From Acidobacteriota bacterium (GTDB lineage: Bacteria; Acidobacteriota; Terriglobia; Bryobacterales; Bryobacteraceae): a stretch of DNA of 64,000 bases. The notes below the pieces were generated by a model. That model saw only the letters and a list, made by a program, of their open reading frames with translations. It had not been told where the DNA came from and made no database searches. Both the position numbers and the translations under genes were made by a program. The DNA lies in NCBI GenBank assembly GCA_017304135.1, contig JAFLBB010000001.1:124001-188000 (forward strand). Reading direction: 5' to 3'. Shown here in pieces: positions 1 through 64,000 of this stretch. How positions within the stretch are numbered: the stretch's first letter is position 1; each line of letters opens with the position of its first letter.

Positions 1-1615
1 CGAAGGCGAACAGCGCGCCGCTCATCACGGTAGCCGCGATGAGGATCGGAGCCGACATGCGGTAAAGGCTGACGCCGCAGGCTTTCATGGCGATCACTTC
101 GTTGTTCTTCGAGAGGATGCCGAAGGTAACCAGCACGGCCACCAGCACGCTCATCGGTGCAGAGTCGTAGATGAGCTTCGGGGTGAGGAAAAAATGATAG
201 GTGGCCACCCTTTGCCAGGGAATGCCGCGTGAAAAGATGTCGCCCAGCAACTCAAAGAAGATGAAGACATGGGCCATCAGCACGAAGCTGGTGAGCAGCA
301 TGGCGAAGTAGAAGAGAAACTCGCCGAGGACGTAGGTGTCGACGACTCCGGGCAGGAGCGGGATGCGCAGGCGGCCGAGCGAAGTGGCGCGACGTGAACC
401 GTGGGAGAGGCGATTGCGGAGCCCGGCCCAGAGATCGCCCAGCCGCCGTCCGGCGAGCGCAAACAGATCGCGGTCGCCCGGCCGTTCGATTCCGAGCAAC
501 ATCAGGATGCCCGCCAGCGCGTAGATGACGTTGGGCAGCCACACCGCAACCTCCACGGGCAGCCTGTCCTGTTGCGCCATCTTGATGAGGCTGATCTGCA
601 TCATCCAATAGAGAAAAACAAGCGCTACCGTGATCACCATGGCGCCCGATTTGCCGCCTTTCCGAGTGGAGACGCCGATCGGGATGCCGATGACGGCCAG
701 CAGCAGGCAGGCGATTGGGAAGGAGAAGCGCTGATGCAATTCGAGGCGGGCATCGCGGCTGGCGGCGCGGTCCGGCTCGGCGCGGATCGCGGCCAGCAGC
801 GGGCGTGTGTCCATGGCGATCCAGGCCTTGGCGCTTTGCTCTTCGCGTGGCTTGGCTTGCAGCAACTGGTCGCCGCGAGGGGAATAGGTGTTGTAGTAGA
901 CGCCCGGATCGCTGCCCGCCTGGTGGGAACTCGTCCCGGTCATCGAGAGCTGGATGGAGTTGCGCACCGGGTCGGGAACGGCGATGGCTTCGGTGGCCAC
1001 GGTGATGGCCGGCGAATCGGCATAGCTGCCCCCGCCGGAGCGCTCGCCGGGGGGAGTCAGGTCGGCAATGAAGACGTTCCGCCACTTCGCCACAGTGCCG
1101 GGCAAGGCGATCACATCGCCCACATACAAGATCGTGTTCGAGCTGGTGAACTGCTCGGCGAAGACACGCGGCGTGATCTCAGCGGAGAGCTGGCGGGCGA
1201 TGAGCGTATTGAACACACGATAGGTCTCGCGGATCGACACAGGCGTCAGCCACAACGAGGCGGTCCCCGCGCACACCATCATGATCGCGGCAAAGAGCAG
1301 GATCGGCAGCGCCACCCGCCGGCTGGGCACTCCGGCCGCCCGCATCGCCGTAATTTCGCCGTCGGCGGACATGCGGCCCAACCCGATGAGCACTCCCACC
1401 AGGCTGCCGATCGGTAACGCGAAGCTGAGCACGGGAGGCAGCACCAACGCAAACAGGTAGGCCGCCATCTTCGGCGTAGCCGAGCCGCGCAGCAGGACTT
1501 CAAAATACTTCCCGCTGTTGAGTTTCTGCAGGAAGATGACGAAGGCGAACAGGACGGTGCCAAGCACGGCGGCCGAGGCAACCTCTCGAAATACGGCGCG
1601 TGTCAGCAGTCGCAT
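1..1615 (-). CDS. LptF-LptG fused LPS-export permease, 3' end beyond window
   Basis: This encodes an inner-membrane permease of the YjgP/YjgQ family, which with LptB drives lipopolysaccharide from the inner membrane to the Lpt bridge. Translation from ATG 1615 stays open for 538 codons to the window edge. The first ~370 residues look like a whole LptF: an N-terminal membrane helix (VFREVASAAVLGTVLFAFVI), helices near residues 60-85 and 95-115, a periplasmic domain, then a helical C-terminal block ending near IERPGDRDL. After a basic linker the same frame restarts with a second family N-terminus (VDTYVLGEFLFYFAMLLTSF, around residues 424-443) and LSKNNEVIAMKACGVSLYR, the hallmark after the second helix. 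LptF and LptG are usually separate genes of ~360 residues, so this is a tandem fusion. It lies 11 bases downstream of the TldE-like gene. Family assignment is strong; the fusion is read directly, but its 3' end is not visible. Confidence 0.85.
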   Translation of the reverse strand, partial: MRLLTRAVFREVASAAVLGTVLFAFVIFLQKLNSGKYFEVLLRGSATPKMAAYLFALVLPPVLSFALPIGSLVGVLIGLGRMSADGEITAMRAAGVPSRRVALPILLFAAIMMVCAGTASLWLTPVSIRETYRVFNTLIARQLSAEITPRVFAEQFTSSNTILYVGDVIALPGTVAKWRNVFIADLTPPGERSGGGSYADSPAITVATEAIAVPDPVRNSIQLSMTGTSSHQAGSDPGVYYNTYSPRGDQLLQAKPREEQSAKAWIAMDTRPLLAAIRAEPDRAASRDARLELHQRFSFPIACLLLAVIGIPIGVSTRKGGKSGAMVITVALVFLYWMMQISLIKMAQQDRLPVEVAVWLPNVIYALAGILMLLGIERPGDRDLFALAGRRLGDLWAGLRNRLSHGSRRATSLGRLRIPLLPGVVDTYVLGEFLFYFAMLLTSFVLMAHVFIFFELLGDIFSRGIPWQRVATYHFFLTPKLIYDSAPMSVLVAVLVTFGILSKNNEVIAMKACGVSLYRMSAPILIAATVMSGALFAF

Positions 1616-1626
1616 GGGTCGAGCGG

Positions 1627-3387
1627 TCAGGCGTTGACGGGCGGCGGCGGCACCAGCGGCAGCTTGGGCCAGTCGTCGGTTCGCTTCTCGAGTTCGAGAT
1701 CTTCGAACAGAATGCTCGGCGAGCAGATGGTGTGAGTGGTCACATAGCCGCTCGGTGAAATCGAGGCGAGCGAACCGCCCTGGCCGACAAAGTCGAACAC
1801 GGCCTCGTCGTCGCCGGCGGCGAAGATGTCGCGCAGCGAACGCGCATTGACCCCGCGGAACCGCAGGCCGCGCACCAGTTCTTCGCGGCCATCGGGAAAG
1901 ACTCGGTAGACCAGCGTGGGAAGGCTCACCACTCCACCGCCGCGCTGGCTGGCGGCCTGAGCGAGGGTGCGCAACTCCTGGGCCGAGGCTGAGACCGGCA
2001 GGTCCAACTTCCGCACGATGATGCCAAACGGTTTGCCCCGTTGCTGCACCATTTCGAGCAGCTTCTTCTTCAAGTCATCCTTGCTCGTGGTCTCATGGGC
2101 CTTCACGAAGAGATTGCTGTAGCTGGCGACCGCACCGCCAAACGGACCCGGCAGGCGGGCCCGGCCGTTTGAACCTTCGAATCCCCGAATCGGTGTGCGG
2201 CACAGCAGAAAGTGCTTCAGCGTTCCCCTATCCACCACCTTCAGAGGCACAGGCTTAATGCCCTCGCCGTCCACCGGATAGTGGCCGAAGAGCGGGTGGC
2301 CCTTATACACCGACTGCGTCGGATCATCGACGGCGTCCATCCAGTCGGGCAGAATGCGCGAGCCGATTCGGCCTTCCAATTCGCTCGCGGCCACTGGCGC
2401 CGGGCGTCCAGGCTCGGCCACGGGCTTCCTCATGGGCGATAATTGGGCGCCCAGCAGCTGAGCGAACAACTGGGGCGAGGCAACGCCCTCAAAGAGCACG
2501 GGACCGGAGTAGTCCTCGCCGACGGGAGCCTTGAGCAACGCCGTAACGTTTCCGGCGATCTCCTCGGCGCCCTTTAGGACCACATCTTCGCCGGGCAGGT
2601 CGGGGAGATTCCGTCCCGAGTAGACGAGCGCATCGTGAATGGGCATCCCATCTTCGGCCTGCGAATCGGCGCGCAACCGCATCGTGAAGAGGTTGTCGCT
2701 CATGCGGACGGCCGCGCCGTCTGTGTTCACCAGGTAGGCCGTCGAAAACCCAGCCGAGAACTCGGCGCCGGAATTGAGCACCTGCGGGAATTTGTCGAAC
2801 ACGGCCGAGACGCGGCGCGTGCGCTCCTTCCAGGCGGCCTCGTCGATGCTGATCTTCTGCCGCGGCTCCACATACCGCACCGGTTCGGCCTTGGCGAAGT
2901 CGTTGATCTTCTCCTGCTGCGTCACATTCTGCAAGGCGGCGCGTTTGCGGGCCACGGCCTGCAGTGCTCCCTTGTACGCACGGTCGGTTGCCAGCCAGAA
3001 TTCACGGCGCAGGATGAGTGGCCCGGCCTCGAGCGGAATCCTGCCGCCTCCCATGCGTCCGCCGAAGAACTGGCTGAACATGTAGTTGGTGTTGTCGAAC
3101 TCCGGAGTTCCCACGCGCAGTTGCACGCGAGGCAGCCGGGAACTGGCGCCGGCGGCGTTGATCAACGCACCCAGAACGCAAGAAACCGAGAAGGAGTAGG
3201 TGTCGTCGAGCGCGAATTCAACGAAGTAGGGCGAGGGCAGGTTGGCCAGCTTGAGGGCCTTTGACCGCTCGAGTTCCTGCTGCAATGCCTGCAGAATCTC
3301 ATCGCTCTCTGCGTCAGATGGCGCTTGGGCGGCGACGGCCCGCGCGGTGGCAAGCAGTGCGGCAAACTGGCGGCGGGAAAGGTTCAT
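1627..3387 (-). CDS. TldE/PmbA-like family protein with Tat-type leader
   Basis: 586 residues of the TldD/PmbA metalloprotease superfamily, matching the TldE (PmbA-like) partner. TldD/TldE form a heterodimeric protease that processes RiPP-type peptides and unfolded substrates in the bacterial cytoplasm. The leader MNLSRRQFAALLATARAVAA has an SRRQF twin-arginine motif and an Ala-rich core, so export is inferred. The position equivalent to the TldD zinc helix (around residues 295-320) has no HExxxH motif, as expected for the non-catalytic TldE subunit. The C-terminal half (about residues 330-575) keeps the family beta-rich domain, including FEGSNGRARLPGPFGG and VYRVFPDGREELVRGLRFR. The ATG overlaps the stop of the TldD-like gene by one base (TGATG), so the two are translationally coupled. 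The organisation supports a dimeric pair; the substrate is unknown. Confidence 0.85.
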   Translation of the reverse strand: MNLSRRQFAALLATARAVAAQAPSDAESDEILQALQQELERSKALKLANLPSPYFVEFALDDTYSFSVSCVLGALINAAGASSRLPRVQLRVGTPEFDNTNYMFSQFFGGRMGGGRIPLEAGPLILRREFWLATDRAYKGALQAVARKRAALQNVTQQEKINDFAKAEPVRYVEPRQKISIDEAAWKERTRRVSAVFDKFPQVLNSGAEFSAGFSTAYLVNTDGAAVRMSDNLFTMRLRADSQAEDGMPIHDALVYSGRNLPDLPGEDVVLKGAEEIAGNVTALLKAPVGEDYSGPVLFEGVASPQLFAQLLGAQLSPMRKPVAEPGRPAPVAASELEGRIGSRILPDWMDAVDDPTQSVYKGHPLFGHYPVDGEGIKPVPLKVVDRGTLKHFLLCRTPIRGFEGSNGRARLPGPFGGAVASYSNLFVKAHETTSKDDLKKKLLEMVQQRGKPFGIIVRKLDLPVSASAQELRTLAQAASQRGGGVVSLPTLVYRVFPDGREELVRGLRFRGVNARSLRDIFAAGDDEAVFDFVGQGGSLASISPSGYVTTHTICSPSILFEDLELEKRTDDWPKLPLVPPPPVNA

Positions 3388-5117
3388 CAGTTCGCCCCTC
3401 CTTCCGACGGCGCCGGCAACAGCGGCGGTTGGTCGCGCGACTGGTCCTTCTTCTGAATCTCCATTTCTCCAATCAGCAGCGCCGGAGAAATGGCGCTGAC
3501 CGGCACCGAACCCGACTCCGCCCCGCAGTAGCCATTGAAGACACCCGGCTTGTCGGAAGCAGCCAGAATTTTGGCAAAGCTGGCCAGCGGTGTCCCCACC
3601 AGGTCGGCTCCGCGCACCAGTTCCTCCCTGCCGTCGGGGTAAACCTTGTACACCACCAGCGGGATGACCTTAAACGCCTGGAATCCCTGCCGGCCGGTGG
3701 TCGTAAAGCCGCCCGTGATGTCTTGGAAGTAGTAGCCGTAGGGCTTGTTCTGCCGCTTGATTTCGGCCAGCAGCAGCTCCTTCAGCTTCTTCTCCGGCAC
3801 GGTCTGCGCCGCCTGCACGATGAGATTGGACTGTCGCGAAACCACTTCGGCCCCCGCCTGTTTCCGGCCATGGCCGTTGGAGTGGTCGAACCCGGCGATG
3901 GGGGAGCGGGACATGAGAAAGGTCTTCAGGATGCCGTTCTCCACCAGGTTCACTTTACGTGCCCGGACGCCCTCGTCGTCGAAGTCATACCAGCCATGCA
4001 GATCTTCACCGGCGAGCTCCCGCAGCGTAGGGTCAAACACGACGGATAGAAAGCCGGGCAGCACGCTCTCGCCCACCCGCTTGGTGAACGTCTGGCCATC
4101 GGTCTCATCCTTCTGGCGGTGGCCTTCAATCCGATGGCCGAAAATCTCGTGGAAGAACACCCCGGCGGCACGCCCGGAGAGGATCGCCGGGCCGACAAAT
4201 GGCTCCACCAGCGGCGCTTCCAGGAGGTTAGTGAGATCCGTAGCCACTTTGTCGATCGCGGCTTCAATTTCGCCGTCTTTCGGCAGTTTGCGGGGATCGG
4301 CGGCGGAAAAGCTCTCCGCCGTGCTCAGGTCCATCCCGTCCGTCGCCTTGCCCTGCGCCACAATCATGAGGCGGGCAAAGGGGCGGCCATGCTGCAGGCG
4401 CGTGCCCTCGCTGGTGACGAAATATTTGGTCTCCGTGATCGCCGTGACCGTGACTTGCGAGGCCAGCACCTTCGGGTACTTGGAAAACCGCGCCGAGAGC
4501 TTGCGCAAGCGGGTTCTCCACTCTTCTTCGTGGAAGGCGATCGCGGCCGTGGCGACGGCGGCCGTTTCGGGCTGCTCGATCGAGAAATCGTCGGCGGCGG
4601 TCTCCTTATCGGCGACCTTCACCTCTTTATTCGTCTTGATGTTGGTCAACCGCTGCGTGCCCAGGCGGTAGACGCGGTCGGTCTCGGCCCATACGCGGCG
4701 TCTGATGGCGGCGGGCGAGTTGTCGAGCGCCACCGGGGCGGCGGCGGCAAAGTCGGGCATATCGCCGGGAATCTGGTGGTAGTTGTCCAGCTTCGGCGAG
4801 CCGAGCCGCATTGAGACATCCAGCACCCGGTTGTGCCGCTTGTTGTTGGAAGTGATGGCCCCCAGCACGGCATTCATGGACCAATTCTGTTGTTCCGTGA
4901 CGGCGTAGGAGAGGAAGTACGGTTTAGGGTCGCCTTTATCCTGGAGAACTGTGAAGTTTCTTTTCAGCTCCTCGGCGAGAATGCTCACCAGAGGTGAAGG
5001 CTCCGCCGCGGCCGCGAGAGCCGGGAAAACAAGCGCAAACGCGATAATTTGCCGCACGAACCTCAGGGTATCATGTGGTGTTTCATTGCATTGTAAAGGC
5101 GGCCAGCGTCCGGTCAT
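3387..5117 (-). CDS. TldD-like zinc metalloprotease with signal peptide
   Basis: This is the catalytic partner of the TldD/TldE-like pair. The TldD zinc motif HEIFGH (HExxxH) is visible in AAGVFFHEIFGHRIEGHRQK near residue 330. The family C-terminal segments follow (IAGFDHSNGHGRKQAGAEVV, then VVYKVYPDGREELVRGADLV). The ATG at 5117 gives a long polar N-terminus and overlaps the upstream propeller gene by 35 bases. An in-frame GTG at 5057, preceded by GAGG, would start a compact leader ending ALAAAAEP and leave a 25-base gap, so 5057 is a credible true start. Either start predicts Sec-type export, unlike cytoplasmic E. coli TldD. The pair sits between a PQQ propeller gene and lptFG, all on one strand, which suggests an envelope role. 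The peptide substrate cannot be read from the sequence. Confidence 0.87.
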   Translation of the reverse strand: MTGRWPPLQCNETPHDTLRFVRQIIAFALVFPALAAAAEPSPLVSILAEELKRNFTVLQDKGDPKPYFLSYAVTEQQNWSMNAVLGAITSNNKRHNRVLDVSMRLGSPKLDNYHQIPGDMPDFAAAAPVALDNSPAAIRRRVWAETDRVYRLGTQRLTNIKTNKEVKVADKETAADDFSIEQPETAAVATAAIAFHEEEWRTRLRKLSARFSKYPKVLASQVTVTAITETKYFVTSEGTRLQHGRPFARLMIVAQGKATDGMDLSTAESFSAADPRKLPKDGEIEAAIDKVATDLTNLLEAPLVEPFVGPAILSGRAAGVFFHEIFGHRIEGHRQKDETDGQTFTKRVGESVLPGFLSVVFDPTLRELAGEDLHGWYDFDDEGVRARKVNLVENGILKTFLMSRSPIAGFDHSNGHGRKQAGAEVVSRQSNLIVQAAQTVPEKKLKELLLAEIKRQNKPYGYYFQDITGGFTTTGRQGFQAFKVIPLVVYKVYPDGREELVRGADLVGTPLASFAKILAASDKPGVFNGYCGAESGSVPVSAISPALLIGEMEIQKKDQSRDQPPLLPAPSEGGAN

Positions 5118-6279
5118 TCCTCAGATACAGGCGTCCGGCGGACAGAGCGGGATAGGCCCGCACCGTCGGTTCCAACAGCTTCTTTCGGGAGACCGGCTGA
5201 AATGCCTTGGGGGAAGCGGGGGCGATGAGGGCTTCGCCTGACTCAGAGAGCACCAGCAGATGGTCCTTCATGAGCGTGACCGTACCGGCGCGGTGGTTCG
5301 GGATCGACCACTGGACCTTTCCCGTCCGCAGTTCGACGCACCGCAGTTCCTGCCCCATCTCCTGCCGTCCATGCCAGCCATACAGATAGCCGTCGAGCAG
5401 AACCGAGGTCGCGTAGTGGTTGGACAGCTCATCGTCTCCCTGCCAGAGCTGTTTGTAGGAGTTGCCCGATATTTCAAGCACCGTCGCTCCCGTGCCATAG
5501 CTGGCCGAGAGGAACACCAGGTTCCCGGCCGCTTGCGGGACGGCCGCGTTCACGCTGGCTGCCATCCGCGCGCGCCAGCGGAGTTGGAACCGGATCGCTC
5601 CCGTGGCCGGGTCGGCGTCGATCAGGCCGCTTCTGGTGAAAAACAGGGCATGGCGCGTGCCCGCGATGGTGACGACGTTAGGCGAGGAGTACCCGGCCTC
5701 GTCCGGCGCGGCTTTCCACACGGTTGCACCGTTCATTTTGTCGAGCGCGACGATGCCGCCGTCCCGCCGTCCCCCCACATTGGCCAGCAGCAGTTTGCCC
5801 TCAACCACCGGAACAGACGCCGCGCCAAAGTATTCTTTGGCCGCCCCAAATCGCTCACGTGCATCCACCTGCCAGATCAACTTGCCGCTGGTGAGCGATA
5901 CGCACCGCAAGACGCTTTCGGCCGAGAACAGATACACACGGTCGCCATCCACCACGGGGGTGGCGCGAGGGCCTTCGAGGAAGCCGAAGTCATCGCGGTA
6001 GGCCGTCTTGTACTTGTATGTCCACTGCACCTTGCCCGTGGCCGCGTCGAGCGATTCCAGAAGATCCTCATCGCCCAGGCGGTGGTACACCAGCAGCCGG
6101 CCGCCGGCCACCACAGGGGCGGCGAATGCTTCGCCCACGGGCCGCTCCCACAGTTTGGTGAACGCGGGTTTCGGTGAGAATGGCCCGTCGTAGCGGCCAT
6201 CCCGATTCGGCCCAAGCAATTGGGGCCAATCCTGCGCGGAGAGCAGCAGGGGAAGCAGCGCGAGGGCAATACGAGGCAT
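5083..6279 (-). CDS. Exported PQQ-binding-like beta-propeller protein
   Basis: About 398 residues from ATG 6279. An in-frame ATG at 6306 would add nine residues, but 6279 gives the cleaner leader MPRIALALLPLLLSA. The mature part opens with DWPQLLGPNRDG, a phrase typical of planctomycete and acidobacterial PQQ-like propellers. It continues with blades bearing LLESLDAATGKVQWTYKYKT, LRCVSLTSGKLIWQVDARER, IVALDKMNGATVWKAAPDEA and LRCVELRTGKVQWSIPNHRA. These A-x-T-G-K-x-x-W repeats define the PQQ/BamB propeller fold. No dehydrogenase active site or cytochrome domain is evident, so this is probably a binding or scaffold propeller and not an alcohol dehydrogenase. It heads the minus-strand cluster with the TldD/TldE pair and lptFG and is divergent from the NHL protein. 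Specific function is unknown. Confidence 0.8.
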   Translation of the reverse strand: MPRIALALLPLLLSAQDWPQLLGPNRDGRYDGPFSPKPAFTKLWERPVGEAFAAPVVAGGRLLVYHRLGDEDLLESLDAATGKVQWTYKYKTAYRDDFGFLEGPRATPVVDGDRVYLFSAESVLRCVSLTSGKLIWQVDARERFGAAKEYFGAASVPVVEGKLLLANVGGRRDGGIVALDKMNGATVWKAAPDEAGYSSPNVVTIAGTRHALFFTRSGLIDADPATGAIRFQLRWRARMAASVNAAVPQAAGNLVFLSASYGTGATVLEISGNSYKQLWQGDDELSNHYATSVLLDGYLYGWHGRQEMGQELRCVELRTGKVQWSIPNHRAGTVTLMKDHLLVLSESGEALIAPASPKAFQPVSRKKLLEPTVRAYPALSAGRLYLRNDRTLAAFTMQ

Positions 6280-6392
6280 AGGGGTAGTATGCAACGGCTC
6301 GTCCATTGTGTATTCTTGGCTAACCCGACGAGCAGAAGATAACTAGGAAACTCGCTGCTTTCGGCATGAGACTGGTCACCTGGGAGACCTTC

Positions 6393-8276
6393 ATGCACAC
6401 ATCTACCGTAGTTCGCGGCGTTGCCGCGCTGCTACTACTCTCCGCCACTGCGCTCGCGCAGGGAACCATCACCACGATTGCCGGCACCGGCGACGGTGTC
6501 TTCACCGGCGACGGGGGACAGGCAACTGCCGCGGCGCTGCAGGCGCCCACCGGTCTTGCCGTTGACGCGGCGGGCAACATATACATCGCCGACTTCGGCA
6601 ACAAGCGCATCCGCCGCATCACACCGGCCGGCGTCATCGACACTTACGCCGGAAACGGCACCATCGGCTTTTCAGGTGATGGCGGGCCAGCGGTGAACGC
6701 CCAGTTGTTTGTCATCACCTCCACGCATCAAGGGCTTGCCGTCGATCCGGGAGGAAACCTCTATATCGCCGACCCCGACAACGCACGCATTCGAAAAGTC
6801 ACTCCGGCCGGCACCATCAGCACGTACGCCGGCATGGGCCCGGCTCTCTTTGGCGGCGACGGTGGTCCGGCGACGATGGCCGGCCTCTCCCTACCCGGCA
6901 GCGTGGCGCTGGACGGCGCCGGGAACCTGTTCCTCACGGACCAGAACAACAGCCGCATCCGCAAAGTAACCCCGGCGGGCGTGATCAGCACTGTGGCCGG
7001 CACCGGTCTACCGGCCTATTCCGGCGATGGCGGCCCGGCCACCAACGCCGGCATTGCATTTCCCGTCTCCGTAGCGACCGACACGGCGGGCAACCTGTAT
7101 TTCGCCGACCTCAGCAGCCACCGCATCCGCAAGGTGGATCTCGCTGGTGTCGTGACCACCGTTGTCGGAAACGGCACCCCTGGATTCGGTGGCGATGGTG
7201 GGGCGGCAACCGCGGCTCAGATCCTCAGCCCGAAGGGGATGGCTGTTGACGGGGCCGGCAACCTCTACTTCGCCGATACCAACAACGACCGCATCCGGAA
7301 AGTCGACACGAACGGCATCATCACCACCGTGGCGGGAACTGCACAGCCTGGTTTTTGGGGCGACGGTGGTCCGGCCACAAGCGCGCGGTTATCCAGCCCG
7401 CGAGATGTGAAGGTGGATGCGCAGGGAAACCTCTATATCGCGGATGCCGGGAATAACCGGATTCGGAAGGTATCGGCCGTGGGGTCGGGTGGAGGCGGCG
7501 GCACGGGAGGCGGAGGCGTCGGCGGTGGTGGGGGAGGTGGAGCGGGCGGGGGAGGTGGCACCGGCTTGCCCGTCATCACGCGCGTGGGCAATGCGGCTGG
7601 CAATAGCACCACGATTGCGCCCAACACGTGGGTCGAAATCAAGGGAACAAACCTGAGCTCCACAACACGTGTGTGGGCAGGCGCCGATTTTTCGGGAGGC
7701 CAGATGCCGATTCGGGTGGACGGCGTTAGTGTGACGGTAAATGGCAGGAATGCGTTCGTCTATTACGTCAGTCCGACGCAGATCAACGTGCTCACGCCAC
7801 CGGATGCCATGCAGGGGGCCGTTCCAGTCGTGGTGACCGCAGCCGGTGGGTCGAGTTCGCCCTTCACAGTGCAAGCACAGGAGCTCTCACCCGCGTTCTT
7901 CACCTTTAACGGGGGTAATTACCTCGCCGCCACCCACGCCGACGGCAGCCTGCTTGGCCCGGCCACCCTCTTTCCTGGAGCGACCACGCCGGCCAGGCCC
8001 GGTGAGCAGGTGATCCTCTACGGAAACGGCTTCGGCGTCACCATCCCACCGGTTGTGAGCGGCAGCGCCTCGCAGTCGGGCACGTTGCCATTGCTGCCCA
8101 CTGTCTCAGTCGGCGGACTCCTCGCAACGGTGCAGTTCGCCGGGCTCATCTCGCCTGGGCTATTTCAGCTCAACATCACCGTTCCCGCCAATGCGGCGGA
8201 CGGCGACCTGATGATCCGCGCCGGGTATCTCGGCGCGCTCACACAAGCCCAGGCTCTGCTGAGCGTGAAGAAGTAA
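6393..8276 (+). CDS. NHL-repeat exoprotein with Solibacter-type C-terminal domain
   Basis: ATG 6393 is chosen because GGGAG at 6382-6386 lies six bases upstream and the product begins with a standard leader (MHTSTVVRGVAALLLLSATA, cleaved near ALAQ). About six NHL blades follow, each with the pattern GDGGPAT, then VDAAGNLYIAD, NxRIRKV and ITTVAG, forming a beta-propeller of roughly 330 residues. A glycine-only linker with sparse T/V/A (bases about 7488-7563) joins the propeller to a ~220-residue C-terminal domain. That domain reads as the Solibacter paralogous C-terminal family (TIGR03437 type): NTWVEIKGTNLSSTTRVW, YYVSPTQINVLTP, RPGEQVILYGNGFG and GLFQLNITVPANAADGDLMI. This domain is strongly enriched in Solibacter-type Acidobacteria and is the best taxonomic marker here. 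The protein is probably secreted or surface-associated; its ligand is unknown. Confidence 0.88.
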   Translation: MHTSTVVRGVAALLLLSATALAQGTITTIAGTGDGVFTGDGGQATAAALQAPTGLAVDAAGNIYIADFGNKRIRRITPAGVIDTYAGNGTIGFSGDGGPAVNAQLFVITSTHQGLAVDPGGNLYIADPDNARIRKVTPAGTISTYAGMGPALFGGDGGPATMAGLSLPGSVALDGAGNLFLTDQNNSRIRKVTPAGVISTVAGTGLPAYSGDGGPATNAGIAFPVSVATDTAGNLYFADLSSHRIRKVDLAGVVTTVVGNGTPGFGGDGGAATAAQILSPKGMAVDGAGNLYFADTNNDRIRKVDTNGIITTVAGTAQPGFWGDGGPATSARLSSPRDVKVDAQGNLYIADAGNNRIRKVSAVGSGGGGGTGGGGVGGGGGGGAGGGGGTGLPVITRVGNAAGNSTTIAPNTWVEIKGTNLSSTTRVWAGADFSGGQMPIRVDGVSVTVNGRNAFVYYVSPTQINVLTPPDAMQGAVPVVVTAAGGSSSPFTVQAQELSPAFFTFNGGNYLAATHADGSLLGPATLFPGATTPARPGEQVILYGNGFGVTIPPVVSGSASQSGTLPLLPTVSVGGLLATVQFAGLISPGLFQLNITVPANAADGDLMIRAGYLGALTQAQALLSVKK

Positions 8277-8362
8277 ACGGCCTTAATCAGGGTACGGCGG
8301 CTCCCTGGAACCGGAACTCGCAGGAAATACGCGTCGCCCGGCTGCCCAACTGACGCACCGGA

Positions 8363-9514
8363 TCAGCGGGAAGTGAGCAGATCTCGCGCCATGCGGACGC
8401 GTTCGGCGGCTTCCTCGGCGTCCGGCGCCATCGCCGTGAGGTGTCCCATCTTGCGGCCGGGGCGCGGCGAGGCCTTCCCGTACAGATGGAGTTTCACATC
8501 GGGCAGCGCCGTGACGGCCTGCCAGTTGGGTTCGCCGTTTGCCCAAAGGTCACCCAGCAGGTTGGCCATCGCCGCCGGACGCAGCAGTTCCGTGGAGCCC
8601 AGCGAGAGGCCGCAAATCGCACGCAACTGCTGCTCAAACTGCGAGGTGACGCAGGCATCGAAGGTGAAGTGGCCGGAGTTGTGTGGTCTGGGCGCCAGTT
8701 CATTGATCAACACACGGCCGGAACGTTCCAGGAAGAACTCGACGCAGAGCACGCCGACCACGTCGAGCGCCTCCAGCACACCTCGCGTGATCTGGATGGC
8801 GGTTCGCGCGGCCTCCGCGGGGATCGAGGCCGGCGCCGTGGTGACATCCAGAATGTGGTTGCTGTGCTCGTTTTCCACCGCGCCATAGTGAGCAAAGCCG
8901 CCATCCAAAGCGCGGGCCGCCACTACGGAGAATTCGCACTCGAAATCGACAAACGCCTCCAGCACACACTCCCCGCCGCCCGCCTGCTGGTATGCCGCGG
9001 CAAGATCGGTATCGCTGTGAATCCTGGCCTGGCCTTTGCCGTCGTAGCCGAAGCCGGCGGATTTGAGCACGGCGGGCAGCCCCAGTTCGGCAATGGCGTG
9101 CGGCAATTGGTCGAGTGAGTTGACCACCTCGAACTGCGTCACCGGGAATCCCTGGTCTCGCAGGAAGGTCTTCTCCCTTCGGCGGTGTTGCGTGATGTGG
9201 AGCACCTCGCCGGAAGGCCGCGCCGGGGCGAACTCGGCTGCCGCCGCGGTGGCCGCCGAGGAGACGTTTTCGAACTCGAACGTGACCACGCTCACCGATT
9301 GGGCAAAGCGCCGCACGGCATCCAGGTCGTCATAGCTCGCCTTGATTTCCAGGTCGGCAACCTGGCCGGTGGGCGTGTCGTCGTCCGGTGAGAAGGTGTG
9401 CACGCGGTAGCCCATGCGACGAGCGGCGATGGCGAACATGCGGCCGAGTTGACCGCTGCCCAGAACGCCGACCGTGGCCCCAGGCAGAATCGGCGCGCGC
9501 CAAGAACGGCTCAC
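8363..9514 (-). CDS. purK: N5-carboxyaminoimidazole ribonucleotide synthase
   Basis: PurK is the ATP-grasp enzyme that carboxylates AIR with bicarbonate and ATP to give N5-CAIR in de novo purine synthesis. The 383-residue length is normal. The pre-ATP-grasp Rossmann segment is [20 protein letters not shown] (about residues 17-36). ATP-grasp features include [19 protein letters not shown], the [18 protein letters not shown] strand, and the metal/active-site stretch [20 protein letters not shown]. The ATG overlaps the purE stop by four bases (ATGA), the classic purE-purK arrangement. Reading continues to a stop at 8363 with no disruption. The assignment is secure. Confidence 0.96.
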
Positions 9515-10014
9515 GAAAGTGAGTCCTCCAGCACGCGCTGCGTTTGCGCGCGGCGGAACTCCTCCAGGCGCTCCGCATATCCGGAATGCTTGTTCGCCAG
9601 AATCGAGACCGCCAGCAGGGCCGCGTTGATGGCGCCCGCTTTGCCAATGGCCAGCGTGGCGACGGGAATCCCGCCGGGCATCTGCACGATGCTCAACAAC
9701 GAATCCACGCCTCGCAGCACGGCGCTTTCGATCGGCACGCCGAGCACGGGCAGCGTCGTGTGCGCCGCGGTCATACCAGGTAGATGGGCGGCTCCGCCGG
9801 CGGCGGCGATGATCACCTCAATCCCACGGGCGCGCGCCGCTTTGGCGAACTCCGCCATCAGGTCAGGCGTTCTGTGGGCGCTCACAATGCGGCATTCACG
9901 AGGCACGCCCAACAGGGCCAGCGTCTCATCGCAATGCTGCATGGTCGCCCAATCCGAGCGGCTGCCCATGATCACGGCAACAAGGGGGGCAGGTGCGGGT
10001 GCGTCCGGGGGCAT
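9511..10014 (-). CDS. purE: N5-CAIR mutase
   Basis: Class I PurE, the cytoplasmic mutase that converts N5-CAIR to CAIR in purine synthesis. 167 residues, normal for bacterial PurE. The substrate loop [10 protein letters not shown] lies near residues 17-26, SAHRTPD follows, and the glycine-rich core is [20 protein letters not shown]. These support the class I (PurK-dependent) form, consistent with purK directly downstream and coupled by an ATGA overlap. An Ala/Pro-rich N-terminal extension of about 10 residues precedes the core. It is divergent from the MFS gene at 10046, with only 31 bases between the two starts, so the promoters must overlap neighbouring coding sequence. Confidence 0.96.
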
Positions 10015-10045
10015 GGTTCAGAGCCTATGATACGATGCACCAACC

Positions 10046-11302
10046 GTGCAGCGTCCTACGCGCGTCCGCCACATTGTCCTTTGGCTCACCGTTGCAGCCT
10101 ACATGATCACCTACATGGATCGTGTCGTCATCAGCGCGGCCGTGCCCTCGATTCAAAAAGAACTGGGCATCTCCATCGTGGCGATGGGTTGGATTCTCAG
10201 CTCGTTCCGATGGGGCTATGCGCTGTTCCAGATCCCCGGCGGCTGGCTGGGCGACCGTATCGGTCCTCGCCGCGCTCTGACGCTGATCGTCACCTGGTGG
10301 AGCGGCTTCACCGCCCTCACCGCGGCCAGCTTCAGCGTCAACTCCATGGCCGCCGTGCGCTTCCTGTTCGGCGTCGGCGAGGCCGGGGCGTTTCCCATTG
10401 CCACGCGTAGTCTGTCGCGCTGGATGCTGCCTACCGAACGGGGCTACGCGCAGGGCATCACGCACGCCGGCTCCCGGCTCGGCGCTGCGTTTACACCGCC
10501 CATTGTGGTTTGGCTGATCGCCGAGTATGGCTGGCGAACCCCCTTCTATGTATTTGGCGTCCTGGGACTCTTCTGGGCCGCGCTCTGGTTCTGGTATTAC
10601 CGCGATACCCCCGATGAGCATGGCTCATTGAATGACGCCGAGCGCCAGCTGATTCGCGAAAAACTGGGCGCTCCCAACAAGCGCGCCGCCACCGACGTGC
10701 CCTGGGGCATCATTCTGGGTACGCGTCAAATTTGGGTGCTCTCGTCGATGTACTTCTGCTACGGCTACTGCCTTGCCGTCTACCTCGACTGGTTCCCCAA
10801 GTACCTCAACGCCCACCGCGGCTTTGATCTGAAACAGATGGGCTTCTATGCCAGCCTGCCCCTGCTCGCCGGAGTGTTCGGCGACTTTCTCGGCGGCTGG
10901 CTGTCTGACCGTTGGGCCCACTCCTCGGGCAACCTGCGGCTGGCGCGCCGCGGCGTGGGCAGCTTTGGCTTCGCCCTGGCGGCGGCCGGCATTCTGCCCG
11001 CCACCCTCACCCCTGACCCCCATCTGAGCGTAGTCTTCACCTGCCTTGCCTTCTTCGGTCTGGAGTTGACCGTCGGTGTCAGTTGGGCTATCCCGCTCGA
11101 TGTCGGCGGCGACTTTGCCGGCTCCGTTTCGGCCGTCATGAACACCATGGGCAACATCGGCGGGGCCATCTCTTCCGCCGTGGTTGGCTACCTCGTCCAA
11201 GGCTACGGATGGAACGTTCCGTTCCTGGTGGCGGCGGCGCTGTGCGTGACAGCCGCTTTCCTCTTTGCAAGAATAGATGCATCTCGTCGATTGTTTACCT
11301 AG
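10046..11302 (+). CDS. MFS transporter, anion:cation symporter-like
   Basis: 418-residue inner-membrane transporter with twelve hydrophobic segments. The N-terminal helix carries AAYMITYMDRVVISAAVP, and the MFS loop 2-3 signature is GGWLGDRIGPRRALT. The same loop repeats in the second half as GGWLSDRWAHSSGN. RFLFGVGEAGAFPIATRSLS in helix 4-5 is typical of the ACS family, which takes up organic anions such as hexonates, sugar acids and phthalate. The start is GTG 10046; a TATGAT hexamer at 10026-10031 lies close upstream and no Shine-Dalgarno is seen. The ferredoxin-like gene begins ten bases after its stop, so this transporter probably supplies the substrate of the two redox-type proteins downstream. 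The substrate itself is not readable. Confidence 0.87.
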   Translation: MQRPTRVRHIVLWLTVAAYMITYMDRVVISAAVPSIQKELGISIVAMGWILSSFRWGYALFQIPGGWLGDRIGPRRALTLIVTWWSGFTALTAASFSVNSMAAVRFLFGVGEAGAFPIATRSLSRWMLPTERGYAQGITHAGSRLGAAFTPPIVVWLIAEYGWRTPFYVFGVLGLFWAALWFWYYRDTPDEHGSLNDAERQLIREKLGAPNKRAATDVPWGIILGTRQIWVLSSMYFCYGYCLAVYLDWFPKYLNAHRGFDLKQMGFYASLPLLAGVFGDFLGGWLSDRWAHSSGNLRLARRGVGSFGFALAAAGILPATLTPDPHLSVVFTCLAFFGLELTVGVSWAIPLDVGGDFAGSVSAVMNTMGNIGGAISSAVVGYLVQGYGWNVPFLVAAALCVTAAFLFARIDASRRLFT

Positions 11303-11311
11303 GAGTGAAGT

Positions 11312-12157
11312 ATGCGCATCGATTCCAATAAATGCGTGGCCTGCGGCAACTGCACCTACGTCTGCCCCATGGGGGCGATCTATGTGGACCCGCTGACCAA
11401 CCGGTCAACCATTGATCGCGATGAGTGTGTCGAGTGCTTCTCCTGTTACAACGGCCTGAGCCAGGAGCACCTCAATCCGACCCTGGTCCGCACGCTTCGT
11501 GGATTCCTCAAGCTGTTCCGCATCCGCTTCGATCCCGAACCCGATGTGTGTCCCACGGCCGCATTTCAGCCTGAGGATCTGACCTGGCCGCGCGTCGTTC
11601 GCCGCGCCTTCTCCGATCCGCGTGTGCCGCACGAATCGACAGGTGTCGAGGGGCGCGGGACCGAGGAAGTGAAGACCAACGACGTCAGTGGGCGCGTCAA
11701 GGTGGGCGAGGTAGGCTTCACGATCGAGTTCGGGCGTCCAGGCGTTGGCGTCCGCTTCCGCGATATCAACAAGATGACCGTTGCGCTCGCGGCATCGGGC
11801 GTGGAGTTCGAGAAGAAGAACCCGATCACGACGCTGCTCAAGGACAAGGCTACCGGCGAAATCCGCGACGACATTCTCAACGAGAAGATCATGTCGGCGA
11901 TCGTCGAAATCAAGGTCCCCATCGAGCGCTGTGAAGAGGTCGTCCGCCTGGTGTGGAAGGTGGAAAAGGAAGTGGACACGGTCGTTGTGCTGGGCGTTGG
12001 CGTGCGCTGCGATGAGAACGGGGAAGATCCCATCGTCCTGCCCGTGTTGAAGAAGCTCGGCTACGATCCCCAGCGCGCCAAGACAAACATTGGTCTGGGA
12101 CGCATCACCAACCCGGACGCCATCGAGAAGCCCCAGGAAACCGTGGGCGCGCGCTAA
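11312..12157 (+). CDS. Unknown protein with ferredoxin-like N-terminus, split second cluster motif
   Basis: 281 residues, preceded by AGGAG a few bases before ATG 11312. The N-terminus has a complete bacterial ferredoxin motif, Cys8-x2-Cys11-x2-Cys14-x3-Cys18-Pro, which binds one [4Fe-4S] cluster. A second set, Cys39-x2-Cys42-x2-Cys45, lacks the immediate fourth Cys; a Cys80-Pro appears 34 residues later (DVCPTAAF), so a second cluster with an inserted loop is likely. The remaining ~190 residues have no motif I recognise. They contain alternating beta/alpha stretches such as VGEVGFTIEFGRPGVGVRFR and two acidic-basic helices. No flavin- or molybdopterin-binding signature is visible. The gene is sandwiched between an MFS transporter and a Cys-rich gene 16 bases downstream, implying a co-expressed redox pathway. 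Function unknown; electron transfer is inferred. Confidence 0.8.
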   Translation: MRIDSNKCVACGNCTYVCPMGAIYVDPLTNRSTIDRDECVECFSCYNGLSQEHLNPTLVRTLRGFLKLFRIRFDPEPDVCPTAAFQPEDLTWPRVVRRAFSDPRVPHESTGVEGRGTEEVKTNDVSGRVKVGEVGFTIEFGRPGVGVRFRDINKMTVALAASGVEFEKKNPITTLLKDKATGEIRDDILNEKIMSAIVEIKVPIERCEEVVRLVWKVEKEVDTVVVLGVGVRCDENGEDPIVLPVLKKLGYDPQRAKTNIGLGRITNPDAIEKPQETVGAR

Positions 12158-12173
12158 GAGAGGACAACAAGAC

Positions 12174-12851
12174 ATGACGAACACACTCCACCGCCAGGGC
12201 AATGCGGAGAGCTTCCAGGACGACATCATCGTCTTTGCTATGTGCGCGCGCGGCAAGAACGACCAGGAGGCGCTGCCGAAGCTGCGCAAGTTCCTCGAAA
12301 TGGCCGTTCCGTTCGGCCCCGTGAACCTTGGCGACGCGCGCCACGGGGGGGCGCTGCGGCCCTGCCAGAAGATGAACCCCACCGCTCACTGGAACCGCGA
12401 CCGCACGCCCAATCTCGATGAGGTGGTGGCTGGCCTGGACGCTCCCACCACCGTGGCGGCCGTCTTCGACAGTATGGAAAAGGCCAAGGCCTTCGTGAAG
12501 GCTGTCCGTGAGGCCGATCTGGGCATGTCGATCAACGTCTCCAGTTCCATGGAGAACGCCATTGGCTGCTGCCAGGCCGCCGGCATCAAGCGCCACAGCG
12601 TCGGCTATTCCCTTGGCTTCGAAGGCAAAACGGAGAAGCTGCCCAACACTCAGGTGCTTGAGCTGATGACCATGTGCGGGCACGGCATGGTGGCCGGTTC
12701 GCTGGCCAAGAAGATGATCGACTGGGTCAAGGAAGGCCGCCGCACGCCCGAGGAAGCCGCCAGCTACATGACACGCTTCTGCTCCTGCGGCGTCTTCAAC
12801 CCGCAGCGCGCAAAACGGATCCTGGAAGAAGCGCGGCACAAGACCCGGTGA
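12174..12851 (+). CDS. Unknown Cys-rich conserved-looking protein
   Basis: 225 residues from ATG 12174, with GAGAGGA just upstream. I do not recognise the family. Seven cysteines (24, 64, 132, 133, 168, 203, 205) sit in distinct motifs: FAMCARGK, ALRPCQKMN, NAIGCCQAAGIKRHSVGYSL, TMCGHGM and RFCSCGVFNPQRA. This spacing, with adjacent His and Lys/Arg, looks like a metal or Fe-S active site and not disulfides, since there is no leader peptide or membrane segment. It lies 16 bases behind the ferredoxin-like gene and is probably its functional partner, the ferredoxin supplying electrons. An earlier in-frame start would invade the upstream gene and was not chosen. Reaction unknown. Confidence 0.75.
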   Translation: MTNTLHRQGNAESFQDDIIVFAMCARGKNDQEALPKLRKFLEMAVPFGPVNLGDARHGGALRPCQKMNPTAHWNRDRTPNLDEVVAGLDAPTTVAAVFDSMEKAKAFVKAVREADLGMSINVSSSMENAIGCCQAAGIKRHSVGYSLGFEGKTEKLPNTQVLELMTMCGHGMVAGSLAKKMIDWVKEGRRTPEEAASYMTRFCSCGVFNPQRAKRILEEARHKTR

Positions 12852-13178
12852 TTGGCTGGCACCCAAACCGACACACTTTCCGCTTGATTTTCACAGGATA
12901 TCCACAGATCCTCAAGCATTCATCCCCACGGTTGCCAGCGTTTTCGCCAGAAGTTCTCCTTCCTGATGTGTAGTACTACCTCCCAAGGCGTTTTCTCTAC
13001 CACTCCCTTGATATATTTCTGTTGTCTACCCCACTCTTCTTGCGGTAGTTCGTAGCGAGCCGTATCGGCCAAAGGTCGGTGAGAGGGAAAAAACACCGGC
13101 ATTCGAACCGCCGGAGCTGTGGGACTTGCGCGCGGCAAGAGAATCCCGGCTGCGAAGTTGAGTGGAGGAGAGTCAAAG
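12852..13178. other. 327-base intergenic gap, locally less GC-rich
   Basis: No supported gene. Composition is visibly less GC-rich than neighbouring genes, especially about 12885-13040, with runs such as TTGATATATTTCTG. A minus-strand open frame at 12920-13138 exists but has no ribosome site and no recognisable features. The last part (13164-13170, GGAGGAG) is the ribosome site of the sigma-like gene. The segment may hold the promoter or 5' leader of that gene; no convincing -35/-10 pair, hairpin terminator or RNA fold was identified. Confidence 0.4.
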
Positions 13179-13838
13179 ATGACGGATCGATTGAGTGCAT
13201 CGCACGCGAGTGCTGACCTTGGATCGCCTCAAAGTGACGCCACCGCCAGGGATGAGTCAACTTTGATGGCAGCCGAGCGCGACAAGTGGGTGGCACTGGC
13301 CAGGCGCGTCGAGGCGGGTGATACCCAGGCCGCCAACGAGTTCAGGAACAACTACTACACCGGTGTGCGTGTGATGTTGAAGCGGTCGCTTGGCTCGGTC
13401 GGGCTCGAAGCCTTCGTCGAGGAGACGCTCGCCGGCGCAATGGAGGAAATCCGGAAGGGACGGATCCGCGACCCGCGCGAGTTTATCCGGTTCCTGCGCA
13501 CCGTAATCGAACGCCAGCAGGTTGCGGCGACCCACCGCCAGCCGCCTTGGGCCACTCCGGTGATGACCACAATGGACCGCATCCGGATGCGCGAAACCGC
13601 ACGCACATTCGAGCGGGCTCTCATGTCGTTCACCAAGCGCGAACGCGACATCCTGGTGGGCTACTTCTCCCGCGGCCTGACACGCCACGACCTGGAGTGC
13701 ACCTACGGGGCGTCCGAGGCGGAACTGGATTGCCTGCGCTCGCGTCTGCAAGAGCTGATTCATCCCCACCGCGGGCACCGCAGGATGGCGCAGGCGCGAT
13801 CGAACCCGCTCATGCGCAGGGCCGCGGCGGCAAGCTGA
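13179..13838 (+). CDS. Sigma-70-like (ECF-type) RNA polymerase factor
   Basis: 219 residues from ATG 13179, with a strong ribosome site GGAGGAG eight bases upstream. After a polar N-terminal tail of ~30 residues, ALARRVEAGDTQAANEF followed by LKRSLGSVGLEAFVEETL resembles sigma region 2. The C-terminal part, ALMSFTKRERDILVGYFSRG followed by LTRHDLECTYGASEAELDCL, matches a region-4 helix-turn-helix. It would direct core polymerase to a small regulon. No anti-sigma factor or membrane regulator is adjacent, so the controlling signal is unclear. Region 2 is more divergent than usual, so a sigma-like transcription regulator not acting as a true sigma is the main alternative. Confidence 0.7.
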   Translation: MTDRLSASHASADLGSPQSDATARDESTLMAAERDKWVALARRVEAGDTQAANEFRNNYYTGVRVMLKRSLGSVGLEAFVEETLAGAMEEIRKGRIRDPREFIRFLRTVIERQQVAATHRQPPWATPVMTTMDRIRMRETARTFERALMSFTKRERDILVGYFSRGLTRHDLECTYGASEAELDCLRSRLQELIHPHRGHRRMAQARSNPLMRRAAAAS

Positions 13839-13888
13839 AAGGCTTCGCTCCGCACACAACCTTGCCCGCCGCCATGCGCCGGCTTCCC

Positions 13889-14323
13889 TTAGTGGGCCCC
13901 CGTGGAGCCGAAGCCTCCCTCACCGCGCGCGGAATCGTTCACGCCCGCCTCCTCCCATTCCACCGGCTCATAGCGCGCGACCACAAGTTGAGCGATGCGC
14001 TCACCCTTCCGCACGGTGTAGGCCTCCCGGCCCAGGTTGAGCACGATCACCTTCACCTCGCCCCGGTAGCCGGGATCAATCGTGCCAGGTGAATTGGGCA
14101 GAATGAGCGCGTGCTTCAGCGCCAGGCCGCTGCGCATGCGGATCTGTCCCTCGCAACCGGAAGGAATCTCCACACGCAATCCGGTGGGGATGAGGCCCGG
14201 AACGCCGGGCTCCAGCCGCACCTCCTCTATGGCCCGCAGGTCCATTCCGGCGTCCTCGGAGGGACCATGGGCGTAATGAGGCAGTTGGGCCTCGGGGTGG
14301 ATACGTTCGATGCGGATCTTCAT
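13889..14323 (-). CDS. dut: dUTP diphosphatase (dUTPase)
   Basis: 144-residue trimeric dUTPase that hydrolyses dUTP to dUMP and pyrophosphate, keeping uracil out of DNA and supplying dUMP to thymidylate synthase. All five family motifs are readable in order: AGMDLRA (about 25-31), RSGLALK (64-70), GTIDPGYRGEVKVIVLN (80-96), ERIAQLVVARYE, and the C-terminal P-loop-like RGEGGFGSTG. The gene is divergent from the ThyX-like gene, with only 29 bases between starts. The pairing makes sense because dUMP is the substrate of thymidylate synthase. Confidence 0.96.
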   Translation of the reverse strand: MKIRIERIHPEAQLPHYAHGPSEDAGMDLRAIEEVRLEPGVPGLIPTGLRVEIPSGCEGQIRMRSGLALKHALILPNSPGTIDPGYRGEVKVIVLNLGREAYTVRKGERIAQLVVARYEPVEWEEAGVNDSARGEGGFGSTGAH

Positions 14324-14352
14324 GGCAGTGGGCGAATGGCTACACTATCAGT

Positions 14353-15780
14353 TTGGCTGAGAAACGAGTCCTGACGGTTGCCGGTGTTCCCCCGGAGGCA
14401 TGCGCCTACGCACTGGCGCGCTATTCGCGATCGCCTGACTCCATCGCGGCATCGCTAGATTGGGTGCGCACCCACGACTCCTCTAAATTTCTCGACAGCT
14501 TCTATTTTCAATACGGCCACGCCTCCATTGCCGACCTCGGACACCTCGTCTTCTGCTTTGAGGGGATCTCTGAGCTGGCCGCCACCGAAGTGGAGGATGA
14601 GCAGCTCTGGGACGGGCAGGCGCGGTCGTCGCGCTACCAGGACTTCTCCCGCTCCGGCTTCCTCACTCCCGCTGAGTTGAACGAGCGGCAGGTGGAGATC
14701 TACCAGCACGCCGGCCTCGACCTGCTGGCTGCCTACGAAAAAGTGCACGCCCAGGTGTTTGACCACCTCACGGCGAAACTCCCGAAACCGCCCGAGATGA
14801 AGCAGGACGCCTACCAGCGCAACCTCGCCGCGCGTGCCTTCGACGTGGCGCGCTACCTGCTCTTCTTCGGCGTACCGACGGGCGTTGGGCAGGTAGTCAG
14901 CATCCGCACGCTGGAGCGGCAGATCGCCCGCCTACGCGGCAGCGAGTACATCGAACTGCGCCAGCTGGCCGACGAGATGGTCGAAGCCTGCGCGGAAAAA
15001 CCGGATTGCGTGTGGGACCCCAGCGTTGCCTACGCGCCGTTGGCGCCCACGTTGGCGAAGTACTGTGACGCCGATCCGCACCGCATCCAGGCCACCGCCG
15101 ATCTAAAGCTGTGGGCGAAACAGAATCTGCCCCACGCCGCGGGCGCGCGCATCGACGACGTCGATCTGCTCAAACCCGCCAACACAGCGGCCGATATCGT
15201 CGCGACCCTGCTCTACCCGGTGACCGACCGCCCGTTTCGCGAGCTCTACGACCTGGCCTGCAAGTGGAATGACGCGAGGCGCGCCGAAGTGATCGATGTC
15301 GCCATGCAGTCGCGCGCACGGAAAGACGATCTGCTGCGCGAATTCCGCGGAAGCCTCTACGTCTACGACATTGTGATGGACATCGGCGCCTACCGCGACC
15401 TCCACCGTCACCGCCGCTGCCAGCAGTACCGCCAGGCCTACTCCGGCAAACTGGGCTATGAGACTCCCGCAGCCATTGGCGAAGCCGGCGCCGCCGACAC
15501 CTACCACGACGCCATGCGCTCAGCCTTTGCCGCCATTGGACAACTTCCCGAGCCCGGTTCCCACTACCTCATGCCCTTCGGTGCGCGCGCACGCTTCCTC
15601 TTCAAGATGGACTTTGCCGAGGCGGAGTACATCTCGCGCCTGCGCTCGGGTGTGAAAGGCCACTTCTCCTACCGCAACATCGCCTGGCGCATGCGGGAGC
15701 GCATGTCGGCCCTGGAACCGGAACTGGGACGGCTGATCGATGCGACCCCGCCCTGGATCGAAGACCCACTGACGAGATAG
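14353..15780 (+). CDS. Two-domain FAD-dependent thymidylate synthase-like protein
   Basis: 475 residues, about twice a normal ThyX (220-250). The N-terminal half has ThyX-like FQYGHASIADLGHLVF and RSSRYQDFS. The C-terminal half has a second ThyX-like fold with DLHRHRRCQQYRQAY around residue 350 and HYLMPFGARARFLFKMDF. No single copy of the canonical RHRxxSxNExSxRY motif is intact: one half keeps the Ser-Arg-Tyr end, the other the RHR end. Such long ThyX-like proteins probably form the active site from both halves, but activity is not provable here. It starts at TTG 14353, with TACACT at 14341-14346 and no Shine-Dalgarno. Divergence from dut supports a thymidylate role. Confidence 0.8.
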   Translation: MAEKRVLTVAGVPPEACAYALARYSRSPDSIAASLDWVRTHDSSKFLDSFYFQYGHASIADLGHLVFCFEGISELAATEVEDEQLWDGQARSSRYQDFSRSGFLTPAELNERQVEIYQHAGLDLLAAYEKVHAQVFDHLTAKLPKPPEMKQDAYQRNLAARAFDVARYLLFFGVPTGVGQVVSIRTLERQIARLRGSEYIELRQLADEMVEACAEKPDCVWDPSVAYAPLAPTLAKYCDADPHRIQATADLKLWAKQNLPHAAGARIDDVDLLKPANTAADIVATLLYPVTDRPFRELYDLACKWNDARRAEVIDVAMQSRARKDDLLREFRGSLYVYDIVMDIGAYRDLHRHRRCQQYRQAYSGKLGYETPAAIGEAGAADTYHDAMRSAFAAIGQLPEPGSHYLMPFGARARFLFKMDFAEAEYISRLRSGVKGHFSYRNIAWRMRERMSALEPELGRLIDATPPWIEDPLTR

Positions 15781-15784
15781 AACC

Positions 15785-16081
15785 ATGAACCCCCAACCCA
15801 CCAAGGTGAACGTGGCCCACACGGCCGATTACAAGGAAAGCTACGCCAACTCCGTCCAGGTGCGCGTGAACCTCTGGGACTTCTTTCTCATGTTCGGCAC
15901 CATTCAGCAAAGCGTGCCCGACGAGGTGAACATCACCAATTTCCAGGGCATCTACCTGAGTCCGCAACAAGCCAAGGCGCTAGCCAACCTGCTCAACCAG
16001 AATCTCCAACAGTATGAGGCCGCCTTCGGCGTCATCCAACTGGAGCCCATCAAACCAGAAGCCGGCGGCCCCATCCACTAA
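15785..16081 (+). CDS. DUF3467 family protein
   Basis: 98 residues, starting five bases after the ThyX-like gene and therefore probably co-transcribed with it. The core VNVAHTADYKESYANSVQVR, WDFFLMFG and FQGIYLSPQQAKALANLLN matches DUF3467, a small uncharacterised bacterial family. No signal peptide or membrane segment; cytoplasmic. Its biochemical role is not known. Location suggests constitutive expression with nucleotide metabolism, but that is inference from spacing only. Confidence 0.82.
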   Translation: MNPQPTKVNVAHTADYKESYANSVQVRVNLWDFFLMFGTIQQSVPDEVNITNFQGIYLSPQQAKALANLLNQNLQQYEAAFGVIQLEPIKPEAGGPIH

Positions 16082-16164
16082 GCAAGCCGCAATAAAGGGG
16101 GCTCGCTGGTGCGTGGGTCCGCCGGCTGTGGCACCGGCCGGGTCTATGTAAGCCGGTGAACCGT

Positions 16165-16593
16165 TTAGTTGCCCGCGTCGGCGATGGTTTCCCTCAACTC
16201 AACAGCAAGCTGGATGTGCTTGGCCGCCAGTTCGAAGGACTCCTGTGCGGCGCGCCGGGACTGCACCGCCAGCGCGCGCTCCTCGCGCCCCTGCTGCGGG
16301 GCCATGGCGGGCCACTTGTGAGCCAACGGCGACTTCGGCCGGGCTTCGAACTCCTTGGCCTTCTTCTCGTGTGCGATGGCCTTGGTTTCCATCGCCTCGC
16401 CCTGGATACGGAACAGTTTCGCCACCTTGGCATGGTCGGCCGAAGTGTTGGCCTCCTGCGCCATGCGGTGCAGCTTGGCCATCTGGCTGACGGGTTCCGC
16501 GGCTGCGGCACGGCCCATTGCGGCTGAGGTCAGCATCAGGGCAGCAACCGCTCCGGCCGCCGTGAGGGTCATGGTCTTGTAGAGGTTGTTCAT
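16165..16593 (-). CDS. Small exported Ala/Lys-rich helical protein, unknown
   Basis: 142 residues. The N-terminus is a clear Sec leader (MNNLYKTMTLTAAGAVAALM, cleavage near GRAAAA). The mature part is almost all predicted helix, rich in Ala, Lys, Glu and Gln (KLHRMAQEANTSADHAKVAK, AVQSRRAAQESFELAAKHIQ), with no Cys and no enzyme motif. It could be a periplasmic coiled-coil or metal-resistance-like helical protein, but no family is recognised. It sits 60 bases downstream of the LuxR-type regulator gene on the same strand, so its expression may follow the hydantoinase/two-component operon or a local promoter. Confidence 0.65.
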   Translation of the reverse strand: MNNLYKTMTLTAAGAVAALMLTSAAMGRAAAAEPVSQMAKLHRMAQEANTSADHAKVAKLFRIQGEAMETKAIAHEKKAKEFEARPKSPLAHKWPAMAPQQGREERALAVQSRRAAQESFELAAKHIQLAVELRETIADAGN

Positions 16594-16653
16594 GTGATTC
16601 GTTCTCCCAGAACCATGAAACCGCGAATCACCCCTCCTTCCCCATCCGAAAAA

Positions 16654-17298
16654 TTACGTACCGCCCGCAATTCCCTCCTTGATCGCGTACTGCACCAACT
16701 CGGCGCTCGTCTTGAGACCCAGGTCGTCCATCATCCTGTACTTGTGGGTTTCCACCGTGCGCGCCGAGATGCCCAGAATGCCGCCGATCTCCTTCGCCGA
16801 TTTGCCCTCTGCAAGCAGCTGCAGCACCTCGCGCTGCCGACCTGTCAGCTCGATGGTCTCCTTCACGTGGCGGCGCGTTTCATCGAGCAGCTCCGTCACG
16901 GCCGGATTGCGAACATGCGGCGACAAGTACGTGCCGCCGCGCATGGCTGTCCGGATCGCCTCGATTAGCTCTTCCGACGCCGAGTGCTTGAGCACATAAC
17001 CTGAGGCGCCCGCCTCCAGCGCCCGCGTCGCATAGACCACATCGGGGTGCATCGTGAGAAACACGACCTTCACCACGGAGCCGGCCTCGCGCAGTTTCCT
17101 CAACGCCTCAATCCCGTTCAGCAGGGGCATGGAGATGTCGGCCACGATGACGTCCGGGCTCAGCGCCAATCCTAACTCCACCATCTGCTGCCCGTTTGCT
17201 GCCTCGCCAACCAGCTCACAATCGTCCCGCAGCAGGCTGCGCAGGCCTTCCAGAATAATCTTGTGGTCGTCGGCCAATAGAACGCGCGGTTTGCTCAT
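16654..17298 (-). CDS. NarL/FixJ-type response regulator
   Basis: 214 residues from ATG 17298. Receiver domain: the acidic pair in VLLADDHKIILEGL, the phospho-acceptor Asp in SPDVIVADISMPLLNGIEAL (about residue 55), and the conserved Lys in SGYVLKHSASEE. LuxR-type DNA-binding domain: LTGRQREVLQLLAEGKSAKE then ILGISARTVETHKYRMMDDL, the classic winged recognition helix of this class. ATG overlaps the kinase stop by four bases (ATGA), so it is the coupled partner of the histidine kinase immediately upstream. It would bind DNA when phosphorylated; target genes are not identifiable, but the small exported protein downstream and the operon itself are candidates. Confidence 0.93.
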   Translation of the reverse strand: MSKPRVLLADDHKIILEGLRSLLRDDCELVGEAANGQQMVELGLALSPDVIVADISMPLLNGIEALRKLREAGSVVKVVFLTMHPDVVYATRALEAGASGYVLKHSASEELIEAIRTAMRGGTYLSPHVRNPAVTELLDETRRHVKETIELTGRQREVLQLLAEGKSAKEIGGILGISARTVETHKYRMMDDLGLKTSAELVQYAIKEGIAGGT

Positions 17299-19109
17299 AC
17301 GGGAGCCTCCACGGAGATCCGTGTTCCCTTGCCCGGAACCGAATCGACGGTAAACGTGCCGCCGACGCTCCGAATCCTCTCGGCCATGCTCGCCAGGCCG
17401 ATCCCAGCCCGCCAACCCGCCCCTTGGCGGTCGAACCCTCGACCATCATCCCTGATGTCCAGCAGCACGCGCTGGCCCGCACGCCGGAGATCCAGCGTCA
17501 CCTCATTCGCTTCGGCATGCCGCGCGATGTTGCGCAAGGACTCTTGGATGATCCGGTAGAGCGCAAGCCGCAGACCCGGCGAGAGCAACTCCAGCTCCCC
17601 TTCCACCCGCAGGTCCACCGGGGGCCCGCCCCGTTCAAAGAACCCGCGGCATTCGCCCTCCACCGCCGCCGCCAGTCCGAGGTCATCCAGCGTGGAGGGG
17701 TGTAGCCGCCGCGACAGTCCATGGATGTCGTCGGAAAGCCGCGCCATCTGCTGCTGCAGCCGCTCCAGTCCAGCCCGCCACTGCGCGGCATCGTCTCCCG
17801 GAAGGTGCTTCAGCCTCCCGGCCTCCATCGCAATGGTGGCCATGCGCTGCGTGATGTCGTCGTGGAGCTCGCGCGCCAGGCGTGTGCGCTCCTGCTCCTG
17901 CGAATCGATCAGACGGTCAGTGAGTTCCTGCAGCTTGTGGTGGGCGGCGTCGAGCTGGTCGCGCGAGACGGTGGTGTCGCGCAGATCCCCGGCCATCCGG
18001 TTAAACGATTCAGCCAGCTGTCCCAACTCGTCCTGGGACCGAACGGGAATCCTCACGGTGAAATCCCCGGCGCCCAACTGGCGGGCCTGCGCGGCCAGCT
18101 CCAGCACCGGCTGTGTGACCGAGCGTCCCAGCCACCATGCCGCGGCAAGGAAGGCGCAGGCCACCACGGCTCCCCAGCCAGCGATCCTCGCCCGCATGGC
18201 ACGAACCGGGGCCAGCGCTTGGCGTGAATCGAGCTCGGCAATCAACGTCCAGGCAACGTCGGGGATGCCGATCGGAGACGACGAACGCAGCACCGGAACA
18301 CCGTCCGCTGCCCGCGTTCCCGCCCGCAACATGCCCTCCTCGCCCACGATGTACTCAAACGTGCCATCGCCATCCAGGACGCGGTTCACCTCATCCACCG
18401 ACACCTGAATGGCCAGCACGCCCTGCTTCATGCCGGCGCGCCAGATGGGTGCGGCCACGAAGGCCGCCAGCTCATGGTCCGACACGGCGTATGGCTCATA
18501 GTCCTCCATCACCGATTGCTCAATGCCGGGCAACGCCATCGCCCGCCGGAAGACGCGGGAGAGCCCGGTTCCCGCCAGCGGCGGCGACTCCAGGTCGCCT
18601 CCCAAATCCGCCTCCTTAACCACCGTGTAGAGAATCCGCCCCTTCGTATCGATGAGAAAGATGTCGTAAAAGCCGAAAGCGCTCCGGTAGCGGTGAAAGG
18701 TAGGGTGGTAGCGCGCGTGCAATTGACCGTAGCGCCCACCCCCGGAAGGCTTAAGGAGCAACTCGCGCGCCCCGGCAGGGTGCGGGTTCTCCTCCAGGAA
18801 GAGCTCATGCAACGCCGCCATGCGTTCCGCGCCGCTTGTGCCCAGTGCCTTCCAGGACGTGCCGAACTCCTCCAATGCGACGATTGCCGATTCATCGGTG
18901 GAAAGGGCGAGCACGTGGTTGTGGATGTCGCGAAAATATCGCTCCAACTGCCGCTGTTTGGCATCTCGCACAGCGGCCAGGCGCTGGTGGGTCGACTGTT
19001 CCAGAGCCACGCTGGCGCCGACGCTGGCCTCATAGCCGGTAAGCGCGATGGCCACCAGCGCCAGCAGAACGAACGCCGCCTGCAGCTTGGTCCGATAGGA
19101 TCGAAACAT
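17295..19109 (-). CDS. Membrane sensor histidine kinase (HisKA_3 type)
   Basis: 604 residues. Order of parts: an N-terminal helix (LQAAFVLLALVAIALTGYEA), a large extracytoplasmic sensor domain (about 35-300; Cache-like architecture inferred), a second helix (WGAVVACAFLAAAWWLG), HAMP (VLELAAQARQLGAGDFTVRI), and the dimerisation/phospho-acceptor box of the NarX class with His in LARELHDDITQRMATIAMEA. An HATPase domain completes it, with N box YRIIQESLRNIARHAEAN, G1 LDIRDDGRGFD and G2 GIGLASMAERIRSVGG. The catalytic residues are intact. It overlaps the HyuA-like gene by one base (TGATG) and the regulator by four, so all three are made together. The ligand is probably extracellular and may be linked to the hydantoinase substrate, which is inference. 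Confidence 0.93.
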   Translation of the reverse strand: MFRSYRTKLQAAFVLLALVAIALTGYEASVGASVALEQSTHQRLAAVRDAKQRQLERYFRDIHNHVLALSTDESAIVALEEFGTSWKALGTSGAERMAALHELFLEENPHPAGARELLLKPSGGGRYGQLHARYHPTFHRYRSAFGFYDIFLIDTKGRILYTVVKEADLGGDLESPPLAGTGLSRVFRRAMALPGIEQSVMEDYEPYAVSDHELAAFVAAPIWRAGMKQGVLAIQVSVDEVNRVLDGDGTFEYIVGEEGMLRAGTRAADGVPVLRSSSPIGIPDVAWTLIAELDSRQALAPVRAMRARIAGWGAVVACAFLAAAWWLGRSVTQPVLELAAQARQLGAGDFTVRIPVRSQDELGQLAESFNRMAGDLRDTTVSRDQLDAAHHKLQELTDRLIDSQEQERTRLARELHDDITQRMATIAMEAGRLKHLPGDDAAQWRAGLERLQQQMARLSDDIHGLSRRLHPSTLDDLGLAAAVEGECRGFFERGGPPVDLRVEGELELLSPGLRLALYRIIQESLRNIARHAEANEVTLDLRRAGQRVLLDIRDDGRGFDRQGAGWRAGIGLASMAERIRSVGGTFTVDSVPGKGTRISVEAPV

Positions 19110-20983
19110 CAGGCCCTATGTATCACAAGGTTCCCTGTGCGGTCCACGAGAGCCGACCACGAGGCGGGTACCAGAATGGTCGTGCCGTAGTCGAGAACCA
19201 GGAACGGACCCCGCCTCAATTTCCCTCCCACCTGGCCGCGACGCAGGAGGGGCACGTCCACCATTCGCCCATCGAGGTAGATCCGCCGCGCGCCACAATG
19301 GCCGCGCTCGCGGGCCAGCGGGGCAATCTCAGGCTTCACCACCGCCTTGCGCGCGCGAACCCGCAGCGTCACCACCTCCACCGCGCGCGACGCATCGGCA
19401 TATCCGTATACACGCTTGTGCTCAGCGTGAAAATCTCCGCCCCAGGGAATGGTCAACTCGTAGCTCTGCCCGGCATACCGAACGTCGGCGCTGCGCTCAA
19501 GTCGAGCCCCACGAAGTTCGCGCGCTGCCCTTGCCTCCAACTGCCGGAAATAGGGCTCGAAATCGGACATCCCCAACACCCCGGTCGCATAGTCGCGCAC
19601 ATTGTCCGCCATCAGCATGCCCAGTGCGGATAGCGCCTCGGCAAAGCGCGGTACGAGGACGGTTCGCATACCCAACCCTGCCGCCAGATCACAGGCGTGC
19701 AACCCGCCTCCGCCGCCGAAAGCAACAAGAGTGTACTCGCGAGGATCATGGCCGCGCTCGATGGAGACCGCCCGGATGGCGCGCTCCATGTTGGCGTTGG
19801 CCACACGGAGGATGCCCGCCGCGGCTTGCTCCCACGGCAACCCCAATTGCTTCGCGATGCGCTCCACCGCTTCTTGCGCACGATGCGGGTGGATGGCCAT
19901 ACCTCCGCTCAGGAACTGCTCCGGCTTGATGCGGCCCAAGGCCACCTGCGCGTCGGTGACGGTGCACTCTTCGCCCCGGCCATAGCATGCCGGCCCTGGA
20001 TCGGCGCCCGCGCTCTCCGGGCCCACGCGCAACAGGCCGCCCGCATCCACGCGCGCAATCGATCCGCCGCCTGCTCCCACTGTATGGATGTCGAGCATCG
20101 GAACCCGCACTGGCAGGCCGTCCACATAGGCCTCCACCGTCTCCCGCGGCGCGCCATCACACAAGCTCACGTCGGTCGACGTGCCCCCCATGTCGAAACC
20201 CAGAATGCGCGTGAAGCCCGACCGGCGGGCCATCTCGAGCGCACCCACCACGCCGCCAGCCGGTCCTGAAAGGATCGTCCGCACAGCCTGCTTCCGCGCC
20301 TCCCTCGCCGTCAGAAACCCGCCGTTGGATTGCATGATCGAGAGCCCGCCGAGCCTGGACAGATAGTCGTTCATCAGCGGCCCGACGTAGGCGTTCACCA
20401 CCGTCGTCGAAGCGCGCTCATATTCGCGAAACTCCGGTGAGATCTCATGCGAAGCGCACACGTAGCCCAACTCGCGCAGCTCTCGCAGCAGCGCCTTTTC
20501 ATGCTTCGGATTGCGGTAGGAGTGCAGCAGGCAGATGGCCACCGATTCCACCCCGGCGCGTTCCAGTTTGCGCCGCAAGCCGGCCACCTCCAGCGGCTCG
20601 TGGACTGTGCCGTCATACAGAGTCCGCTCCCGCACGCCGAAGCACAAGGCCTCCGGCACAAGGCGCGCCGGCTGCCGCGGCATCAGGTTGTACAGTTCGC
20701 GGCGGTTCTGGCGGGCGATGACGAGCATGTCTTCAAAGCCGGCGGTGGTGACAAAGGCCGTCCGCGCCCCCTTGCGTTCCAGCAGGGCGTTGGTCGCCAC
20801 GGTCGAACCATGCACAACCTCCGGCCGCCAAACTCCCAAGCTTCGCGCCCGCGCGATTCCGCCTCGGATGACCTCGTGCGGGGCTTGACGGCTCGACGGT
20901 AGTTTGAAGACTTCCACACGCCCGTCTTCATGCAACAAAACAAAGTCCGTGAAGGTGCCGCCGGCGTCTATTCCAATGCGCAC
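19109..20983 (-). CDS. Hydantoinase/oxoprolinase family protein (HyuA-like)
   Basis: 624 residues, matching the HyuA-type ATP-dependent hydantoinase/5-oxoprolinase alpha family. The N-terminal ATPase-like motif is RIGIDAGGTFTDFVLLHED, with VVHGSTVATNALLERKGART following. Later segments are SNGGFLTAREARKQAVRTIL, GGVVGALEMARRSGF and the conserved LGFDMGGTSTDVSLCDGAPR. The active site of hydantoinases is often shared with a HyuB partner, which is absent here, so this may be a standalone member acting on a small cyclic amide or a carboxylase-type acetone subunit homologue. The start ATG 20983 is divergent from the ABC transporter genes. It is first in a coupled operon with a sensor kinase and response regulator, an unusual arrangement. 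Confidence 0.85.
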   Translation of the reverse strand: MRIGIDAGGTFTDFVLLHEDGRVEVFKLPSSRQAPHEVIRGGIARARSLGVWRPEVVHGSTVATNALLERKGARTAFVTTAGFEDMLVIARQNRRELYNLMPRQPARLVPEALCFGVRERTLYDGTVHEPLEVAGLRRKLERAGVESVAICLLHSYRNPKHEKALLRELRELGYVCASHEISPEFREYERASTTVVNAYVGPLMNDYLSRLGGLSIMQSNGGFLTAREARKQAVRTILSGPAGGVVGALEMARRSGFTRILGFDMGGTSTDVSLCDGAPRETVEAYVDGLPVRVPMLDIHTVGAGGGSIARVDAGGLLRVGPESAGADPGPACYGRGEECTVTDAQVALGRIKPEQFLSGGMAIHPHRAQEAVERIAKQLGLPWEQAAAGILRVANANMERAIRAVSIERGHDPREYTLVAFGGGGGLHACDLAAGLGMRTVLVPRFAEALSALGMLMADNVRDYATGVLGMSDFEPYFRQLEARAARELRGARLERSADVRYAGQSYELTIPWGGDFHAEHKRVYGYADASRAVEVVTLRVRARKAVVKPEIAPLARERGHCGARRIYLDGRMVDVPLLRRGQVGGKLRRGPFLVLDYGTTILVPASWSALVDRTGNLVIHRA

Positions 20984-21056
20984 TGTGTTTTGATTTTCGC
21001 ACTGACCCGGCTTTCAGCCACACCGCGCGTTACATTGGAAGAAGATTCCTCACCCC

Positions 21057-21749
21057 ATGATCGACCTCACCCAGGTCTCCAAAGTGTTTGCGGGCAAGCG
21101 GGAAGTGACCGCCCTTCACCCTTTGGACCTCACCATCCCCAAAGGCGAAATGGTCGCCATCATCGGCGCCTCCGGTTCGGGTAAGTCAACGCTGTTGAAC
21201 CTCATCGGCGGTTTAGACCACCCCACAACGGGCACGATCTCCGTCGACGGAGCTACGCTCGGCACACTCAGCGACGACGAGTTGACCCGCGTCCGCCGCG
21301 ACAAAATTGGCTTCGTCTTCCAATTCTTCAATCTGCTGCCCAGCCTTAGTTGCACGGAGAATGTCTCCCTGCCCCTCCACTTGCGCGGTTGGCCGAAACA
21401 GAAAACGCAGGATCGCGCCGCCGAGTTGCTCAACCTCGTCGGCCTCGGCAAACGCGTTGACCATCTGCCCGACGAGCTTTCCGGCGGGGAACGCCAGCGC
21501 GTCGCCATTGCGCGCGCCCTCAGCGTCTATCCCCCCATCCTTCTCGCCGACGAACCCACCGGCAACCTCGATTCCACCACCGGCGAAGAGATCCTGGGTC
21601 TCATCAAGGACCTCCACCGCCGCCTCGGAACCACTGTCCTCATCGTCACTCATGACATGACCGTCGCCCACGCCTGCGAACGCATTCTGCAGTTGAAAGA
21701 CGGCGTCATCCTGGCCGACAGGCGCGTGGAAAGCCCGGCGGCGCAATGA
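21057..21749 (+). CDS. ABC transporter ATPase, LolD/MacB-type
   Basis: 230-residue cytoplasmic ATPase. Walker A GASGSGKST (about residues 37-45), Q-loop VFQFFNLLPSLSCTENV, signature LSGGERQRVAIARAL (about 142-156), Walker B ILLADEPTGNLD and the switch VTHDM. The sequence closely fits the LolD/YbbA/MacB subgroup that powers periplasmic-facing mechanotransmission or lipoprotein release. Its stop overlaps the permease start by four bases (ATGA). No substrate-binding protein gene is present, consistent with an export-type or mechanotransmission system and not an importer. Confidence 0.95.
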   Translation: MIDLTQVSKVFAGKREVTALHPLDLTIPKGEMVAIIGASGSGKSTLLNLIGGLDHPTTGTISVDGATLGTLSDDELTRVRRDKIGFVFQFFNLLPSLSCTENVSLPLHLRGWPKQKTQDRAAELLNLVGLGKRVDHLPDELSGGERQRVAIARALSVYPPILLADEPTGNLDSTTGEEILGLIKDLHRRLGTTVLIVTHDMTVAHACERILQLKDGVILADRRVESPAAQ

Positions 21750-24289
21750 AACTCCTGCGGTTGCTCAGTTGGCCCTACGTGCGCAAGCACAAGCTGCGCA
21801 TGTTGCTGACCCTGGCCGGCATCATGCTCGGCGTGGCCGTGTTCGTCGGCATGCACACGGCCAACCTCACCATCCAGTCGGCCTTCCAGCGCACTGTGGA
21901 CCGCATCGCCGGCAAGGCGCAATTGCAGGTCTCGGCCGGTGAAACGGGCTTCCCCGAGGAGGTCCTGGAGCGCGTGCAATCGTCGCGCGAGGTAAGCGCG
22001 GCATCCCCGGTGATTGAAGCGGCCCTCTCCACCTCCCAAGGGACTCTCCTTGTCCTCGGCGTCGACATGACCGGGGATGCCAGCCTGCGCGAGTACGACC
22101 TGGAGGGCGAGGACGAGGATGTCATCGACGATCCGCTCATCTTCCTGGCCCAACCCGACTCCATGATCGTCAGCCGCCAGTTCGCCGAGCGAACCGGGCT
22201 CGAGCGCGGCTCCAAGCTGACGCTCAAAACCATGGGTGGGCAGAAGACGTTCACCATCCGCGGCGTGATGAAGGCTACCGGGCTGGCCACGGTGTTCGGC
22301 GGCAACCTCGCCATCATGGACATCTACGCGGCCCAGGCTGTGTTCGGCCGCGGCCGCCTGTTTGACCGCATCGATGTCGGGCTCGCCGAGGGCGTGAGCA
22401 TCGAGCAGGGAACCGCCAAGCTGCAAGCGCTCGTTGGCCCCGGCTTCCAGGTGGAACCGCCGCAATCACGAGGCACGCATTTCCAATCGATGTCGCGCGG
22501 GCTGACGGTCTCCATCAACCTGGCCAGCCTCTTTGCCCTCCTCATCGGCGTCTTCATCATCTTCAACTCCTTCTCCATCGCCATCACGCAGCGCTGCGGT
22601 GAGATTGGCGTTCTCCGCGCCCTTGGCGCCACCAGCGGTCAGGTGAGGCGCCTGTTTCTGCTGGAGAGCATTGTCCTTGGCCTTTGTGGTTCCCTCCTTG
22701 GCGTGTTCGCCGGGCTCTGGATGGCTCGCGGCATCGTGCCTGGACTGGCGGGCACACTGCAAGAGGTGTTCGGCCACGCCCTAAGTGCCGACGAGATCAC
22801 AATCAGCACGCCCCTTGCCGCGCTGGCCGTTGTCATCGGCGTGTTGGCGAGCCTCGTCGGCGGTTACGTGCCCGCTCATTCCGCCGCCCGTGTCGACCCC
22901 GTGAAGGCGCTGCTAAAAGGCCGCACCCAGGTGCTGAGTGAAGGCGAAAACCGGCTGCGTCAGAAGCTCGCCGCGGCGTGCATAGTCGGTTGCGCGTTGC
23001 TGCTCGGACTGGGCAACCGCAACGAGTACTTCTATCCGGGTTACCTGCTCGGCATCGTGAGCATGATCCTGCTCGCTCCGGCCATGTCGATGTGGCTCGC
23101 CCGCGCGCTCCGCCCGATCTTAAAACTCATCTGGCCCGTGGAAGGGGCGCTGGCTGCCGACAGCCTGATTCAGGCTCCCCGCAGGACCTCCGCCACCGTC
23201 ACCGCGCTCATGCTCTCGCTGGCCCTCGCCGTCGGCTTCGCCGGTGTCTCACGCGCCATCTATGACTCGCTTCTCGACTGGATGAACCACACGCTGAACC
23301 CCGACCTCTACGTCAGCCCCAGCCGCAGCATCACCGCCAAGACGTTTCGCTTCCCCGCCACCATGGGCGACGAACTGCGCGCCCTGGAAGGCGTCGAAGA
23401 GGTCCAACCCGTGCGCAATGCGCGCGTCCTGATCAACGGCGCGCCCGTCATGGCCGTCTCCATCGACATCAAAGCCATCACGGACCGCGTGCGCGTCCGT
23501 CCGGTCGAAGGCAACCGCGAGGAACTGGTGCGTCTCGGCGCGCAAGGCAAGGGCGTGATCATCTCGGACAACCTCTCGCTCATCCGCAACATCCATCGCG
23601 GCGATATTCTCGAGATCCCCACCCCGCGCGGTGTGTTGAAATTGCCCGTTCTCGGCTCCTCGGTCGACTACTCCGACCAGCAGGGCAGCTTTCTCATCGA
23701 CAAGAGCCTCTTTCAGAAATACTGGGGCGACGACACCGCCAACATCTTCCGCATCCATGTCAGGAAGGGATACAGCCGCGACCGCGTCCGCGAAGCAATT
23801 CTCAAGCGCTGGGCCGATTCGCACGAGATCTTCGTCTACACCAACGAAGGCATTCGCGAGTACATCCTCAAACTCACTGACCAGTGGTTCGGCCTCACCT
23901 ACATCCAACTCGCCGTGGCCCTCGTCGTCGCCATCCTCGGCATCGTGAACACGCTCACCGTTTCCATCACCGACCGGCGCCGCGAACTGGGCGTGCTCCA
24001 GGCCGTCGGCGGTCTGCGCAATCAGATCCGCCGCACCATCTGGCTGGAGGCGGTCAGCATCGGAGCCGTCGGCCTCGTCATGGGAGCCGCGGCCGGCATT
24101 GTGATGATCTATTTCAACCTGCACATGCTGCACCGCGACCTGGGAGGGCTGCGCGTCGATTTCACCTTCCCTTACGCCTTCATGGCCATGATGGTGCCTG
24201 TGATTGGATTGTGCTCGTTTGTGGCCGCCATCTGGCCGGCCGAAGCGGCGGTGCGAGCTTCATTGGTGGAGTCACTGGAATATGAGTAA
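21746..24289 (+). CDS. FtsX/MacB-type ABC permease with two FtsX modules
   Basis: 847 residues, too long for a single LolC/E; closest in layout to YbbP-type permeases. N-terminal helix LLTLAGIMLGVAVFVGMHTA followed by a MacB_PCD-like periplasmic domain; first FtsX helices around residues 255-400 (LASLFALLIGVFIIFNSFSI, then ITQRCGEIGVLRALGATSGQ, the FtsX signature). A middle hydrophobic pair around 415-450, a second periplasmic domain, and a second FtsX block at ~720-840 (LVVAILGIVNTLTVSITDRR, RELGVLQAVGG). The ATPase upstream and a LolA-like protein downstream are coupled by overlaps, so the permease probably extracts a lipidic or protein cargo from the inner membrane. Cargo unknown. Confidence 0.92.
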   Translation: MKLLRLLSWPYVRKHKLRMLLTLAGIMLGVAVFVGMHTANLTIQSAFQRTVDRIAGKAQLQVSAGETGFPEEVLERVQSSREVSAASPVIEAALSTSQGTLLVLGVDMTGDASLREYDLEGEDEDVIDDPLIFLAQPDSMIVSRQFAERTGLERGSKLTLKTMGGQKTFTIRGVMKATGLATVFGGNLAIMDIYAAQAVFGRGRLFDRIDVGLAEGVSIEQGTAKLQALVGPGFQVEPPQSRGTHFQSMSRGLTVSINLASLFALLIGVFIIFNSFSIAITQRCGEIGVLRALGATSGQVRRLFLLESIVLGLCGSLLGVFAGLWMARGIVPGLAGTLQEVFGHALSADEITISTPLAALAVVIGVLASLVGGYVPAHSAARVDPVKALLKGRTQVLSEGENRLRQKLAAACIVGCALLLGLGNRNEYFYPGYLLGIVSMILLAPAMSMWLARALRPILKLIWPVEGALAADSLIQAPRRTSATVTALMLSLALAVGFAGVSRAIYDSLLDWMNHTLNPDLYVSPSRSITAKTFRFPATMGDELRALEGVEEVQPVRNARVLINGAPVMAVSIDIKAITDRVRVRPVEGNREELVRLGAQGKGVIISDNLSLIRNIHRGDILEIPTPRGVLKLPVLGSSVDYSDQQGSFLIDKSLFQKYWGDDTANIFRIHVRKGYSRDRVREAILKRWADSHEIFVYTNEGIREYILKLTDQWFGLTYIQLAVALVVAILGIVNTLTVSITDRRRELGVLQAVGGLRNQIRRTIWLEAVSIGAVGLVMGAAAGIVMIYFNLHMLHRDLGGLRVDFTFPYAFMAMMVPVIGLCSFVAAIWPAEAAVRASLVESLEYE

Positions 24290-25028
24290 GTGGATCGCGT
24301 TACTTCTGGCAAGCTGCGCCCTGGCGCAGGACCCGCGGCAGATCATCGAAGAGGTCCAGCGCCGCAATCGCTCTCAGTCGCAGCGCTATGAAGGCACACT
24401 CACGGTCACCAGTGCCAAAAGCCGCGTGGCCGAGAAGAAGTGGCGCTACGAGCGCATTGGCTCGTTCGGCGACAGCAAGGCCGTGCTGCGGTTTCTCGAC
24501 CCGCCCGAAGTCAAGGGCGTCGCGCTGCTGGTGCACAACCACCGCGAACGCTCCTCCGACCAGTGGATGTGGACCCCCGAGCTCCAGCGCGACCGCCGCA
24601 TCGCCCTCCAGGACCGCTCCACCCGCTTCTTCGGCACCGACTTCAGCTTCGAGGATCTGGAGGAACGCGACGTCGACCAGTTTGACTTCAAGCTACTTGG
24701 CGAAGAGAAGTTCGACGGGCAGATGTGCTGGAAACTCGAGTCGCGGCCCCGCCAGAATAAGCGCTCGCAGTACACCCACTCTTACCTCTGGGTGCGAAAA
24801 GACCTCTTCGTCTTCGTCGCCGTGGAAGGCTATAAAGTCAAGGAACTCATGCGCCGCATCGCCTATCGCGACTACGAAAACGTGAAGGGCCTTTGGACGG
24901 CCAAAACCATGGAGGTCTTCGACACCAAGCGCAACAGCCGCACCACCATGAAGCTCGAAAAGCTGGAATACAACATCCCGGTGAAAGAGGACGAGTTCAC
25001 CCTGCAGGCCCTGCGGCGACCCCAATGA
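24282..25028 (+). CDS. Periplasmic LolA-like outer-membrane lipoprotein-sorting protein
   Basis: 248 residues from ATG 24282, which overlaps the permease stop by eight bases. Signal peptide MSKWIALLLASCALA, cleaved before QDP. The mature part resembles the LolA/LolB-like beta-barrel carrier family (outer membrane lipoprotein-sorting protein): QRYEGTLTVTSAKSRVAEKK, AVLRFLDPPEVKGVALLVHN, DRSTRFFGTDFSFEDLEERD, SYLWVRKDLFVFVAVEGYKV. The fold shields a lipid acyl chain during periplasmic transit. Located between a YbbP-like permease and an outer-membrane barrel, it is likely the periplasmic shuttle of the system. Lipid versus lipoprotein cargo cannot be decided from sequence. Confidence 0.85.
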   Translation: MSKWIALLLASCALAQDPRQIIEEVQRRNRSQSQRYEGTLTVTSAKSRVAEKKWRYERIGSFGDSKAVLRFLDPPEVKGVALLVHNHRERSSDQWMWTPELQRDRRIALQDRSTRFFGTDFSFEDLEERDVDQFDFKLLGEEKFDGQMCWKLESRPRQNKRSQYTHSYLWVRKDLFVFVAVEGYKVKELMRRIAYRDYENVKGLWTAKTMEVFDTKRNSRTTMKLEKLEYNIPVKEDEFTLQALRRPQ

Positions 25029-26245
25029 GGTGGGCGGCGTGCTTCCTGCTCGCTGGCGTGGCCTGCGCGCAGTCCACCTTTACACAACGAGGCTTCTTCG
25101 AAACGCGAACAACGTTGTACCCGCAGACAGCCGTGAATGACAGCGGCCGTGTGGTGAGCGAAGCCCTGCTGCGTTGGGAGCCCGCCTGGCAGCCTTCCTC
25201 CAACTGGTTGTTTGCTGCTTCACTCGACGCACGCACCGATACGCACCGCCAGGTGGAACGCGAGCCTCGCCTCGATTGGCAGGACCGGCGCCTACTCCGC
25301 CCCGCCTTCTCCGTGCGCCGTGCCAGCGCCGCCTACCACCGCGGCGGCCTCCACATCGAACTCGGCAAGCAGTTCATCCGCTGGGGCAAGGGCGACATCC
25401 TCAACCCCGTCGACCGCTTCGCTCCGCGCGACTACCTCTCTGTCGTCGACAACGACTTCCTCGCCGTGCAGGGCGCGCGCATCACCTACGAACGCGGCGC
25501 CAACACCATCGACCTCGTCGCCACGCCGCGCTTCACACCCAGCCGCGCACCCCTCCTCAACCAGCGCTGGGCCGCGCTTCCGGAAGAGGCGGCGCAATTG
25601 CGCTTCGTCGACCTCGGCTCGAGCCTCCCCGGCCGCGCGCAGTTCGGCGCCCGCTTCAATCGCAACGCCGGTCCCTATGAGTTCTCGCTTGTCTTCTTCG
25701 ACGGCTTCCACTATCTGCCGCTCTTTGAGGGCAACCTGCGCTTTCCCAGCCTCGAAGTGGAGTTCCAGCGCGTGTTCCCCAGCCTCAGGTTGTACGGCGG
25801 CGACGCCGCTGTGCCCCTCCCGTGGTTCACGCTGAAGTCGGAAGCGGCCTGGTTCACCTCGCGCACGCGCACCGCGGACGAGTACGTGCTCTACGTTGTG
25901 CAGCTGGAGCGGACGGTGGGTGAGTGGGTCTTCGTGGGCGGCTATTCGGGTGAAGCCGTCACGTCGCGGCGCAATCCATCCGGCTTCGCTCCTGACCGCG
26001 GCCTCGCCGACGCCTTTCTTGGGCGCGCCAGCTATACGCTGGGTCCTCGTCGTTCCATCGCATTGGAAGCCGCTGTGCGCCAGTCGGGCGATGGCGTGTG
26101 GCTTAAATCTGAATTCACGCAGACCTTCGGCCGCAATTGGCGCGCCGTGGCCGGCTTCACGTTCATTCGCGGTGATGGCGCTGATTTCCTGGGCCAGTAC
26201 CGCCGCAATTCGCACGGCCTCTTTGCCCTTCGCTACAGCTTCTAA
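25025..26245 (+). CDS. Outer-membrane beta-barrel protein of export operon
   Basis: 406 residues. ATG 25025 overlaps the LolA-like stop (ATGA). Signal peptide MRWAACFLLAGVACA. The rest is dominated by alternating beta-strand segments with aromatic girdles (GGLHIELGKQFIRWGKGDIL, RAQFGARFNRNAGPYEFSLV, LARRSIAL-like strands near the end), and the last residues are ALRYSF, with the C-terminal Phe typical of BAM substrates. No known porin, TolC or LptD motif was recognised. As the last gene of the ABC-LolA operon it is probably the outer-membrane terminus, but alternatives include a separate porin encoded in the same transcript. Confidence 0.72.
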   Translation: MRWAACFLLAGVACAQSTFTQRGFFETRTTLYPQTAVNDSGRVVSEALLRWEPAWQPSSNWLFAASLDARTDTHRQVEREPRLDWQDRRLLRPAFSVRRASAAYHRGGLHIELGKQFIRWGKGDILNPVDRFAPRDYLSVVDNDFLAVQGARITYERGANTIDLVATPRFTPSRAPLLNQRWAALPEEAAQLRFVDLGSSLPGRAQFGARFNRNAGPYEFSLVFFDGFHYLPLFEGNLRFPSLEVEFQRVFPSLRLYGGDAAVPLPWFTLKSEAAWFTSRTRTADEYVLYVVQLERTVGEWVFVGGYSGEAVTSRRNPSGFAPDRGLADAFLGRASYTLGPRRSIALEAAVRQSGDGVWLKSEFTQTFGRNWRAVAGFTFIRGDGADFLGQYRRNSHGLFALRYSF

Positions 26246-26254
26246 GGGCCGCGC

Positions 26255-27049
26255 CTACTCGAGGTGGTAATTCTTCTCGCCTGCCTCCACCGCGATCGCC
26301 AGCCTGTTCTGCGGCAGCGGCAACGGGCACGTCGCATAAGGCGTGAAGGCGCAAGGCGGGTTGTAGGCTTCGTTGAAATCCATCTTCACGACGCCCTTCT
26401 CAACAAGGTCGGCATAGAGAAAACGTCCCGCCGGATAGGTGGTCTTCCCCGTGGTCAGGTCGCGAAAGACAAAGAACAAACGTCCTCCGCTGAGCACCGG
26501 CTCAAGCTTGAATGTCTTCCCCTCCAGTGTGAACTCGGCCTCGCCCGGTGCGTCGTACACCTCGTTGACCCCCTCGATCACCGTCGGTAACACACGCTTC
26601 TTGGGCTGCGCATAGGCATTCCAACGTGCGGTCACGTTCCACTTCGCATCCACAGGGAAGTGTTCAATACCATGAAACTGGGCGCGGTACCGGCTCTTTG
26701 TATCGCGGACACGAATGCCGTACCGGCCGCCACGCTCTATCACGAACATCGTGAGGGATCCGGACTGCACAAGGTCGGCCGGCCCAGGATTGTCCGGCTT
26801 CAGCGTGCGCAACTGCCCGCCCTGCCGCAGAGAAACAGTTGTTCCTTCCCATCGCCATTCCAAGCCTGCTGGCAACTCGGCGAACCGGTTCCAACCAGGC
26901 TTCAGCCAATGGAGTCCGGCCACTGTCAACCAGCCGTCATCAGCCCTAAGTGCGGCCATGCGCTTGGCTCGCCAAGCCTCCACCCGAGCGGTATGGTCGG
27001 CTGCGGAAAGAAACGTGGACATAACAAGCATGGCCGCAAAAGCGCGCAT
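26255..27049 (-). CDS. DUF1684 family exported protein
   Basis: 264 residues. Short leader MRAFAAMLVMSTFLSAA, then VEAWRAKRMAALRADDGWLT, which opens DUF1684. Characteristic later stretches are VAGLHWLKPGWNRF, FPVDAKWNVTARWNAYAQPK, FVFRDLTTGKTTYPAGRFL and FNEAYNPPCAFTPYATCPLP (the NPPCAYS/CP-like ending that marks the family). No enzyme function is established for DUF1684. It is convergent with the barrel gene nine bases away and divergent from the SMP-30 gene. Confidence 0.88.
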   Translation of the reverse strand: MRAFAAMLVMSTFLSAADHTARVEAWRAKRMAALRADDGWLTVAGLHWLKPGWNRFAELPAGLEWRWEGTTVSLRQGGQLRTLKPDNPGPADLVQSGSLTMFVIERGGRYGIRVRDTKSRYRAQFHGIEHFPVDAKWNVTARWNAYAQPKKRVLPTVIEGVNEVYDAPGEAEFTLEGKTFKLEPVLSGGRLFFVFRDLTTGKTTYPAGRFLYADLVEKGVVKMDFNEAYNPPCAFTPYATCPLPLPQNRLAIAVEAGEKNYHLE

Positions 27050-27097
27050 GTTTCATTTTACGTGTGAGCCGGGACTACACTGGAAATTAGAACCACC

Positions 27098-27979
27098 ATG
27101 CGGCCCCAGTCTCTGTTTTTGTGCGTCAGCGCCCTTTTCGCCGGCACCCTCTTCGCGCAGGATTTCAACGAACTGAAGATCGAGAAGTTCTCTGGCGGGT
27201 ACACCTTCACGGAAGGTCCCGTGTGGGCCAAAGAAGGCTACCTCGTGTGGAGCGATGTGCCCAACAACCGGGTGTGGAAAGCCATCCCAGGCGACAAGCC
27301 CGCCATCTTCCGCGAGCCGTCCAACCGCACCAACGGAAACGACTACGACGGCAAGGGCAACTTCTACCACTGCGAAGGCGGTGCCCACCGCGTCACCAAG
27401 ACCGACCGCAAAGGCGCCGTCACCGTTGTTGCCGGCAACTACCAGGGCAAGCGGTTCAACGCGCCCAACGACATCATCGTGCGCAAGGACGGGCACGTCT
27501 ATTTTACCGACCCCGCCTTCGGCGCCAGCCAGGAAGAGGGCCGCCAGTTGGACTTCTTCGGCATCTACCATGTGACGCCCAAAGGCGAGGTCGAGTTGGT
27601 CGCCAAGCCCAAGGGCCGCCCCAACGGCATCGCCCTGTCTCCCAACGGCAAGATCCTCTATGTCGACAACAGTGATGAACGCAGCGTCTACGCGTATGAT
27701 CTCGACGGCAAAGGCGCAGCATCCAATGAACGCGTGCTCGTGAGCGGCATCAAGGGCGTGCCCGACGGCATGGCCGTCGACGAAAAGGGCAACCTCTATG
27801 TCACCGCCGACGCGGTGGAGATCTACTCGCCCGAAGGCAAGCACCTGCACACCATCGAACTGCCGGAAATCCCCCGCAACGTTGCCTTCGGCGACCCCGA
27901 TTTGCAGACGCTCTTTGTGACCGCCTACACCTCCGTGTACCGGATTCGCATGAACGTGAAAGGCTCGGTGCAGTATTAG
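27098..27979 (+). CDS. SMP-30/gluconolactonase-type exported lactonase
   Basis: 293 residues with a Sec leader (MRPQSLFLCVSALFAGTLFA). Six-bladed propeller typical of SMP-30/LRE proteins: GGYTFTEGPVWAKEGYLVWS, FREPSNRTNGNDYDGKGNFY, FNAPNDIIVRKDGHVYFTDP (metal-binding Asn), GRPNGIALSPNGKILYVDNS and GVPDGMAVDEKGNLYVTADA. The Glu/Asn/Asp metal ligands of the gluconolactonase site appear conserved. It would hydrolyse aldonolactones or related lactones in the periplasm. The gene is followed within a few bases by the Nudix gene, whose likely ATT start overlaps its stop. Confidence 0.88.
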   Translation: MRPQSLFLCVSALFAGTLFAQDFNELKIEKFSGGYTFTEGPVWAKEGYLVWSDVPNNRVWKAIPGDKPAIFREPSNRTNGNDYDGKGNFYHCEGGAHRVTKTDRKGAVTVVAGNYQGKRFNAPNDIIVRKDGHVYFTDPAFGASQEEGRQLDFFGIYHVTPKGEVELVAKPKGRPNGIALSPNGKILYVDNSDERSVYAYDLDGKGAASNERVLVSGIKGVPDGMAVDEKGNLYVTADAVEIYSPEGKHLHTIELPEIPRNVAFGDPDLQTLFVTAYTSVYRIRMNVKGSVQY

Positions 27980-28430
27980 CGATTCCAGACGATACCCCAA
28001 GCGCCCGATTCTCGGCGTCGGCGCGCTCATCATCGATCGCGACCGCATCCTGCTCGTACAGCGCGGCAAGCAGCCCCTCAAGGGCTGGTGGTCGCTTCCA
28101 GGCGGCGTGGTGGAAACCGGAGAGCATTTGACCGATGCCCTCAAGCGCGAAGTGCGCGAGGAGACGGGCCTCGAAGCCGAGCCACTGCTTGTGGTGGAAA
28201 TCTTTGAGCGCATCATGCGCGACAAGGAAGGCAATGCCGAGTACCACTACGTGCTGATCGACTATCTCTGCAAAGCGAAGGGCGAGCCCCAACCCGGTGA
28301 CGACGCCGCCGCCGTGGAGTGGGTGAAGCGCAAAGACCTCGCCGCTAGAAAAGTTACCGAAGGCACGCTGGAAGTGATCGAAGTGGCCTTTGCGAAGAAG
28401 GAAGCCCTGCGACAGAAGAAGAAGTCATGA
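27975..28430 (+). CDS. Nudix hydrolase, no canonical start codon
   Basis: The open frame runs from 27960 to the stop at 28430 and codes a normal Nudix domain: strand ILGVGALIIDRDRILLVQRG, then the Nudix box in GGVVETGEHLTDALKREVRE followed by ETGLEAE (Gx5Ex7REUxEExGU). The domain begins well upstream of the first GTG (28101/28104/28107), which would delete its first strands. No ATG, GTG or TTG precedes the domain in frame after stop 27957. The best candidate is ATT 27975, overlapping the upstream TAG (ATTAG) with AAAGG at 27959-27963. CTG 28050 is too far in. Its ATGA overlap with mutS2 couples it to that gene. Substrate unknown. Confidence 0.75.
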   Translation: MSDSRRYPKRPILGVGALIIDRDRILLVQRGKQPLKGWWSLPGGVVETGEHLTDALKREVREETGLEAEPLLVVEIFERIMRDKEGNAEYHYVLIDYLCKAKGEPQPGDDAAAVEWVKRKDLAARKVTEGTLEVIEVAFAKKEALRQKKKS

Positions 28431-30856
28431 ACCAGACGAGCGCCGGTTTGCTCGAATTCGATGCCCTGAGGCAGTTGCTGCGGCGGTTTGTCCAATCGCC
28501 CGGCGGACGTGCGCGGCTCGCGGCCATGGAACCGACATCGGACCGCCGCGAGTTGGAGGCCCTCGGCGTGGAGACGCAGGAGGCGATCGACTACCTGAAA
28601 GCGGCGCAGAATCCCCAGATCGCCGGCCGCGCCGCCTCGCTGCGGTTGCGCTTCGACAACATCCCCGAATTGGATGCCCACTTGGGCAAGTTGCGCATTG
28701 AAGGCGCGGCGCTCGAACCCTCTGAGATCCTCGAACTCACCGCTGTCCTCGACCGCGCCGCCGACCTCCGCACAGTCCTCATCGCCGCCGCTGATCGCCA
28801 CCCACGGCTGGGCGCGCAAGCGGGCCGCATCGGCGATTTCCGTCCCCTGCTTCGCGAGCTTTCCGGCAAAATTCTCCCCGACGGTTCGGTGGCCGACTCT
28901 GCCTCAGTCATGTTGAACCGCGTGCGCCGCGACATCGAGCGGCAGCAGCGCAATATTCATCAGTCGCTAGAACGCTTCCTGCGCGCCCATCGCGACGACG
29001 GCGTGCTGCAGGAGGAGTTCATCACCATCCGCAATGACCGCTTCGTGGTTCCTGTCGTTACGGGCCACAAGCGCAAGGTCGAGGGAGTGATTCACGCCTC
29101 TTCCGGCTCCGGGCAGACGATGTTCATTGAGCCGCTCGAAACCATCGAGTTGAACAACGACCTGGTGCGGCTACGGGAACAAGAAGCGCGTGAAGTCTAT
29201 CGCATTCTTGCCGAAATGACGGCGCGCCTGCGCGAGGCCCGCGTCGAGATCGGCGAAACCTGGGAGGTCTTGGGTGAACTCGATTTCCTCTTTGCCAAAG
29301 CCTCGTTTGCCATGGAGTTCGGCGGCGTCATGCCGCGCTTCAGTCTCCGTGATGCGCCGCGCCTGCACGTGCGCTCGGCGCGCCATCCGCTGCTCGACGA
29401 TGTTCTGCGGCGCCAGCGGAAACACGTTGTTCCGCTCGATCTGACGCTTGAAGGCATCACGCGAACGTTGCTCATCAGCGGCCCCAACACGGGCGGGAAG
29501 ACGGTGGCTCTCAAAACGGTTGGCTTGCTCTCTCTCATGGCGCAAAGCGGTCTTCCGGTCCCCGCCGCCGAAGCTGAATTCCCCATCTTTGAGAACATCC
29601 TCGCCGACATCGGCGACAACCAGTCGATCGAACAGTCGCTCAGCACCTTCTCGGCGCACGTGGCCCGGCTCTGTCAGATTCTCACCGAAGTCACGGCGGA
29701 CTCACTCGTCCTGCTCGACGAAGTGGGCCGCGCCACTGACCCTGAGGAAGGCGGCGCCCTCGGTGTCGCCGTCATCGATCACGTCCGCAAATGGGGCGCC
29801 TTCGCGCTGGCCTCCACTCACCTGCTGGCGCCGAAAATCTACGGCGCTTCCACCGAAGGCGTTTTAAACGCCGCCATGAGCTTCAACGAGCAGACGCTTG
29901 AGCCGACCTACCATATGCGCACGGGGATGCCCGGCGCTTCGGCCGGATTGCGCATCGCCGAACGCCTCGGCCTCCCTGGCACGGTCATTGACCAGGCCCG
30001 CGGCTATCTCAGTACGCAGCAACAGGAACTGGCCCGCCTCCTGCGCCTGCTCGAAGTGCGTGTTGATGAACTCACGCAGCGGGAAGGCGAGGTTCGCTCC
30101 GAGCGCGACCGCATCGAGGGTGAACGCAAGTCGCTCAAGGAGTTATGGGAGAAGCGCGAGTCACAAAAACTGGCTGAGCTCGAGCGCCGCACCGAGACGA
30201 TGCTCGACGAGTTCCGCCGCCGCGCCGAGGAGACCATTGAGCGCCTGGCCGAAAGCGGCGACCAGAAGAAGGTCGCCGTGAAGGGCGCCATGCGCGTGGC
30301 CCAAATCAAGCGCGAACTGCGCGAGGAGTTCGCCTCCACCGTCCGCACCACTCAGCGGCAGAGTGATACCGGAACTCTCGACGAAGGGCCGCCCGAGCTG
30401 CGGGAAGGCATGCGAGTTCGCTTAAAAGGCGTGCGCGAACCGGCCCGCATCCGCCGCCTCATCGGCGCCGACCGCATCGAAGTGGAGTCCGGCTTCCTCA
30501 AGCTGCAGATGGAGCGCGACGACGTCGTGGAAGTGCTGCCCGATACACCCGAAGGGGCGAAGCTGCCGAAGAACGTCACCTTTCGCGGCACCGAAGCTCC
30601 TCTGGTCAGCTTCCGTGAGTTGAACATCATCGGCAGGCGCGCCGACGAAGCGCGCGACGAGGTGGAGAAGTTCCTCGATCAAGCGGCGCTTGGCGGCTTG
30701 AGCCGCGTCCGCATCGTGCATGGCCACGGGATGGGCGTGCTCAAGAAACTGGTGCGCGAGATGTTGAAGGAGAGCCAGCACGTGGCCAAGTTCTATGAGG
30801 CCCCAGCGACTGAAGGCGGAGCCGGCGCGACCATTGCGGAGATGCGCGAGGGGTGA
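28427..30856 (+). CDS. mutS2: MutS2 family DNA-binding ATPase/endonuclease
   Basis: 809 residues, normal for MutS2, which counteracts recombination or rescues collided ribosomes depending on the organism. N-terminal helical core/clamp; ATPase Walker A LISGPNTGGKTVALKTVGLL near residue 350, Walker B SLVLLDEVGRATDPEEGGAL, and H-loop ALASTHLLAPKIYG. A long Arg/Glu coiled coil follows (about 530-640). The C-terminal Smr nuclease domain holds RVRIVHGHGMGVLKKLVREM near residue 762. All parts are intact. It shares ATGA with the Nudix gene and overlaps the ankyrin gene by one base. Confidence 0.95.
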   Translation: MNQTSAGLLEFDALRQLLRRFVQSPGGRARLAAMEPTSDRRELEALGVETQEAIDYLKAAQNPQIAGRAASLRLRFDNIPELDAHLGKLRIEGAALEPSEILELTAVLDRAADLRTVLIAAADRHPRLGAQAGRIGDFRPLLRELSGKILPDGSVADSASVMLNRVRRDIERQQRNIHQSLERFLRAHRDDGVLQEEFITIRNDRFVVPVVTGHKRKVEGVIHASSGSGQTMFIEPLETIELNNDLVRLREQEAREVYRILAEMTARLREARVEIGETWEVLGELDFLFAKASFAMEFGGVMPRFSLRDAPRLHVRSARHPLLDDVLRRQRKHVVPLDLTLEGITRTLLISGPNTGGKTVALKTVGLLSLMAQSGLPVPAAEAEFPIFENILADIGDNQSIEQSLSTFSAHVARLCQILTEVTADSLVLLDEVGRATDPEEGGALGVAVIDHVRKWGAFALASTHLLAPKIYGASTEGVLNAAMSFNEQTLEPTYHMRTGMPGASAGLRIAERLGLPGTVIDQARGYLSTQQQELARLLRLLEVRVDELTQREGEVRSERDRIEGERKSLKELWEKRESQKLAELERRTETMLDEFRRRAEETIERLAESGDQKKVAVKGAMRVAQIKRELREEFASTVRTTQRQSDTGTLDEGPPELREGMRVRLKGVREPARIRRLIGADRIEVESGFLKLQMERDDVVEVLPDTPEGAKLPKNVTFRGTEAPLVSFRELNIIGRRADEARDEVEKFLDQAALGGLSRVRIVHGHGMGVLKKLVREMLKESQHVAKFYEAPATEGGAGATIAEMREG

Positions 30857-31416
30857 TGAGGAACCGCTTTCTCCCCCTGGCGCTTCTCGCACTGCTGGCC
30901 ACGGCCTGCAACGAAAGCCCCATCTCCCCCGTCGCCGCCGCCGCGCGCAAAGGCGACACCGCCCGCATCGCGGAGTTAGCCAAGGGAGGCGCCTCTCTCG
31001 ATGAAACCAGCGGGGTCAATGATTGGACTCCGCTCATGCACGCCATTCACACCAACCAGGCCAAGAGCGTCCTGGCGCTGCTCAAATCCGGCGCCAATGC
31101 CAACCGCTCCTGTTGCCGCGGACTCACGCCGCTCATTCTCGCTGCCGGCTACGGCCAACGCGACAACGCCGTGGCCCTGCTTCAGTCCGGCGCCAACCCG
31201 ATGCTGCGCGGCGAAGACGGGAGGACCGCGCTCGACGTGGCCATCATGGGTCTCAGCCATCGCCCGGGCGCGCCCATGGGCGCTTGTCATGTTGAGGTGG
31301 CGCGCGAGTTGCTCATGGTCGAACCTCAACTGAAGGAAACTGTGAAATTGGAACCGGTGGTCGAAGCTTTGAAGTCATGCCCCGAGATCGCGAAGTTACT
31401 TTCCGCCGGCAACTAA
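30856..31416 (+). CDS. Ankyrin-repeat lipoprotein
   Basis: 186 residues; ATG 30856 sits on the mutS2 stop (TGATG). The N-terminus FLPLALLALLATAC places a Cys at the end of a lipobox-like LLATAC, so membrane-anchored lipoprotein is likely. Ankyrin repeats follow: VAAAARKGDTARIAELAKGG, DWTPLMHAIHTNQAKSVLAL, GLTPLILAAGYGQRDNAVAL and GRTALDVAIMG. A final ~35-residue helical segment has two Cys. Ankyrin repeats mediate protein binding; the partner is unknown. Coupling to mutS2 is by transcript layout, not known function. Confidence 0.85.
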   Translation: MRNRFLPLALLALLATACNESPISPVAAAARKGDTARIAELAKGGASLDETSGVNDWTPLMHAIHTNQAKSVLALLKSGANANRSCCRGLTPLILAAGYGQRDNAVALLQSGANPMLRGEDGRTALDVAIMGLSHRPGAPMGACHVEVARELLMVEPQLKETVKLEPVVEALKSCPEIAKLLSAGN

Positions 31417-31459
31417 ATTGTGCGAACTCCTCGGGCCCTCTCAATCGTATGTTGTAGGT

Positions 31460-32380
31460 ATGAGATGGTTACTTGGGGTGTGTGCGGCGGCAGCGCTGGC
31501 CCAGGAGCCTGCCCGCATTGCCGTTGATGTCCAACTAGTGAACCTCACGGCCACCGTGCGAGACGCCCATGGGGCACTCGTACCAGGCCTGACGAAAGAC
31601 GACTTCGAAATCTTCGAAGACGGCGCCCCGCAGTCCGTCCGCTTCTTTGCCCGGCAAACCGAATTGCCCCTCTCAGCGGGCCTGCTCGTCGATTTCAGCG
31701 GCAGCCAGGATGAGTTCGTCAAACGCCACCGCCGCGACATCGAATCGTTCCTGAAAAGCGTGATCGGAAAGGGCGACCGCGTCTTCGTCGTCTGTTTCGG
31801 CAACCATCTGCGCATGGTCTCGCAGTTCACGAGCGACATCGATGCGCTGATGGAAGAACTGCGGCGTTTCGAGAAGGGCGAACGCAAATACCCAAGGCTC
31901 GGCGACGATCCGCCGCGCGAGGGCGGCACGGCATTCTACGATGCCGTCTATCATGCAACCGAAAAGTTGCGCGGCGAGGATGGCCGCCGGGCTCTGGTGA
32001 TGTTCAGCGACGGCCAGGACAACGCCAGCGCTCACCACATGCTCGACGCCATCGAAGCTGCGCAATCCGCCGATGTTCTTCTCTATAACGTGCGTTACAC
32101 CACCACCGAGGCCGAGAAAAAACCAACGGGGGCCCGCGATCTCTACGGCCAGCACGTGATGGAACGGATGGCGGCCGACACCGGCGGCGTGGCCTTCAAC
32201 GCCAGTAACCAGAATCCCAAGCCGGCCTTTGATGCCATCGCCGAGGAACTCCATTCACTCTACGAGTTCGGCTTCCACTCCACCAATCCCGGGCGCGACG
32301 GCCGCTTTCGCAAGCTCGAGATCCGCCTCAAACAGACGGGCCTGAAGGCGCGAGCCAAATCAGGCTACTATGCGCGCTAG
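31460..32380 (+). CDS. VWFA-related acidobacterial exported protein
   Basis: 306 residues with leader MRWLLGVCAAAALAQ. The mature N-terminus VQLVNLTATVRDAHGALVPG followed by LTKDDFEIFEDGAPQSVRFF is the hallmark opening of the VWFA-related acidobacterial domain family (TIGR03436 type). The VWA fold follows: a degenerate MIDAS-like DFSGSQDE, MFSDGQDNASAHHMLDAIEA and LYNVRYTTTEAEKK. The family is expanded in Acidobacteria and has no defined function; secretion and metal-dependent binding are likely. ATG 31460 is chosen over an in-frame TTG 42 bases earlier because it starts the leader. Confidence 0.88.
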   Translation: MRWLLGVCAAAALAQEPARIAVDVQLVNLTATVRDAHGALVPGLTKDDFEIFEDGAPQSVRFFARQTELPLSAGLLVDFSGSQDEFVKRHRRDIESFLKSVIGKGDRVFVVCFGNHLRMVSQFTSDIDALMEELRRFEKGERKYPRLGDDPPREGGTAFYDAVYHATEKLRGEDGRRALVMFSDGQDNASAHHMLDAIEAAQSADVLLYNVRYTTTEAEKKPTGARDLYGQHVMERMAADTGGVAFNASNQNPKPAFDAIAEELHSLYEFGFHSTNPGRDGRFRKLEIRLKQTGLKARAKSGYYAR

Positions 32381-32401
32381 CTCCGGCGATATACTCAGCG
32401 C

Positions 32402-33628
32402 GTGAACCGCAGGCACTTCCTTACCCTCCCCGCCGCTGCCGTCGCAAGCTCCGCGCTCTCCCAGAGCGCCACCACAAAAGAGCTGATGGACGAGCTTGGC
32501 CGCGCCGCCGCTAAACCCGTCCTCCGTCTCGACGGGCTGAACACCCCCGTCCTCATCGATTCCATCCGCCTCCTCAAGAAGGGCGGCGACTACTTCGTGC
32601 ACGTCCGTTCGAAGGACGGCGCCGAGGGTCTCTCCCTTCCCCAGTCGGGCCGGCCCGACACCCTCGCGCCCCTGCTCAAGGATCTCGTCATCCCCTTTTT
32701 CGCTGGCAAAGACGCCCGCCAGTTGGAAGACCATCTGTGGGAACTCTACCGCTGGAAGAGCAACTACAAAATGTACGGCATCGCTCTGTGGAGCCCGCAA
32801 ACCTGGGTCGAATGCGCGATTCTCGATATGCTCGGCCGCATCGCGAAGAAGCCCATCGGGGCCCTGCTCGGCGAGGTGCGGCGCAAGGAGATCCCCATCT
32901 ATGTCGCCAGCGGACGGCGCGACTCCACTCCCCAGGAAGAGATCGAATACCTGCAAAAACTCGTTAGCCAGTCCGGCGCGCGGGCTCTCAAGTTCCGCGT
33001 CGGCGGGCGCATGAGCCGCAACGCCGACGCCTCACCCAAGCGCACCGAGACCTTGATCCCGCTCGTCCGCAAGACCTTCGGCAACGCCATCGACATCCAC
33101 GCCGACTCCAACTCCAGCTACGACGCACCCAACGCCATCCGCGTCGGCCGCATGTTGGAGGAGATCAAGGCCGTCTACTTCGAGGAACCCTGTGAGTTCG
33201 ATCGCTGGGAGGAGACCAAAAAGGTCACCGACACGCTCACCATCCCCATCGCCGGCGGCGAACAGGAGTTCAGCGAATGGCGTTTCCGCTGGGCCATCGC
33301 CAACCATATGGTCGACATCGTGCAGCCCGACATCCAGTACTACGGCGGCCTCATTCGCTCCATCCGCGTCGCGCGCATGGCCGACGTCGTGAATATGCCT
33401 ACCACCGTCCATATCTCGGGCGGTTTCGGCTTTGTCTACATGCTCCACTTCGCCTCGGTGATTCGCGATCCTGGCCGCTATCAGGAATACAAATTGGGCA
33501 CCGAGAAATACGGCCAGTGGTTCGAAGGCGGCATCAGCGTGCGCGATGGCAACATGAGCGTGCCGCAAGGCCCCGGCTGCGGCATTGGCGACATCGCCGC
33601 CGTCCTCAAGGGCGCCGTCGAGGTCTGA
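32402..33628 (+). CDS. Enolase-superfamily (mandelate racemase/MLE) enzyme with Tat leader
   Basis: 408 residues from GTG 32402. Leader MNRRHFLTLPAAAVASSALS has an RRHF Tat motif. The barrel has the enolase-superfamily residues: Lys in ARALKFRVGGRM, metal ligands in AIDIHADSNSSYDAPN (Asp), KAVYFEEPCEFDRWEE (Glu), IPIAGGEQEFSEWRF (Glu), followed by DIVQPDIQYYGG and TTVHISGGFGFVYML. Members catalyse proton abstraction next to a carboxylate (racemases, sugar-acid dehydratases). Export of such an enzyme is unusual, although acidobacterial and planctomycete members often carry Tat leaders. The substrate, probably a sugar acid, is inferred; no adjacent transporter is coupled. Confidence 0.85.
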   Translation: MNRRHFLTLPAAAVASSALSQSATTKELMDELGRAAAKPVLRLDGLNTPVLIDSIRLLKKGGDYFVHVRSKDGAEGLSLPQSGRPDTLAPLLKDLVIPFFAGKDARQLEDHLWELYRWKSNYKMYGIALWSPQTWVECAILDMLGRIAKKPIGALLGEVRRKEIPIYVASGRRDSTPQEEIEYLQKLVSQSGARALKFRVGGRMSRNADASPKRTETLIPLVRKTFGNAIDIHADSNSSYDAPNAIRVGRMLEEIKAVYFEEPCEFDRWEETKKVTDTLTIPIAGGEQEFSEWRFRWAIANHMVDIVQPDIQYYGGLIRSIRVARMADVVNMPTTVHISGGFGFVYMLHFASVIRDPGRYQEYKLGTEKYGQWFEGGISVRDGNMSVPQGPGCGIGDIAAVLKGAVEV

Positions 33629-33633
33629 CGCCT

Positions 33634-34095
33634 CTACAGCGTTTCGATCGCTTCCAACACCTCGGCCGCGTGCCCCTTCGGCTTCACCTTCTCAAAGATC
33701 TTCGCGATCTTGCCGCCGGCGTCGATCACGAACGTCGTCCGCGCCACGCCCATATACGTGCGGCCATACATCGACTTCTCCTGCCACACGCCGTAGGCCT
33801 CGCAAATGGCATGATCCTCATCGGCCAGGATCGTAAACGGCAGCCCGTACTTGGTCTTGAACTTCGCCTGCTTGTTCACCGCGTCAGGCGACACGCCCAC
33901 AACAATCGCCTTCTTCTTCGTCAGGACCGGAGCCGAGTCGCGAAACTCGCAGGCCTCGGTCGTGCAACCAGGCGTATCTGATTTCGGATAAAAATAGAGC
34001 ACGATGATCGACCCCTTGTGGTCAGCCAGTTTGAACGGCTTTCCCTGGTCGTCAATCGCGTTAATCTTGGGTGCGGCGGATCCTACTTTGAGCAT
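33634..34095 (-). CDS. bcp: Thioredoxin-dependent peroxiredoxin, Bcp/PrxQ type
   Basis: 153 residues. Peroxidatic Cys44 in PKSDTPGCTTEACEFRD and resolving-type Cys49 five residues later, the BCP/PrxQ atypical two-Cys layout. Other family features are VGSAAPKINAIDDQGKPFKL, IVVGVSPD and FTILADEDHAICEAYGVW. It reduces hydrogen and organic peroxides in the cytoplasm with thioredoxin. Convergent with the enolase-superfamily gene (five bases apart) and divergent from the PhoD-like gene. Confidence 0.93.
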   Translation of the reverse strand: MLKVGSAAPKINAIDDQGKPFKLADHKGSIIVLYFYPKSDTPGCTTEACEFRDSAPVLTKKKAIVVGVSPDAVNKQAKFKTKYGLPFTILADEDHAICEAYGVWQEKSMYGRTYMGVARTTFVIDAGGKIAKIFEKVKPKGHAAEVLEAIETL

Positions 34096-34137
34096 GGTGT
34101 TTTGTCTATGGATATTGGATCACGGCGGGAGGTTGCA

Positions 34138-35712
34138 ATGAATCGTCGGGAGTTCTTCGCGGTGGGAGCCTCCACCGCCTCCGTGCCCGCTCTCGCGCAA
34201 ACCGCCTGGGATGCCGGTGCTGTCCGCCATCTCCTGCCAGGCGTGAGCCACGAAGGGATCCTGCTCAAAGCCAGCTTCACGCGACCTATGAAGCAGCCTC
34301 CCGTGCTTCGCGCCCAAGCCCTCTCGGCGACAGGTGGGCAAACCGACGGTGAGGGCTTCTACTGGTCGTTTGATCTCACCGGGCTTCAGCCCTTCACAAC
34401 GTATCACCTGCGCCTTCACGACGCTGGCGGCAAGCCGCTCTGCGATCCCTGGCCGCTGCGCACGCTTCCCCACCCCAGCGAAAACACCACCCGCCTGCGC
34501 CTGATGGTTTACACCTGCGCAGGCGGGCATGAGGACTTGGTCCGCCCCAACGGCGTCGTGGGTTTTCTGCCCAACGCCCACCGCCGCCAACTGCTCGCCA
34601 CCGGGCTTGCGCAGAACCCCGACGCCGTCATCGCCATCGGCGACCACGTCTACTGGGACCAGCACAACGGCAAGGCCGCCCTCAACATGGCCGAAACTGA
34701 ACTCGGTCGCCGCGTCGGCCAGTTTGACCGTTCGCTCCCCATCCTCGGCACGCCCAACGAAGCGGTTCTCAAACGCGCCGTCGAGCGCCAGATCTCCGAA
34801 CTCTATGGCACGCTCTTCCGCTCCGTGCCCGTCTTCTTTCTCCAGGATGACCACGACTATTTCGAAAACGACGAGGCCACCGAGTCCATCATCACCTTCC
34901 CTCCCGACGACTTCATGATGCGCCTCGCCCGCACCGTGCAGTCGATGTTCTACCCCGAGTTTCTTCCCGCCCCAGGTTTGCCCCGCGTCATGTCCGGCGC
35001 CGGCGCGCCCGATCGCGCTCCCGGCGTTTCGGAAAGCTACGGCACGCTTCGTTGGGGCAAACTCGCCGAGATCCTCCTCTACGACTGCCGCCGCTACCTG
35101 ACCCTGCGTGGTCCCCTGGCCGGCTTCGTCGCGCCAGAAGCCGAAGCTTGGCTGCTCGCCCGCATGAAGGCTCAGGAGTCGAACCACGTCGTCAACCTGC
35201 CCTCGGTCCCCATCGGTTGGAGCGCCGGCAAGTGGGGCGACTGGTATCCCGACGTGCTCGACGACGCGGGCAAGCTGGGCATCGCCAAGCCCAAGTACTT
35301 TTGGCAATCCGGCTGGCGCGCCCAGCACGATCGCCTGCTTGCCGCTGCCAGCGCCATGGAGCGCATCCCGCTCTTTCTCTCCGGCGACCTTCACGCCCTT
35401 GCCGAAGCCCGCATCCTCCGCAACGGGCCGCACTCCCTGGAGCGGAACCCCGTGCTGAGCGTTCTCACCGGTCCCATCTCCACCGCCGGAACCGGCTGGC
35501 CCTCCTCGGTGCGCGGCACGCCGCCCCTTCCCCCTGTCGGACTCGAACTCCAGGCCGGCCTCCAGCCTTTGGAACACAACGGCTTCAGCATTCTCGAGTT
35601 CACGCCGGACCGCGTGGAAGGCGCCTTCTACAGTTGGAAGCTGGGTCAGCCCGAGGCGAAGCTCAGCAATCTCCAGCCCTTCCACCGCTTCCGCGCCGAG
35701 CGCCGCCTGTAG
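34138..35712 (+). CDS. PhoD-like metallophosphatase with Tat leader
   Basis: 524 residues from ATG 34138, with ribosome site GGGAGG at 34127-34132. MNRREFFAVGASTASVPALA is a twin-arginine leader (NRREFF). A Fn3-like N-terminal domain (FDLTGLQPFTTYHLRLHD) precedes the PhoD/alkaline-phosphatase D metallophosphatase core: YTCAGGHEDL, AVIAIGDHVYWDQHNGK, VPVFFLQDDHDYFENDEAT and the ending IPLFLSGDLHALAEA. These supply the Asp/Asn/His metal ligands of the binuclear site. Likely a periplasmic or surface phosphodiesterase/phosphatase releasing phosphate from polymers or nucleotides. It is a standalone gene. Confidence 0.85.
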   Translation: MNRREFFAVGASTASVPALAQTAWDAGAVRHLLPGVSHEGILLKASFTRPMKQPPVLRAQALSATGGQTDGEGFYWSFDLTGLQPFTTYHLRLHDAGGKPLCDPWPLRTLPHPSENTTRLRLMVYTCAGGHEDLVRPNGVVGFLPNAHRRQLLATGLAQNPDAVIAIGDHVYWDQHNGKAALNMAETELGRRVGQFDRSLPILGTPNEAVLKRAVERQISELYGTLFRSVPVFFLQDDHDYFENDEATESIITFPPDDFMMRLARTVQSMFYPEFLPAPGLPRVMSGAGAPDRAPGVSESYGTLRWGKLAEILLYDCRRYLTLRGPLAGFVAPEAEAWLLARMKAQESNHVVNLPSVPIGWSAGKWGDWYPDVLDDAGKLGIAKPKYFWQSGWRAQHDRLLAAASAMERIPLFLSGDLHALAEARILRNGPHSLERNPVLSVLTGPISTAGTGWPSSVRGTPPLPPVGLELQAGLQPLEHNGFSILEFTPDRVEGAFYSWKLGQPEAKLSNLQPFHRFRAERRL

Positions 35713-35770
35713 CGCTCAGCTCACCGCTGAAACCCATCCTTGTTCCGGTGCATCGCTAGAAGCTGAGGCT

Positions 35771-36118
35771 ATGATAAAATTGAAAGAACGTATGAAGCTG
35801 AGCATTTTCGTTTACCCCGCGATGGGAGTCCTGCTGCTGAGTTCCGCCGCCTTCGCCCAAAAGGGCGGGGATGCCACCAAGGGCAAGGAAGTGTTTGAGC
35901 AGTGCGCGGTGTGCCACAACGCCGATAGCGACGAAAAGAAGATGGGCCCCGGCCTGAAGGGGCTCTTCAAGAAGGCCAAGATGGCCAACGGCAAGGCCGC
36001 CAATGAGGCCAACGTGCGCGCCGTTGTGGATCAGGGCGGCAATGGTATGCCCGCCTACGAAGAAATGCTCGAAAAGAAAGAGAAAGACGACCTGCTCGCC
36101 TTTCTCAAGACTCTGTAG
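35771..36118 (+). CDS. Small periplasmic c-type cytochrome
   Basis: 115 residues. Heme-binding CAVCH at residues 45-49 and an axial Met93 in GMPAYEEM, the class I cytochrome c layout. Leader MKLSIFVYPAMGVLLLSSAA ends at AFAQ. ATG 35771 follows GAGG closely, but an in-frame ATG at 35792 would begin exactly at the leader and TATGAT (35770-35775) might be its -10, so the shorter start is possible. Soluble one-heme electron carrier in the periplasm; donor and acceptor unknown. No oxidase genes nearby. Confidence 0.88.
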   Translation: MIKLKERMKLSIFVYPAMGVLLLSSAAFAQKGGDATKGKEVFEQCAVCHNADSDEKKMGPGLKGLFKKAKMANGKAANEANVRAVVDQGGNGMPAYEEMLEKKEKDDLLAFLKTL

Positions 36119-36127
36119 TTTTGTCCT

Positions 36128-36148
36128 CCGCGGGTGAAATGCCCGCGG
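36128..36148. terminator. Perfect 7-bp hairpin after cytochrome c gene
   Basis: CCGCGGG at 36128-36134 pairs with CCCGCGG at 36142-36148 around a seven-base loop, just before the tRNA-Glu gene. There is no U-run, so it may be a stabilising hairpin, a processing site for tRNA release from the upstream transcript, or a weak terminator. Confidence 0.4.
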
Positions 36149-36155
36149 CCGCCGC

Positions 36156-36233
36156 GTCCCCATCGTCTAGCCCGGCCTAGGACACCGCCCTTTCACGGCG
36201 ATAACGCGGGTTCGAATCCCGCTGGGGACGCCA
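36156..36233 (+). tRNA. tRNA-Glu (anticodon TTC)
   Basis: Acceptor arm GTCCCCA (36156-36162) pairs with TGGGGAC (36223-36229); discriminator G36230; CCA is encoded (36231-36233). Anticodon loop CTTTCAC has anticodon TTC at 36192-36194. The T arm GCGGG-TTCGAAT-CCCGC spans 36206-36222. One C-A mismatch at the top of the anticodon stem is the only irregularity. No dedicated promoter identified. Confidence 0.95.
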
Positions 36234-36249
36234 AACCTCCTCCTCATCC

Positions 36250-37512
36250 TCAGTGCCCCACCGGTGCCGGCAGATCATCCGTCTCCGTCGGTTTGATCAT
36301 CAACACCAGCACCACTGAGAACATTGCCACGCTCGCAAACACGCCAAAGATGAGCAGCAGCGGCACCCGCATGTCGCGCAGCATTCCGAAACCCCAGTCC
36401 GCCAGCCCGCCGCAGCTGATGCTCACCATGTTCATAATCCCGTAGCCCGTCGCCCGCAAATGCGGCCGCGCCACCTGGCAGAGGATCGGCATGTTATTGC
36501 AATCGAAAAATCCCCAGCCGAAGCCAAACACCATCAGGAAAAAGATGGCCACACCCAGTACGCCGGTCTGTGGTGAATAGCCGACACCCATCATGGCGAT
36601 CACGATCAACACCATCCCCACCGCGCTCGTGTAGATGCGCCCCTTGGGTGTGCGCTGCATCCAGCGGTCAGCCAACCAGCCCCCCACCAGCGCCGCCGCC
36701 ACGGCCGCCACCATCCAATAGAGCGTCGCCGAAACCCCCGCCTTCCCCTGCCCGATGCCGAACTCCGTCTTCAGAATCGCCGGCATCCAGTCGCGCACAA
36801 TCCACCCCGCCATCGCGGGCAGCGTGAAATAGAGCACAAGCAGGATGAAGGAGGGCTTCGAGAGCAGCTCCCGAATGGCTCCACCCGGGGTGGTCGCCAC
36901 GGGCTCATGCGAACCGGGAGCAGCCGGGGCGTTGCGCACCATCAGGTAGAGCGGCAGGGCATACAGCACCCCCAGCAACCCGCACAGTTCGAACATCCAG
37001 CGCCAGCCCAGCTCCGGATGATCCGCCGCATAGCCGCTGAATCCGCCCACGATGATGCCTGCGTAGATGCCCATCTGGTGCATTCCCACCGCGCGCGAAC
37101 GCGTGGCCCCCAGATGATAGTCCGCGATCAGCGCCAGCGCCGCCGGCATGTAGAACGCTTCGCTGATGCCCATCACGGCTCGTGTCCACAGCAACTGCTC
37201 GTAGCTCGTCACCTGCCCTGTGGCCCACGTGATCCCGCTCCACACGACGAGGCTGCCTGCGATCACGTGGCGCCTGCTGAAGCGGTCCGCCAGGTAGCCG
37301 CCAATCGGGCTGAGGAAGGCGTAGGTCCATTTGAACAGGGCGAGAATTTTGCCCCAGTTCGCCTCCGACCCGATATCCGGAATATCGGTCATCAGCGAAA
37401 ACTTCATCGCCGCCAGCATCTGCCGGTCGAGGTAGTTGAGAAGGGCGACAGGAACCAGGAGCGCCACGATGATCCAGGCGTAGCGCGCCGACTTGGGGTT
37501 GATCCAGTTCAT
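36250..37512 (-). CDS. MFS transporter, sugar-acid type
   Basis: 420 residues with twelve predicted helices. Helix 1 is followed by PVALLNYLDRQMLAAMKFS, and loop 2-3 has the MFS signature GGYLADRFSRRHVIAGS. MGISEAFYMPAALALIADYH is typical of the anion:cation symporter-like group, as in the first MFS at 10046. The second half has GGWLADRWMQRTPKGR. It lies between tRNA-Glu and the S41 peptidase on the minus strand. Substrate unknown; hexuronates or gluconates are reasonable by family. Confidence 0.87.
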   Translation of the reverse strand: MNWINPKSARYAWIIVALLVPVALLNYLDRQMLAAMKFSLMTDIPDIGSEANWGKILALFKWTYAFLSPIGGYLADRFSRRHVIAGSLVVWSGITWATGQVTSYEQLLWTRAVMGISEAFYMPAALALIADYHLGATRSRAVGMHQMGIYAGIIVGGFSGYAADHPELGWRWMFELCGLLGVLYALPLYLMVRNAPAAPGSHEPVATTPGGAIRELLSKPSFILLVLYFTLPAMAGWIVRDWMPAILKTEFGIGQGKAGVSATLYWMVAAVAAALVGGWLADRWMQRTPKGRIYTSAVGMVLIVIAMMGVGYSPQTGVLGVAIFFLMVFGFGWGFFDCNNMPILCQVARPHLRATGYGIMNMVSISCGGLADWGFGMLRDMRVPLLLIFGVFASVAMFSVVLVLMIKPTETDDLPAPVGH

Positions 37513-37583
37513 GGTAAGAGAACCATGCTAACTGGTCTCGGGGCTAACTGGAATCGCGCGGGCTCCGTCAGCTCCAGGCGAAC

Positions 37584-38609
37584 CTATCGTCCGCTCTGCG
37601 CGCCCGCCGCCTTGCGCCGCTCGCCAATCAGACGCAGTGCAGCGTCAAGTGCCTCCGCCGCCGGAACCTCGACGTCCGGCTTCACCCCCACGCCTTCCCA
37701 GTTGCCACCAGTCACCGCATTGCTCACGCGTCCCACCGGTAGCCACACCGATATGTGATCCGTCACCCGTTGCGGCCCGCCCGGATTGGCGCCGCCGCCC
37801 GTCGTCTCACCCACCACCGTGGCCCGCTTCAGGTGCTTGAGGTCGTAGGCAAACTCCTCGGCGCCGGAAAACGTCCGCTGGCTCGTCAACAGATACACAG
37901 GTTTGTCCAAATAGCGCTGCCCCGGCACCCACGCATATGACCACGACTGCCGCGTCTTCCCCGTCGGCCTCCAATACATGTCGATCAGATGCGTGGCGTC
38001 GCGTAGCAGATAGCCGCAGAAGAACGGAATCGCTTCCGGTGACATGCTCCCGCGGTTAGCACGCAAATCGATGATGAGGGCCTCCGTGTTGGCCACCACC
38101 TGAAAGGCCGCCGCATAAGTCTCCGCGGCAAACTCGGGCATCGTGAAGTAGCGCGTCTCAATGTAGCCGATATTGCCTTCGAGAACTCGCGCACCGGCAA
38201 TCCCGAAATTGCTCTCGGCCTGGCGGGCGCGGATCTTCGCGATCTCCTCGGCCGGCGGCCGCGAATCCCCGTCGCCTGGGGTTTCCGGCGGCAACTTCTC
38301 CGCGCTCCAGCGTACCCGTAGGTGGCCATCACGGCCCACTTCCGCTAAGTCCTTTGTGAGCCGCGCCGCAAACTCCTCGCCCCTGGCCAGGTTCGCGTAC
38401 GCTCCCTGCGAAGCCCGCTCCAGCAGCCGCGCCGCCATCGCCTCACCCAATTCCGGCACGGAGTATTGCGTCCGCAGCCGCTCCACAATGCCGTCGACCG
38501 CCGCTTTGCGCTCTTCAGCCGGCAACGCCTCCTGCGCCAACGCAGGGAAAGCCATCACACCCGTGGCAAACACAAATCGAACAAGGAATTGGTTGATCCC
38601 AGCTTGCAT
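37584..38609 (-). CDS. S41 family serine peptidase, exported
   Basis: 341 residues from ATG 38609, giving the leader FLVRFVFATGVMAFPALAQ. The longer upstream frame runs through the tRNA-Leu gene and is not used. The core has the S41 tail-specific protease motifs IIDLRANRGSMSPEAIPFFC and the nucleophile region SQRTFSGAEEFAYDLKHLKR (Ser near 247), then VVGETTGGGANPGGPQRVTD. No PDZ domain is seen, so it resembles the shorter interphotoreceptor-retinoid-binding-like S41 group and not CtpA. Periplasmic or secreted protease of unknown substrate. Confidence 0.87.
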   Translation of the reverse strand: MQAGINQFLVRFVFATGVMAFPALAQEALPAEERKAAVDGIVERLRTQYSVPELGEAMAARLLERASQGAYANLARGEEFAARLTKDLAEVGRDGHLRVRWSAEKLPPETPGDGDSRPPAEEIAKIRARQAESNFGIAGARVLEGNIGYIETRYFTMPEFAAETYAAAFQVVANTEALIIDLRANRGSMSPEAIPFFCGYLLRDATHLIDMYWRPTGKTRQSWSYAWVPGQRYLDKPVYLLTSQRTFSGAEEFAYDLKHLKRATVVGETTGGGANPGGPQRVTDHISVWLPVGRVSNAVTGGNWEGVGVKPDVEVPAAEALDAALRLIGERRKAAGAQSGR

Positions 38610-38664
38610 GCTCCAGAGATACGAAACCCGAAACGAAGTTGTTCCCTGAGGAGAAAGGTGGAGG

Positions 38665-38751
38665 TGGTGCCGGAGGTGGGACTTGAACCCACACAAGGTA
38701 AAACCTTGGCAGATTTTGAGTCTGCTGCGTCTGCCATTCCGCCACTCCGGC
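38665..38751 (-). tRNA. tRNA-Leu (anticodon CAA)
   Basis: On the complement, acceptor GCCGGAG (from 38751) pairs with CTCCGGC, discriminator A, and CCA is encoded (38667-38665). The anticodon stem GCAGA/TCTGC encloses CTCAAAA with anticodon CAA (Leu, TTG codons). A long class II variable arm pairs CCAAGG with CCTTG-like bases, and the T arm is GTGGG-TTCAAGT-CCCAC. Confidence 0.95.
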
Positions 38752-38772
38752 AACGAGGGCAGCGACGTTCCG

Positions 38773-38778
38773 ATTGTA
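38773..38778 (-). promoter_or_regulatory. Putative -10 of tRNA-Leu
   Basis: On the minus strand TACAAT (38778-38773) lies about 21 bases before the mature tRNA 5' end, leaving room for a short leader. No clear -35 at 16-18 bases was found, so support is limited to the -10 match and position. Confidence 0.4.
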
Positions 38779-38863
38779 GCAAGGCTTGACCGAGGGTGTA
38801 TCATTCCCACAAGGGTTTCCCGCATGCCTGCTTGGGCTCTCCAGGGAAGCCGGCAAGGGACGG

Positions 38864-40309
38864 ATGCGCAGACGAAGCTTTCTCGCCGCTTCTGCGGCCC
38901 ACATCGGAGCGGCTGCGGTGGCCACAACCACCGCTCAAAACACACCGCGCCCCAACATCCTCTTTATCACCGCCGACGACCTCGGCCTCAACCTCAGTTG
39001 CTACGGCGAACGGCGCTTTGCCACTCCCCATCTCGACCGCCTCGCTGCCTCCGGCGTTCGCTTCACCACCGCCTACGTCGCGCAAGCCTCCTGCAGCCCT
39101 TCGCGCAGCGCCATGTTCACCGGCCTCTACCCGCACACCAACGGGCAGTACGGCCTCGCCAATGGCGGCTTCCGCCTGCACGAGCAATACACGAACCGCA
39201 CCATTCCCGTGCTCGCCCAGAAAGCCGGTTACCGCACCGGCATCATCGGCAAACTTCACGTGGAGCCGGAATCCAGCTTCCCCTGGACTTTCCGCAAGAC
39301 CGGCAACACCACGCGCCAGGTACGCACCGTCGCCGCCGATGCCGCCGGCTTCATCCGCGACTCCGGCAGTGAGCCGTTCTTCCTCATGGCGAACTTCAGT
39401 GACCCGCACGCCTTCCGCAATGAGAAAGCCACAGGTGGATGGGACTTCCCGCCGCAAGTCGACGGTGTGCCGGAAAAACCCCTGCCTCCCGGCCAGGAAA
39501 CGCTCTTCCCCTGGCAGCAAATCGATGAGGAACAACAGCGCGTCCGCACCGCCGGCTACTTCAACGCCATCCAGCGCCTCGACGAAGGCATCGGCCAGTT
39601 GATGCAGACGCTGCAAGACTCCGGTAAGGCCGCCAACACCGTCGTCATTTTCGTCGGCGACCATGGCCCGCCCTTCTCCCGCGGCAAAACCACCGTCTAC
39701 GAGTCAGGCCTCCGTGTACCCTGCTTCCTCCGCTGGCCCGGAGTGACGAAAGCGGGCGTGGTGAGTGACCGCATGGTCTCCACTGTCGACATCCTGCCCA
39801 CTATCCTCGACGCCATCGGCGCCCCGCTCCCCCAAGGCCTGCACGGCGACTCTCTGCGCGCGGCCGTCACCGGCGGCAAGTGGCGTGAGTTCCTCGCCGC
39901 CGAGTTTCACTTCCATGGCGCCCGCCCCTTCTTCCCCCGCCGCGCCATCCGCGACGGCCGCTACAAGCTGATCCACAACCTGCTGGCCGGCAAAGCGAAA
40001 CCTTCGAGCACCATCGATGGCGACCTCGCCTACCAGTATTCCCGCGCCGCGAAGTATGACGGCACAGCAGTGCGCCGCGCCTTCGACACCTTCGCCGACC
40101 CGCCCGAGTTCGAACTCTATGACCTCTCGCGTGATCCCATCGAGTTCGAAAACCTTGCCGCCGGCAAGCAGCACGCCGCCGCGCTCCAGCGCATGCAGCG
40201 CGCCCTTCTGCAGTGGCGCACACAGACCGGCGACCCGCTGCTGGATGCCTCGGTGCTCGAGAAGATGGTCCGCGACGGCGCCCCCGCCACCAGGGAGAAT
40301 AAAGGGTGA
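38864..40309 (+). CDS. Tat-exported type I sulfatase
   Basis: 481 residues from ATG 38864, with AAGGGA three bases upstream; the longer in-frame start has no leader. MRRRSFLAASAAHIGAAAVA is a Tat leader. The formylglycine motif is Cys77-Ser-Pro-Ser-Arg in QASCSPSRSAMFTGLYPH; the metal site starts at ILFITADDLGLNLSCYGE and is completed by FVGDHGPPFSRGKTTVYE. Type I arylsulfatase/choline-sulfatase family enzyme removing sulfate esters from carbohydrate or small substrates in the periplasm. No sulfatase-maturating enzyme (anSME/FGE) is in the window, so it must be elsewhere. Confidence 0.92.
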   Translation: MRRRSFLAASAAHIGAAAVATTTAQNTPRPNILFITADDLGLNLSCYGERRFATPHLDRLAASGVRFTTAYVAQASCSPSRSAMFTGLYPHTNGQYGLANGGFRLHEQYTNRTIPVLAQKAGYRTGIIGKLHVEPESSFPWTFRKTGNTTRQVRTVAADAAGFIRDSGSEPFFLMANFSDPHAFRNEKATGGWDFPPQVDGVPEKPLPPGQETLFPWQQIDEEQQRVRTAGYFNAIQRLDEGIGQLMQTLQDSGKAANTVVIFVGDHGPPFSRGKTTVYESGLRVPCFLRWPGVTKAGVVSDRMVSTVDILPTILDAIGAPLPQGLHGDSLRAAVTGGKWREFLAAEFHFHGARPFFPRRAIRDGRYKLIHNLLAGKAKPSSTIDGDLAYQYSRAAKYDGTAVRRAFDTFADPPEFELYDLSRDPIEFENLAAGKQHAAALQRMQRALLQWRTQTGDPLLDASVLEKMVRDGAPATRENKG

Positions 40310-40424
40310 ACCTCTGGAATGATTTTCCAGGTCGGGTGGGATTTACAGCGCGCGCTTTGCCCGCTGCCGTTGATTCCATTCACCTGGCGCGACTTGGCCC
40401 CAATCATGCTCCTAAGCAGGCATG

Positions 40425-40643
40425 ATGAACTCACCTGCCGGTGCACTGCCGTTGCCGGCGAACACTCTTCTCGCCGTCAAGTGTCCAAGGTGCCTCTCGG
40501 GCAAGATCCGCTTTTCCGCTCCGAAATCAGTCCTCGACGAGCTGCTCTGCTGGATTGGCCGCCGTCCCCTGCGTTGCCACAGTTGCTACCACCGCTGGCG
40601 GCAATGGGTGAGCAGACCACGTCTTGATGCCGGAGGTTTATGA
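40425..40643 (+). CDS. Small zinc-ribbon protein A
   Basis: 72 residues from ATG 40425 (another ATG at 40422). Two CxxC knuckles, CPRC (in LLAVKCPRCLSG) and CHSC (in RPLRCHSCYHRW), separated by about 30 residues, define a small zinc ribbon. A short hydrophobic-helical stretch (LDELLCWIG) lies between the knuckles. It is paralogous to the next gene: same CPxC-x~30-CxSCYHR(W/F) order. Cytoplasmic; nucleic-acid or protein binding is probable for such miniproteins but not proven. AAGCAGG just upstream is a plausible ribosome site. Confidence 0.72.
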   Translation: MNSPAGALPLPANTLLAVKCPRCLSGKIRFSAPKSVLDELLCWIGRRPLRCHSCYHRWRQWVSRPRLDAGGL

Positions 40644-40662
40644 TCAACGGGAGGACCAGAGC

Positions 40663-40869
40663 GTGCGCACCGTAGCCAACTATCCGGTCGGGTCGCGGCC
40701 CTTGCCTGTCACCAGCAAACCCGGGACCCGCTGTCCCAAATGCCGCTCGGAACAGGTGCGCAGTTCAACCACCCTCAGTTTGACGGAACGCCTGATGGAG
40801 CTTTTCGGCCGCGTCACCCTACGCTGTGACAGTTGCTACCACCGCTTTCCCCACTGGACCCCAAAGTAG
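40663..40869 (+). CDS. Small zinc-ribbon protein B
   Basis: 68 residues from GTG 40663. An in-frame ATG at 40627 exists, but GGGAGG (40649-40654) lies eight bases before the GTG, which is ideal, and it avoids overlapping gene A. Knuckles CPKC (TRCPKCRSEQV) and CDSC (LRCDSCYHRF) repeat the pattern of gene A, with a helix LTERLMELFGR between. The pair looks like a tandem duplication that diverged outside the Cys knuckles. Function unknown. It ends just before the convergent unknown gene at 40882. Confidence 0.72.
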   Translation: MRTVANYPVGSRPLPVTSKPGTRCPKCRSEQVRSSTTLSLTERLMELFGRVTLRCDSCYHRFPHWTPK

Positions 40870-40881
40870 CCTCCGAGCTTC

Positions 40882-42012
40882 CTACAAGTCGCCCGCGGGT
40901 CTCCTGCCCAAACCGATCTCGGCCACCTGCGCCGCGGAAAACGGATCGCCAAACAACACCGTCTCCTCCTGCCAGGCGCGAAACAGGTCCGTGATGAAAT
41001 GCATCCGCTCGGCGAAATCCGCCCAGTCCCGCGCTCCCGACCCCAGTCTCGAATCCGGCGTCGGATCCACTCGCCGCAACAACTCGCGCAGCTCCGGCAA
41101 ATGCGCCTCGGCCAGCGACGCGGGAAACGGCCTCTGTACGTCCTGTCCCAGCTTTAGCTGCAGCCCTCCGGGAAACTCAATCGACATCATCTGCTCGGTC
41201 GCCACCATCCGCGCCAGCTTCACCACCTCCGCCGCCACCACCTTGGCCGCCTTGCGCAGCAGCATCTCCCGCGTAGGCGAAAACCACGACCAGATCCGCG
41301 GCAGCCAGCCCAGCTTACTGCTGATCGCATCGTAGGCATGCTGTTCGAGGACCGCGTGCGGCAGCAACGCTTCATCCAGCGCTCGTTGAATCTCAGGCTG
41401 CAAGCGCGTCTGCTCGTGATAGCCGACCAGCAGGTTCGCTGTCAATATGCGCTCGGCCCGCAACGCCCCCTCATCGCTCAGCGCCTTGCGATAGTGGCCG
41501 AATGCCTGAACCAGCAGCGACTGCCCCTCGGGAGGATCGCCGCCTCGCATCGACCCCAGAAAGTGCCCCCAAGCCGCCTCGGTTCCGCCACTGCCGATCA
41601 CTTCCAGAGAACGCGCAAACTCCCGCCCGATCTCGGCAAACACCTTCACATTGCCTTCCGCCACGGCCGTCGACGAGCGTTGAATGCCACCCATCCGCAA
41701 CGCGAGCCTCGCCACTTCCTTGATGATCGATTCCCGATCCAACCCCAACACCGCCTTCAATTGCTGGAATACGTCATTCAACCCAGGCGCCTTCTTGAGG
41801 CGCGCCTCCAGGGCCACCGCGATGTCCTCGGCGCGAATGCTCCGCCCGGCCTGCTTCGACGCCCACGTCGCAAACGTGCACCAGTTCGCCCCGTCCGGCA
41901 GCGCCGCCGCGAAGGCCCGCGACAACCCGGCGTAACACTGCGTGATGCGCAGATTGCGCACCACCGGGTCCGTCATCGCGGCAATCGCTTCCACTTCCGC
42001 CAGCGCCGGCAT
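40882..42012 (-). CDS. Unknown 376-residue protein, last gene of the GntR-headed run
   Basis: 376 residues from ATG 42012, two bases after the glutamine cyclotransferase stop. No leader or membrane segment; not recognised. The sequence begins with ITQCYAGLSRAFAAAL, then NWCTFATWASKQAGRSIRAE. It then reads as helical repeats (GREFARSLEVIGSGGTEAAW, QSLLVQAFGHYRKALSDEGA) and ends in a proline-arginine-rich part (ELLRRVDPTPDS) with DWADFAERMHFITDLF. The layout suggests an all-helical cytoplasmic protein. Being last in a nine-gene run, it might be a dispensable passenger; no function is proposed. Confidence 0.7.
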   Translation of the reverse strand: MPALAEVEAIAAMTDPVVRNLRITQCYAGLSRAFAAALPDGANWCTFATWASKQAGRSIRAEDIAVALEARLKKAPGLNDVFQQLKAVLGLDRESIIKEVARLALRMGGIQRSSTAVAEGNVKVFAEIGREFARSLEVIGSGGTEAAWGHFLGSMRGGDPPEGQSLLVQAFGHYRKALSDEGALRAERILTANLLVGYHEQTRLQPEIQRALDEALLPHAVLEQHAYDAISSKLGWLPRIWSWFSPTREMLLRKAAKVVAAEVVKLARMVATEQMMSIEFPGGLQLKLGQDVQRPFPASLAEAHLPELRELLRRVDPTPDSRLGSGARDWADFAERMHFITDLFRAWQEETVLFGDPFSAAQVAEIGLGRRPAGDL

Positions 42013-42014
42013 GG

Positions 42015-42824
42015 TTACTTCGCTTTCTTTGGGGCCTTCTTCGGGGCTGGCTTTGCAGCCGTCTGGGCCGCCTGCTTGTCCACCACTTTGATCTCGAATA
42101 CCGACGGCCACAGCTTGCCTGTGACAAACAGCCGCTTCCCCGCCGCATCATACGCGATGCCGTTCAACACATCGACACCGCTGCTGAGGATCGGGCTCAG
42201 CAGCCCGCGCAGGTCGATCCAACCCACCACCTTCCCCGTCGACGGAGAGATCCGCGCCACACGGTCTGACTGCCACACGTTCGCCAGGATCTCGCCCTCC
42301 ACCACTTCCAACTCATTCAACTGCGCCACCGGCGACTCCCCGTCCGTCACGCGAATCCGCCGCATCTCAGTCAACGTCTTGGGATTCAGTACACGTAGCG
42401 TCGACGAGCCATCGCTGAAGAAGATCTCGCGCCCGTTGTTGGTCAGCCCCCAGCCTTCACCCGTGTAGCGAAACCGCCGCCGCAGCTTGAAATCGGCCGA
42501 ACCATAGACAAACCCCACCTGCGACTGCCAGGTCAGCTGTAAAATCTCGCCCGCCAGCAGTGTGATGCCTTCACCGAAATACTCATATGGCAGCGTGCTC
42601 TGCTGCACCACCCGGCCCGTCGCCAGTTCCACCTTCCGCAGCGTCGAGCGCCCGTTCAGCCCCGTGCCTTCGTAGAGGAACCCGTTGTGGTACTCCAGCC
42701 CCTGCGTGAAGGCCGACCGGTCGTGCGGATAGGTCCGCACCACCTGGTAGCCCGCCACGGGAGCCTCCGCCAAGAGCGGGACGGCCACCGCCGCCAGCGA
42801 CACGAAGTGGAGCCACCGCTTCAT
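42015..42824 (-). CDS. Exported glutaminyl-peptide cyclotransferase-like propeller
   Basis: 269 residues from ATG 42824, which overlaps the upstream esterase stop (ATGA). Leader HFVSLAAVAVPLLAEAP. The bacterial glutamine cyclotransferase family propeller is shown by VVRTYPHDRSAFTQGLEYHN, GFLYEGTGLNGRSTLRKVEL, EGWGLTNNGREIFFSDGSST, LNELEVVEGEILANVWQSDR and VLNGIAYDAAGKRLFVTGK. The family converts N-terminal Gln to pyroglutamate. The C-terminus has an added Lys/Ala/Pro tail (AAKPAPKKAPKKAK), uncommon for the family. Confidence 0.88.
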   Translation of the reverse strand: MKRWLHFVSLAAVAVPLLAEAPVAGYQVVRTYPHDRSAFTQGLEYHNGFLYEGTGLNGRSTLRKVELATGRVVQQSTLPYEYFGEGITLLAGEILQLTWQSQVGFVYGSADFKLRRRFRYTGEGWGLTNNGREIFFSDGSSTLRVLNPKTLTEMRRIRVTDGESPVAQLNELEVVEGEILANVWQSDRVARISPSTGKVVGWIDLRGLLSPILSSGVDVLNGIAYDAAGKRLFVTGKLWPSVFEIKVVDKQAAQTAAKPAPKKAPKKAK

Positions 42825-43966
42825 GCCTTCAGCCACCGCTCAAACCACGCCCACGCTTCTTTTTGCATCGCGAGGTCGAACTTGTGCGGCCCCGGATAGA
42901 AGCTCGCCTTGTAGCGCTCCGCCGCTCCTGCCTTTGCGTACACGGCCTTCAGCATGTCGTCGGCACGCCGCATCTCAGGCAACGTGAACAAGGAATCCTC
43001 GTTGTTATTCAGGACGAGCACCGGCTTCGGCGCGTTGATGCCAATAATCTCCGGATAGTCGAGATCGCGCGGAATCGATGGGATGTAGCACATCCAGGTG
43101 TGCGTGTGGCACTTGTTCAGCAGGTAATCGCGCCAGGTCGTCATCATGCCCACCGCTGTCGAGCACTGAATGCGCGCATCGGCTCCGGTAAGAAAGACGG
43201 TCCGCAACCCGCCGCCCGAAAGCCCGCAGCAGCCTGCCCGCGCCGCGTCCACATCCTCGCGCGCCAGCAGCACATCGAGCGCCCGCTGATCTTCCCACAC
43301 GAACACTCCCGGCCACGTCAACCCGGCGCAGAACAGGCTCTTCGCCACCAGGTGTTCATGTGCGCCCGCGAAGGTGTTGAAGCGCTTGATCTCGTCTGAA
43401 TTCTCCGGGTCGCTCTCCACCATGTTGTTGCGGATGTTGCCCGGCAGATCGGCCAGCCTCACGCGGCGGCTGGCAAACATGAACGTGTCATGCACCAGCA
43501 CCGCAAAGCCCCGCTTGGCGATCTCATTCGCCCACGCCGTCCCGCCGTAATAATGATCCTGATGCTCTGCCATCAGCGGATGCTGATCGTCGGCTGTGCG
43601 GGTGATCTTGCGCGCGCCGAAATACTTGTTGCCGCCATGATCATGCAGCCCCAGGATGGCCGGCAATCTGCCCCGGGCGTTGGCCGGCTTCATGAAGATC
43701 GCCTGCGTCACCGGGCCATACGGCAGTTGCCACTCCAGGTGCTCAATGTGCAACCCGTCGCGATCAGCCCTGCGAACCAGGCGCGCCGTCGGCGCCGCGG
43801 CTGGTGGCGGCTGCAACAGCGACGCCACATAGCGCGACCGCGCCTCTGTGCGCCAGGCGTCCAACTGCGTGTAATGCTCATTGCGAAACGAAAGCCGCGG
43901 CGGATCACTGACGATCTTCGACGACCAGTCGCCATAGGCGCCGATCATGTTGGGCATGGTGGACAT
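42821..43966 (-). CDS. Acetyl-xylan-esterase-like alpha/beta hydrolase
   Basis: 381 residues from ATG 43966 (ATG 43957 also possible). The fold is alpha/beta hydrolase with nucleophile elbow AGCCGLSGGGLRTVFLTGAD (GxSxG-like), a downstream acid region NNNEDSLFTLPEMRRADDML and a His near the C-terminus in YPGPHKFDLAMQKEAWAWFE. The stretch LPAILGLHDHGGNKYFGARK resembles acetyl xylan esterase/dienelactone hydrolase-type members. No signal peptide, so cytoplasmic or peripheral. It follows the methyltransferase by 34 bases and its stop overlaps the cyclotransferase start. Substrate unknown. Confidence 0.78.
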   Translation of the reverse strand: MSTMPNMIGAYGDWSSKIVSDPPRLSFRNEHYTQLDAWRTEARSRYVASLLQPPPAAAPTARLVRRADRDGLHIEHLEWQLPYGPVTQAIFMKPANARGRLPAILGLHDHGGNKYFGARKITRTADDQHPLMAEHQDHYYGGTAWANEIAKRGFAVLVHDTFMFASRRVRLADLPGNIRNNMVESDPENSDEIKRFNTFAGAHEHLVAKSLFCAGLTWPGVFVWEDQRALDVLLAREDVDAARAGCCGLSGGGLRTVFLTGADARIQCSTAVGMMTTWRDYLLNKCHTHTWMCYIPSIPRDLDYPEIIGINAPKPVLVLNNNEDSLFTLPEMRRADDMLKAVYAKAGAAERYKASFYPGPHKFDLAMQKEAWAWFERWLKA

Positions 43967-44000
43967 AGCTGCCAGCCATTGTAGCGAGGCCAGCGAGCCG

Positions 44001-44663
44001 CTACCCAAGCCGCCGGTACACGATCCGCCATCGCTGCGAAGGCAACTCGCCGCCGTCCCAATACTTCTCCACGGACTCCATCGCCGCCAGTTCCGGCCGC
44101 GTCAGCTCCGGCAACGCCAGCGGCCACGGCGGTCCCTGAACCGACTCGTTCTCTTCGCGCGCCCGCGCCACCAACAGCATCACGCCACCCGGCTTCAACA
44201 GCGAAAACACGGCCGGCAGCGCCTTCGCCCGCACCTCCGCCGGAATCGCCTGCAGTGTGTTGGCTTCGAATACGAAGTCGAACCGGCCCCGAAGCTCCCG
44301 CGGAAGCTCGGCCAGGTTGGCCGTCATCCAGTTCACCGCCGCTTCGGGAAACCGCGCCCGGGCCAGCTCAATCGCTGTCGGCGCAACGTCGAACGCCGTC
44401 ACCCGCAGCCCCTTCGATGCCAGATAGGCCGGGTCATCGCCCAACGCACACCCCACCACGCACGCCTCCGGACCAGGCAGCTCCTCCTGCCGCTCCACCC
44501 ATTCCACCAGCGGCGGATTCGGCTTCAGCTTGGCCCACGGCAATACAGGCTCGCCCTCCCGGTACAACTGGTAAAGCTCCTCAAACCAGCCGAGCGATCC
44601 CGGCTGCGCCGCATACCGGGCCTGTAACTCCCTCAGCTTGGCGCGTGGATCTGTCTCGCTCAT
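44001..44663 (-). CDS. Class I SAM-dependent methyltransferase
   Basis: 220 residues. SAM motif I is VVGCALGDDPAYLASKGLRV, motif II/acidic post-I is TAFDVAPTAIELARARFP, and motif IV is FDFVFEANTLQAI. Thiopurine-methyltransferase-like folds have this order. The N-terminus is WFEELYQLYREGEPVLPW. Cytoplasmic; acceptor unknown. It lies four bases after the DUF2721 stop and 34 bases before the esterase. Confidence 0.82.
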   Translation of the reverse strand: MSETDPRAKLRELQARYAAQPGSLGWFEELYQLYREGEPVLPWAKLKPNPPLVEWVERQEELPGPEACVVGCALGDDPAYLASKGLRVTAFDVAPTAIELARARFPEAAVNWMTANLAELPRELRGRFDFVFEANTLQAIPAEVRAKALPAVFSLLKPGGVMLLVARAREENESVQGPPWPLALPELTRPELAAMESVEKYWDGGELPSQRWRIVYRRLG

Positions 44664-44667
44664 CCCT

Positions 44668-45171
44668 TCATCCTGCCGGTGGGACGAGCGTCGCCCGTGC
44701 CTGTTCCGCTTCCTGTGTAATCTGCGCCAGCGCGGCCCGCACCTCGGCCACCATCAACGCGCTGCCCATCACCAGGCTCCCCACTCCCAGTACACCGATG
44801 GCCAGGCCAATCGATGCGAGCACCCGGAATCCCAGCGTGAAGTGATAGAAAGCCATCGCCGATCCAATCACCGAGATCAGCGCCGAGGCTACGAAACACC
44901 CCAGCGAAAAATAGAACAGCCGCAGCGAGCGGAACAGATACTGCGCACGCTCCTGCAGCAGCGTCAACTGCGCCACCAGGTCGGCATACTCGACGCTGTT
45001 CGTCGGCAGTCCGCTCAACTCGTGATGAACAACCCGCGTGCGGTCCACCACGCGCGCAATTCGGTTTGACGTACCCAGTGAGAGCACGGAACAGGCGTTG
45101 GTCAGGATCGCCGGCGCGACAATCGCTGTCAGTACGGCAAACGGATTGTCGGCGAAATTCAGCTCGGCCAT
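44668..45171 (-). CDS. DUF2721 membrane protein
   Basis: 167 residues from ATG 45171. The N-terminus MAELNFADNPFAVLTAIVAP followed by AILTNACSVLSLGTSNR opens DUF2721; three hydrophobic segments follow (the first helix, FYFSLGCFVASALISVIGSA and SIGLAIGVLGVGSLVMGSAL), with a cytoplasmic coiled stretch near EYADLVAQLTLLQERAQYLF. Inner-membrane protein of unknown role, often described as uncharacterised. It is the fifth gene of the GntR-headed run. Confidence 0.8.
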   Translation of the reverse strand: MAELNFADNPFAVLTAIVAPAILTNACSVLSLGTSNRIARVVDRTRVVHHELSGLPTNSVEYADLVAQLTLLQERAQYLFRSLRLFYFSLGCFVASALISVIGSAMAFYHFTLGFRVLASIGLAIGVLGVGSLVMGSALMVAEVRAALAQITQEAEQARATLVPPAG

Positions 45172-45214
45172 GCCACTCCCACGGCAAGCCTGCCCGCGCA
45201 GGTCCGCCGAGACT

Positions 45215-45394
45215 TCATTGTAGCGGCAGCAACGGCAATCGGGTCGCTCGTTCCACCGGCAGCCGGATGCCCGGCCACTCGGTGTGAAACGGCAGCCAGT
45301 CGGCGTGGCTTCGCAACTCCGGAACAAGCCATAGCAGCGCGGCTGTCAGAATAATCAGCGCGACGACATCGGGAGATGAAGTGCGGCGTTTCAT
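45215..45394 (-). CDS. 59-residue single-pass membrane microprotein
   Basis: This short gene starts at ATG 45394, overlapping the stop of the alpha/beta hydrolase (ATGA), and ends at the TGA at 45215-45217. The basic N-terminus MKRRTSSPD is followed by one hydrophobic helix (VVALIILTAALLWLVPEL) and a Trp/Pro/Arg-rich tail (HADWLPFHTEWPGIRLPVER). Translational coupling and a typical positive-inside transmembrane pattern argue for a real product. No family is recognised. Gap to DUF2721 is 43 bases. A chance open frame is possible at this length, but the coupling is striking. Confidence 0.62.
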   Translation of the reverse strand: MKRRTSSPDVVALIILTAALLWLVPELRSHADWLPFHTEWPGIRLPVERATRLPLLPLQ

Positions 45395-46128
45395 GGTTGG
45401 TTCTTCTCGATTTCTTCCAGCGCCGCCAGCATGGCGCGGGTCAGTTGTTGTTGCTGTTGCTCGCGGCTGATGGTGGCCTTGCCGTCGAACAGTTGATACC
45501 GGTAATACCCAAATTGCGCGTGGTTGCCGCCCTCAATGGTCACGAATCTCGTCGACGGTGGTAGATAGCCCTGGTTGGCCCGCGATTGCGCCACCGGCGC
45601 CACGCCATCGCGCGATGCCATGATCTTGGTCACCGGAAACCTTGCCCCCGAGAGGTCAAAGTCCCTTGGGTGCGTCGTGCCCACCAGGATCAGCCCCGCC
45701 ACTTTGTCCGGGTGAAGGTGGGCGAACGTCGCCGCCGCCACCGCTCCGCGCGAATGCCCGGCCAGCGCCCACCTCCCCGTTCTCACCTTGTCGAGTGTCC
45801 GGCCCATCAGTTGGTCCATGTGCGATCCAAACGCAAGCCGCTGCGGTAAGTGCAACACGGCCGCCGGATACCCGGCGCGTGCCATCCGCCGCGCCAGCGG
45901 GTCGTAGCTCAGCGGATCCACCATCGCGCCGGGAAAGAAGATCAGGCTCACGGCTTTTGCGTTGTTCTTTGGCGTGAACCGGCTCTCCGCCGGGTAGCGT
46001 TCAATTTCGATGTCCGGCATGGCGCGGTACATCTCATCCGGCAACTCGGTCACCTGGATGCCGTAAACCAGCCACGCAATCGCGCTCAGGCCCGCGGCGA
46101 TCCAGGCGATTCGAAACCAGCGCCACAT
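45391..46128 (-). CDS. Membrane-anchored alpha/beta hydrolase
   Basis: 245 residues. An N-terminal uncleaved helix (FRIAWIAAGLSAIAWLVYGI) anchors it to the membrane. The alpha/beta-hydrolase core has an oxyanion strand SLIFFPGAMVDPLSYDPLAR, nucleophile Ser126 in ALAGHSRGAVAAATFAHLHP, and a His in FVTIEGGNHAQFGYYRYQLF. The layout matches the small Abhydrolase_5-type family. A poly-Gln patch (REQQQQQL) lies near the C-terminus. Twelve bases separate it from the SPFH gene upstream, and its stop starts the microprotein. Substrate unknown. Confidence 0.82.
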   Translation of the reverse strand: MWRWFRIAWIAAGLSAIAWLVYGIQVTELPDEMYRAMPDIEIERYPAESRFTPKNNAKAVSLIFFPGAMVDPLSYDPLARRMARAGYPAAVLHLPQRLAFGSHMDQLMGRTLDKVRTGRWALAGHSRGAVAAATFAHLHPDKVAGLILVGTTHPRDFDLSGARFPVTKIMASRDGVAPVAQSRANQGYLPPSTRFVTIEGGNHAQFGYYRYQLFDGKATISREQQQQQLTRAMLAALEEIEKNQP

Positions 46129-46140
46129 GGGAAGTCCCGA

Positions 46141-47064
46141 TTACTGCGGCCGGCTCTGGTTGCTCAGGCTTGCCGTGCCCAGCATGCCGCCCAGCCCCAT
46201 CGTCTCCACCGCCGAGCTAGGCACGATCACCATCGAGCCCTTCTCCTTGATGGCTTCGTAGAGCATGTTCATCGCGCGCAGATGCAGCGCCGTCGGATTG
46301 TTGGCATACACCAGCGAGGCTTGCGCGAACTTGTCGCTGATCTCCGTCTCGGCCGTGCCGAGAATGATCCGGGCCCGCCGTTCGCGCTCAGCCTGCGCCT
46401 CGCGCGACATGGCATCCTCCAGCCCCTGCGGCAACAGCACTTCGCGGATCTCCACGCTTTGCACCGTAATGCCCCACGGATTTGTTTTCGCGTCGAGAAT
46501 CCTCTGCAGCGTCTGGTTCAACTTGTCGCGCTCATGCAGAATCTCCGCCAGTTCGTGGGAACCGATGCATTCGCGCAGCGCCGTCTGCGCCGACATCGAA
46601 ACCGCCGCAAAGTAATCCTGCACCTCCAGAATCGCCTTCTCGGCATCCCACACCACCCAGAACACAATGGCATCCACGTTCACCGGCACCGTGTCCTTCG
46701 TCAACGCCGACTCCGCCGTCACGTCCGTCGCCCGCACGCGTTGGTCAATCACCCGTGAAACCGCGTCCACAACGGGGATGACGGTGAACAGCCCCGGACC
46801 ACGTAATCCGCGATAGCGCCCGAACCGCAGCACGACGGCGCGCTCCCACTGCTTCGCCTGCCGGATGGCAAACAACGATGCCACCGACAGCAGCATCAGC
46901 GCCACCGCCGCCACCGGACTCTTCGTGATGACCGCCACCGTAATCGTCAACGCCACACCACACATGGCCACCACGATCGCAATGGGAGCGAACGCCGGAA
47001 TGCCCACCTGCGGCAGCGCCAGGTCATCTCCCAGTTTCTTGAAGGGAACATTGATGATTCCCAT
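46141..47064 (-). CDS. SPFH/Band 7 (slipin/stomatin-like) membrane scaffold
   Basis: 307 residues. Two N-terminal hydrophobic segments (about 25-45 and 49-66) precede the SPFH core: RAVVLRFGRYRGLRGPGLFT, DTVPVNVDAIVFWVVWDAEK, SAQTALRECIGSHELAEILH and WGITVQSVEIREVLLPQGLE. A charged coiled coil (EAQAERERRARIILGTAETE) and a hydrophobic-glycine C-terminus (MGLGGMLGTA) follow. Slipins form oligomeric membrane platforms; an NfeD-like partner usual in some slipin operons is not here. A strong ribosome site AAGGAGG (47075-47069) overlaps the GntR stop codon, so expression is coupled to the repressor. Confidence 0.9.
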   Translation of the reverse strand: MGIINVPFKKLGDDLALPQVGIPAFAPIAIVVAMCGVALTITVAVITKSPVAAVALMLLSVASLFAIRQAKQWERAVVLRFGRYRGLRGPGLFTVIPVVDAVSRVIDQRVRATDVTAESALTKDTVPVNVDAIVFWVVWDAEKAILEVQDYFAAVSMSAQTALRECIGSHELAEILHERDKLNQTLQRILDAKTNPWGITVQSVEIREVLLPQGLEDAMSREAQAERERRARIILGTAETEISDKFAQASLVYANNPTALHLRAMNMLYEAIKEKGSMVIVPSSAVETMGLGGMLGTASLSNQSRPQ

Positions 47065-47073
47065 AACTCCTCC

Positions 47074-47502
47074 TTATTGACTCTTCCGCGCGCCGGGTGA
47101 CTCGTCGCGCAGTTCGTTGAGCCGCTCGATCAATTCCTGCAATGTGTAGCCCGCGGCGCCGGCGCGTGCAGCCACCTCGGCCGCCAGGGCATAGAGCTTC
47201 CGCAGCCTCTCCCCGTCCTCAGCCGGAGTCTGGCGTTCCGCGATGAACGTCCCTGTGCCCTGCTGCGTCGTCAAAATTCCGCGGATTTCCAGTTCCTTGT
47301 AGGCCCGAACCACCGTGTTCGGGTTGATGGCCAGATCCACCGCAACCTGCCGCACAGTCGGCAATCGGTCGCCCGGATTCAAAACTCCCGCCGAAAGCGC
47401 CGCATGCACCTGGTCGATCAACTGCCGGTAGACGGGAATCCCCGTGCTCAGGTCCAGCCGGAACTGAAATGCCTGCGCTCGTGATTTAGCTACCTCGGCC
47501 AT
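47074..47502 (-). CDS. GntR-family (YtrA-type) repressor
   Basis: 142 residues. N-terminal winged helix with YtrA-subfamily phrasing: STGIPVYRQLIDQVHAALSA, GVLNPGDRLPTVRQVAVDLA, INPNTVVRAYKELEIRGILT and TQQGTGTFIAERQTP. The C-terminal ~60 residues form two helices (YALAAEVAARAGAAGYTLQE, LIERLNELRDE) for dimerisation, with no large effector domain, as in YtrA-type regulators. It heads the minus-strand run; the inverted repeat at 47516-47533 is inside its own promoter, so autoregulation and control of the downstream genes is likely. The effector is unknown. Confidence 0.9.
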   Translation of the reverse strand: MAEVAKSRAQAFQFRLDLSTGIPVYRQLIDQVHAALSAGVLNPGDRLPTVRQVAVDLAINPNTVVRAYKELEIRGILTTQQGTGTFIAERQTPAEDGERLRKLYALAAEVAARAGAAGYTLQELIERLNELRDESPGARKSQ

Positions 47503-47512
47503 CTGGAAGTCT

Positions 47513-47540
47513 AGTGTACTAGTTTTCTAGTACAATTCAA
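47513..47540 (-). promoter_or_regulatory. Promoter of the GntR-headed run
   Basis: On the minus strand, -35 TTGAAT (47540-47535), a 16-base spacer, then -10 TACACT (47518-47513). The GntR ATG is ten bases after the -10, leaving almost no 5' leader, so translation is probably near-leaderless. Confidence 0.7.
47516..47533. promoter_or_regulatory. Perfect inverted repeat, probable GntR operator
   Basis: GTACTAG-TTTT-CTAGTAC is a perfect 7-4-7 inverted repeat lying in the spacer and touching the -10 of the GntR promoter. A flanking CTAGT..ACTAG half-repeat (47511-47522) shares one arm. Position and symmetry fit a YtrA-type operator that would block polymerase when bound. Confidence 0.72.
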
Positions 47541-47612
47541 GAGCCCTCAGACCCTTTCCGTATTAATGTCCCTACACTCGATCTGGTCCTTAAATTGCTC
47601 GATTTAAGCGCG

Positions 47613-48266
47613 ATGCGCTCCAGATTGTTGATTCTTGCCACGCTAGCCGCCCTCTGCGCCGGATTCTGGTGGAAGTGGGGTCAGCGCACCGAATTCGTCC
47701 TCGGAGGCGCCATGGTCAACCTCGGCTACCGCCTTCAGGACCGACTGCCCGAATACGACCTCACCCATCACCACCTCTCCCCGCAGCAGGTCTGGGATGA
47801 GTTCCTCGGGCAGAATCGGCTTGCCTCCTCCGTTCGCTTCTACCTCCCACGCTCAGTCATGCATCCTGTCGTCGCCCTGGTTGCGTGCATGGATGGCCGC
47901 CTCGACACCAACGAAATCGTCGGCGATACCCGGCGCTTCTACTACGTCCTCCGCACTGCCGGTTCGGTGCTCTCCGTCAAGGAAGAGGAGATGCTTGAGC
48001 TCACCGTTGCCAACGGCGTCAAGGTCGTCGTCTTCACCACCCACACCGACTGCGCCGCCGAAAAAGCCGCCAAAGACCCCGCCAAACGCGCCCTCTACCC
48101 GCAACTCGCCGCCGCAGTCGATGAGCGCAAAGCCCGCTTCGACGAGTTCCTCGTCCGCCCCGCCATCAAAGAGCGCATCGGCAAGGGGGAACTCCTCGTC
48201 AAGTGGATGGACCTCAACACCGCCACCGAGCGTGTCGAAGAGCACCACGAAGTCACCTCCCATTAG
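47613..48266 (+). CDS. Exported or membrane-anchored beta-carbonic-anhydrase-like protein
   Basis: 217 residues from ATG 47613. A signal/anchor helix (RLLILATLAALCAGFWWKWG) opens it. The beta-carbonic-anhydrase zinc pattern is visible: Cys92-x-Asp94-x-Arg96 in VALVACMDGRLDTNEIV, and His144-x2-Cys147 in FTTHTDCAAEKA, with the intervening RRFYYVLRTAGSVLSVKEEE. Spacing (92 to 144/147) matches the family, but the usual Gly and Ala residues around the substrate pocket differ. It may hydrate CO2 in the periplasm or be a divergent family member. It is divergent from the GntR gene across about 110 bases. Confidence 0.75.
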   Translation: MRSRLLILATLAALCAGFWWKWGQRTEFVLGGAMVNLGYRLQDRLPEYDLTHHHLSPQQVWDEFLGQNRLASSVRFYLPRSVMHPVVALVACMDGRLDTNEIVGDTRRFYYVLRTAGSVLSVKEEEMLELTVANGVKVVVFTTHTDCAAEKAAKDPAKRALYPQLAAAVDERKARFDEFLVRPAIKERIGKGELLVKWMDLNTATERVEEHHEVTSH

Positions 48267-48314
48267 GGAACTTTTCCCACCCCTCAGCCGTAACTCTTCG
48301 TGAAGGAGCACCCG

Positions 48315-48593
48315 ATGAAAATCGTGGGGAGTATGTGTGTAGCGTTGCTCGCGTTCGGTTCACTCCCTGGCTGTTCCCGCCACGAACGGCGTGAGGCGCG
48401 CCAGGAGATCCGCGAAGCGATCCAGGAGGCGCGCGAGGCAAACCGCGAAGCCACCGAAGAGGCTCGCAAGGCAGCCCGCGACGCCCGCCGCGAAATCCGC
48501 GAGGCAAGCCACGAAGTCCGCACCGAACTGGAAAAAGCCAAGGAAGAGGTCCGACAGGAAATCCGCAAGGCCAAAGAGGATCTGAGGCGGTAG
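48315..48593 (+). CDS. Small charged coiled-coil lipoprotein
   Basis: 92 residues from ATG 48315 with AAGGAG six bases upstream. Lipobox GSLPGC ends the leader, so it is an outer- or inner-membrane lipoprotein. The mature ~70 residues are almost pure Ala/Arg/Glu/Lys helix with heptad-like spacing (EAIQEAREANREATEEARKA, REIREASHEVRTELEKAKEE). No aromatic residues or Cys after the lipobox. Resembles small Lpp-like or stress coiled-coil lipoproteins in form only; function unknown. It lies 48 bases after the carbonic-anhydrase-like gene. Confidence 0.75.
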   Translation: MKIVGSMCVALLAFGSLPGCSRHERREARQEIREAIQEAREANREATEEARKAARDARREIREASHEVRTELEKAKEEVRQEIRKAKEDLRR

Positions 48594-48678
48594 CCAACCT
48601 CCGCCCGCCCGTAAGCTGCCCCCCTCGACCATTCCCCGCCTGCGCCACGCCGAAACAACCCGCGCTACGCTGAAAGGA

Positions 48679-49194
48679 ATGGACGCTGAGGCGGCAGTTG
48701 CGGTCGTGCATGCGGCGCGGCCCGTGGAATCGGTCCTGCTCATGCGCCGTTCACGCCGCGAGAACGACCCCTGGTCTGGACACTGGTCTTTTCCCGGCGG
48801 CCGCCGGGAACCGGGCGACGCCGACCTCGTCGACACCGCGCTCCGCGAACTGAGCGAGGAATGCGGCTTCGACCTCAGCCGCCTCCGACTGGAACGCGCC
48901 TTCCCCATCCGCCACGCCGGCCAGCAGATGGGACGCCTCATCATGGTCGCCCCTTTCCTCTTTCGCGTCGACGAAACCTTCGCCGTTACCCCCGACGGCG
49001 TGGAAGCCGAAGCGGCCATCTGGTATCCCCTCGCCACCTTCCGCAACCTCGCCAGCCATCAGTCCGACGCCGTCCCAGGCCTCCCCGGCGGCCGCACGAT
49101 GCCCGGCATTCCCCTCAACGGCGTGCCGCTCTGGGGCTTCACCTACCGCGTCCTATGTGAATGGCTGGAGGTCCCCGAACCGAAGGGTATATGA
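48679..49194 (+). CDS. Nudix hydrolase, CoA-pyrophosphatase-like
   Basis: 171 residues. The Nudix box is GGRREPGDADLVDTALRELS followed by EECGFDL, with the extended opening MRRSRRENDPWSGHWSFPGG. That order (RSxxxxxxxGxWSFPGGxxE) is typical of the NudL/CoA pyrophosphatase group, although the downstream UPF0035 signature is not clear. Cytoplasmic. Distinct from the Nudix gene at 27975. The fucosidase start overlaps or follows its end closely. Confidence 0.82.
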   Translation: MDAEAAVAVVHAARPVESVLLMRRSRRENDPWSGHWSFPGGRREPGDADLVDTALRELSEECGFDLSRLRLERAFPIRHAGQQMGRLIMVAPFLFRVDETFAVTPDGVEAEAAIWYPLATFRNLASHQSDAVPGLPGGRTMPGIPLNGVPLWGFTYRVLCEWLEVPEPKGI

Positions 49195-49205
49195 TGATCG
49201 GCGTC

Positions 49206-50294
49206 ATGAGACGGCGCGAACTTCTCCTTGCCTCCCTAGCGGCCACCACCTCCGCGGCTTCCCCGCCCCGTGACCTCAATTCCAGGGCCGAGTCCCTCAC
49301 CTGGTTCACACAATCGAAATTCGGCCTGTTCCTGCACTACGGCGTCTACTCACTGCTCGGCCGCGGCGAATGGGTCCAACTGCGCGATCGCATCCCCGTC
49401 GCCGAATACGGAAAGCTGCGCGATCAGTTCACCGCCCGCAAATTCGATGCCGGCAAGATCTGCGACATGGCCCTGGCGGCCGGCATGAAGTACGTCAACA
49501 TGACCGCCCGCCACCACGACAGCTTCTGCCTGTTTAAGACCAATCAGACTGATTTCAACACCCTCCGCTCTCCCGCCAAACGCGATCTCATCGGAGAATT
49601 GACCAACGCCGCCCACAAACGCGGCCTCGGCATCTTCTACTACTACTCCTACGCGCTCGACTGGCGGCACCCCTACTTCTTTCCCCGCGAAACCGGCCTC
49701 GCCTCCACTAACGCCCCCTGGGGGAACGGGCGCCCTGAGTATAAGGCTCCGCAGCCGGAATACAAATACCGCACCGAGGCCGACTTCAAGAACTACATCC
49801 AGTTTGTCCACGCGCAACTCCGCGAGCTTCTCACCCAGTACGGCCCCGTGAACGGCATCTGGCTCGACCCCATCATGGGCTACTATGCACAGCCGGATCT
49901 GTTCCCCATCGCCGACACCTACGCCCTGATCCGCAAACTCCAGCCACAATGCCTCATCTGCTTTAAGCAGGGCGCCAATGGCGACGAGGACTACGTGGCC
50001 CCCGAACGCACCCTCGCCGGGCACAGAATGGGCGGCGAAGTCGCCCGCCGCGTATGGGAATTGAACAAAACGAAGCCACCGGAGATCTGCGATACCCTGC
50101 AGGAACGCATCTGGGGATACCAGAAAGCGGACGACCGGAAACACCGCAACGCCGATTGGGTGCTGGAAACGCTAGACTACTGCTCCAAGATCAACGGCAA
50201 TCTGCTGCTCAACACCGGCCCGCTGCCGGACGGTTCCATCCACGCCGACGACGAGGCGACTCTCCGCGAAGTGGGAAAAAGGCGAAACGTATGA
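49206..50294 (+). CDS. GH29 alpha-L-fucosidase, exported
   Basis: 362 residues from ATG 49206 (ATG 49191/49194 would add a few residues). Tat-like leader MRRRELLLASLAATTSA. The GH29 core is shown by WFTQSKFGLFLHYGVYSLLG, YVNMTARHHDSFCLFKTNQT, LTQYGPVNGIWLDPIMGYYA (catalytic Asp) and INGNLLLNTGPLPDGSIHAD near the C-terminus. It releases alpha-L-fucose from glycans. ATGA overlap with the following sulfatase implies joint action on a sulfated fucose-containing polymer. The family's C-terminal beta-sandwich is short or absent. Confidence 0.88.
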   Translation: MRRRELLLASLAATTSAASPPRDLNSRAESLTWFTQSKFGLFLHYGVYSLLGRGEWVQLRDRIPVAEYGKLRDQFTARKFDAGKICDMALAAGMKYVNMTARHHDSFCLFKTNQTDFNTLRSPAKRDLIGELTNAAHKRGLGIFYYYSYALDWRHPYFFPRETGLASTNAPWGNGRPEYKAPQPEYKYRTEADFKNYIQFVHAQLRELLTQYGPVNGIWLDPIMGYYAQPDLFPIADTYALIRKLQPQCLICFKQGANGDEDYVAPERTLAGHRMGGEVARRVWELNKTKPPEICDTLQERIWGYQKADDRKHRNADWVLETLDYCSKINGNLLLNTGPLPDGSIHADDEATLREVGKRRNV

Positions 50295-51724
50295 CACGCA
50301 GAGAACTCATCGCATCCGCCGCCGGCGCCCTCGGCGGCCCTCTCCTGCAGACTGCCACCGCCCAAAGGCCGCGCCGCGGACGCCGCACCAATGTCGTCAT
50401 GTTCATGACCGACGACCACGGCGCCTGGGCTACCAGCGTCCATGGCTGCTCGCAGATCAAAACCCCCAATCTGCAGCGGCTCGCCGACGGCGGCGCAAAG
50501 TTCGATCGCGCCTTCGCCTGCACCCCCGTCTGCTCCCCCAGCCGCGCCACGTACATTACCGGAGCCCTCCCCAGCGCCCACGGCGTCCAGGATTGGCTGC
50601 GTCCCGAGGACAGCTTCGGCCTGAAAACGCGCCGCTGGCTCGACGGCCATATCACCTATTCCGAGGTCCTCGCCAACGCCGGCTACACCCTCGGCATGGC
50701 CGGCAAGTGGCACATGGGCGACGACGAACGCGCCCAGAAGGGCTTCACCTATTGGGCCACCATCCCCGGTGGCGGCGGGCCGTACCGCAATGCCGAGTTC
50801 CTCAAAAACGGCGCGCCGGTGAAACCCAACGAGTATAAAACCGACGCCGTCGGCGACCTCGCCCTCGAATTCCTCGATCAGCAGAAGGACCGCGACAACC
50901 CCTTCTACCTGCTCGTCCCCTTCTACGCTCCCCACACCCCCTTCGATTTCCAGCCCGACAAATATCGCGCTCCCTACGAAGGCAGCGACTTCGCCTGCTT
51001 CCCTCGCACCGAAACTCACCCCTGGCAGAACCGCGGACTCCGCACCCACCACAACAACCCCAAGAGCATGCACGCCTACTCGGCGCTCATCACCGGAGCC
51101 GATGCCAACGTCGGCCGCGTACTCGCCAAACTCGAGGAACTCGGCAAACGCGACGATACCCTCGTCGTCTTCACCGCCGACCAGGGCTGGAACGCCGGAC
51201 AGCACGGCGTTTGGGGCAAAGGCAATGGAACCTGGCCCTTCAACATGTACGACGAGTCCATCCGCGTACCCATGGTCTGGAACCACCCCGGCCGAATCCG
51301 CGCCAATCAAACCATCCGCGAGATGGTCTCCAGCTACGACTACTTCCCCACCATCCTCGACTACCTCGGCGTCCCAACACCAGCCGGTGAATCCCGCCGC
51401 GTCGGCCGCAGCTACGCCCCCCTGCTCCGCGGCCGCCGCCCGCGCAACTGGGAAAACCGCCTCTACTTTGAATACTCCTTCGTCCGCGGCGTCCGTACCG
51501 AAAACCTGAAGTACATCGAACGCACCCGCGACTGGCCAAGCGAACTCTACGACCTGGAAGCCGATCCCGGCGAGACCAAGAACCTCATCGACGATCCTGC
51601 CTACGCGGACCGTCTCGGCTCGCTGCGCAGGGATCTCACCCAGTGGTTCGATAAGGCCGGCGCACCGCCCATCGAGGAGTGGCGCTCAACCACCAAACAG
51701 GTGCTCACAAACTACACACGGTAA
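50291..51724 (+). CDS. Type I sulfatase coupled to fucosidase
   Basis: 477 residues; ATG 50291 overlaps the fucosidase stop (ATGA). Tat-like leader MTRRELIASAAGALGGPLLQ. Formylglycine Cys81 in CTPVCSPSRATYITGALPSA; metal residues in NVVMFMTDDHGAWATS and VVFTADQGWNAGQHGVWGKG. Long form with the C-terminal domain containing SELYDLEADPGETKNLIDDP. It would cleave sulfate esters from carbohydrate. With GH29 it forms a two-gene desulfation/defucosylation unit. A second sulfatase lies at 38864. Confidence 0.92.
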   Translation: MTRRELIASAAGALGGPLLQTATAQRPRRGRRTNVVMFMTDDHGAWATSVHGCSQIKTPNLQRLADGGAKFDRAFACTPVCSPSRATYITGALPSAHGVQDWLRPEDSFGLKTRRWLDGHITYSEVLANAGYTLGMAGKWHMGDDERAQKGFTYWATIPGGGGPYRNAEFLKNGAPVKPNEYKTDAVGDLALEFLDQQKDRDNPFYLLVPFYAPHTPFDFQPDKYRAPYEGSDFACFPRTETHPWQNRGLRTHHNNPKSMHAYSALITGADANVGRVLAKLEELGKRDDTLVVFTADQGWNAGQHGVWGKGNGTWPFNMYDESIRVPMVWNHPGRIRANQTIREMVSSYDYFPTILDYLGVPTPAGESRRVGRSYAPLLRGRRPRNWENRLYFEYSFVRGVRTENLKYIERTRDWPSELYDLEADPGETKNLIDDPAYADRLGSLRRDLTQWFDKAGAPPIEEWRSTTKQVLTNYTR

Positions 51725-51792
51725 GCCGTCGCAATTCGACCAACCTGGCTGCGGGCACGCGCCCATTTCCATCGTCCGCACGCATTGTCGGA

Positions 51793-51828
51793 GCATGCTC
51801 ACTCACAAACAGTAAATGATGAGTGCGC
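51793..51828. repeat. Inverted repeat upstream of TetR gene
   Basis: GCTCACTCA (51797-51805) and TGAGTGCGC (51820-51828) form an imperfect inverted repeat (8 of 9) around a 14-base spacer; a palindromic GAGCATGCTC overlaps the left arm (51791-51800). Position before the TetR gene makes it a candidate self-operator. Confidence 0.4.
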
Positions 51829-51878
51829 ACACGATTTCTCTCTGTACTTCGCTCCCTCTCCGCGCCAAAATGGAGTTC

Positions 51879-52502
51879 ATGGCTCGAAAGAAGACCATTT
51901 CCGATGAAGCGATCCTCTCCTCCGCGAGGGAGGTATTCTCCAAACGGGGATTCTCAGCACCTACTCGTGACATCGCCCGCAGCGCAGGAATCTCCGAAGG
52001 CGTTCTCTTTCAGCGCTACCGCACCAAGGCCGACCTGTTCTTTGCCGCAATGGTGCCCCCCGGAATTAACATAAGTGGACGCTTGCAAACAAATCAACAG
52101 GATGCCCCAAGCTCAGCCCCAGCCCCGACCTACGTCGAATCAATCCGCACCGTCGCCATCGAGATCCTGCGGTACTTCCGCACCGCCGCCCCCATCCTCA
52201 CCCAACTCAGTACCCACCCCGAGTTTCGCTTCGACGACTTCGCTGCCCGCCACCCCCAGTCGGCCCTCGTCACCCTCCGCGGAGAACTGGTCCGTTTCTT
52301 CGCCGCCCACAAAGCGCCCGATCCCTCCGGCGCCGCACTCACCATGATCACGTCTCTTTACGGAGTCGCCATGTTCGAGCAGCTCGGTGCGCACGGCGGC
52401 AAGTTCCCTGACGACTTCGTCGAACGCATCCTGGGCTCCCTCACCGCTGCCGCAAGGCCGGCCGGATCAGCCGCCGGATCAGCCGCCGGATCGGCCCACT
52501 AA
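51879..52502 (+). CDS. TetR/AcrR-family regulator
   Basis: 207 residues from ATG 51879 (ATG 51870 also possible; GGAG at 51872-51875). The N-terminal helix-turn-helix is ISDEAILSSAREVFSKRGFS, then APTRDIARSAGISEGVLFQR and YRTKADLFFAAM, the TetR order. The ligand domain is typical in length but poorly conserved, ending in an unusual GSAAGSAAGSAH tail coded by three near-identical 12-bp repeats (52461-52496). It precedes the intradiol dioxygenase by about 50 bases on the same strand, so aromatic or stress ligands are possible. Confidence 0.85.
   Translation: MARKKTISDEAILSSAREVFSKRGFSAPTRDIARSAGISEGVLFQRYRTKADLFFAAMVPPGINISGRLQTNQQDAPSSAPAPTYVESIRTVAIEILRYFRTAAPILTQLSTHPEFRFDDFAARHPQSALVTLRGELVRFFAAHKAPDPSGAALTMITSLYGVAMFEQLGAHGGKFPDDFVERILGSLTAAARPAGSAAGSAAGSAH
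52461..52496 (+). repeat. Three 12-bp tandem repeats in TetR 3' end
   Basis: GCCGGATCAGCC occurs at 52461-52472 and 52473-52484, and once more with one change at 52485-52496. They code the AGS-type tail of the TetR protein, so copy-number variation would alter tail length in frame. Confidence 0.7.
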
Positions 52503-52551
52503 GGACAACTCGCCCGCGCCATGCTACACTCTCACCCATTGAGAGGTGGCT

Positions 52552-53187
52552 ATGCAGGATCACGAACTCCGTAGACGCGACATCCTCGGCGAGTGCATCG
52601 CCAAAGGCTTACTCATTGCGGGCGTCCCGATGACATCCGTTAACCTGTTTGCTTTCTATCAGAAAGCGGAACAGGCGGCGTCTCAGCCCACGCCCGCCGA
52701 GGTTCTTGGGCCGTTCTACATGAAGGGCGCACCGAACACGTCGCTTCTCCACAAACCAGGCGACCCCGGCTTCCCCCTGAAAGTCGTAGGCAAGGTGCTC
52801 AATACCCGTGGCGACAAGATCCCCGGCGCCCTCGTCGACATCTGGCATGCCGACCACGCCGGGCTCTACGATGTCCAGGGCTATCGCTACCGGGCCCAGC
52901 TTGCCATCGGCGAATCGTCGGAGTATTCCGTCGAGACAATCATGCCCGGCCACTACCCCGATCGCCCCGCACAGCACATCCACTACTTGATCACTGCGCC
53001 GGGTCACCGCACCCTAGTCACCCAGGCCTACTTCGCCACTGATCCCTATTTCGAGGGCAACCTGGAGAAGAACTACTCGAAGCGTGGAATCGTGAGCAGT
53101 CGCGAATTAATCCGGACGGTCAAGCTATTCGAGCAAGGCACGCCACACGCCGAAATCGAGTTCGACATCATCCTGGAGAAGGCCTGA
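52552..53187 (+). CDS. Intradiol ring-cleavage dioxygenase-like protein
   Basis: 211 residues from ATG 52552 with GAGAGG six bases upstream. The intradiol dioxygenase core is PTPAEVLGPFYMKGAPN, VVGKVLNTRGDKIPGALVDI, WHADHAGLYDVQGYRYRAQL and GHYPDRPAQHIHYLITAPGH. The non-heme Fe(III) ligands Tyr (in GLYDVQGY), Tyr (GHYP) and two His (QHIHY) are present. Family members open catechol, protocatechuate or hydroxyquinol. N-terminal region is a short helix with no clean leader. It follows TetR and precedes the WD40 gene by two bases. Substrate not determined. Confidence 0.85.
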   Translation: MQDHELRRRDILGECIAKGLLIAGVPMTSVNLFAFYQKAEQAASQPTPAEVLGPFYMKGAPNTSLLHKPGDPGFPLKVVGKVLNTRGDKIPGALVDIWHADHAGLYDVQGYRYRAQLAIGESSEYSVETIMPGHYPDRPAQHIHYLITAPGHRTLVTQAYFATDPYFEGNLEKNYSKRGIVSSRELIRTVKLFEQGTPHAEIEFDIILEKA

Positions 53188-53189
53188 CC

Positions 53190-53987
53190 ATGAGCCGATC
53201 CATCTCCTCCGATTCGCTAGTGCTCACATTGAAGTTCCTCGACGGCGGTCGCTCCCTGGCCGGAGGCTGCTCCGACTCCAAGGTTCGCGTCTGGGACTTC
53301 AACTCGGGCTCCCTCAAAGAAACCGTCGCCAGAGAGCAAGCCAAGCACCCGCTCACTTCTTTACTATCCCGCCTGGCATGGACCGACCTCGGAAATCTGC
53401 AAGCCACCCCCAAAATGCCGAACCGGCAGACCGGTGAGAACTTCCTCCACATCCTCGAAGCCTCAGGTAAAGAAAAGCACCGGCTCACAGCCGGAATCGG
53501 CGGCATCTCGATCGTCGGATTCTCACCCGACGGCAAAACCGTGGTCGCTGGCTCCTACGACACCGACCTCCGGTTTTGGAATGTGAGCAATGGCGAACTT
53601 TTGCGTCGCGTGGAGGACCTCACCGTCTCCATGTTCGCCATGGCCTTTTCGCCCGACGGCAAGTGGCTCGCCACCGCAGGCGTCGACCGCATCGTTTACC
53701 TTTGGGACACCTCCACCTGGCGCATCGCAAAAAAACTCGCAGGCCAGCCCGAGATGATCTCCGCGCTGGACTTCTCCCCTGACGGCAAGCGACTGGTAAC
53801 AGGAGGCTTCAGCGAGCTCACAGCCGGCCACCCCGTGAAGATCCTCCTGTGGGATCTGGCCGCCGGCAAACCGATGAAGAGCTTCGACGCGCCCCGCCAG
53901 GTCACCTCCGCGGTCTTCTCGCCTGATGGGCAGTGGATCGCCGCCGCCTGCCGCGACAAGTCCATCGCCGTCCACCCCGCCGCCTAG
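53190..53987 (+). CDS. WD40-repeat protein
   Basis: 265 residues, starting two bases after the dioxygenase. About five WD40-type blades are readable: RSLAGGCSDSKVRVWDFNSG, TVVAGSYDTDLRFWNVSNGE, WLATAGVDRIVYLWDTSTWR, RLVTGGFS...ILLWDLAAGK and WIAAACRDKSIAVHPAA. There is no signal peptide, so it is probably a cytoplasmic scaffold. Between blades one and two is a longer insertion. It overlaps the GH5-like gene by four bases at its 3' end (opposite strand). Function unknown; association with the dioxygenase is only positional. Confidence 0.8.
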   Translation: MSRSISSDSLVLTLKFLDGGRSLAGGCSDSKVRVWDFNSGSLKETVAREQAKHPLTSLLSRLAWTDLGNLQATPKMPNRQTGENFLHILEASGKEKHRLTAGIGGISIVGFSPDGKTVVAGSYDTDLRFWNVSNGELLRRVEDLTVSMFAMAFSPDGKWLATAGVDRIVYLWDTSTWRIAKKLAGQPEMISALDFSPDGKRLVTGGFSELTAGHPVKILLWDLAAGKPMKSFDAPRQVTSAVFSPDGQWIAAACRDKSIAVHPAA

Positions 53988-54961
53988 CGATACCGCTCGC
54001 CCTTGGCGATAAACTCAAACACCGCACGGTGATATGGGCTGAATTCGGGGTCGGGAATACCAGAAGGCGGTACCGCCTTCGAACCCGCCCCCGTCTGGAA
54101 CATGTCGTGGTGGTAGACGATCCCCGCACCCAATCGCCACATCGCCGCGATCTGCAGAATGTGGTCCATCGGTTCGGTCGGCACGCGAGGCCCCCCAAAA
54201 TCCGAGGTCCCATTCCGCGCCGGCTCATCGTCCACAACCGGCTTCCCGAATTTTGTAAGCAGGTACTCGATTTCTTTTGGCGCGATCACCCAATGCCTCC
54301 TCACGTGCTGCCGCGTCGTGTGCGGTGTCAGGAAATCCAGCGCCTGCTCCTCGCCGCGCATTCCTGTCAGTACACCTGCAAATCCGGGGGAATTCGTCAC
54401 CAACCGCTTCGGATCAACCGACCGGATAATCTTCACATAGTCCAGCGTGCGGTTGTCCATCTCGTTCCAAATCTGAAACGTCACGTTGCGGTGCGCCATC
54501 ATAGCCTGGGCCAGCGCGGCCACTGCCCGGTCACTGGCCGCATCGCTCAGCCGCAGATTCTCGCGCCAGCTCTCCTGGGAAAACAGGACAAGTTGCACCA
54601 CCATGCCCCTCGCCGCCGCGTCCACCGCCAGTGCCTTCAGCCGCTCCAGCGGCTTCGGCTTGAGCGAACCTCCGGCCTCATACAAAGTGCATTCCGGGCA
54701 CGCATCCACAAACCCGCGCCCGTTGTCCCACTGTGCCCACACCCGCAACACGTTAATGCCATATCGCTGGAACTTTCCCAACCATTGCCGGCGCACCTCA
54801 GGCGTGGCGTGAAACGGCTCGTTATAGAGTGCATTGAAGAAGCTAACGCCTGTAAACGCGAACGGCTTGCCGTCCAGCAGAAACCGCGTTCCCTGAACAG
54901 TCATCTCCGCACCAGACAGCCACCCGGCGCAGGCCAGCAGAAGAACAGCCTTACGAATCAT
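53984..54961 (-). CDS. GH5-like exported glycoside hydrolase
   Basis: 325 residues with leader MIRKAVLLLACAGWLSGAE. A TIM-barrel cellulase/mannanase-like enzyme: FTGVSFFNALYNEPFHATPE, INVLRVWAQWDNGRGFVD, VVQLVLFSQESWRENLRLSD and the acid/base Glu in VTFQIWNEMDNRTLDY. The second catalytic Glu is plausibly in GKPVVDDEPARNGTSD. Specificity (beta-mannan, glucan or other) is not readable. Divergent from the DUF6265 gene. Exported, fitting the glycan theme of this part. Confidence 0.8.
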   Translation of the reverse strand: MIRKAVLLLACAGWLSGAEMTVQGTRFLLDGKPFAFTGVSFFNALYNEPFHATPEVRRQWLGKFQRYGINVLRVWAQWDNGRGFVDACPECTLYEAGGSLKPKPLERLKALAVDAAARGMVVQLVLFSQESWRENLRLSDAASDRAVAALAQAMMAHRNVTFQIWNEMDNRTLDYVKIIRSVDPKRLVTNSPGFAGVLTGMRGEEQALDFLTPHTTRQHVRRHWVIAPKEIEYLLTKFGKPVVDDEPARNGTSDFGGPRVPTEPMDHILQIAAMWRLGAGIVYHHDMFQTGAGSKAVPPSGIPDPEFSPYHRAVFEFIAKGERYR

Positions 54962-55026
54962 GCCGGAACGATACCAAATTCCTTGCCCGAGCGTCGAATC
55001 AAGGCAAACTGAGTCGTTATCTCAAC

Positions 55027-55497
55027 ATGAAACACATTGCACTGCTCCTCCTGCTTGGCGGCCTGTCCCCGGCGCAAACACGCCCCGAGGCCACGCTTCG
55101 CGACGTCGCCTGGCTCTCCGGCAAATGGGTTGGCTCCGGAATGGGCGGTGAGGTCGAGGACCTCTGGTCCACTCCCGCCGCCGGCTCCATGCCCGGCATG
55201 TTCCGCCTGGTGAAGGACGGCGCTGTCCAGTTCTATGAATTGATGACCCTCGTCGAAGTGGAAGGCTCGCTCGAACTCCGCCTGAAGCACTTTCACGCCG
55301 ACCTGAAGGGCTGGGAAGAGAAGGACCGCGTCCTCGCCTTTCCGCTCAACCGCCGCGAAGGCAAACTCTTCCAATTCGGCGGCATCCGCTTTGAGCGGGT
55401 CGGCGACGATCAACTCCACGTCACCGTGAACATCCGTAACCGGGATGGCTCCCTGAAAGACGAGGTCTTCCGCTTCCGCCGCGCCTCGGCCATTTAG
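55027..55497 (+). CDS. DUF6265-type exported protein
   Basis: 156 residues with leader MKHIALLLLLGGLSPAQ. The core DVAWLSGKWVGSGMGGEVED, LWSTPAAGSMPGMFRLVKDG, ELMTLVEVEGSLELRLKHF and DKVLAFPLNRREGK-like segments match the DUF6265 family of small exported acidobacterial and bacteroidete proteins. A lipocalin-like beta fold is plausible. Function unknown. Confidence 0.8.
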   Translation: MKHIALLLLLGGLSPAQTRPEATLRDVAWLSGKWVGSGMGGEVEDLWSTPAAGSMPGMFRLVKDGAVQFYELMTLVEVEGSLELRLKHFHADLKGWEEKDRVLAFPLNRREGKLFQFGGIRFERVGDDQLHVTVNIRNRDGSLKDEVFRFRRASAI

Positions 55498-55507
55498 CAT
55501 CTCCCGG

Positions 55508-56449
55508 CTAGCGATCAAAGCGCCACGCGGCCACGTGGTGGAATGTCCCGTGCGGTTCGCTTTCCAGGCCGAAGGGCGCAATGTGCCAGTCCCACTCGCC
55601 CACAGTCCGGCGTGTCCAACCCGTCAGCAGCGAATCCACCTCCGCATTGCACAGGGCCGACCACGTCGTATGCTCGCCTTCGGCCGGCGGCGGCGCATAG
55701 GAGCCGCGCGAATAAGCCGCCACGCCCCGGTACTCGGTGTAGTGCGTATCCGTAACCACCAGCGCATGCCGGCACCGGGTTGAAGCAATGGCGGCGAAGT
55801 GATCCTCGACCAGCGTGAGCCCGCTGGGCAGCAACGCCTCCACCCACTCCTGCTCCCGCTCACGCACCCACTTCTTCCCAAAGGAATCGATCAGCAGCTC
55901 TTCCACGATCTCCTGCCACCCGATGGGCAACTGGCTCAGCACATTCAGGGAAAGAACGGCATCGGCCGCGGGCAGGTGCGGCGTCGGTACGGCGATCATG
56001 TGGCGCAGCGTCTCCAGGGCCGTTCCCCAGCGGGAAGGTGCCGCCGCGCTGCCCAGCCTCTCCGCGAAGTACATCTGCCACGGGTCATACTTCAGGGTGA
56101 GCTCGCGCAGATCGTACTCCACCGCCACACGCCCCTTGAGCTTGCCCGCCAGTTCGCGCCACTTCGGCGTGGCCGTGGGATCCGCATCCAGCAGCAGGAC
56201 TTCCTGAAACCGCTCCGCCAGCTCCACCGCGAAATCGAGCAGCCGCCCCGGACCCAACACCAACAGCCTCTTCCCCGTGACATCCCACTGCCGCTGCGCC
56301 GCTCGCGACGCTTCCAGGTGCGGTTCCCAATATGGCTGCAGCGTGGCATACCGCCGCGCGATGTTGTGCCCTCCGCGCGCGAAGCGCCGGTAACGGAAAC
56401 GGGCTGTGATCCAGTCGGAGAAGCTCAAACAGTCATTGTACGGGCCCAA
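55508..56449 (-). CDS. Unknown Rossmann-fold protein, methyltransferase-like
   Basis: 313 residues from TTG 56449. The segment LLVLGPGRLLDFAVELAERF followed by VLLLDADPTATPKWREL resembles SAM-binding motif I and post-I, but the Gly-rich loop is unusual. Other stretches: YGDWIT-less N-terminus rich in Arg/Tyr (WITARFRYRRFARGGHNIAR), LNVLSQLPIGWQEIVEELLI and a C-terminal EWDWHIAPFGLESEPHGTFH. No methyl acceptor can be proposed. Distinct lack of hydrophobic leader indicates cytoplasm. Confidence 0.65.
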   Translation of the reverse strand: MGPYNDCLSFSDWITARFRYRRFARGGHNIARRYATLQPYWEPHLEASRAAQRQWDVTGKRLLVLGPGRLLDFAVELAERFQEVLLLDADPTATPKWRELAGKLKGRVAVEYDLRELTLKYDPWQMYFAERLGSAAAPSRWGTALETLRHMIAVPTPHLPAADAVLSLNVLSQLPIGWQEIVEELLIDSFGKKWVREREQEWVEALLPSGLTLVEDHFAAIASTRCRHALVVTDTHYTEYRGVAAYSRGSYAPPPAEGEHTTWSALCNAEVDSLLTGWTRRTVGEWDWHIAPFGLESEPHGTFHHVAAWRFDR

Positions 56450-56485
56450 CGCAATCGGCTGCGCCCCCGGCCAGGCTCCGCGCCA

Positions 56486-57064
56486 CTAGCGAGGCGTGGC
56501 CAGCAGCTCAAACTGCACCGGCATCTCTTCCTTGTTGCCGATTAGTCCAAACGGCACCGCCGCCTTGGGGTTGACCCCATAGTCTTTCCGCAGGATGGTT
56601 GCCCGCCCCCGCACGCGCAGTGCATTGCCCTCGGGCGTCACGCTCACCCGGATTGTAATGGGCCTGGCAATTCCCTTGATGCTGAGTGGACCGCTAACAT
56701 CGAAATCGCCATCCGCCCTGCGCACGACCGTTCTTGAACGAAAACTCAGTTGTGGATGCTTCGCCGTATCCATCGACTCATGCGCCACCTGCACGATCTT
56801 GACCTTGTCCTTCTCGTTCACCCACGTATCGCGGCAGACAATGGAGTTGTTCTCCAACGTGAAGCTCACGCTCGATTGCTCAGCCGCCGAGGCCGAATAG
56901 CTCAACTCCCCCGCGTATCGTTCAAACGTGAAGACGTGGACCTTCCCCGACATCAGGCCGGTCTTCTGAACCTCCAACTGAAACTTCGCATTCGGCGCCG
57001 GGGCGAGTCTATAGTCCGCCCCTGCCGCCATCAAAGTGAAGAAAACCGCTGCCATCCACCGCAT
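56486..57064 (-). CDS. YceI-family exported lipocalin-like protein
   Basis: 192 residues from ATG 57064. Leader MRWMAAVFFTLMAAGA. The YceI signature is VNEKDKVKIVQVAHESMDTA, KHPQLSFRSRTVVRRADGDF, VSGPLSIKGIARPITIRVSV and the conserved ending LRKDYGVNPKAAVPFGLIGN. YceI proteins bind polyisoprenoids or other lipids in the periplasm. It overlaps the 3' end of the barrel remnant at its start. Confidence 0.9.
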   Translation of the reverse strand: MRWMAAVFFTLMAAGADYRLAPAPNAKFQLEVQKTGLMSGKVHVFTFERYAGELSYSASAAEQSSVSFTLENNSIVCRDTWVNEKDKVKIVQVAHESMDTAKHPQLSFRSRTVVRRADGDFDVSGPLSIKGIARPITIRVSVTPEGNALRVRGRATILRKDYGVNPKAAVPFGLIGNKEEMPVQFELLATPR

Positions 57065-57604
57065 GATCACTCTCCGAATCGCAAAACGACACGACCACAA
57101 CTACGATGTTATGCTGCCCGCCCGATGATGGGATGTGAGACGCGGGGCTGCCGTTGCAAAAATCGCCTACCTCCCCTTGCGCCGCAATCCACCGCAACAC
57201 GCGCACATCGACCCCACCTTCCAAGATCGCCTGCCCCCGGTGGATCAACCGCGCTGAATTCGGCTCCCCATCGGTACGCGCCAGGCTCTGCTCCTTGAGT
57301 GCATAGCTGCCGCCACTCAGCCACGGAGAGATACGCGGCGAAGGACGCTCCCGGAGCCGCGGCGCCGGCGCTACGTGCAGCGTGGCAAGTCCTTGGTTGA
57401 CGCTGGCATCGACGTCTCGATCTCACGCAGGGGAACCGGGACGGCGCCGAACTCGAAATCGAGAGCCGCACTCCCCGGCTGCAAATCGAGCTCACCGGAA
57501 GGTAGCGTGCGCGCCAGGCCGGCGGCCCGTCCCCCCGTAAACGCCAGCTCATGCCGCTGAGCCTCCAGCGCCTGTGCGAGAAGAAGGAGAACCAGCCACC
57601 GCAT
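57009..57604 (-). pseudogene. Frameshifted outer-membrane beta-barrel gene
   Basis: ATG 57604 opens leader MRWLVLLLLAQALEAQ and a barrel N-terminus (ELAFTGGRAAGLARTLPSGE) that ends in a stop at 57371 after DLPRCT. Shifting one frame near 57383-57388 restores the expected continuation (DLATLHVAP, then ISPWLSGGSYALKEQSLART, HRGQAILEGGVDVRVLRWIA and EVGDFCNGSPASHI), typical of a small acidobacterial barrel family. The second frame runs on to a stop at 57009, overlapping YceI. A single-base deletion, possibly with further decay, is inferred. An assembly error is the main alternative. Confidence 0.65.
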
Positions 57605-57667
57605 GCCCTGTATATGTCGCGAACGGCTGATCGATTCCCCTTCCATCCATGAATTCGCCACATTGCC

Positions 57668-58558
57668 ATGGTAGATTCGAGCCGTATGGGCGCACGCAAC
57701 GAAGTCACACCGCAAACATGGACCGAGTTGATTGAGGTGCTCTTTGAACACTCCTGGAACGAGGACCTCCGCCGTTACCGTTCCCGCGACGCATTCCGCG
57801 GCATGAGCGACGCCAACTACCAGCTCAGCTCCAGCCTCATGCGCCTTGGCGGCGAATACTGGAAACTGGAAAAACACCTCGTCCGCAATTTCAAGAAATA
57901 CGCCCACCGCTCGATCGTCGAACGCGATTCCACCTGGCACTGGCTCAGCGTGGCACAACACCACGGCCTGCCCACCCGCCTGCTCGATTGGACCTACTCC
58001 CCCTTCGTCGCCCTCCACTTCGCCACCGAGGACCTCGACAAGTACGACCGCGACGGCGTTGTCTGGAAGGTGAACTACAGCGACGCGCACGACCTCGTCC
58101 CCCAAGGCATGCTGCAACTGCTCCAGGACGAAGGCGCCGCCATCTTTACCGTTGAAATGCTCGATCAAGGCGCGCCCACCCTGCGCGACCTCGACAAAAT
58201 GAGTTCGAAGAAGGCCGACTACCTGATGTTCTTCGAGCCGCCCTCCATCGACGACCGCATCATCAACCAGTTCGGCTACTTCTCCGTGATGACCAACCCC
58301 ATGCTTGCCGTCGACACCTGGCTCCACCAGGTCAACGTCGGCCGCCGGCTGCAGCGCTGGAACAAGGTCATCATCCGCAAAGAACTGAAGTGGGAGATCC
58401 GCGACAAGCTCGACCAGATGAACATCAGCGAACGCGTTCTTTTCCCTGGACTCGACGGCCTCACCGCCTGGCTGAAGCGCAATTATTCACCCGGCCCGCC
58501 CGTTCCGGCCAAGCCCTCCACGCCCGCTGCGCGCGTCACCCCTGCAACTTCACGATGA
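57668..58558 (+). CDS. FRG-domain protein
   Basis: 296 residues (ATG 57668; ATG 57686 also possible). The FRG triplet is at residues 43-45 in SRDAFRGMSDANYQLSSSLM. The rest of the domain follows: WHWLSVAQHHGLPTRLLDWT then YSPFVALHFATEDLDKYD. FRG domains are a family of uncertain function found in phage-, plasmid- and defence-associated genes. Here the protein is single, cytoplasmic and not next to recognisable mobile genes. A Pro/Ala-rich C-terminal tail follows. Convergent with the SpoIIE-type gene with 23 bases of overlap. Confidence 0.82.
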   Translation: MVDSSRMGARNEVTPQTWTELIEVLFEHSWNEDLRRYRSRDAFRGMSDANYQLSSSLMRLGGEYWKLEKHLVRNFKKYAHRSIVERDSTWHWLSVAQHHGLPTRLLDWTYSPFVALHFATEDLDKYDRDGVVWKVNYSDAHDLVPQGMLQLLQDEGAAIFTVEMLDQGAPTLRDLDKMSSKKADYLMFFEPPSIDDRIINQFGYFSVMTNPMLAVDTWLHQVNVGRRLQRWNKVIIRKELKWEIRDKLDQMNISERVLFPGLDGLTAWLKRNYSPGPPVPAKPSTPAARVTPATSR

Positions 58559-61109
58559 CCAGCGTCATGTCGTCGTGTTGCGGCGCCCCGCTCACAAACT
58601 CATCGGCGCGCGCCAGCAGCTCAGGAATCATCTCCTTGGCTGGAAGATGCCGGCAGGCCTGAATCGCCGCCAGCAGTTGCTCCTCGCCCCATTCCTCATC
58701 GGCCGCATTCATGGCCTCGCTGATGCCGTCGGTGAAGCCCACCAGCACATCGCCCGGCTCCAACATCACCATCCCCTGCTCGTAGGGGAAACGCGGCAGC
58801 AAACCCACCACCGTCCCGCCCACATCCAGGCGGATGGCCTCCTTGCCCCGCACCACCAGCGGCGCATTGTGCCCGGCATTGACATAGTCCAGCCGCCGCG
58901 ACACGGGGTCCAGTTGCGCGTAGAACAAGGTCGCGTACCGGCTCGATGTCGATGACTCGTAGATGAGCGAATTCACGCTCTGGATCAAACCCGCCAGGTC
59001 CGACTCTCCGCGCCAGCTCTGCCCCCGCACCGACGCCTGCAGGCTGGCCATCAACAGTGCCGCGGCGATGCCCTTGCCGGATACATCGCCAATCACCACG
59101 CCCAACCGCCCGCCCGGCAGGGAGAGAAAGTCGTAGTAGTCCCCGCCCACGCCCAGCGCCGGCCGGCACCCTCCGGCACAGTCGATGCCCTCAATCCGCG
59201 GCAGCTTCTGCGGAAAGAGCCGCTCCTGCACCTCGCGCGCAATCTCAATCTCCCGGTTCAAGCGCTCGCGTTTGGCGGCCTCGGCGGCAACCTCCGCGGT
59301 GAGCTGCGAGTTCTCCAGCGCCATCCCCGTCTGTGAGGCCACCGAACTGAGCAGCCGGATGTCCGAACCCGAATACGGCTCCTCGCTCCGCTTCTGCCCC
59401 AGGCTGAGGAAGCCCACCAGCCGGTCCTTCACCGAAAGCGGCAGCAGCAACTGCGAATCCAGCCGCATCAGCCACTCCCGCTCCTCGGCCGAGATCCGCG
59501 GGTCCTGATAGAGCCACGACTGCTGGTCGTCGAGATACACCCTCGCCGGCGCCCCCGCCTCGCCAATTCGCCGCACGGTGCCGCTTTCGGCAGGAAACAC
59601 CACGTCGGGTTGTGAGTCGTAGCCCAACGCATAGGCCGGCCGGAACGGCCCGCCGCTGGGCAGGAAGAAGGCCACACGCGTCACGTACATCGTCTCCGCG
59701 ATGCGCTCCGACACGGTCTTCAACAGCGCGGTCGGGTCAACGATGGTCCGCACCTGCTCGCTTAATTCGCTCATCAGCCGCTCGGCGTCGTAGGCGTCGC
59801 GGAAGAAGCGCCGGTCAATCCAATGGGCCAGCCTCCGCCGCAGTCCCTGCAACGCCATGGAAGCGGCAAACCCGGCGGCGATCACCATGATCTGCTTCGG
59901 CCGGTTCAGCCCCGAGTTCAAGGCGAACAGGATCGTGCCCAACAGAAGCGCTACTGTGATCAGAACTCCGAACAGAAAGGCGCCACCACGCACCATCGCA
60001 TACTGAATCCCCTGCCGCAACACCACGCGAACGTCCAGCGCGCGGTGAACAACGATGACGTAGGTGATCGTGACGGGAAAGAAAAACAACATCAGCAGCG
60101 CGAAGGTGAGCACGCTCCACGGCAGGAGTTCGTGAACCCGCTTCCCCGTCATGAACGAGGCCACGATCAGGATTGCCATCGGCGCGCACGACACCTGCGT
60201 CCCCCACAACAACAGCCGCAAGCGGCGCTTCACGTCGGCTGACCTGGTACGTCCCCATTTCGAGCCCAAGGTGAAAAAGAAAGCGCCGAAGCCGGCAAAA
60301 CCAGAGGCGAAACTAATCGTTCCGGCCAGCCGCCGGTATGGCGCCAGCGGTTCGGTGAAGGCGAAGCTCTCGGACATGCCGATAGAAAAAACGGCGTTGA
60401 ACACCAGCGCGGCCAGCGAAGGCGCCAGCAGCAGATACTTTATCCACGGATAGCGGAGATCGAATCCGAATCGCTCGGCAAAGTAGACGCCAAACAGCAC
60501 CAAAGCCGTCGGAATCAGGCCTGCGAAGACGTTTTGATAGGCGAGGCCAACCTGCCGCCATCCGTCCGGCCAGTGCCACTGCGAGCTCAGGACGATGTGC
60601 GGAAAGCTCAACATGAGCAGCAGCAGCAGCCAAGCCTGTGGGTCGCGCGGACGAACCAGCACCGTCCAATAGCCCAGCACCAGGCACAGCCAGGGCATCA
60701 CCAACAACATCACCCCGTTGATCAAGGCCCGGCTGAGGCTGGAAAGCTCACGCGGTTGCGGATCAGGAGGAATCTCGATTTCGCTTCTCCGCCCGCTGCC
60801 GTGCCGCACGGTCAAGGTCAGCGCGCCTTCGCCGGTATCGACCGCCGCCAGATCCCGAAACCCGCGCAACTCTCTCCCCTGAACCGAGAGAATCCGGTCG
60901 CCCACATGCAGGCCCGCTTGGCTCGCCCGTTCTTCCACCCGCGACACGATGTTCGTTCCCGATTGGAGATCGAAACTGTCCACCCCTCCGAACCGGCTCT
61001 CGTTCCAGGACGTCATCACGTCGTACGCGCTGCCCACCCGGAACACCAGGGAGGTGGCCAGAAGGATCAGGATGATGCCATAGAGAACAGAGGTAGGGAT
61101 TTTTGCCAT
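58536..61109 (-). CDS. PDZ-7TM-GAF-PP2C serine phosphatase, sigma-regulator type
   Basis: About 857 residues from ATG 61109 (GTG 61121 possible). Order: first helix, PDZ domain (AGLHVGDRILSVQGRELRGF), six or more further helices to about residue 400, a GAF-like domain (about 440-600; EQVRTIVDPTALLKTVSERI), a linker coiled coil (EVAAEAAKRERLNREIEIAR), then a SpoIIE/RsbU-type PP2C domain with metal residues in LGVGGDYYDFLSLPGGRLGV, IGDVSGKGIAAALLMASLQA, LVGFTDGISEAMNAADEEWG and PQHDDMTLVIVKLQG. Such proteins dephosphorylate anti-anti-sigma factors in response to membrane or ligand signals. The PDZ plus 7TM combination is unusual. No RsbV/RsbW partner is near. Confidence 0.9.
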   Translation of the reverse strand: MAKIPTSVLYGIILILLATSLVFRVGSAYDVMTSWNESRFGGVDSFDLQSGTNIVSRVEERASQAGLHVGDRILSVQGRELRGFRDLAAVDTGEGALTLTVRHGSGRRSEIEIPPDPQPRELSSLSRALINGVMLLVMPWLCLVLGYWTVLVRPRDPQAWLLLLLMLSFPHIVLSSQWHWPDGWRQVGLAYQNVFAGLIPTALVLFGVYFAERFGFDLRYPWIKYLLLAPSLAALVFNAVFSIGMSESFAFTEPLAPYRRLAGTISFASGFAGFGAFFFTLGSKWGRTRSADVKRRLRLLLWGTQVSCAPMAILIVASFMTGKRVHELLPWSVLTFALLMLFFFPVTITYVIVVHRALDVRVVLRQGIQYAMVRGGAFLFGVLITVALLLGTILFALNSGLNRPKQIMVIAAGFAASMALQGLRRRLAHWIDRRFFRDAYDAERLMSELSEQVRTIVDPTALLKTVSERIAETMYVTRVAFFLPSGGPFRPAYALGYDSQPDVVFPAESGTVRRIGEAGAPARVYLDDQQSWLYQDPRISAEEREWLMRLDSQLLLPLSVKDRLVGFLSLGQKRSEEPYSGSDIRLLSSVASQTGMALENSQLTAEVAAEAAKRERLNREIEIAREVQERLFPQKLPRIEGIDCAGGCRPALGVGGDYYDFLSLPGGRLGVVIGDVSGKGIAAALLMASLQASVRGQSWRGESDLAGLIQSVNSLIYESSTSSRYATLFYAQLDPVSRRLDYVNAGHNAPLVVRGKEAIRLDVGGTVVGLLPRFPYEQGMVMLEPGDVLVGFTDGISEAMNAADEEWGEEQLLAAIQACRHLPAKEMIPELLARADEFVSGAPQHDDMTLVIVKLQG

Positions 61110-61312
61110 GGGCCCGTGCACGAGAGCTTTCTTTCCGATTGTCGTATTGTGCCTGAATTCGACGCCAAAAGCAGAAAGCTCCGCTCAAAGGGGCGTTCTG
61201 TCCTCCGGAGCGGCCCGGATCGCCGACCAAGGGTGTCCGCTACGCCCCCTCAGTCCCCGCGGATCGCCGCGGATTCCTGTGATTTCCCGATGGAGCGGGC
61301 GCGGTGCCGCGA

Positions 61313-61318
61313 TACAAT
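61313..61318 (+). promoter_or_regulatory. Putative -10 of kinase gene
   Basis: TACAAT lies 11 bases before the GTG 61330 start; no -35 was identified. If real, the transcript has a leader of about five bases and is nearly leaderless. Confidence 0.4.
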
Positions 61319-61329
61319 GACGGATCTCA

Positions 61330-64000
61330 GTGGTTGGACGCACTTTATCCCATTACGAAGTCCTCGAACAGATCGGCGAGGGCGGTATGGGAGTGGTGTG
61401 GCTGGCCAAAGATACCAAGCTCGGCCGCACGGTTGCACTGAAGGTTCTGCGCCCTGGCGCGCCTCACGATAAGGAACGCCGCCGCCGCTTCGCCCAGGAA
61501 GCCCGCGCCGCTTCCGCCCTCAACCATCCCAACATCATCACGATCTATGAAATCGATTCCAGCGAAGGGGTCGACTTCATCGCCATGGAGCGCGCCCAGG
61601 GACGCCCGCTCGATGAGGTCATCGGCCGCCGGGGTCTCAGCACCGGCCAGGTGCTCAAGCTCGCCGTGCAAGTCGCCTCCGCGCTGGAAGCCGCCCACGC
61701 CGCCGGCATTATCCATCGCGATCTCAAGCCGGCCAACATCATCGTCGGCGACAACGGGCTCGCCAAAGTGCTCGACTTCGGTCTTGCCAAGCTCACCGAA
61801 CCCGGCGCCAACCTTGTCTTCACCCAAATCTCCGATACCGACACAAAGTACGAGTCGGGCTCGCCCCTGATGACCGCCCAGGGCATCGTCCTCGGCACGG
61901 CCGCCTACATGTCGCCCGAACAGGCCAGCGGCAAGCTCCTCGATGTGCGCTCCGACATCTTCTCCTTCGGCGCCGTGCTCTATGAAATGATCACCGGCCA
62001 GCGCGCCTTCCCCGGCGACTCAGCCATGGCCACCATGGCCTCCCTCGTCAGCGACGAGCCGCAACCGGTCAGGCAACTGGTCCCCGGCACGCCCCACGAC
62101 CTGGAACGCATCGTCACCCGCTGCCTGCGCAAAGACCCCGCACGCCGCTTCCAGGGCGCGGCCGATCTTCGCGTCGCCCTCGAGGAGCTGCGCGAAGAGT
62201 TTGACTCCGGCATCCTCCCCGCCCTGCCCGGTTCCGGCCCGCTGGCGAGGCCCCGGTTCAGTTGGATGCTCGCCATGCTCTCCATCGGCATGCTCGCCGG
62301 CGTCGGCTTCGCCTGGTGGAAACTGCTCACGCCCCGCACACCCATCCCGCGTGAGCTCACTCGCCTCACCACCGATGCTGGCCTCACCGGGTTCCCCGCG
62401 ATCTCCTCCGACGGCAGGCTGCTCGCCTATGCCTCCGACCGTGCCACCGGGCGCGACCTCGACCTCTGGGTGCAGCAGCTCCCCGCCGGAGAACCCGTCC
62501 GCCTCACGCAACAGGAGGTCGACGAGTACGAGCCCTCGTTTTCCCCCGACGGCAGCCGCCTGGCCTTTCGAAGCGAACGCGACGGCGGCGGCGTCTACCT
62601 CATGCCCGCCCTCGGCGGCGAACCCCGCCTCGTGGCCACCGGCGGACGCAGCCCGGCCTTCTCCCCCGACGGCAAACTCCTCGCTTACGCCGTCGGCTCG
62701 CCCGGCGTAGGCGCCACCTTCGCCTTCGGCGCCAGCAGCCTCTTTGTCATCCCCGTCACCGGCGGCCCACCGAAGCGCCTCGCGCAGAACTTCGCCGTTG
62801 CGCACCATCCGGCCTTCACCCCCGATGGCCAGCACGTCATCTTTCTCGGCACCAAGCAACTCGGCCCACCCAACTACGACTGGTGGCTCGCCCCCATCGA
62901 CGGCGGCGAACCGGTCGACAGCGGCGCGCTCGCCAAGCTGCGGGAACTGAAATTCACCATCGGCCCTTACCCCTTCGCCGTGTGGGGCGAGCGCATCATT
63001 TTCTCCAGCGGCCGCGGCGACACCATCAACCTCTGGATGGCCCGCTTCAGCTCCTCCTGGAAGCTCGTCGGTTCACCGGAGCAACTCACTTCAGGCCCGG
63101 CGCAGGAACTCGAACCCGCCATTGCCGCGTCTGGCCGCCTTGTCTACACCAACGTCCGCTCCAATAGCGATCTCTGGCAACTGCCGGTTCAGCCCAACAC
63201 AGGCAAAGCCGCCGGCGATCCCCAGCAACTCACCCGAAGCCCTCTCGACGATCACTATCCCCACGTTTCGGCCGACGGCAAACGGGTTGTCTTCGTCAGC
63301 CAGCGCGCCGGGGCGGCCGGCGATGTCTGGCTGATGGACACCTCCACCCAGCGGCCCTCCCAGCTCCAATCCACGCCCGCCCGCGATATGAATCCTCATC
63401 TCTCCGCCGATGGCGCCTCGATTGCTTATGGTGCTATTGAGAACGACAAGCGCGGCATCTTCCTGTGGCGCGAAGGCGGCCTCTCCCCGGACAAGCTATG
63501 CGACGATTGCGGGCTCCTCCGCGACGCCACGCCCAACATGGACAAACTCCTGCTTCAGGTCGGCCCGCCGCAGCATGTCGAGGAGATGGACATCGCCACC
63601 CGCAAGCTACGCCCGCTCATTGCGCACCCCCAGTATCCTGTCTACGGTCCGCGCCGCTCGCCTGACGGCAAATGGGTCGCCTTCCAGGTGGTGGAGCGCC
63701 CCACCGCGCGCATCCTCTACATCGCCCCCTACGATGAAACGAACCCCATCCCCATGGAGAGCTGGATTCGCGTCAGCGACGGCATCGCCATGGACCGCAA
63801 CCCCGCCTGGTCGCCCGACGGCAAACTGCTCTACTTCCTCTCCGAACGCGACTCTTTCCGCTGCGTTTGGGCGCAGAAGCTCGACCTCGATCAGAAACGG
63901 CCCACGGGCCCGCCCTTCCCCGTCTTCCACGCCCACAACGCCGTGCGCAACATGATGAACATCGACGGCCCCGCCCAGGTCAGCCTCTCGATCGGCGGTG
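61330..64000 (+). CDS. Ser/Thr protein kinase with TolB-like propeller, 3' end beyond window
   Basis: 890 codons readable from GTG 61330. The kinase part (about 1-280) has the glycine loop IGEGGMGVVWLAKDTKLGRT, the catalytic Lys in VALKVLRP, IIHRDLKPANIIVGDN, the DFG motif AKVLDFGLAKLTEP, and YMSPEQASGKLLD. A single membrane helix follows (WMLAMLSIGMLAGVGFAWW), then extracytoplasmic PD40/TolB-type blades: ISSDGRLLAYASDRATGRDL, PSFSPDGSRLAFRSERDGGG, PHVSADGKRVVFVSQRAGAA and NPAWSPDGKLLYFLSERDSF. This is the acidobacterial Hanks-type kinase layout. The start follows TACAAT closely. The substrate is unknown. Confidence 0.9.
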   Translation, partial: MVGRTLSHYEVLEQIGEGGMGVVWLAKDTKLGRTVALKVLRPGAPHDKERRRRFAQEARAASALNHPNIITIYEIDSSEGVDFIAMERAQGRPLDEVIGRRGLSTGQVLKLAVQVASALEAAHAAGIIHRDLKPANIIVGDNGLAKVLDFGLAKLTEPGANLVFTQISDTDTKYESGSPLMTAQGIVLGTAAYMSPEQASGKLLDVRSDIFSFGAVLYEMITGQRAFPGDSAMATMASLVSDEPQPVRQLVPGTPHDLERIVTRCLRKDPARRFQGAADLRVALEELREEFDSGILPALPGSGPLARPRFSWMLAMLSIGMLAGVGFAWWKLLTPRTPIPRELTRLTTDAGLTGFPAISSDGRLLAYASDRATGRDLDLWVQQLPAGEPVRLTQQEVDEYEPSFSPDGSRLAFRSERDGGGVYLMPALGGEPRLVATGGRSPAFSPDGKLLAYAVGSPGVGATFAFGASSLFVIPVTGGPPKRLAQNFAVAHHPAFTPDGQHVIFLGTKQLGPPNYDWWLAPIDGGEPVDSGALAKLRELKFTIGPYPFAVWGERIIFSSGRGDTINLWMARFSSSWKLVGSPEQLTSGPAQELEPAIAASGRLVYTNVRSNSDLWQLPVQPNTGKAAGDPQQLTRSPLDDHYPHVSADGKRVVFVSQRAGAAGDVWLMDTSTQRPSQLQSTPARDMNPHLSADGASIAYGAIENDKRGIFLWREGGLSPDKLCDDCGLLRDATPNMDKLLLQVGPPQHVEEMDIATRKLRPLIAHPQYPVYGPRRSPDGKWVAFQVVERPTARILYIAPYDETNPIPMESWIRVSDGIAMDRNPAWSPDGKLLYFLSERDSFRCVWAQKLDLDQKRPTGPPFPVFHAHNAVRNMMNIDGPAQVSLSIGG

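Follow-up and report, generated by a model that had tools for sequence, protein, structure and literature searches.

Three tightly spaced genes on the plus strand at positions 10046–12851 of the window (the whole 64,000-nucleotide stretch of DNA that was analyzed) encode an MFS transporter and two further proteins, designated P1 and P2 (Table 1); the P1–P2 pair represents an undescribed protein family. We infer its function, as well as complex formation, the cluster types, an enzymatic rather than a regulatory role, and the substrate class. Our leading, though tentative, reading is that P1 and P2 may represent a two-subunit cytoplasmic Fe-S oxidoreductase with a carboxylic acid as its substrate, most likely a sugar acid or a related compound, a reading to which we give somewhat less than an even chance. 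It is based on the adjacency of the pair, the invariant ferredoxin cysteines and charged loop of P1, the DgoT-like transporter, an association with KDPG aldolase, and acid-handling neighbors.

The three genes are co-directional, with gaps of 9 bases between the transporter gene and P1 and of 16 bases between P1 and P2, and the tight spacing described in the original prediction was borne out. AGGAG is found seven bases upstream of the P1 ATG. Relatives of P2 begin with MTNTLHR at the position of the ATG at 12174, which was therefore taken as the P2 start in preference to the TTG of a longer open reading frame from 12090. Scanning for promoters and for terminators yielded a single hit in each case, no better than shuffled sequences. 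The pair is present in a single copy in the window's genome, and close relatives of the locus are found in Bryobacterales/Solibacter MAGs. Just upstream of the MFS gene, and divergent from it, are purK-like and purE-like genes (8363–10014), an arrangement also seen in L016 and L019; a beta-propeller protein of 636 aa, built of NHL repeats and followed by a glycine-rich linker and a TIG-like domain at the C-terminus, is encoded at 6366–8276. On the other side of the locus, a 239-aa protein with no Pfam match (13119–13838) reads like a small sigma-factor-type protein; similar genes are located ~2.3 kb downstream of P1 in several other loci of the pair, among them L015 (12074–12784), L016, and L017. 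A dUTPase gene (13889–14323) is located just upstream of, and on the opposite strand to, a ThyX-type gene (14353–15780) encoding a 475-aa protein with two separate ThyX (Thy1, PF02511) stretches, apparently a double-length flavin-dependent thymidylate synthase.

Table 1. Features of the transporter–P1–P2 locus (window coordinates).
Feature	Position	Strand	Details
MFS transporter, anion:cation symporter/SLC17 (DgoT-like) type	10046..11302	+	418 aa, GTG start
P1, ferredoxin-like protein	11312..12157	+	281 aa
P1 residues 1–82, two predicted [4Fe-4S] sites	11312..11557	+	sequence and conservation
P1 residues ~97–143, charged stretch, most conserved of the family	11600..11740	+	RRAFSDPR..HESTG..GRGTEEVKTND..R
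P1 residues ~130–234, predicted beta-alpha-beta-beta-alpha-beta (ferredoxin-like/PII/ACT-like) domain	11699..12013	+	AlphaFold, pLDDT ~68–96
P2, partner of P1	12174..12851	+	225 aa

A scan of species genomes identified 145 P1 relatives, 80 of which were kept; these are mostly from Bryobacterales, with others from Alphaproteobacteria and a few other labels. The adjacency of P1 and P2 noted in the original prediction proved to be conserved across genomes and phyla (81 of 84 loci, a set that includes two duplicates, L007/L040 and L006/L083). Of the three loci without both genes, two are cut short by the end of a contig; from the third, L094, P2 appears to be genuinely missing. In 57 loci, the two genes share 4 bp. 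In the window's family, P1 was found in 45 of 150 genomes, all of which also matched P2 (45/45). Seven genomes of the family presented a P2 match without P1; five of these matches are stand-alone short domains, and the others are in G727, whose copy is missing the usual N-terminal part, and in G839. A clear P1 was present in only 3 of 396 genomes in a survey of the phylum Acidobacteriota and in 1 of 299 in a survey of Pseudomonadota (the center genome itself), while one alphaproteobacterial order carried the pair in 16 of 96 genomes. P1 identity was 66–100% among MFS-linked loci and 68–72% between the window P1 and alphaproteobacterial P1; judged from these sequences, conservation of P1 across loci is far beyond chance. 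The high cross-phylum identity and patchy distribution suggest that the pair spread by horizontal transfer. Distance-matrix correlations (0.47 for P1–P2, 0.39 for P2–MFS, and 0.11 for P1–MFS), which are confounded by ancestry, are consistent with P1 and P2 being the tighter pair.

Only residues 1–46 of P1 matched Fer4_10 (Pfam, 5e-9). The first predicted [4Fe-4S] site is complete (C8-x2-C11-x2-C14-x3-C18-P); the second (C39-x2-C42-x2-C45) is without the usual fourth cysteine, and C80-P81 is located exactly 34 residues on. All eight cysteines were invariant (8/8, 100%) across 83 sequences, so that the split motif, with its displaced Cys-Pro as originally described, is real; C233 and H107 were invariant as well. 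P1 thus carries the two sets of four cysteines of a 2[4Fe-4S] ferredoxin domain, the second set being split. It resembles the 2[4Fe-4S] ferredoxins (Fer4_10/Fer4_7) in this N-terminal match and in its cysteines, but differs from them by a 34-residue insertion before the fourth cysteine of the second site and by ~200 further residues with no assigned family. The charged stretch at residues ~97–143 is full of invariant charged residues, with a mean conservation of 97% at residues 101–120, above that of the ferredoxin part; mostly low in confidence in the AlphaFold model, it represents a possible anion-binding or active site.

P2 contains seven cysteines, originally predicted to lie in conserved-looking clusters; five are conserved among relatives (C132, 91%; C133, 99%; C168, C203, and C205, 100%), but C24 (30%) and C64 (22%) are not. 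Three histidines (H6, H141, and H170) are invariant, and C168-x-H170 with C203-x-C205 plausibly forms a 3Cys-1His metal site. The AlphaFold model of P2 (pLDDT 85) consists of an N-terminal alpha/beta domain and a C-terminal helical domain, the latter bearing C133, C168-x-H170, and C203-x-C205. A short domain resembling the P2 C-terminus is also found stand-alone in one genus (g218) of the window's family, in proteins of 70–120 aa (L131, 4227–4496; L132, 4899–5192; L135, 5165–5524; L138, 3810–4022) that carry the P2 C-terminal pattern MCxHG...CxCG..PxRAxRIL. At L131 and L133, both among the inspected loci, such proteins adjoin nuo-like (complex I) genes; they are possibly small metal-binding adaptors. 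These stand-alone proteins, which are like the C-terminal 60 residues of P2, weakly matched the GatB/YqeY helical domain (PF02637; 0.002, below cut-off), while P2 itself gave no match to it; P2 and the stand-alone proteins differ from that domain by the added CxH...CxC motif.

Consistent with the original prediction, neither protein matched a known family in any library searched, the ferredoxin domain aside. Pfam, NCBIfam, and PDB sequence searches gave no family match for P2 or for P1 beyond that domain, and 77 P2 and 28 P1 C-terminal homologues scanned singly matched no family in Pfam or NCBIfam above chance level. Against the PDB, sequence-based and profile-based queries with P1 recovered nothing but ferredoxin-type domains, and hits of P2 and of the P1 C-terminus did not rise above chance. 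Profile comparison detected no relationship between the P1 C-terminal domain and P2. Fold searches gave no confident relative of P2, which is not proof of a new fold, and remote-homology searches by profiles and structure prediction retrieved no strong match to a characterized enzyme family. Viral contigs contained no relatives of the pair, and 72,556 plasmids none at 1e-5, with only chance-level hits at E up to 10; a Novosphingobium plasmid hit was rejected as a relative, its neighbors being unrelated. Assignment to a defense system (PADLOC) was also rejected, as BrxP matches the ferredoxin stretch only. Neither P1 nor P2 contained a flavin, NAD, or other recognized catalytic domain, which, with the lack of a confident structural relative, speaks against an oxidoreductase. 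Among the parts of the locus, only the ferredoxin domain and the transporter are assignable; in kind, P1 and P2 are putative Fe-S proteins linked to acid uptake.

The transporter matched MFS_1 (Pfam, 1.4e-67) and is homologous over its full length (phmmer against 6e9n, E 1.2e-52, residues 3–405 of 418) to DgoT, the Escherichia coli D-galactonate:H+ symporter. The likeness extends to the proton-coupling Asp (TM1) and Glu (TM4): D25, R26, and E112 of the transporter correspond to D46, R47, and E133 of DgoT, D25 being found in 38 of 44 operon homologues (Glu in four) and E112 in 44 of 44. In DgoT, D46 and E133 are needed for proton-coupled flux (PMC10149257). This homology and the conservation of the three positions uphold the predicted anion-type transporter, and organic-anion uptake appears well supported. 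The D-galactonate transporter model TIGR00893 scored 282.5 bits, against a cut-off of 395, and galactonate is not claimed as the substrate. Where the DgoT substrate residue Q164 is presumed (alignment read by eye), the transporter has a Ser, adjoining its invariant R144 and near its invariant H140; because of this replacement, its substrate may differ from that of DgoT. The transporter gene is directly upstream of P1 in ~49 of the 79 loci with a visible upstream side, and in 22 loci the two genes overlap, the overlap being 4 or 11 bp; it is missing from the alphaproteobacterial and many acidobacterial loci. It is thus a common but dispensable partner: of the three-gene module originally proposed, the P1–P2 pair is conserved, and the module is therefore the pair rather than the trio.

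In the alphaproteobacterial order, KDPG aldolase of type A or B was present in 15 of 16 pair-bearing genomes and in 22 of 80 without the pair (Fisher 8.5e-7), while type B alone was not enriched with the pair (7/16 versus 22/80, p 0.24); the genomes of the order are related, and these Fisher values, which ignore shared ancestry, overstate the evidence. Thirteen of the 15 genomes carried the aldolase within about 3.5 kb of the pair, and at 14 loci (including L089 and L162, the same genome) it lies beside a KDG kinase (PfkB), about 1.5–3.5 kb from the pair. Seven of these loci have type A and seven type B aldolases, which are ~30% identical between types; two divergent versions at one spot are a better argument than the p-values. 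Each genome has only two PF01081 aldolases, and in nine of the ten genomes examined one of them lay near the pair. Across the order (96 genomes), every close type A aldolase came from a pair-bearing genome (8/8). Counts of kdg genes were obtained by tblastn and genome searches; a simple gene caller overlooked several of these genes. L162 (4070–5592) and L157 (7559–9337) carry, at one and the same place beside an NHL-propeller gene, KDG kinase/KDPG aldolase gene pairs with no more than ~30% identity to each other; in these related Alphaproteobacteria, the kdg gene pairs are apparently a natural swap of isofunctional cassettes. That the pair is associated with KDG kinase and KDPG aldolase suggests a role in the catabolism of (sugar-)carboxylic acids. 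However, an NHL-propeller gene sits between the pair and the kdg genes in most of the 14 loci and neighbors vary by clade, so that the pair and the kdg genes need not belong to one pathway, which also counts against the proposed oxidoreductase.

Dehydration of aldonates or uronates to KDG is in itself not a redox step, a further point against an oxidoreductase. No recognized sugar-acid dehydratase was found among the neighbors scanned in the kdg loci. With KDG kinase and KDPG aldolase near the pair, this would fit an alternative that we consider unlikely, namely that an open-coordinated cluster in P2 acts, with P1, as a non-redox Fe-S hydro-lyase, removing water from an aldonate or hydroxy acid after its import to give a 2-keto-3-deoxy acid. 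Such an enzyme, to which we also give a low probability in its details, would fill the step before KDG kinase and KDPG aldolase, with the ferredoxin part of P1 keeping the cluster reduced; three to four invariant P2 cysteines could hold the cluster. However, Pfam/NCBIfam scans with 77 P2 and 28 P1 C-terminal members revealed no homology to the IlvD/EDD, aconitase, fumarase, or serine dehydratase families, and dehydratases are not known to carry two ferredoxin clusters.

The predicted fold of P1 bears on a further alternative. The AlphaFold model (pLDDT 62 overall) has a confident core at about residues 130–234, of which VIA-align superposed 73 residues on PII-like chains (rmsd 2.7, Z reaching 7.5) in what is a common fold. 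PII/ACT domains are often regulatory, and this resemblance, which counts against an oxidoreductase, would suit a regulator that adjusts acid uptake to redox state or to a metabolite: the acid would bind to P1 at its PII/ACT-like domain, with the Fe-S clusters as redox sensors; transporter adjacency and the diversity of neighboring enzymes would fit as well. We regard this possibility as rather improbable, and similarly so a role of P2 as the output partner controlling the transporter or transcription, since the PII/ACT matches are weak (best Foldseek E 8.7e-3), with no match to a PII/ACT family model in Pfam or NCBIfam among 28 P1 C-terminal members, and no DNA-binding domain was found. In addition, Alphaproteobacteria retain the pair at loci devoid of the transporter, and the most invariant part of P1, the charged loop, is outside the PII/ACT-like domain.

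Other neighbors share the theme of carboxylic-acid catabolism. A frequent neighbor in Acidobacteria is an amidohydrolase-family gene, present near the pair in 22 loci and in many cases directly overlapping the P2 end; the one example inspected has a signal-peptide-like N-terminal stretch and may be periplasmic. Rarer neighbors include FAD-linked 2-hydroxyacid-dehydrogenase-like proteins with Fe-S/CCG domains (five), MmgE/PrpD (three), arylmalonate-decarboxylase family members (two), and DmpF/DmpG (one), and FCD-GntR regulators are also near the pair in some loci. This catabolism is compatible with reduction, oxidation, or dehydration alike; for the reductive conversion originally suggested, the ferredoxin domain is the sole support.

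The amidohydrolase gene recalls enamidase, the gene for which accompanies the reductase of nicotinate fermentation, and 6-hydroxynicotinate reductase is a ferredoxin-type reductase. Some characterized enzymes have no Pfam or NCBIfam model beyond Fer4, and the pair might be a diverged member of such a family missing from the libraries used; we find this very doubtful, as 299 Pseudomonadota, 396 Acidobacteriota, and 72,556 plasmids contained no divergent relatives and the amidohydrolase may be periplasmic. Also highly improbable is a role in assembling, activating, or repairing some other Fe-S or metalloenzyme, in the manner of the methyl-coenzyme M reductase (MCR) activation complex but not as a member of it: several small alpha/beta subunits with Fe-S would fit, but the fold hits to McrD (8gf5, E 0.1) and the MCR activation complex (8s7v, E 1.1) are at chance level, for which reason the MCR idea was dropped, the P1 C-terminus and P2 have no Pfam/NCBIfam match to McrC/McrD/Mmp or another MCR-associated family, and no constant client enzyme adjoins the pair.

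As a two-subunit oxidoreductase, P1–P2 would act on an acid that, in the window's genome, enters through the adjacent DgoT-type proton symporter, which is probably co-transcribed with the pair. The two predicted [4Fe-4S] clusters of P1 would relay electrons between an outside carrier and an active site formed by the invariant charged loop and P2, which would supply the further metal site at C168-x-H170...C203-x-C205, perhaps with C133; the product would feed ordinary keto-acid catabolism (KDG/KDPG in Alphaproteobacteria). The tricarballylate operon tcuABC of Salmonella reportedly also encodes an organic-acid MFS transporter together with an Fe-S electron-transfer protein; in contrast, the window pair has no adjoining TcuA-like flavoprotein, and P2 has no counterpart in tcuABC.

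P1 and P2 form a strictly paired and strongly conserved module, putatively of Fe-S type, that is present in about one third of the sampled genomes of the family yet is not represented in the main libraries of protein families. They may, with a probability that we place a little below one half, constitute a new class of two-subunit Fe-S enzyme that carries out an unrecognized step of acid-sugar or organic-acid catabolism in Bryobacterales and some Alphaproteobacteria; with similarly guarded confidence, it would be distinguished by a second ferredoxin cluster with a split motif, an active-site loop of high charge, and an additional, putative CxH...CxC metal site. The association with KDG kinase and KDPG aldolase provides a concrete candidate substrate class. 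If P1–P2 is an enzyme, it would represent a missing step in the use of carboxylic acids by these bacteria, with a chemistry not predictable from known families.
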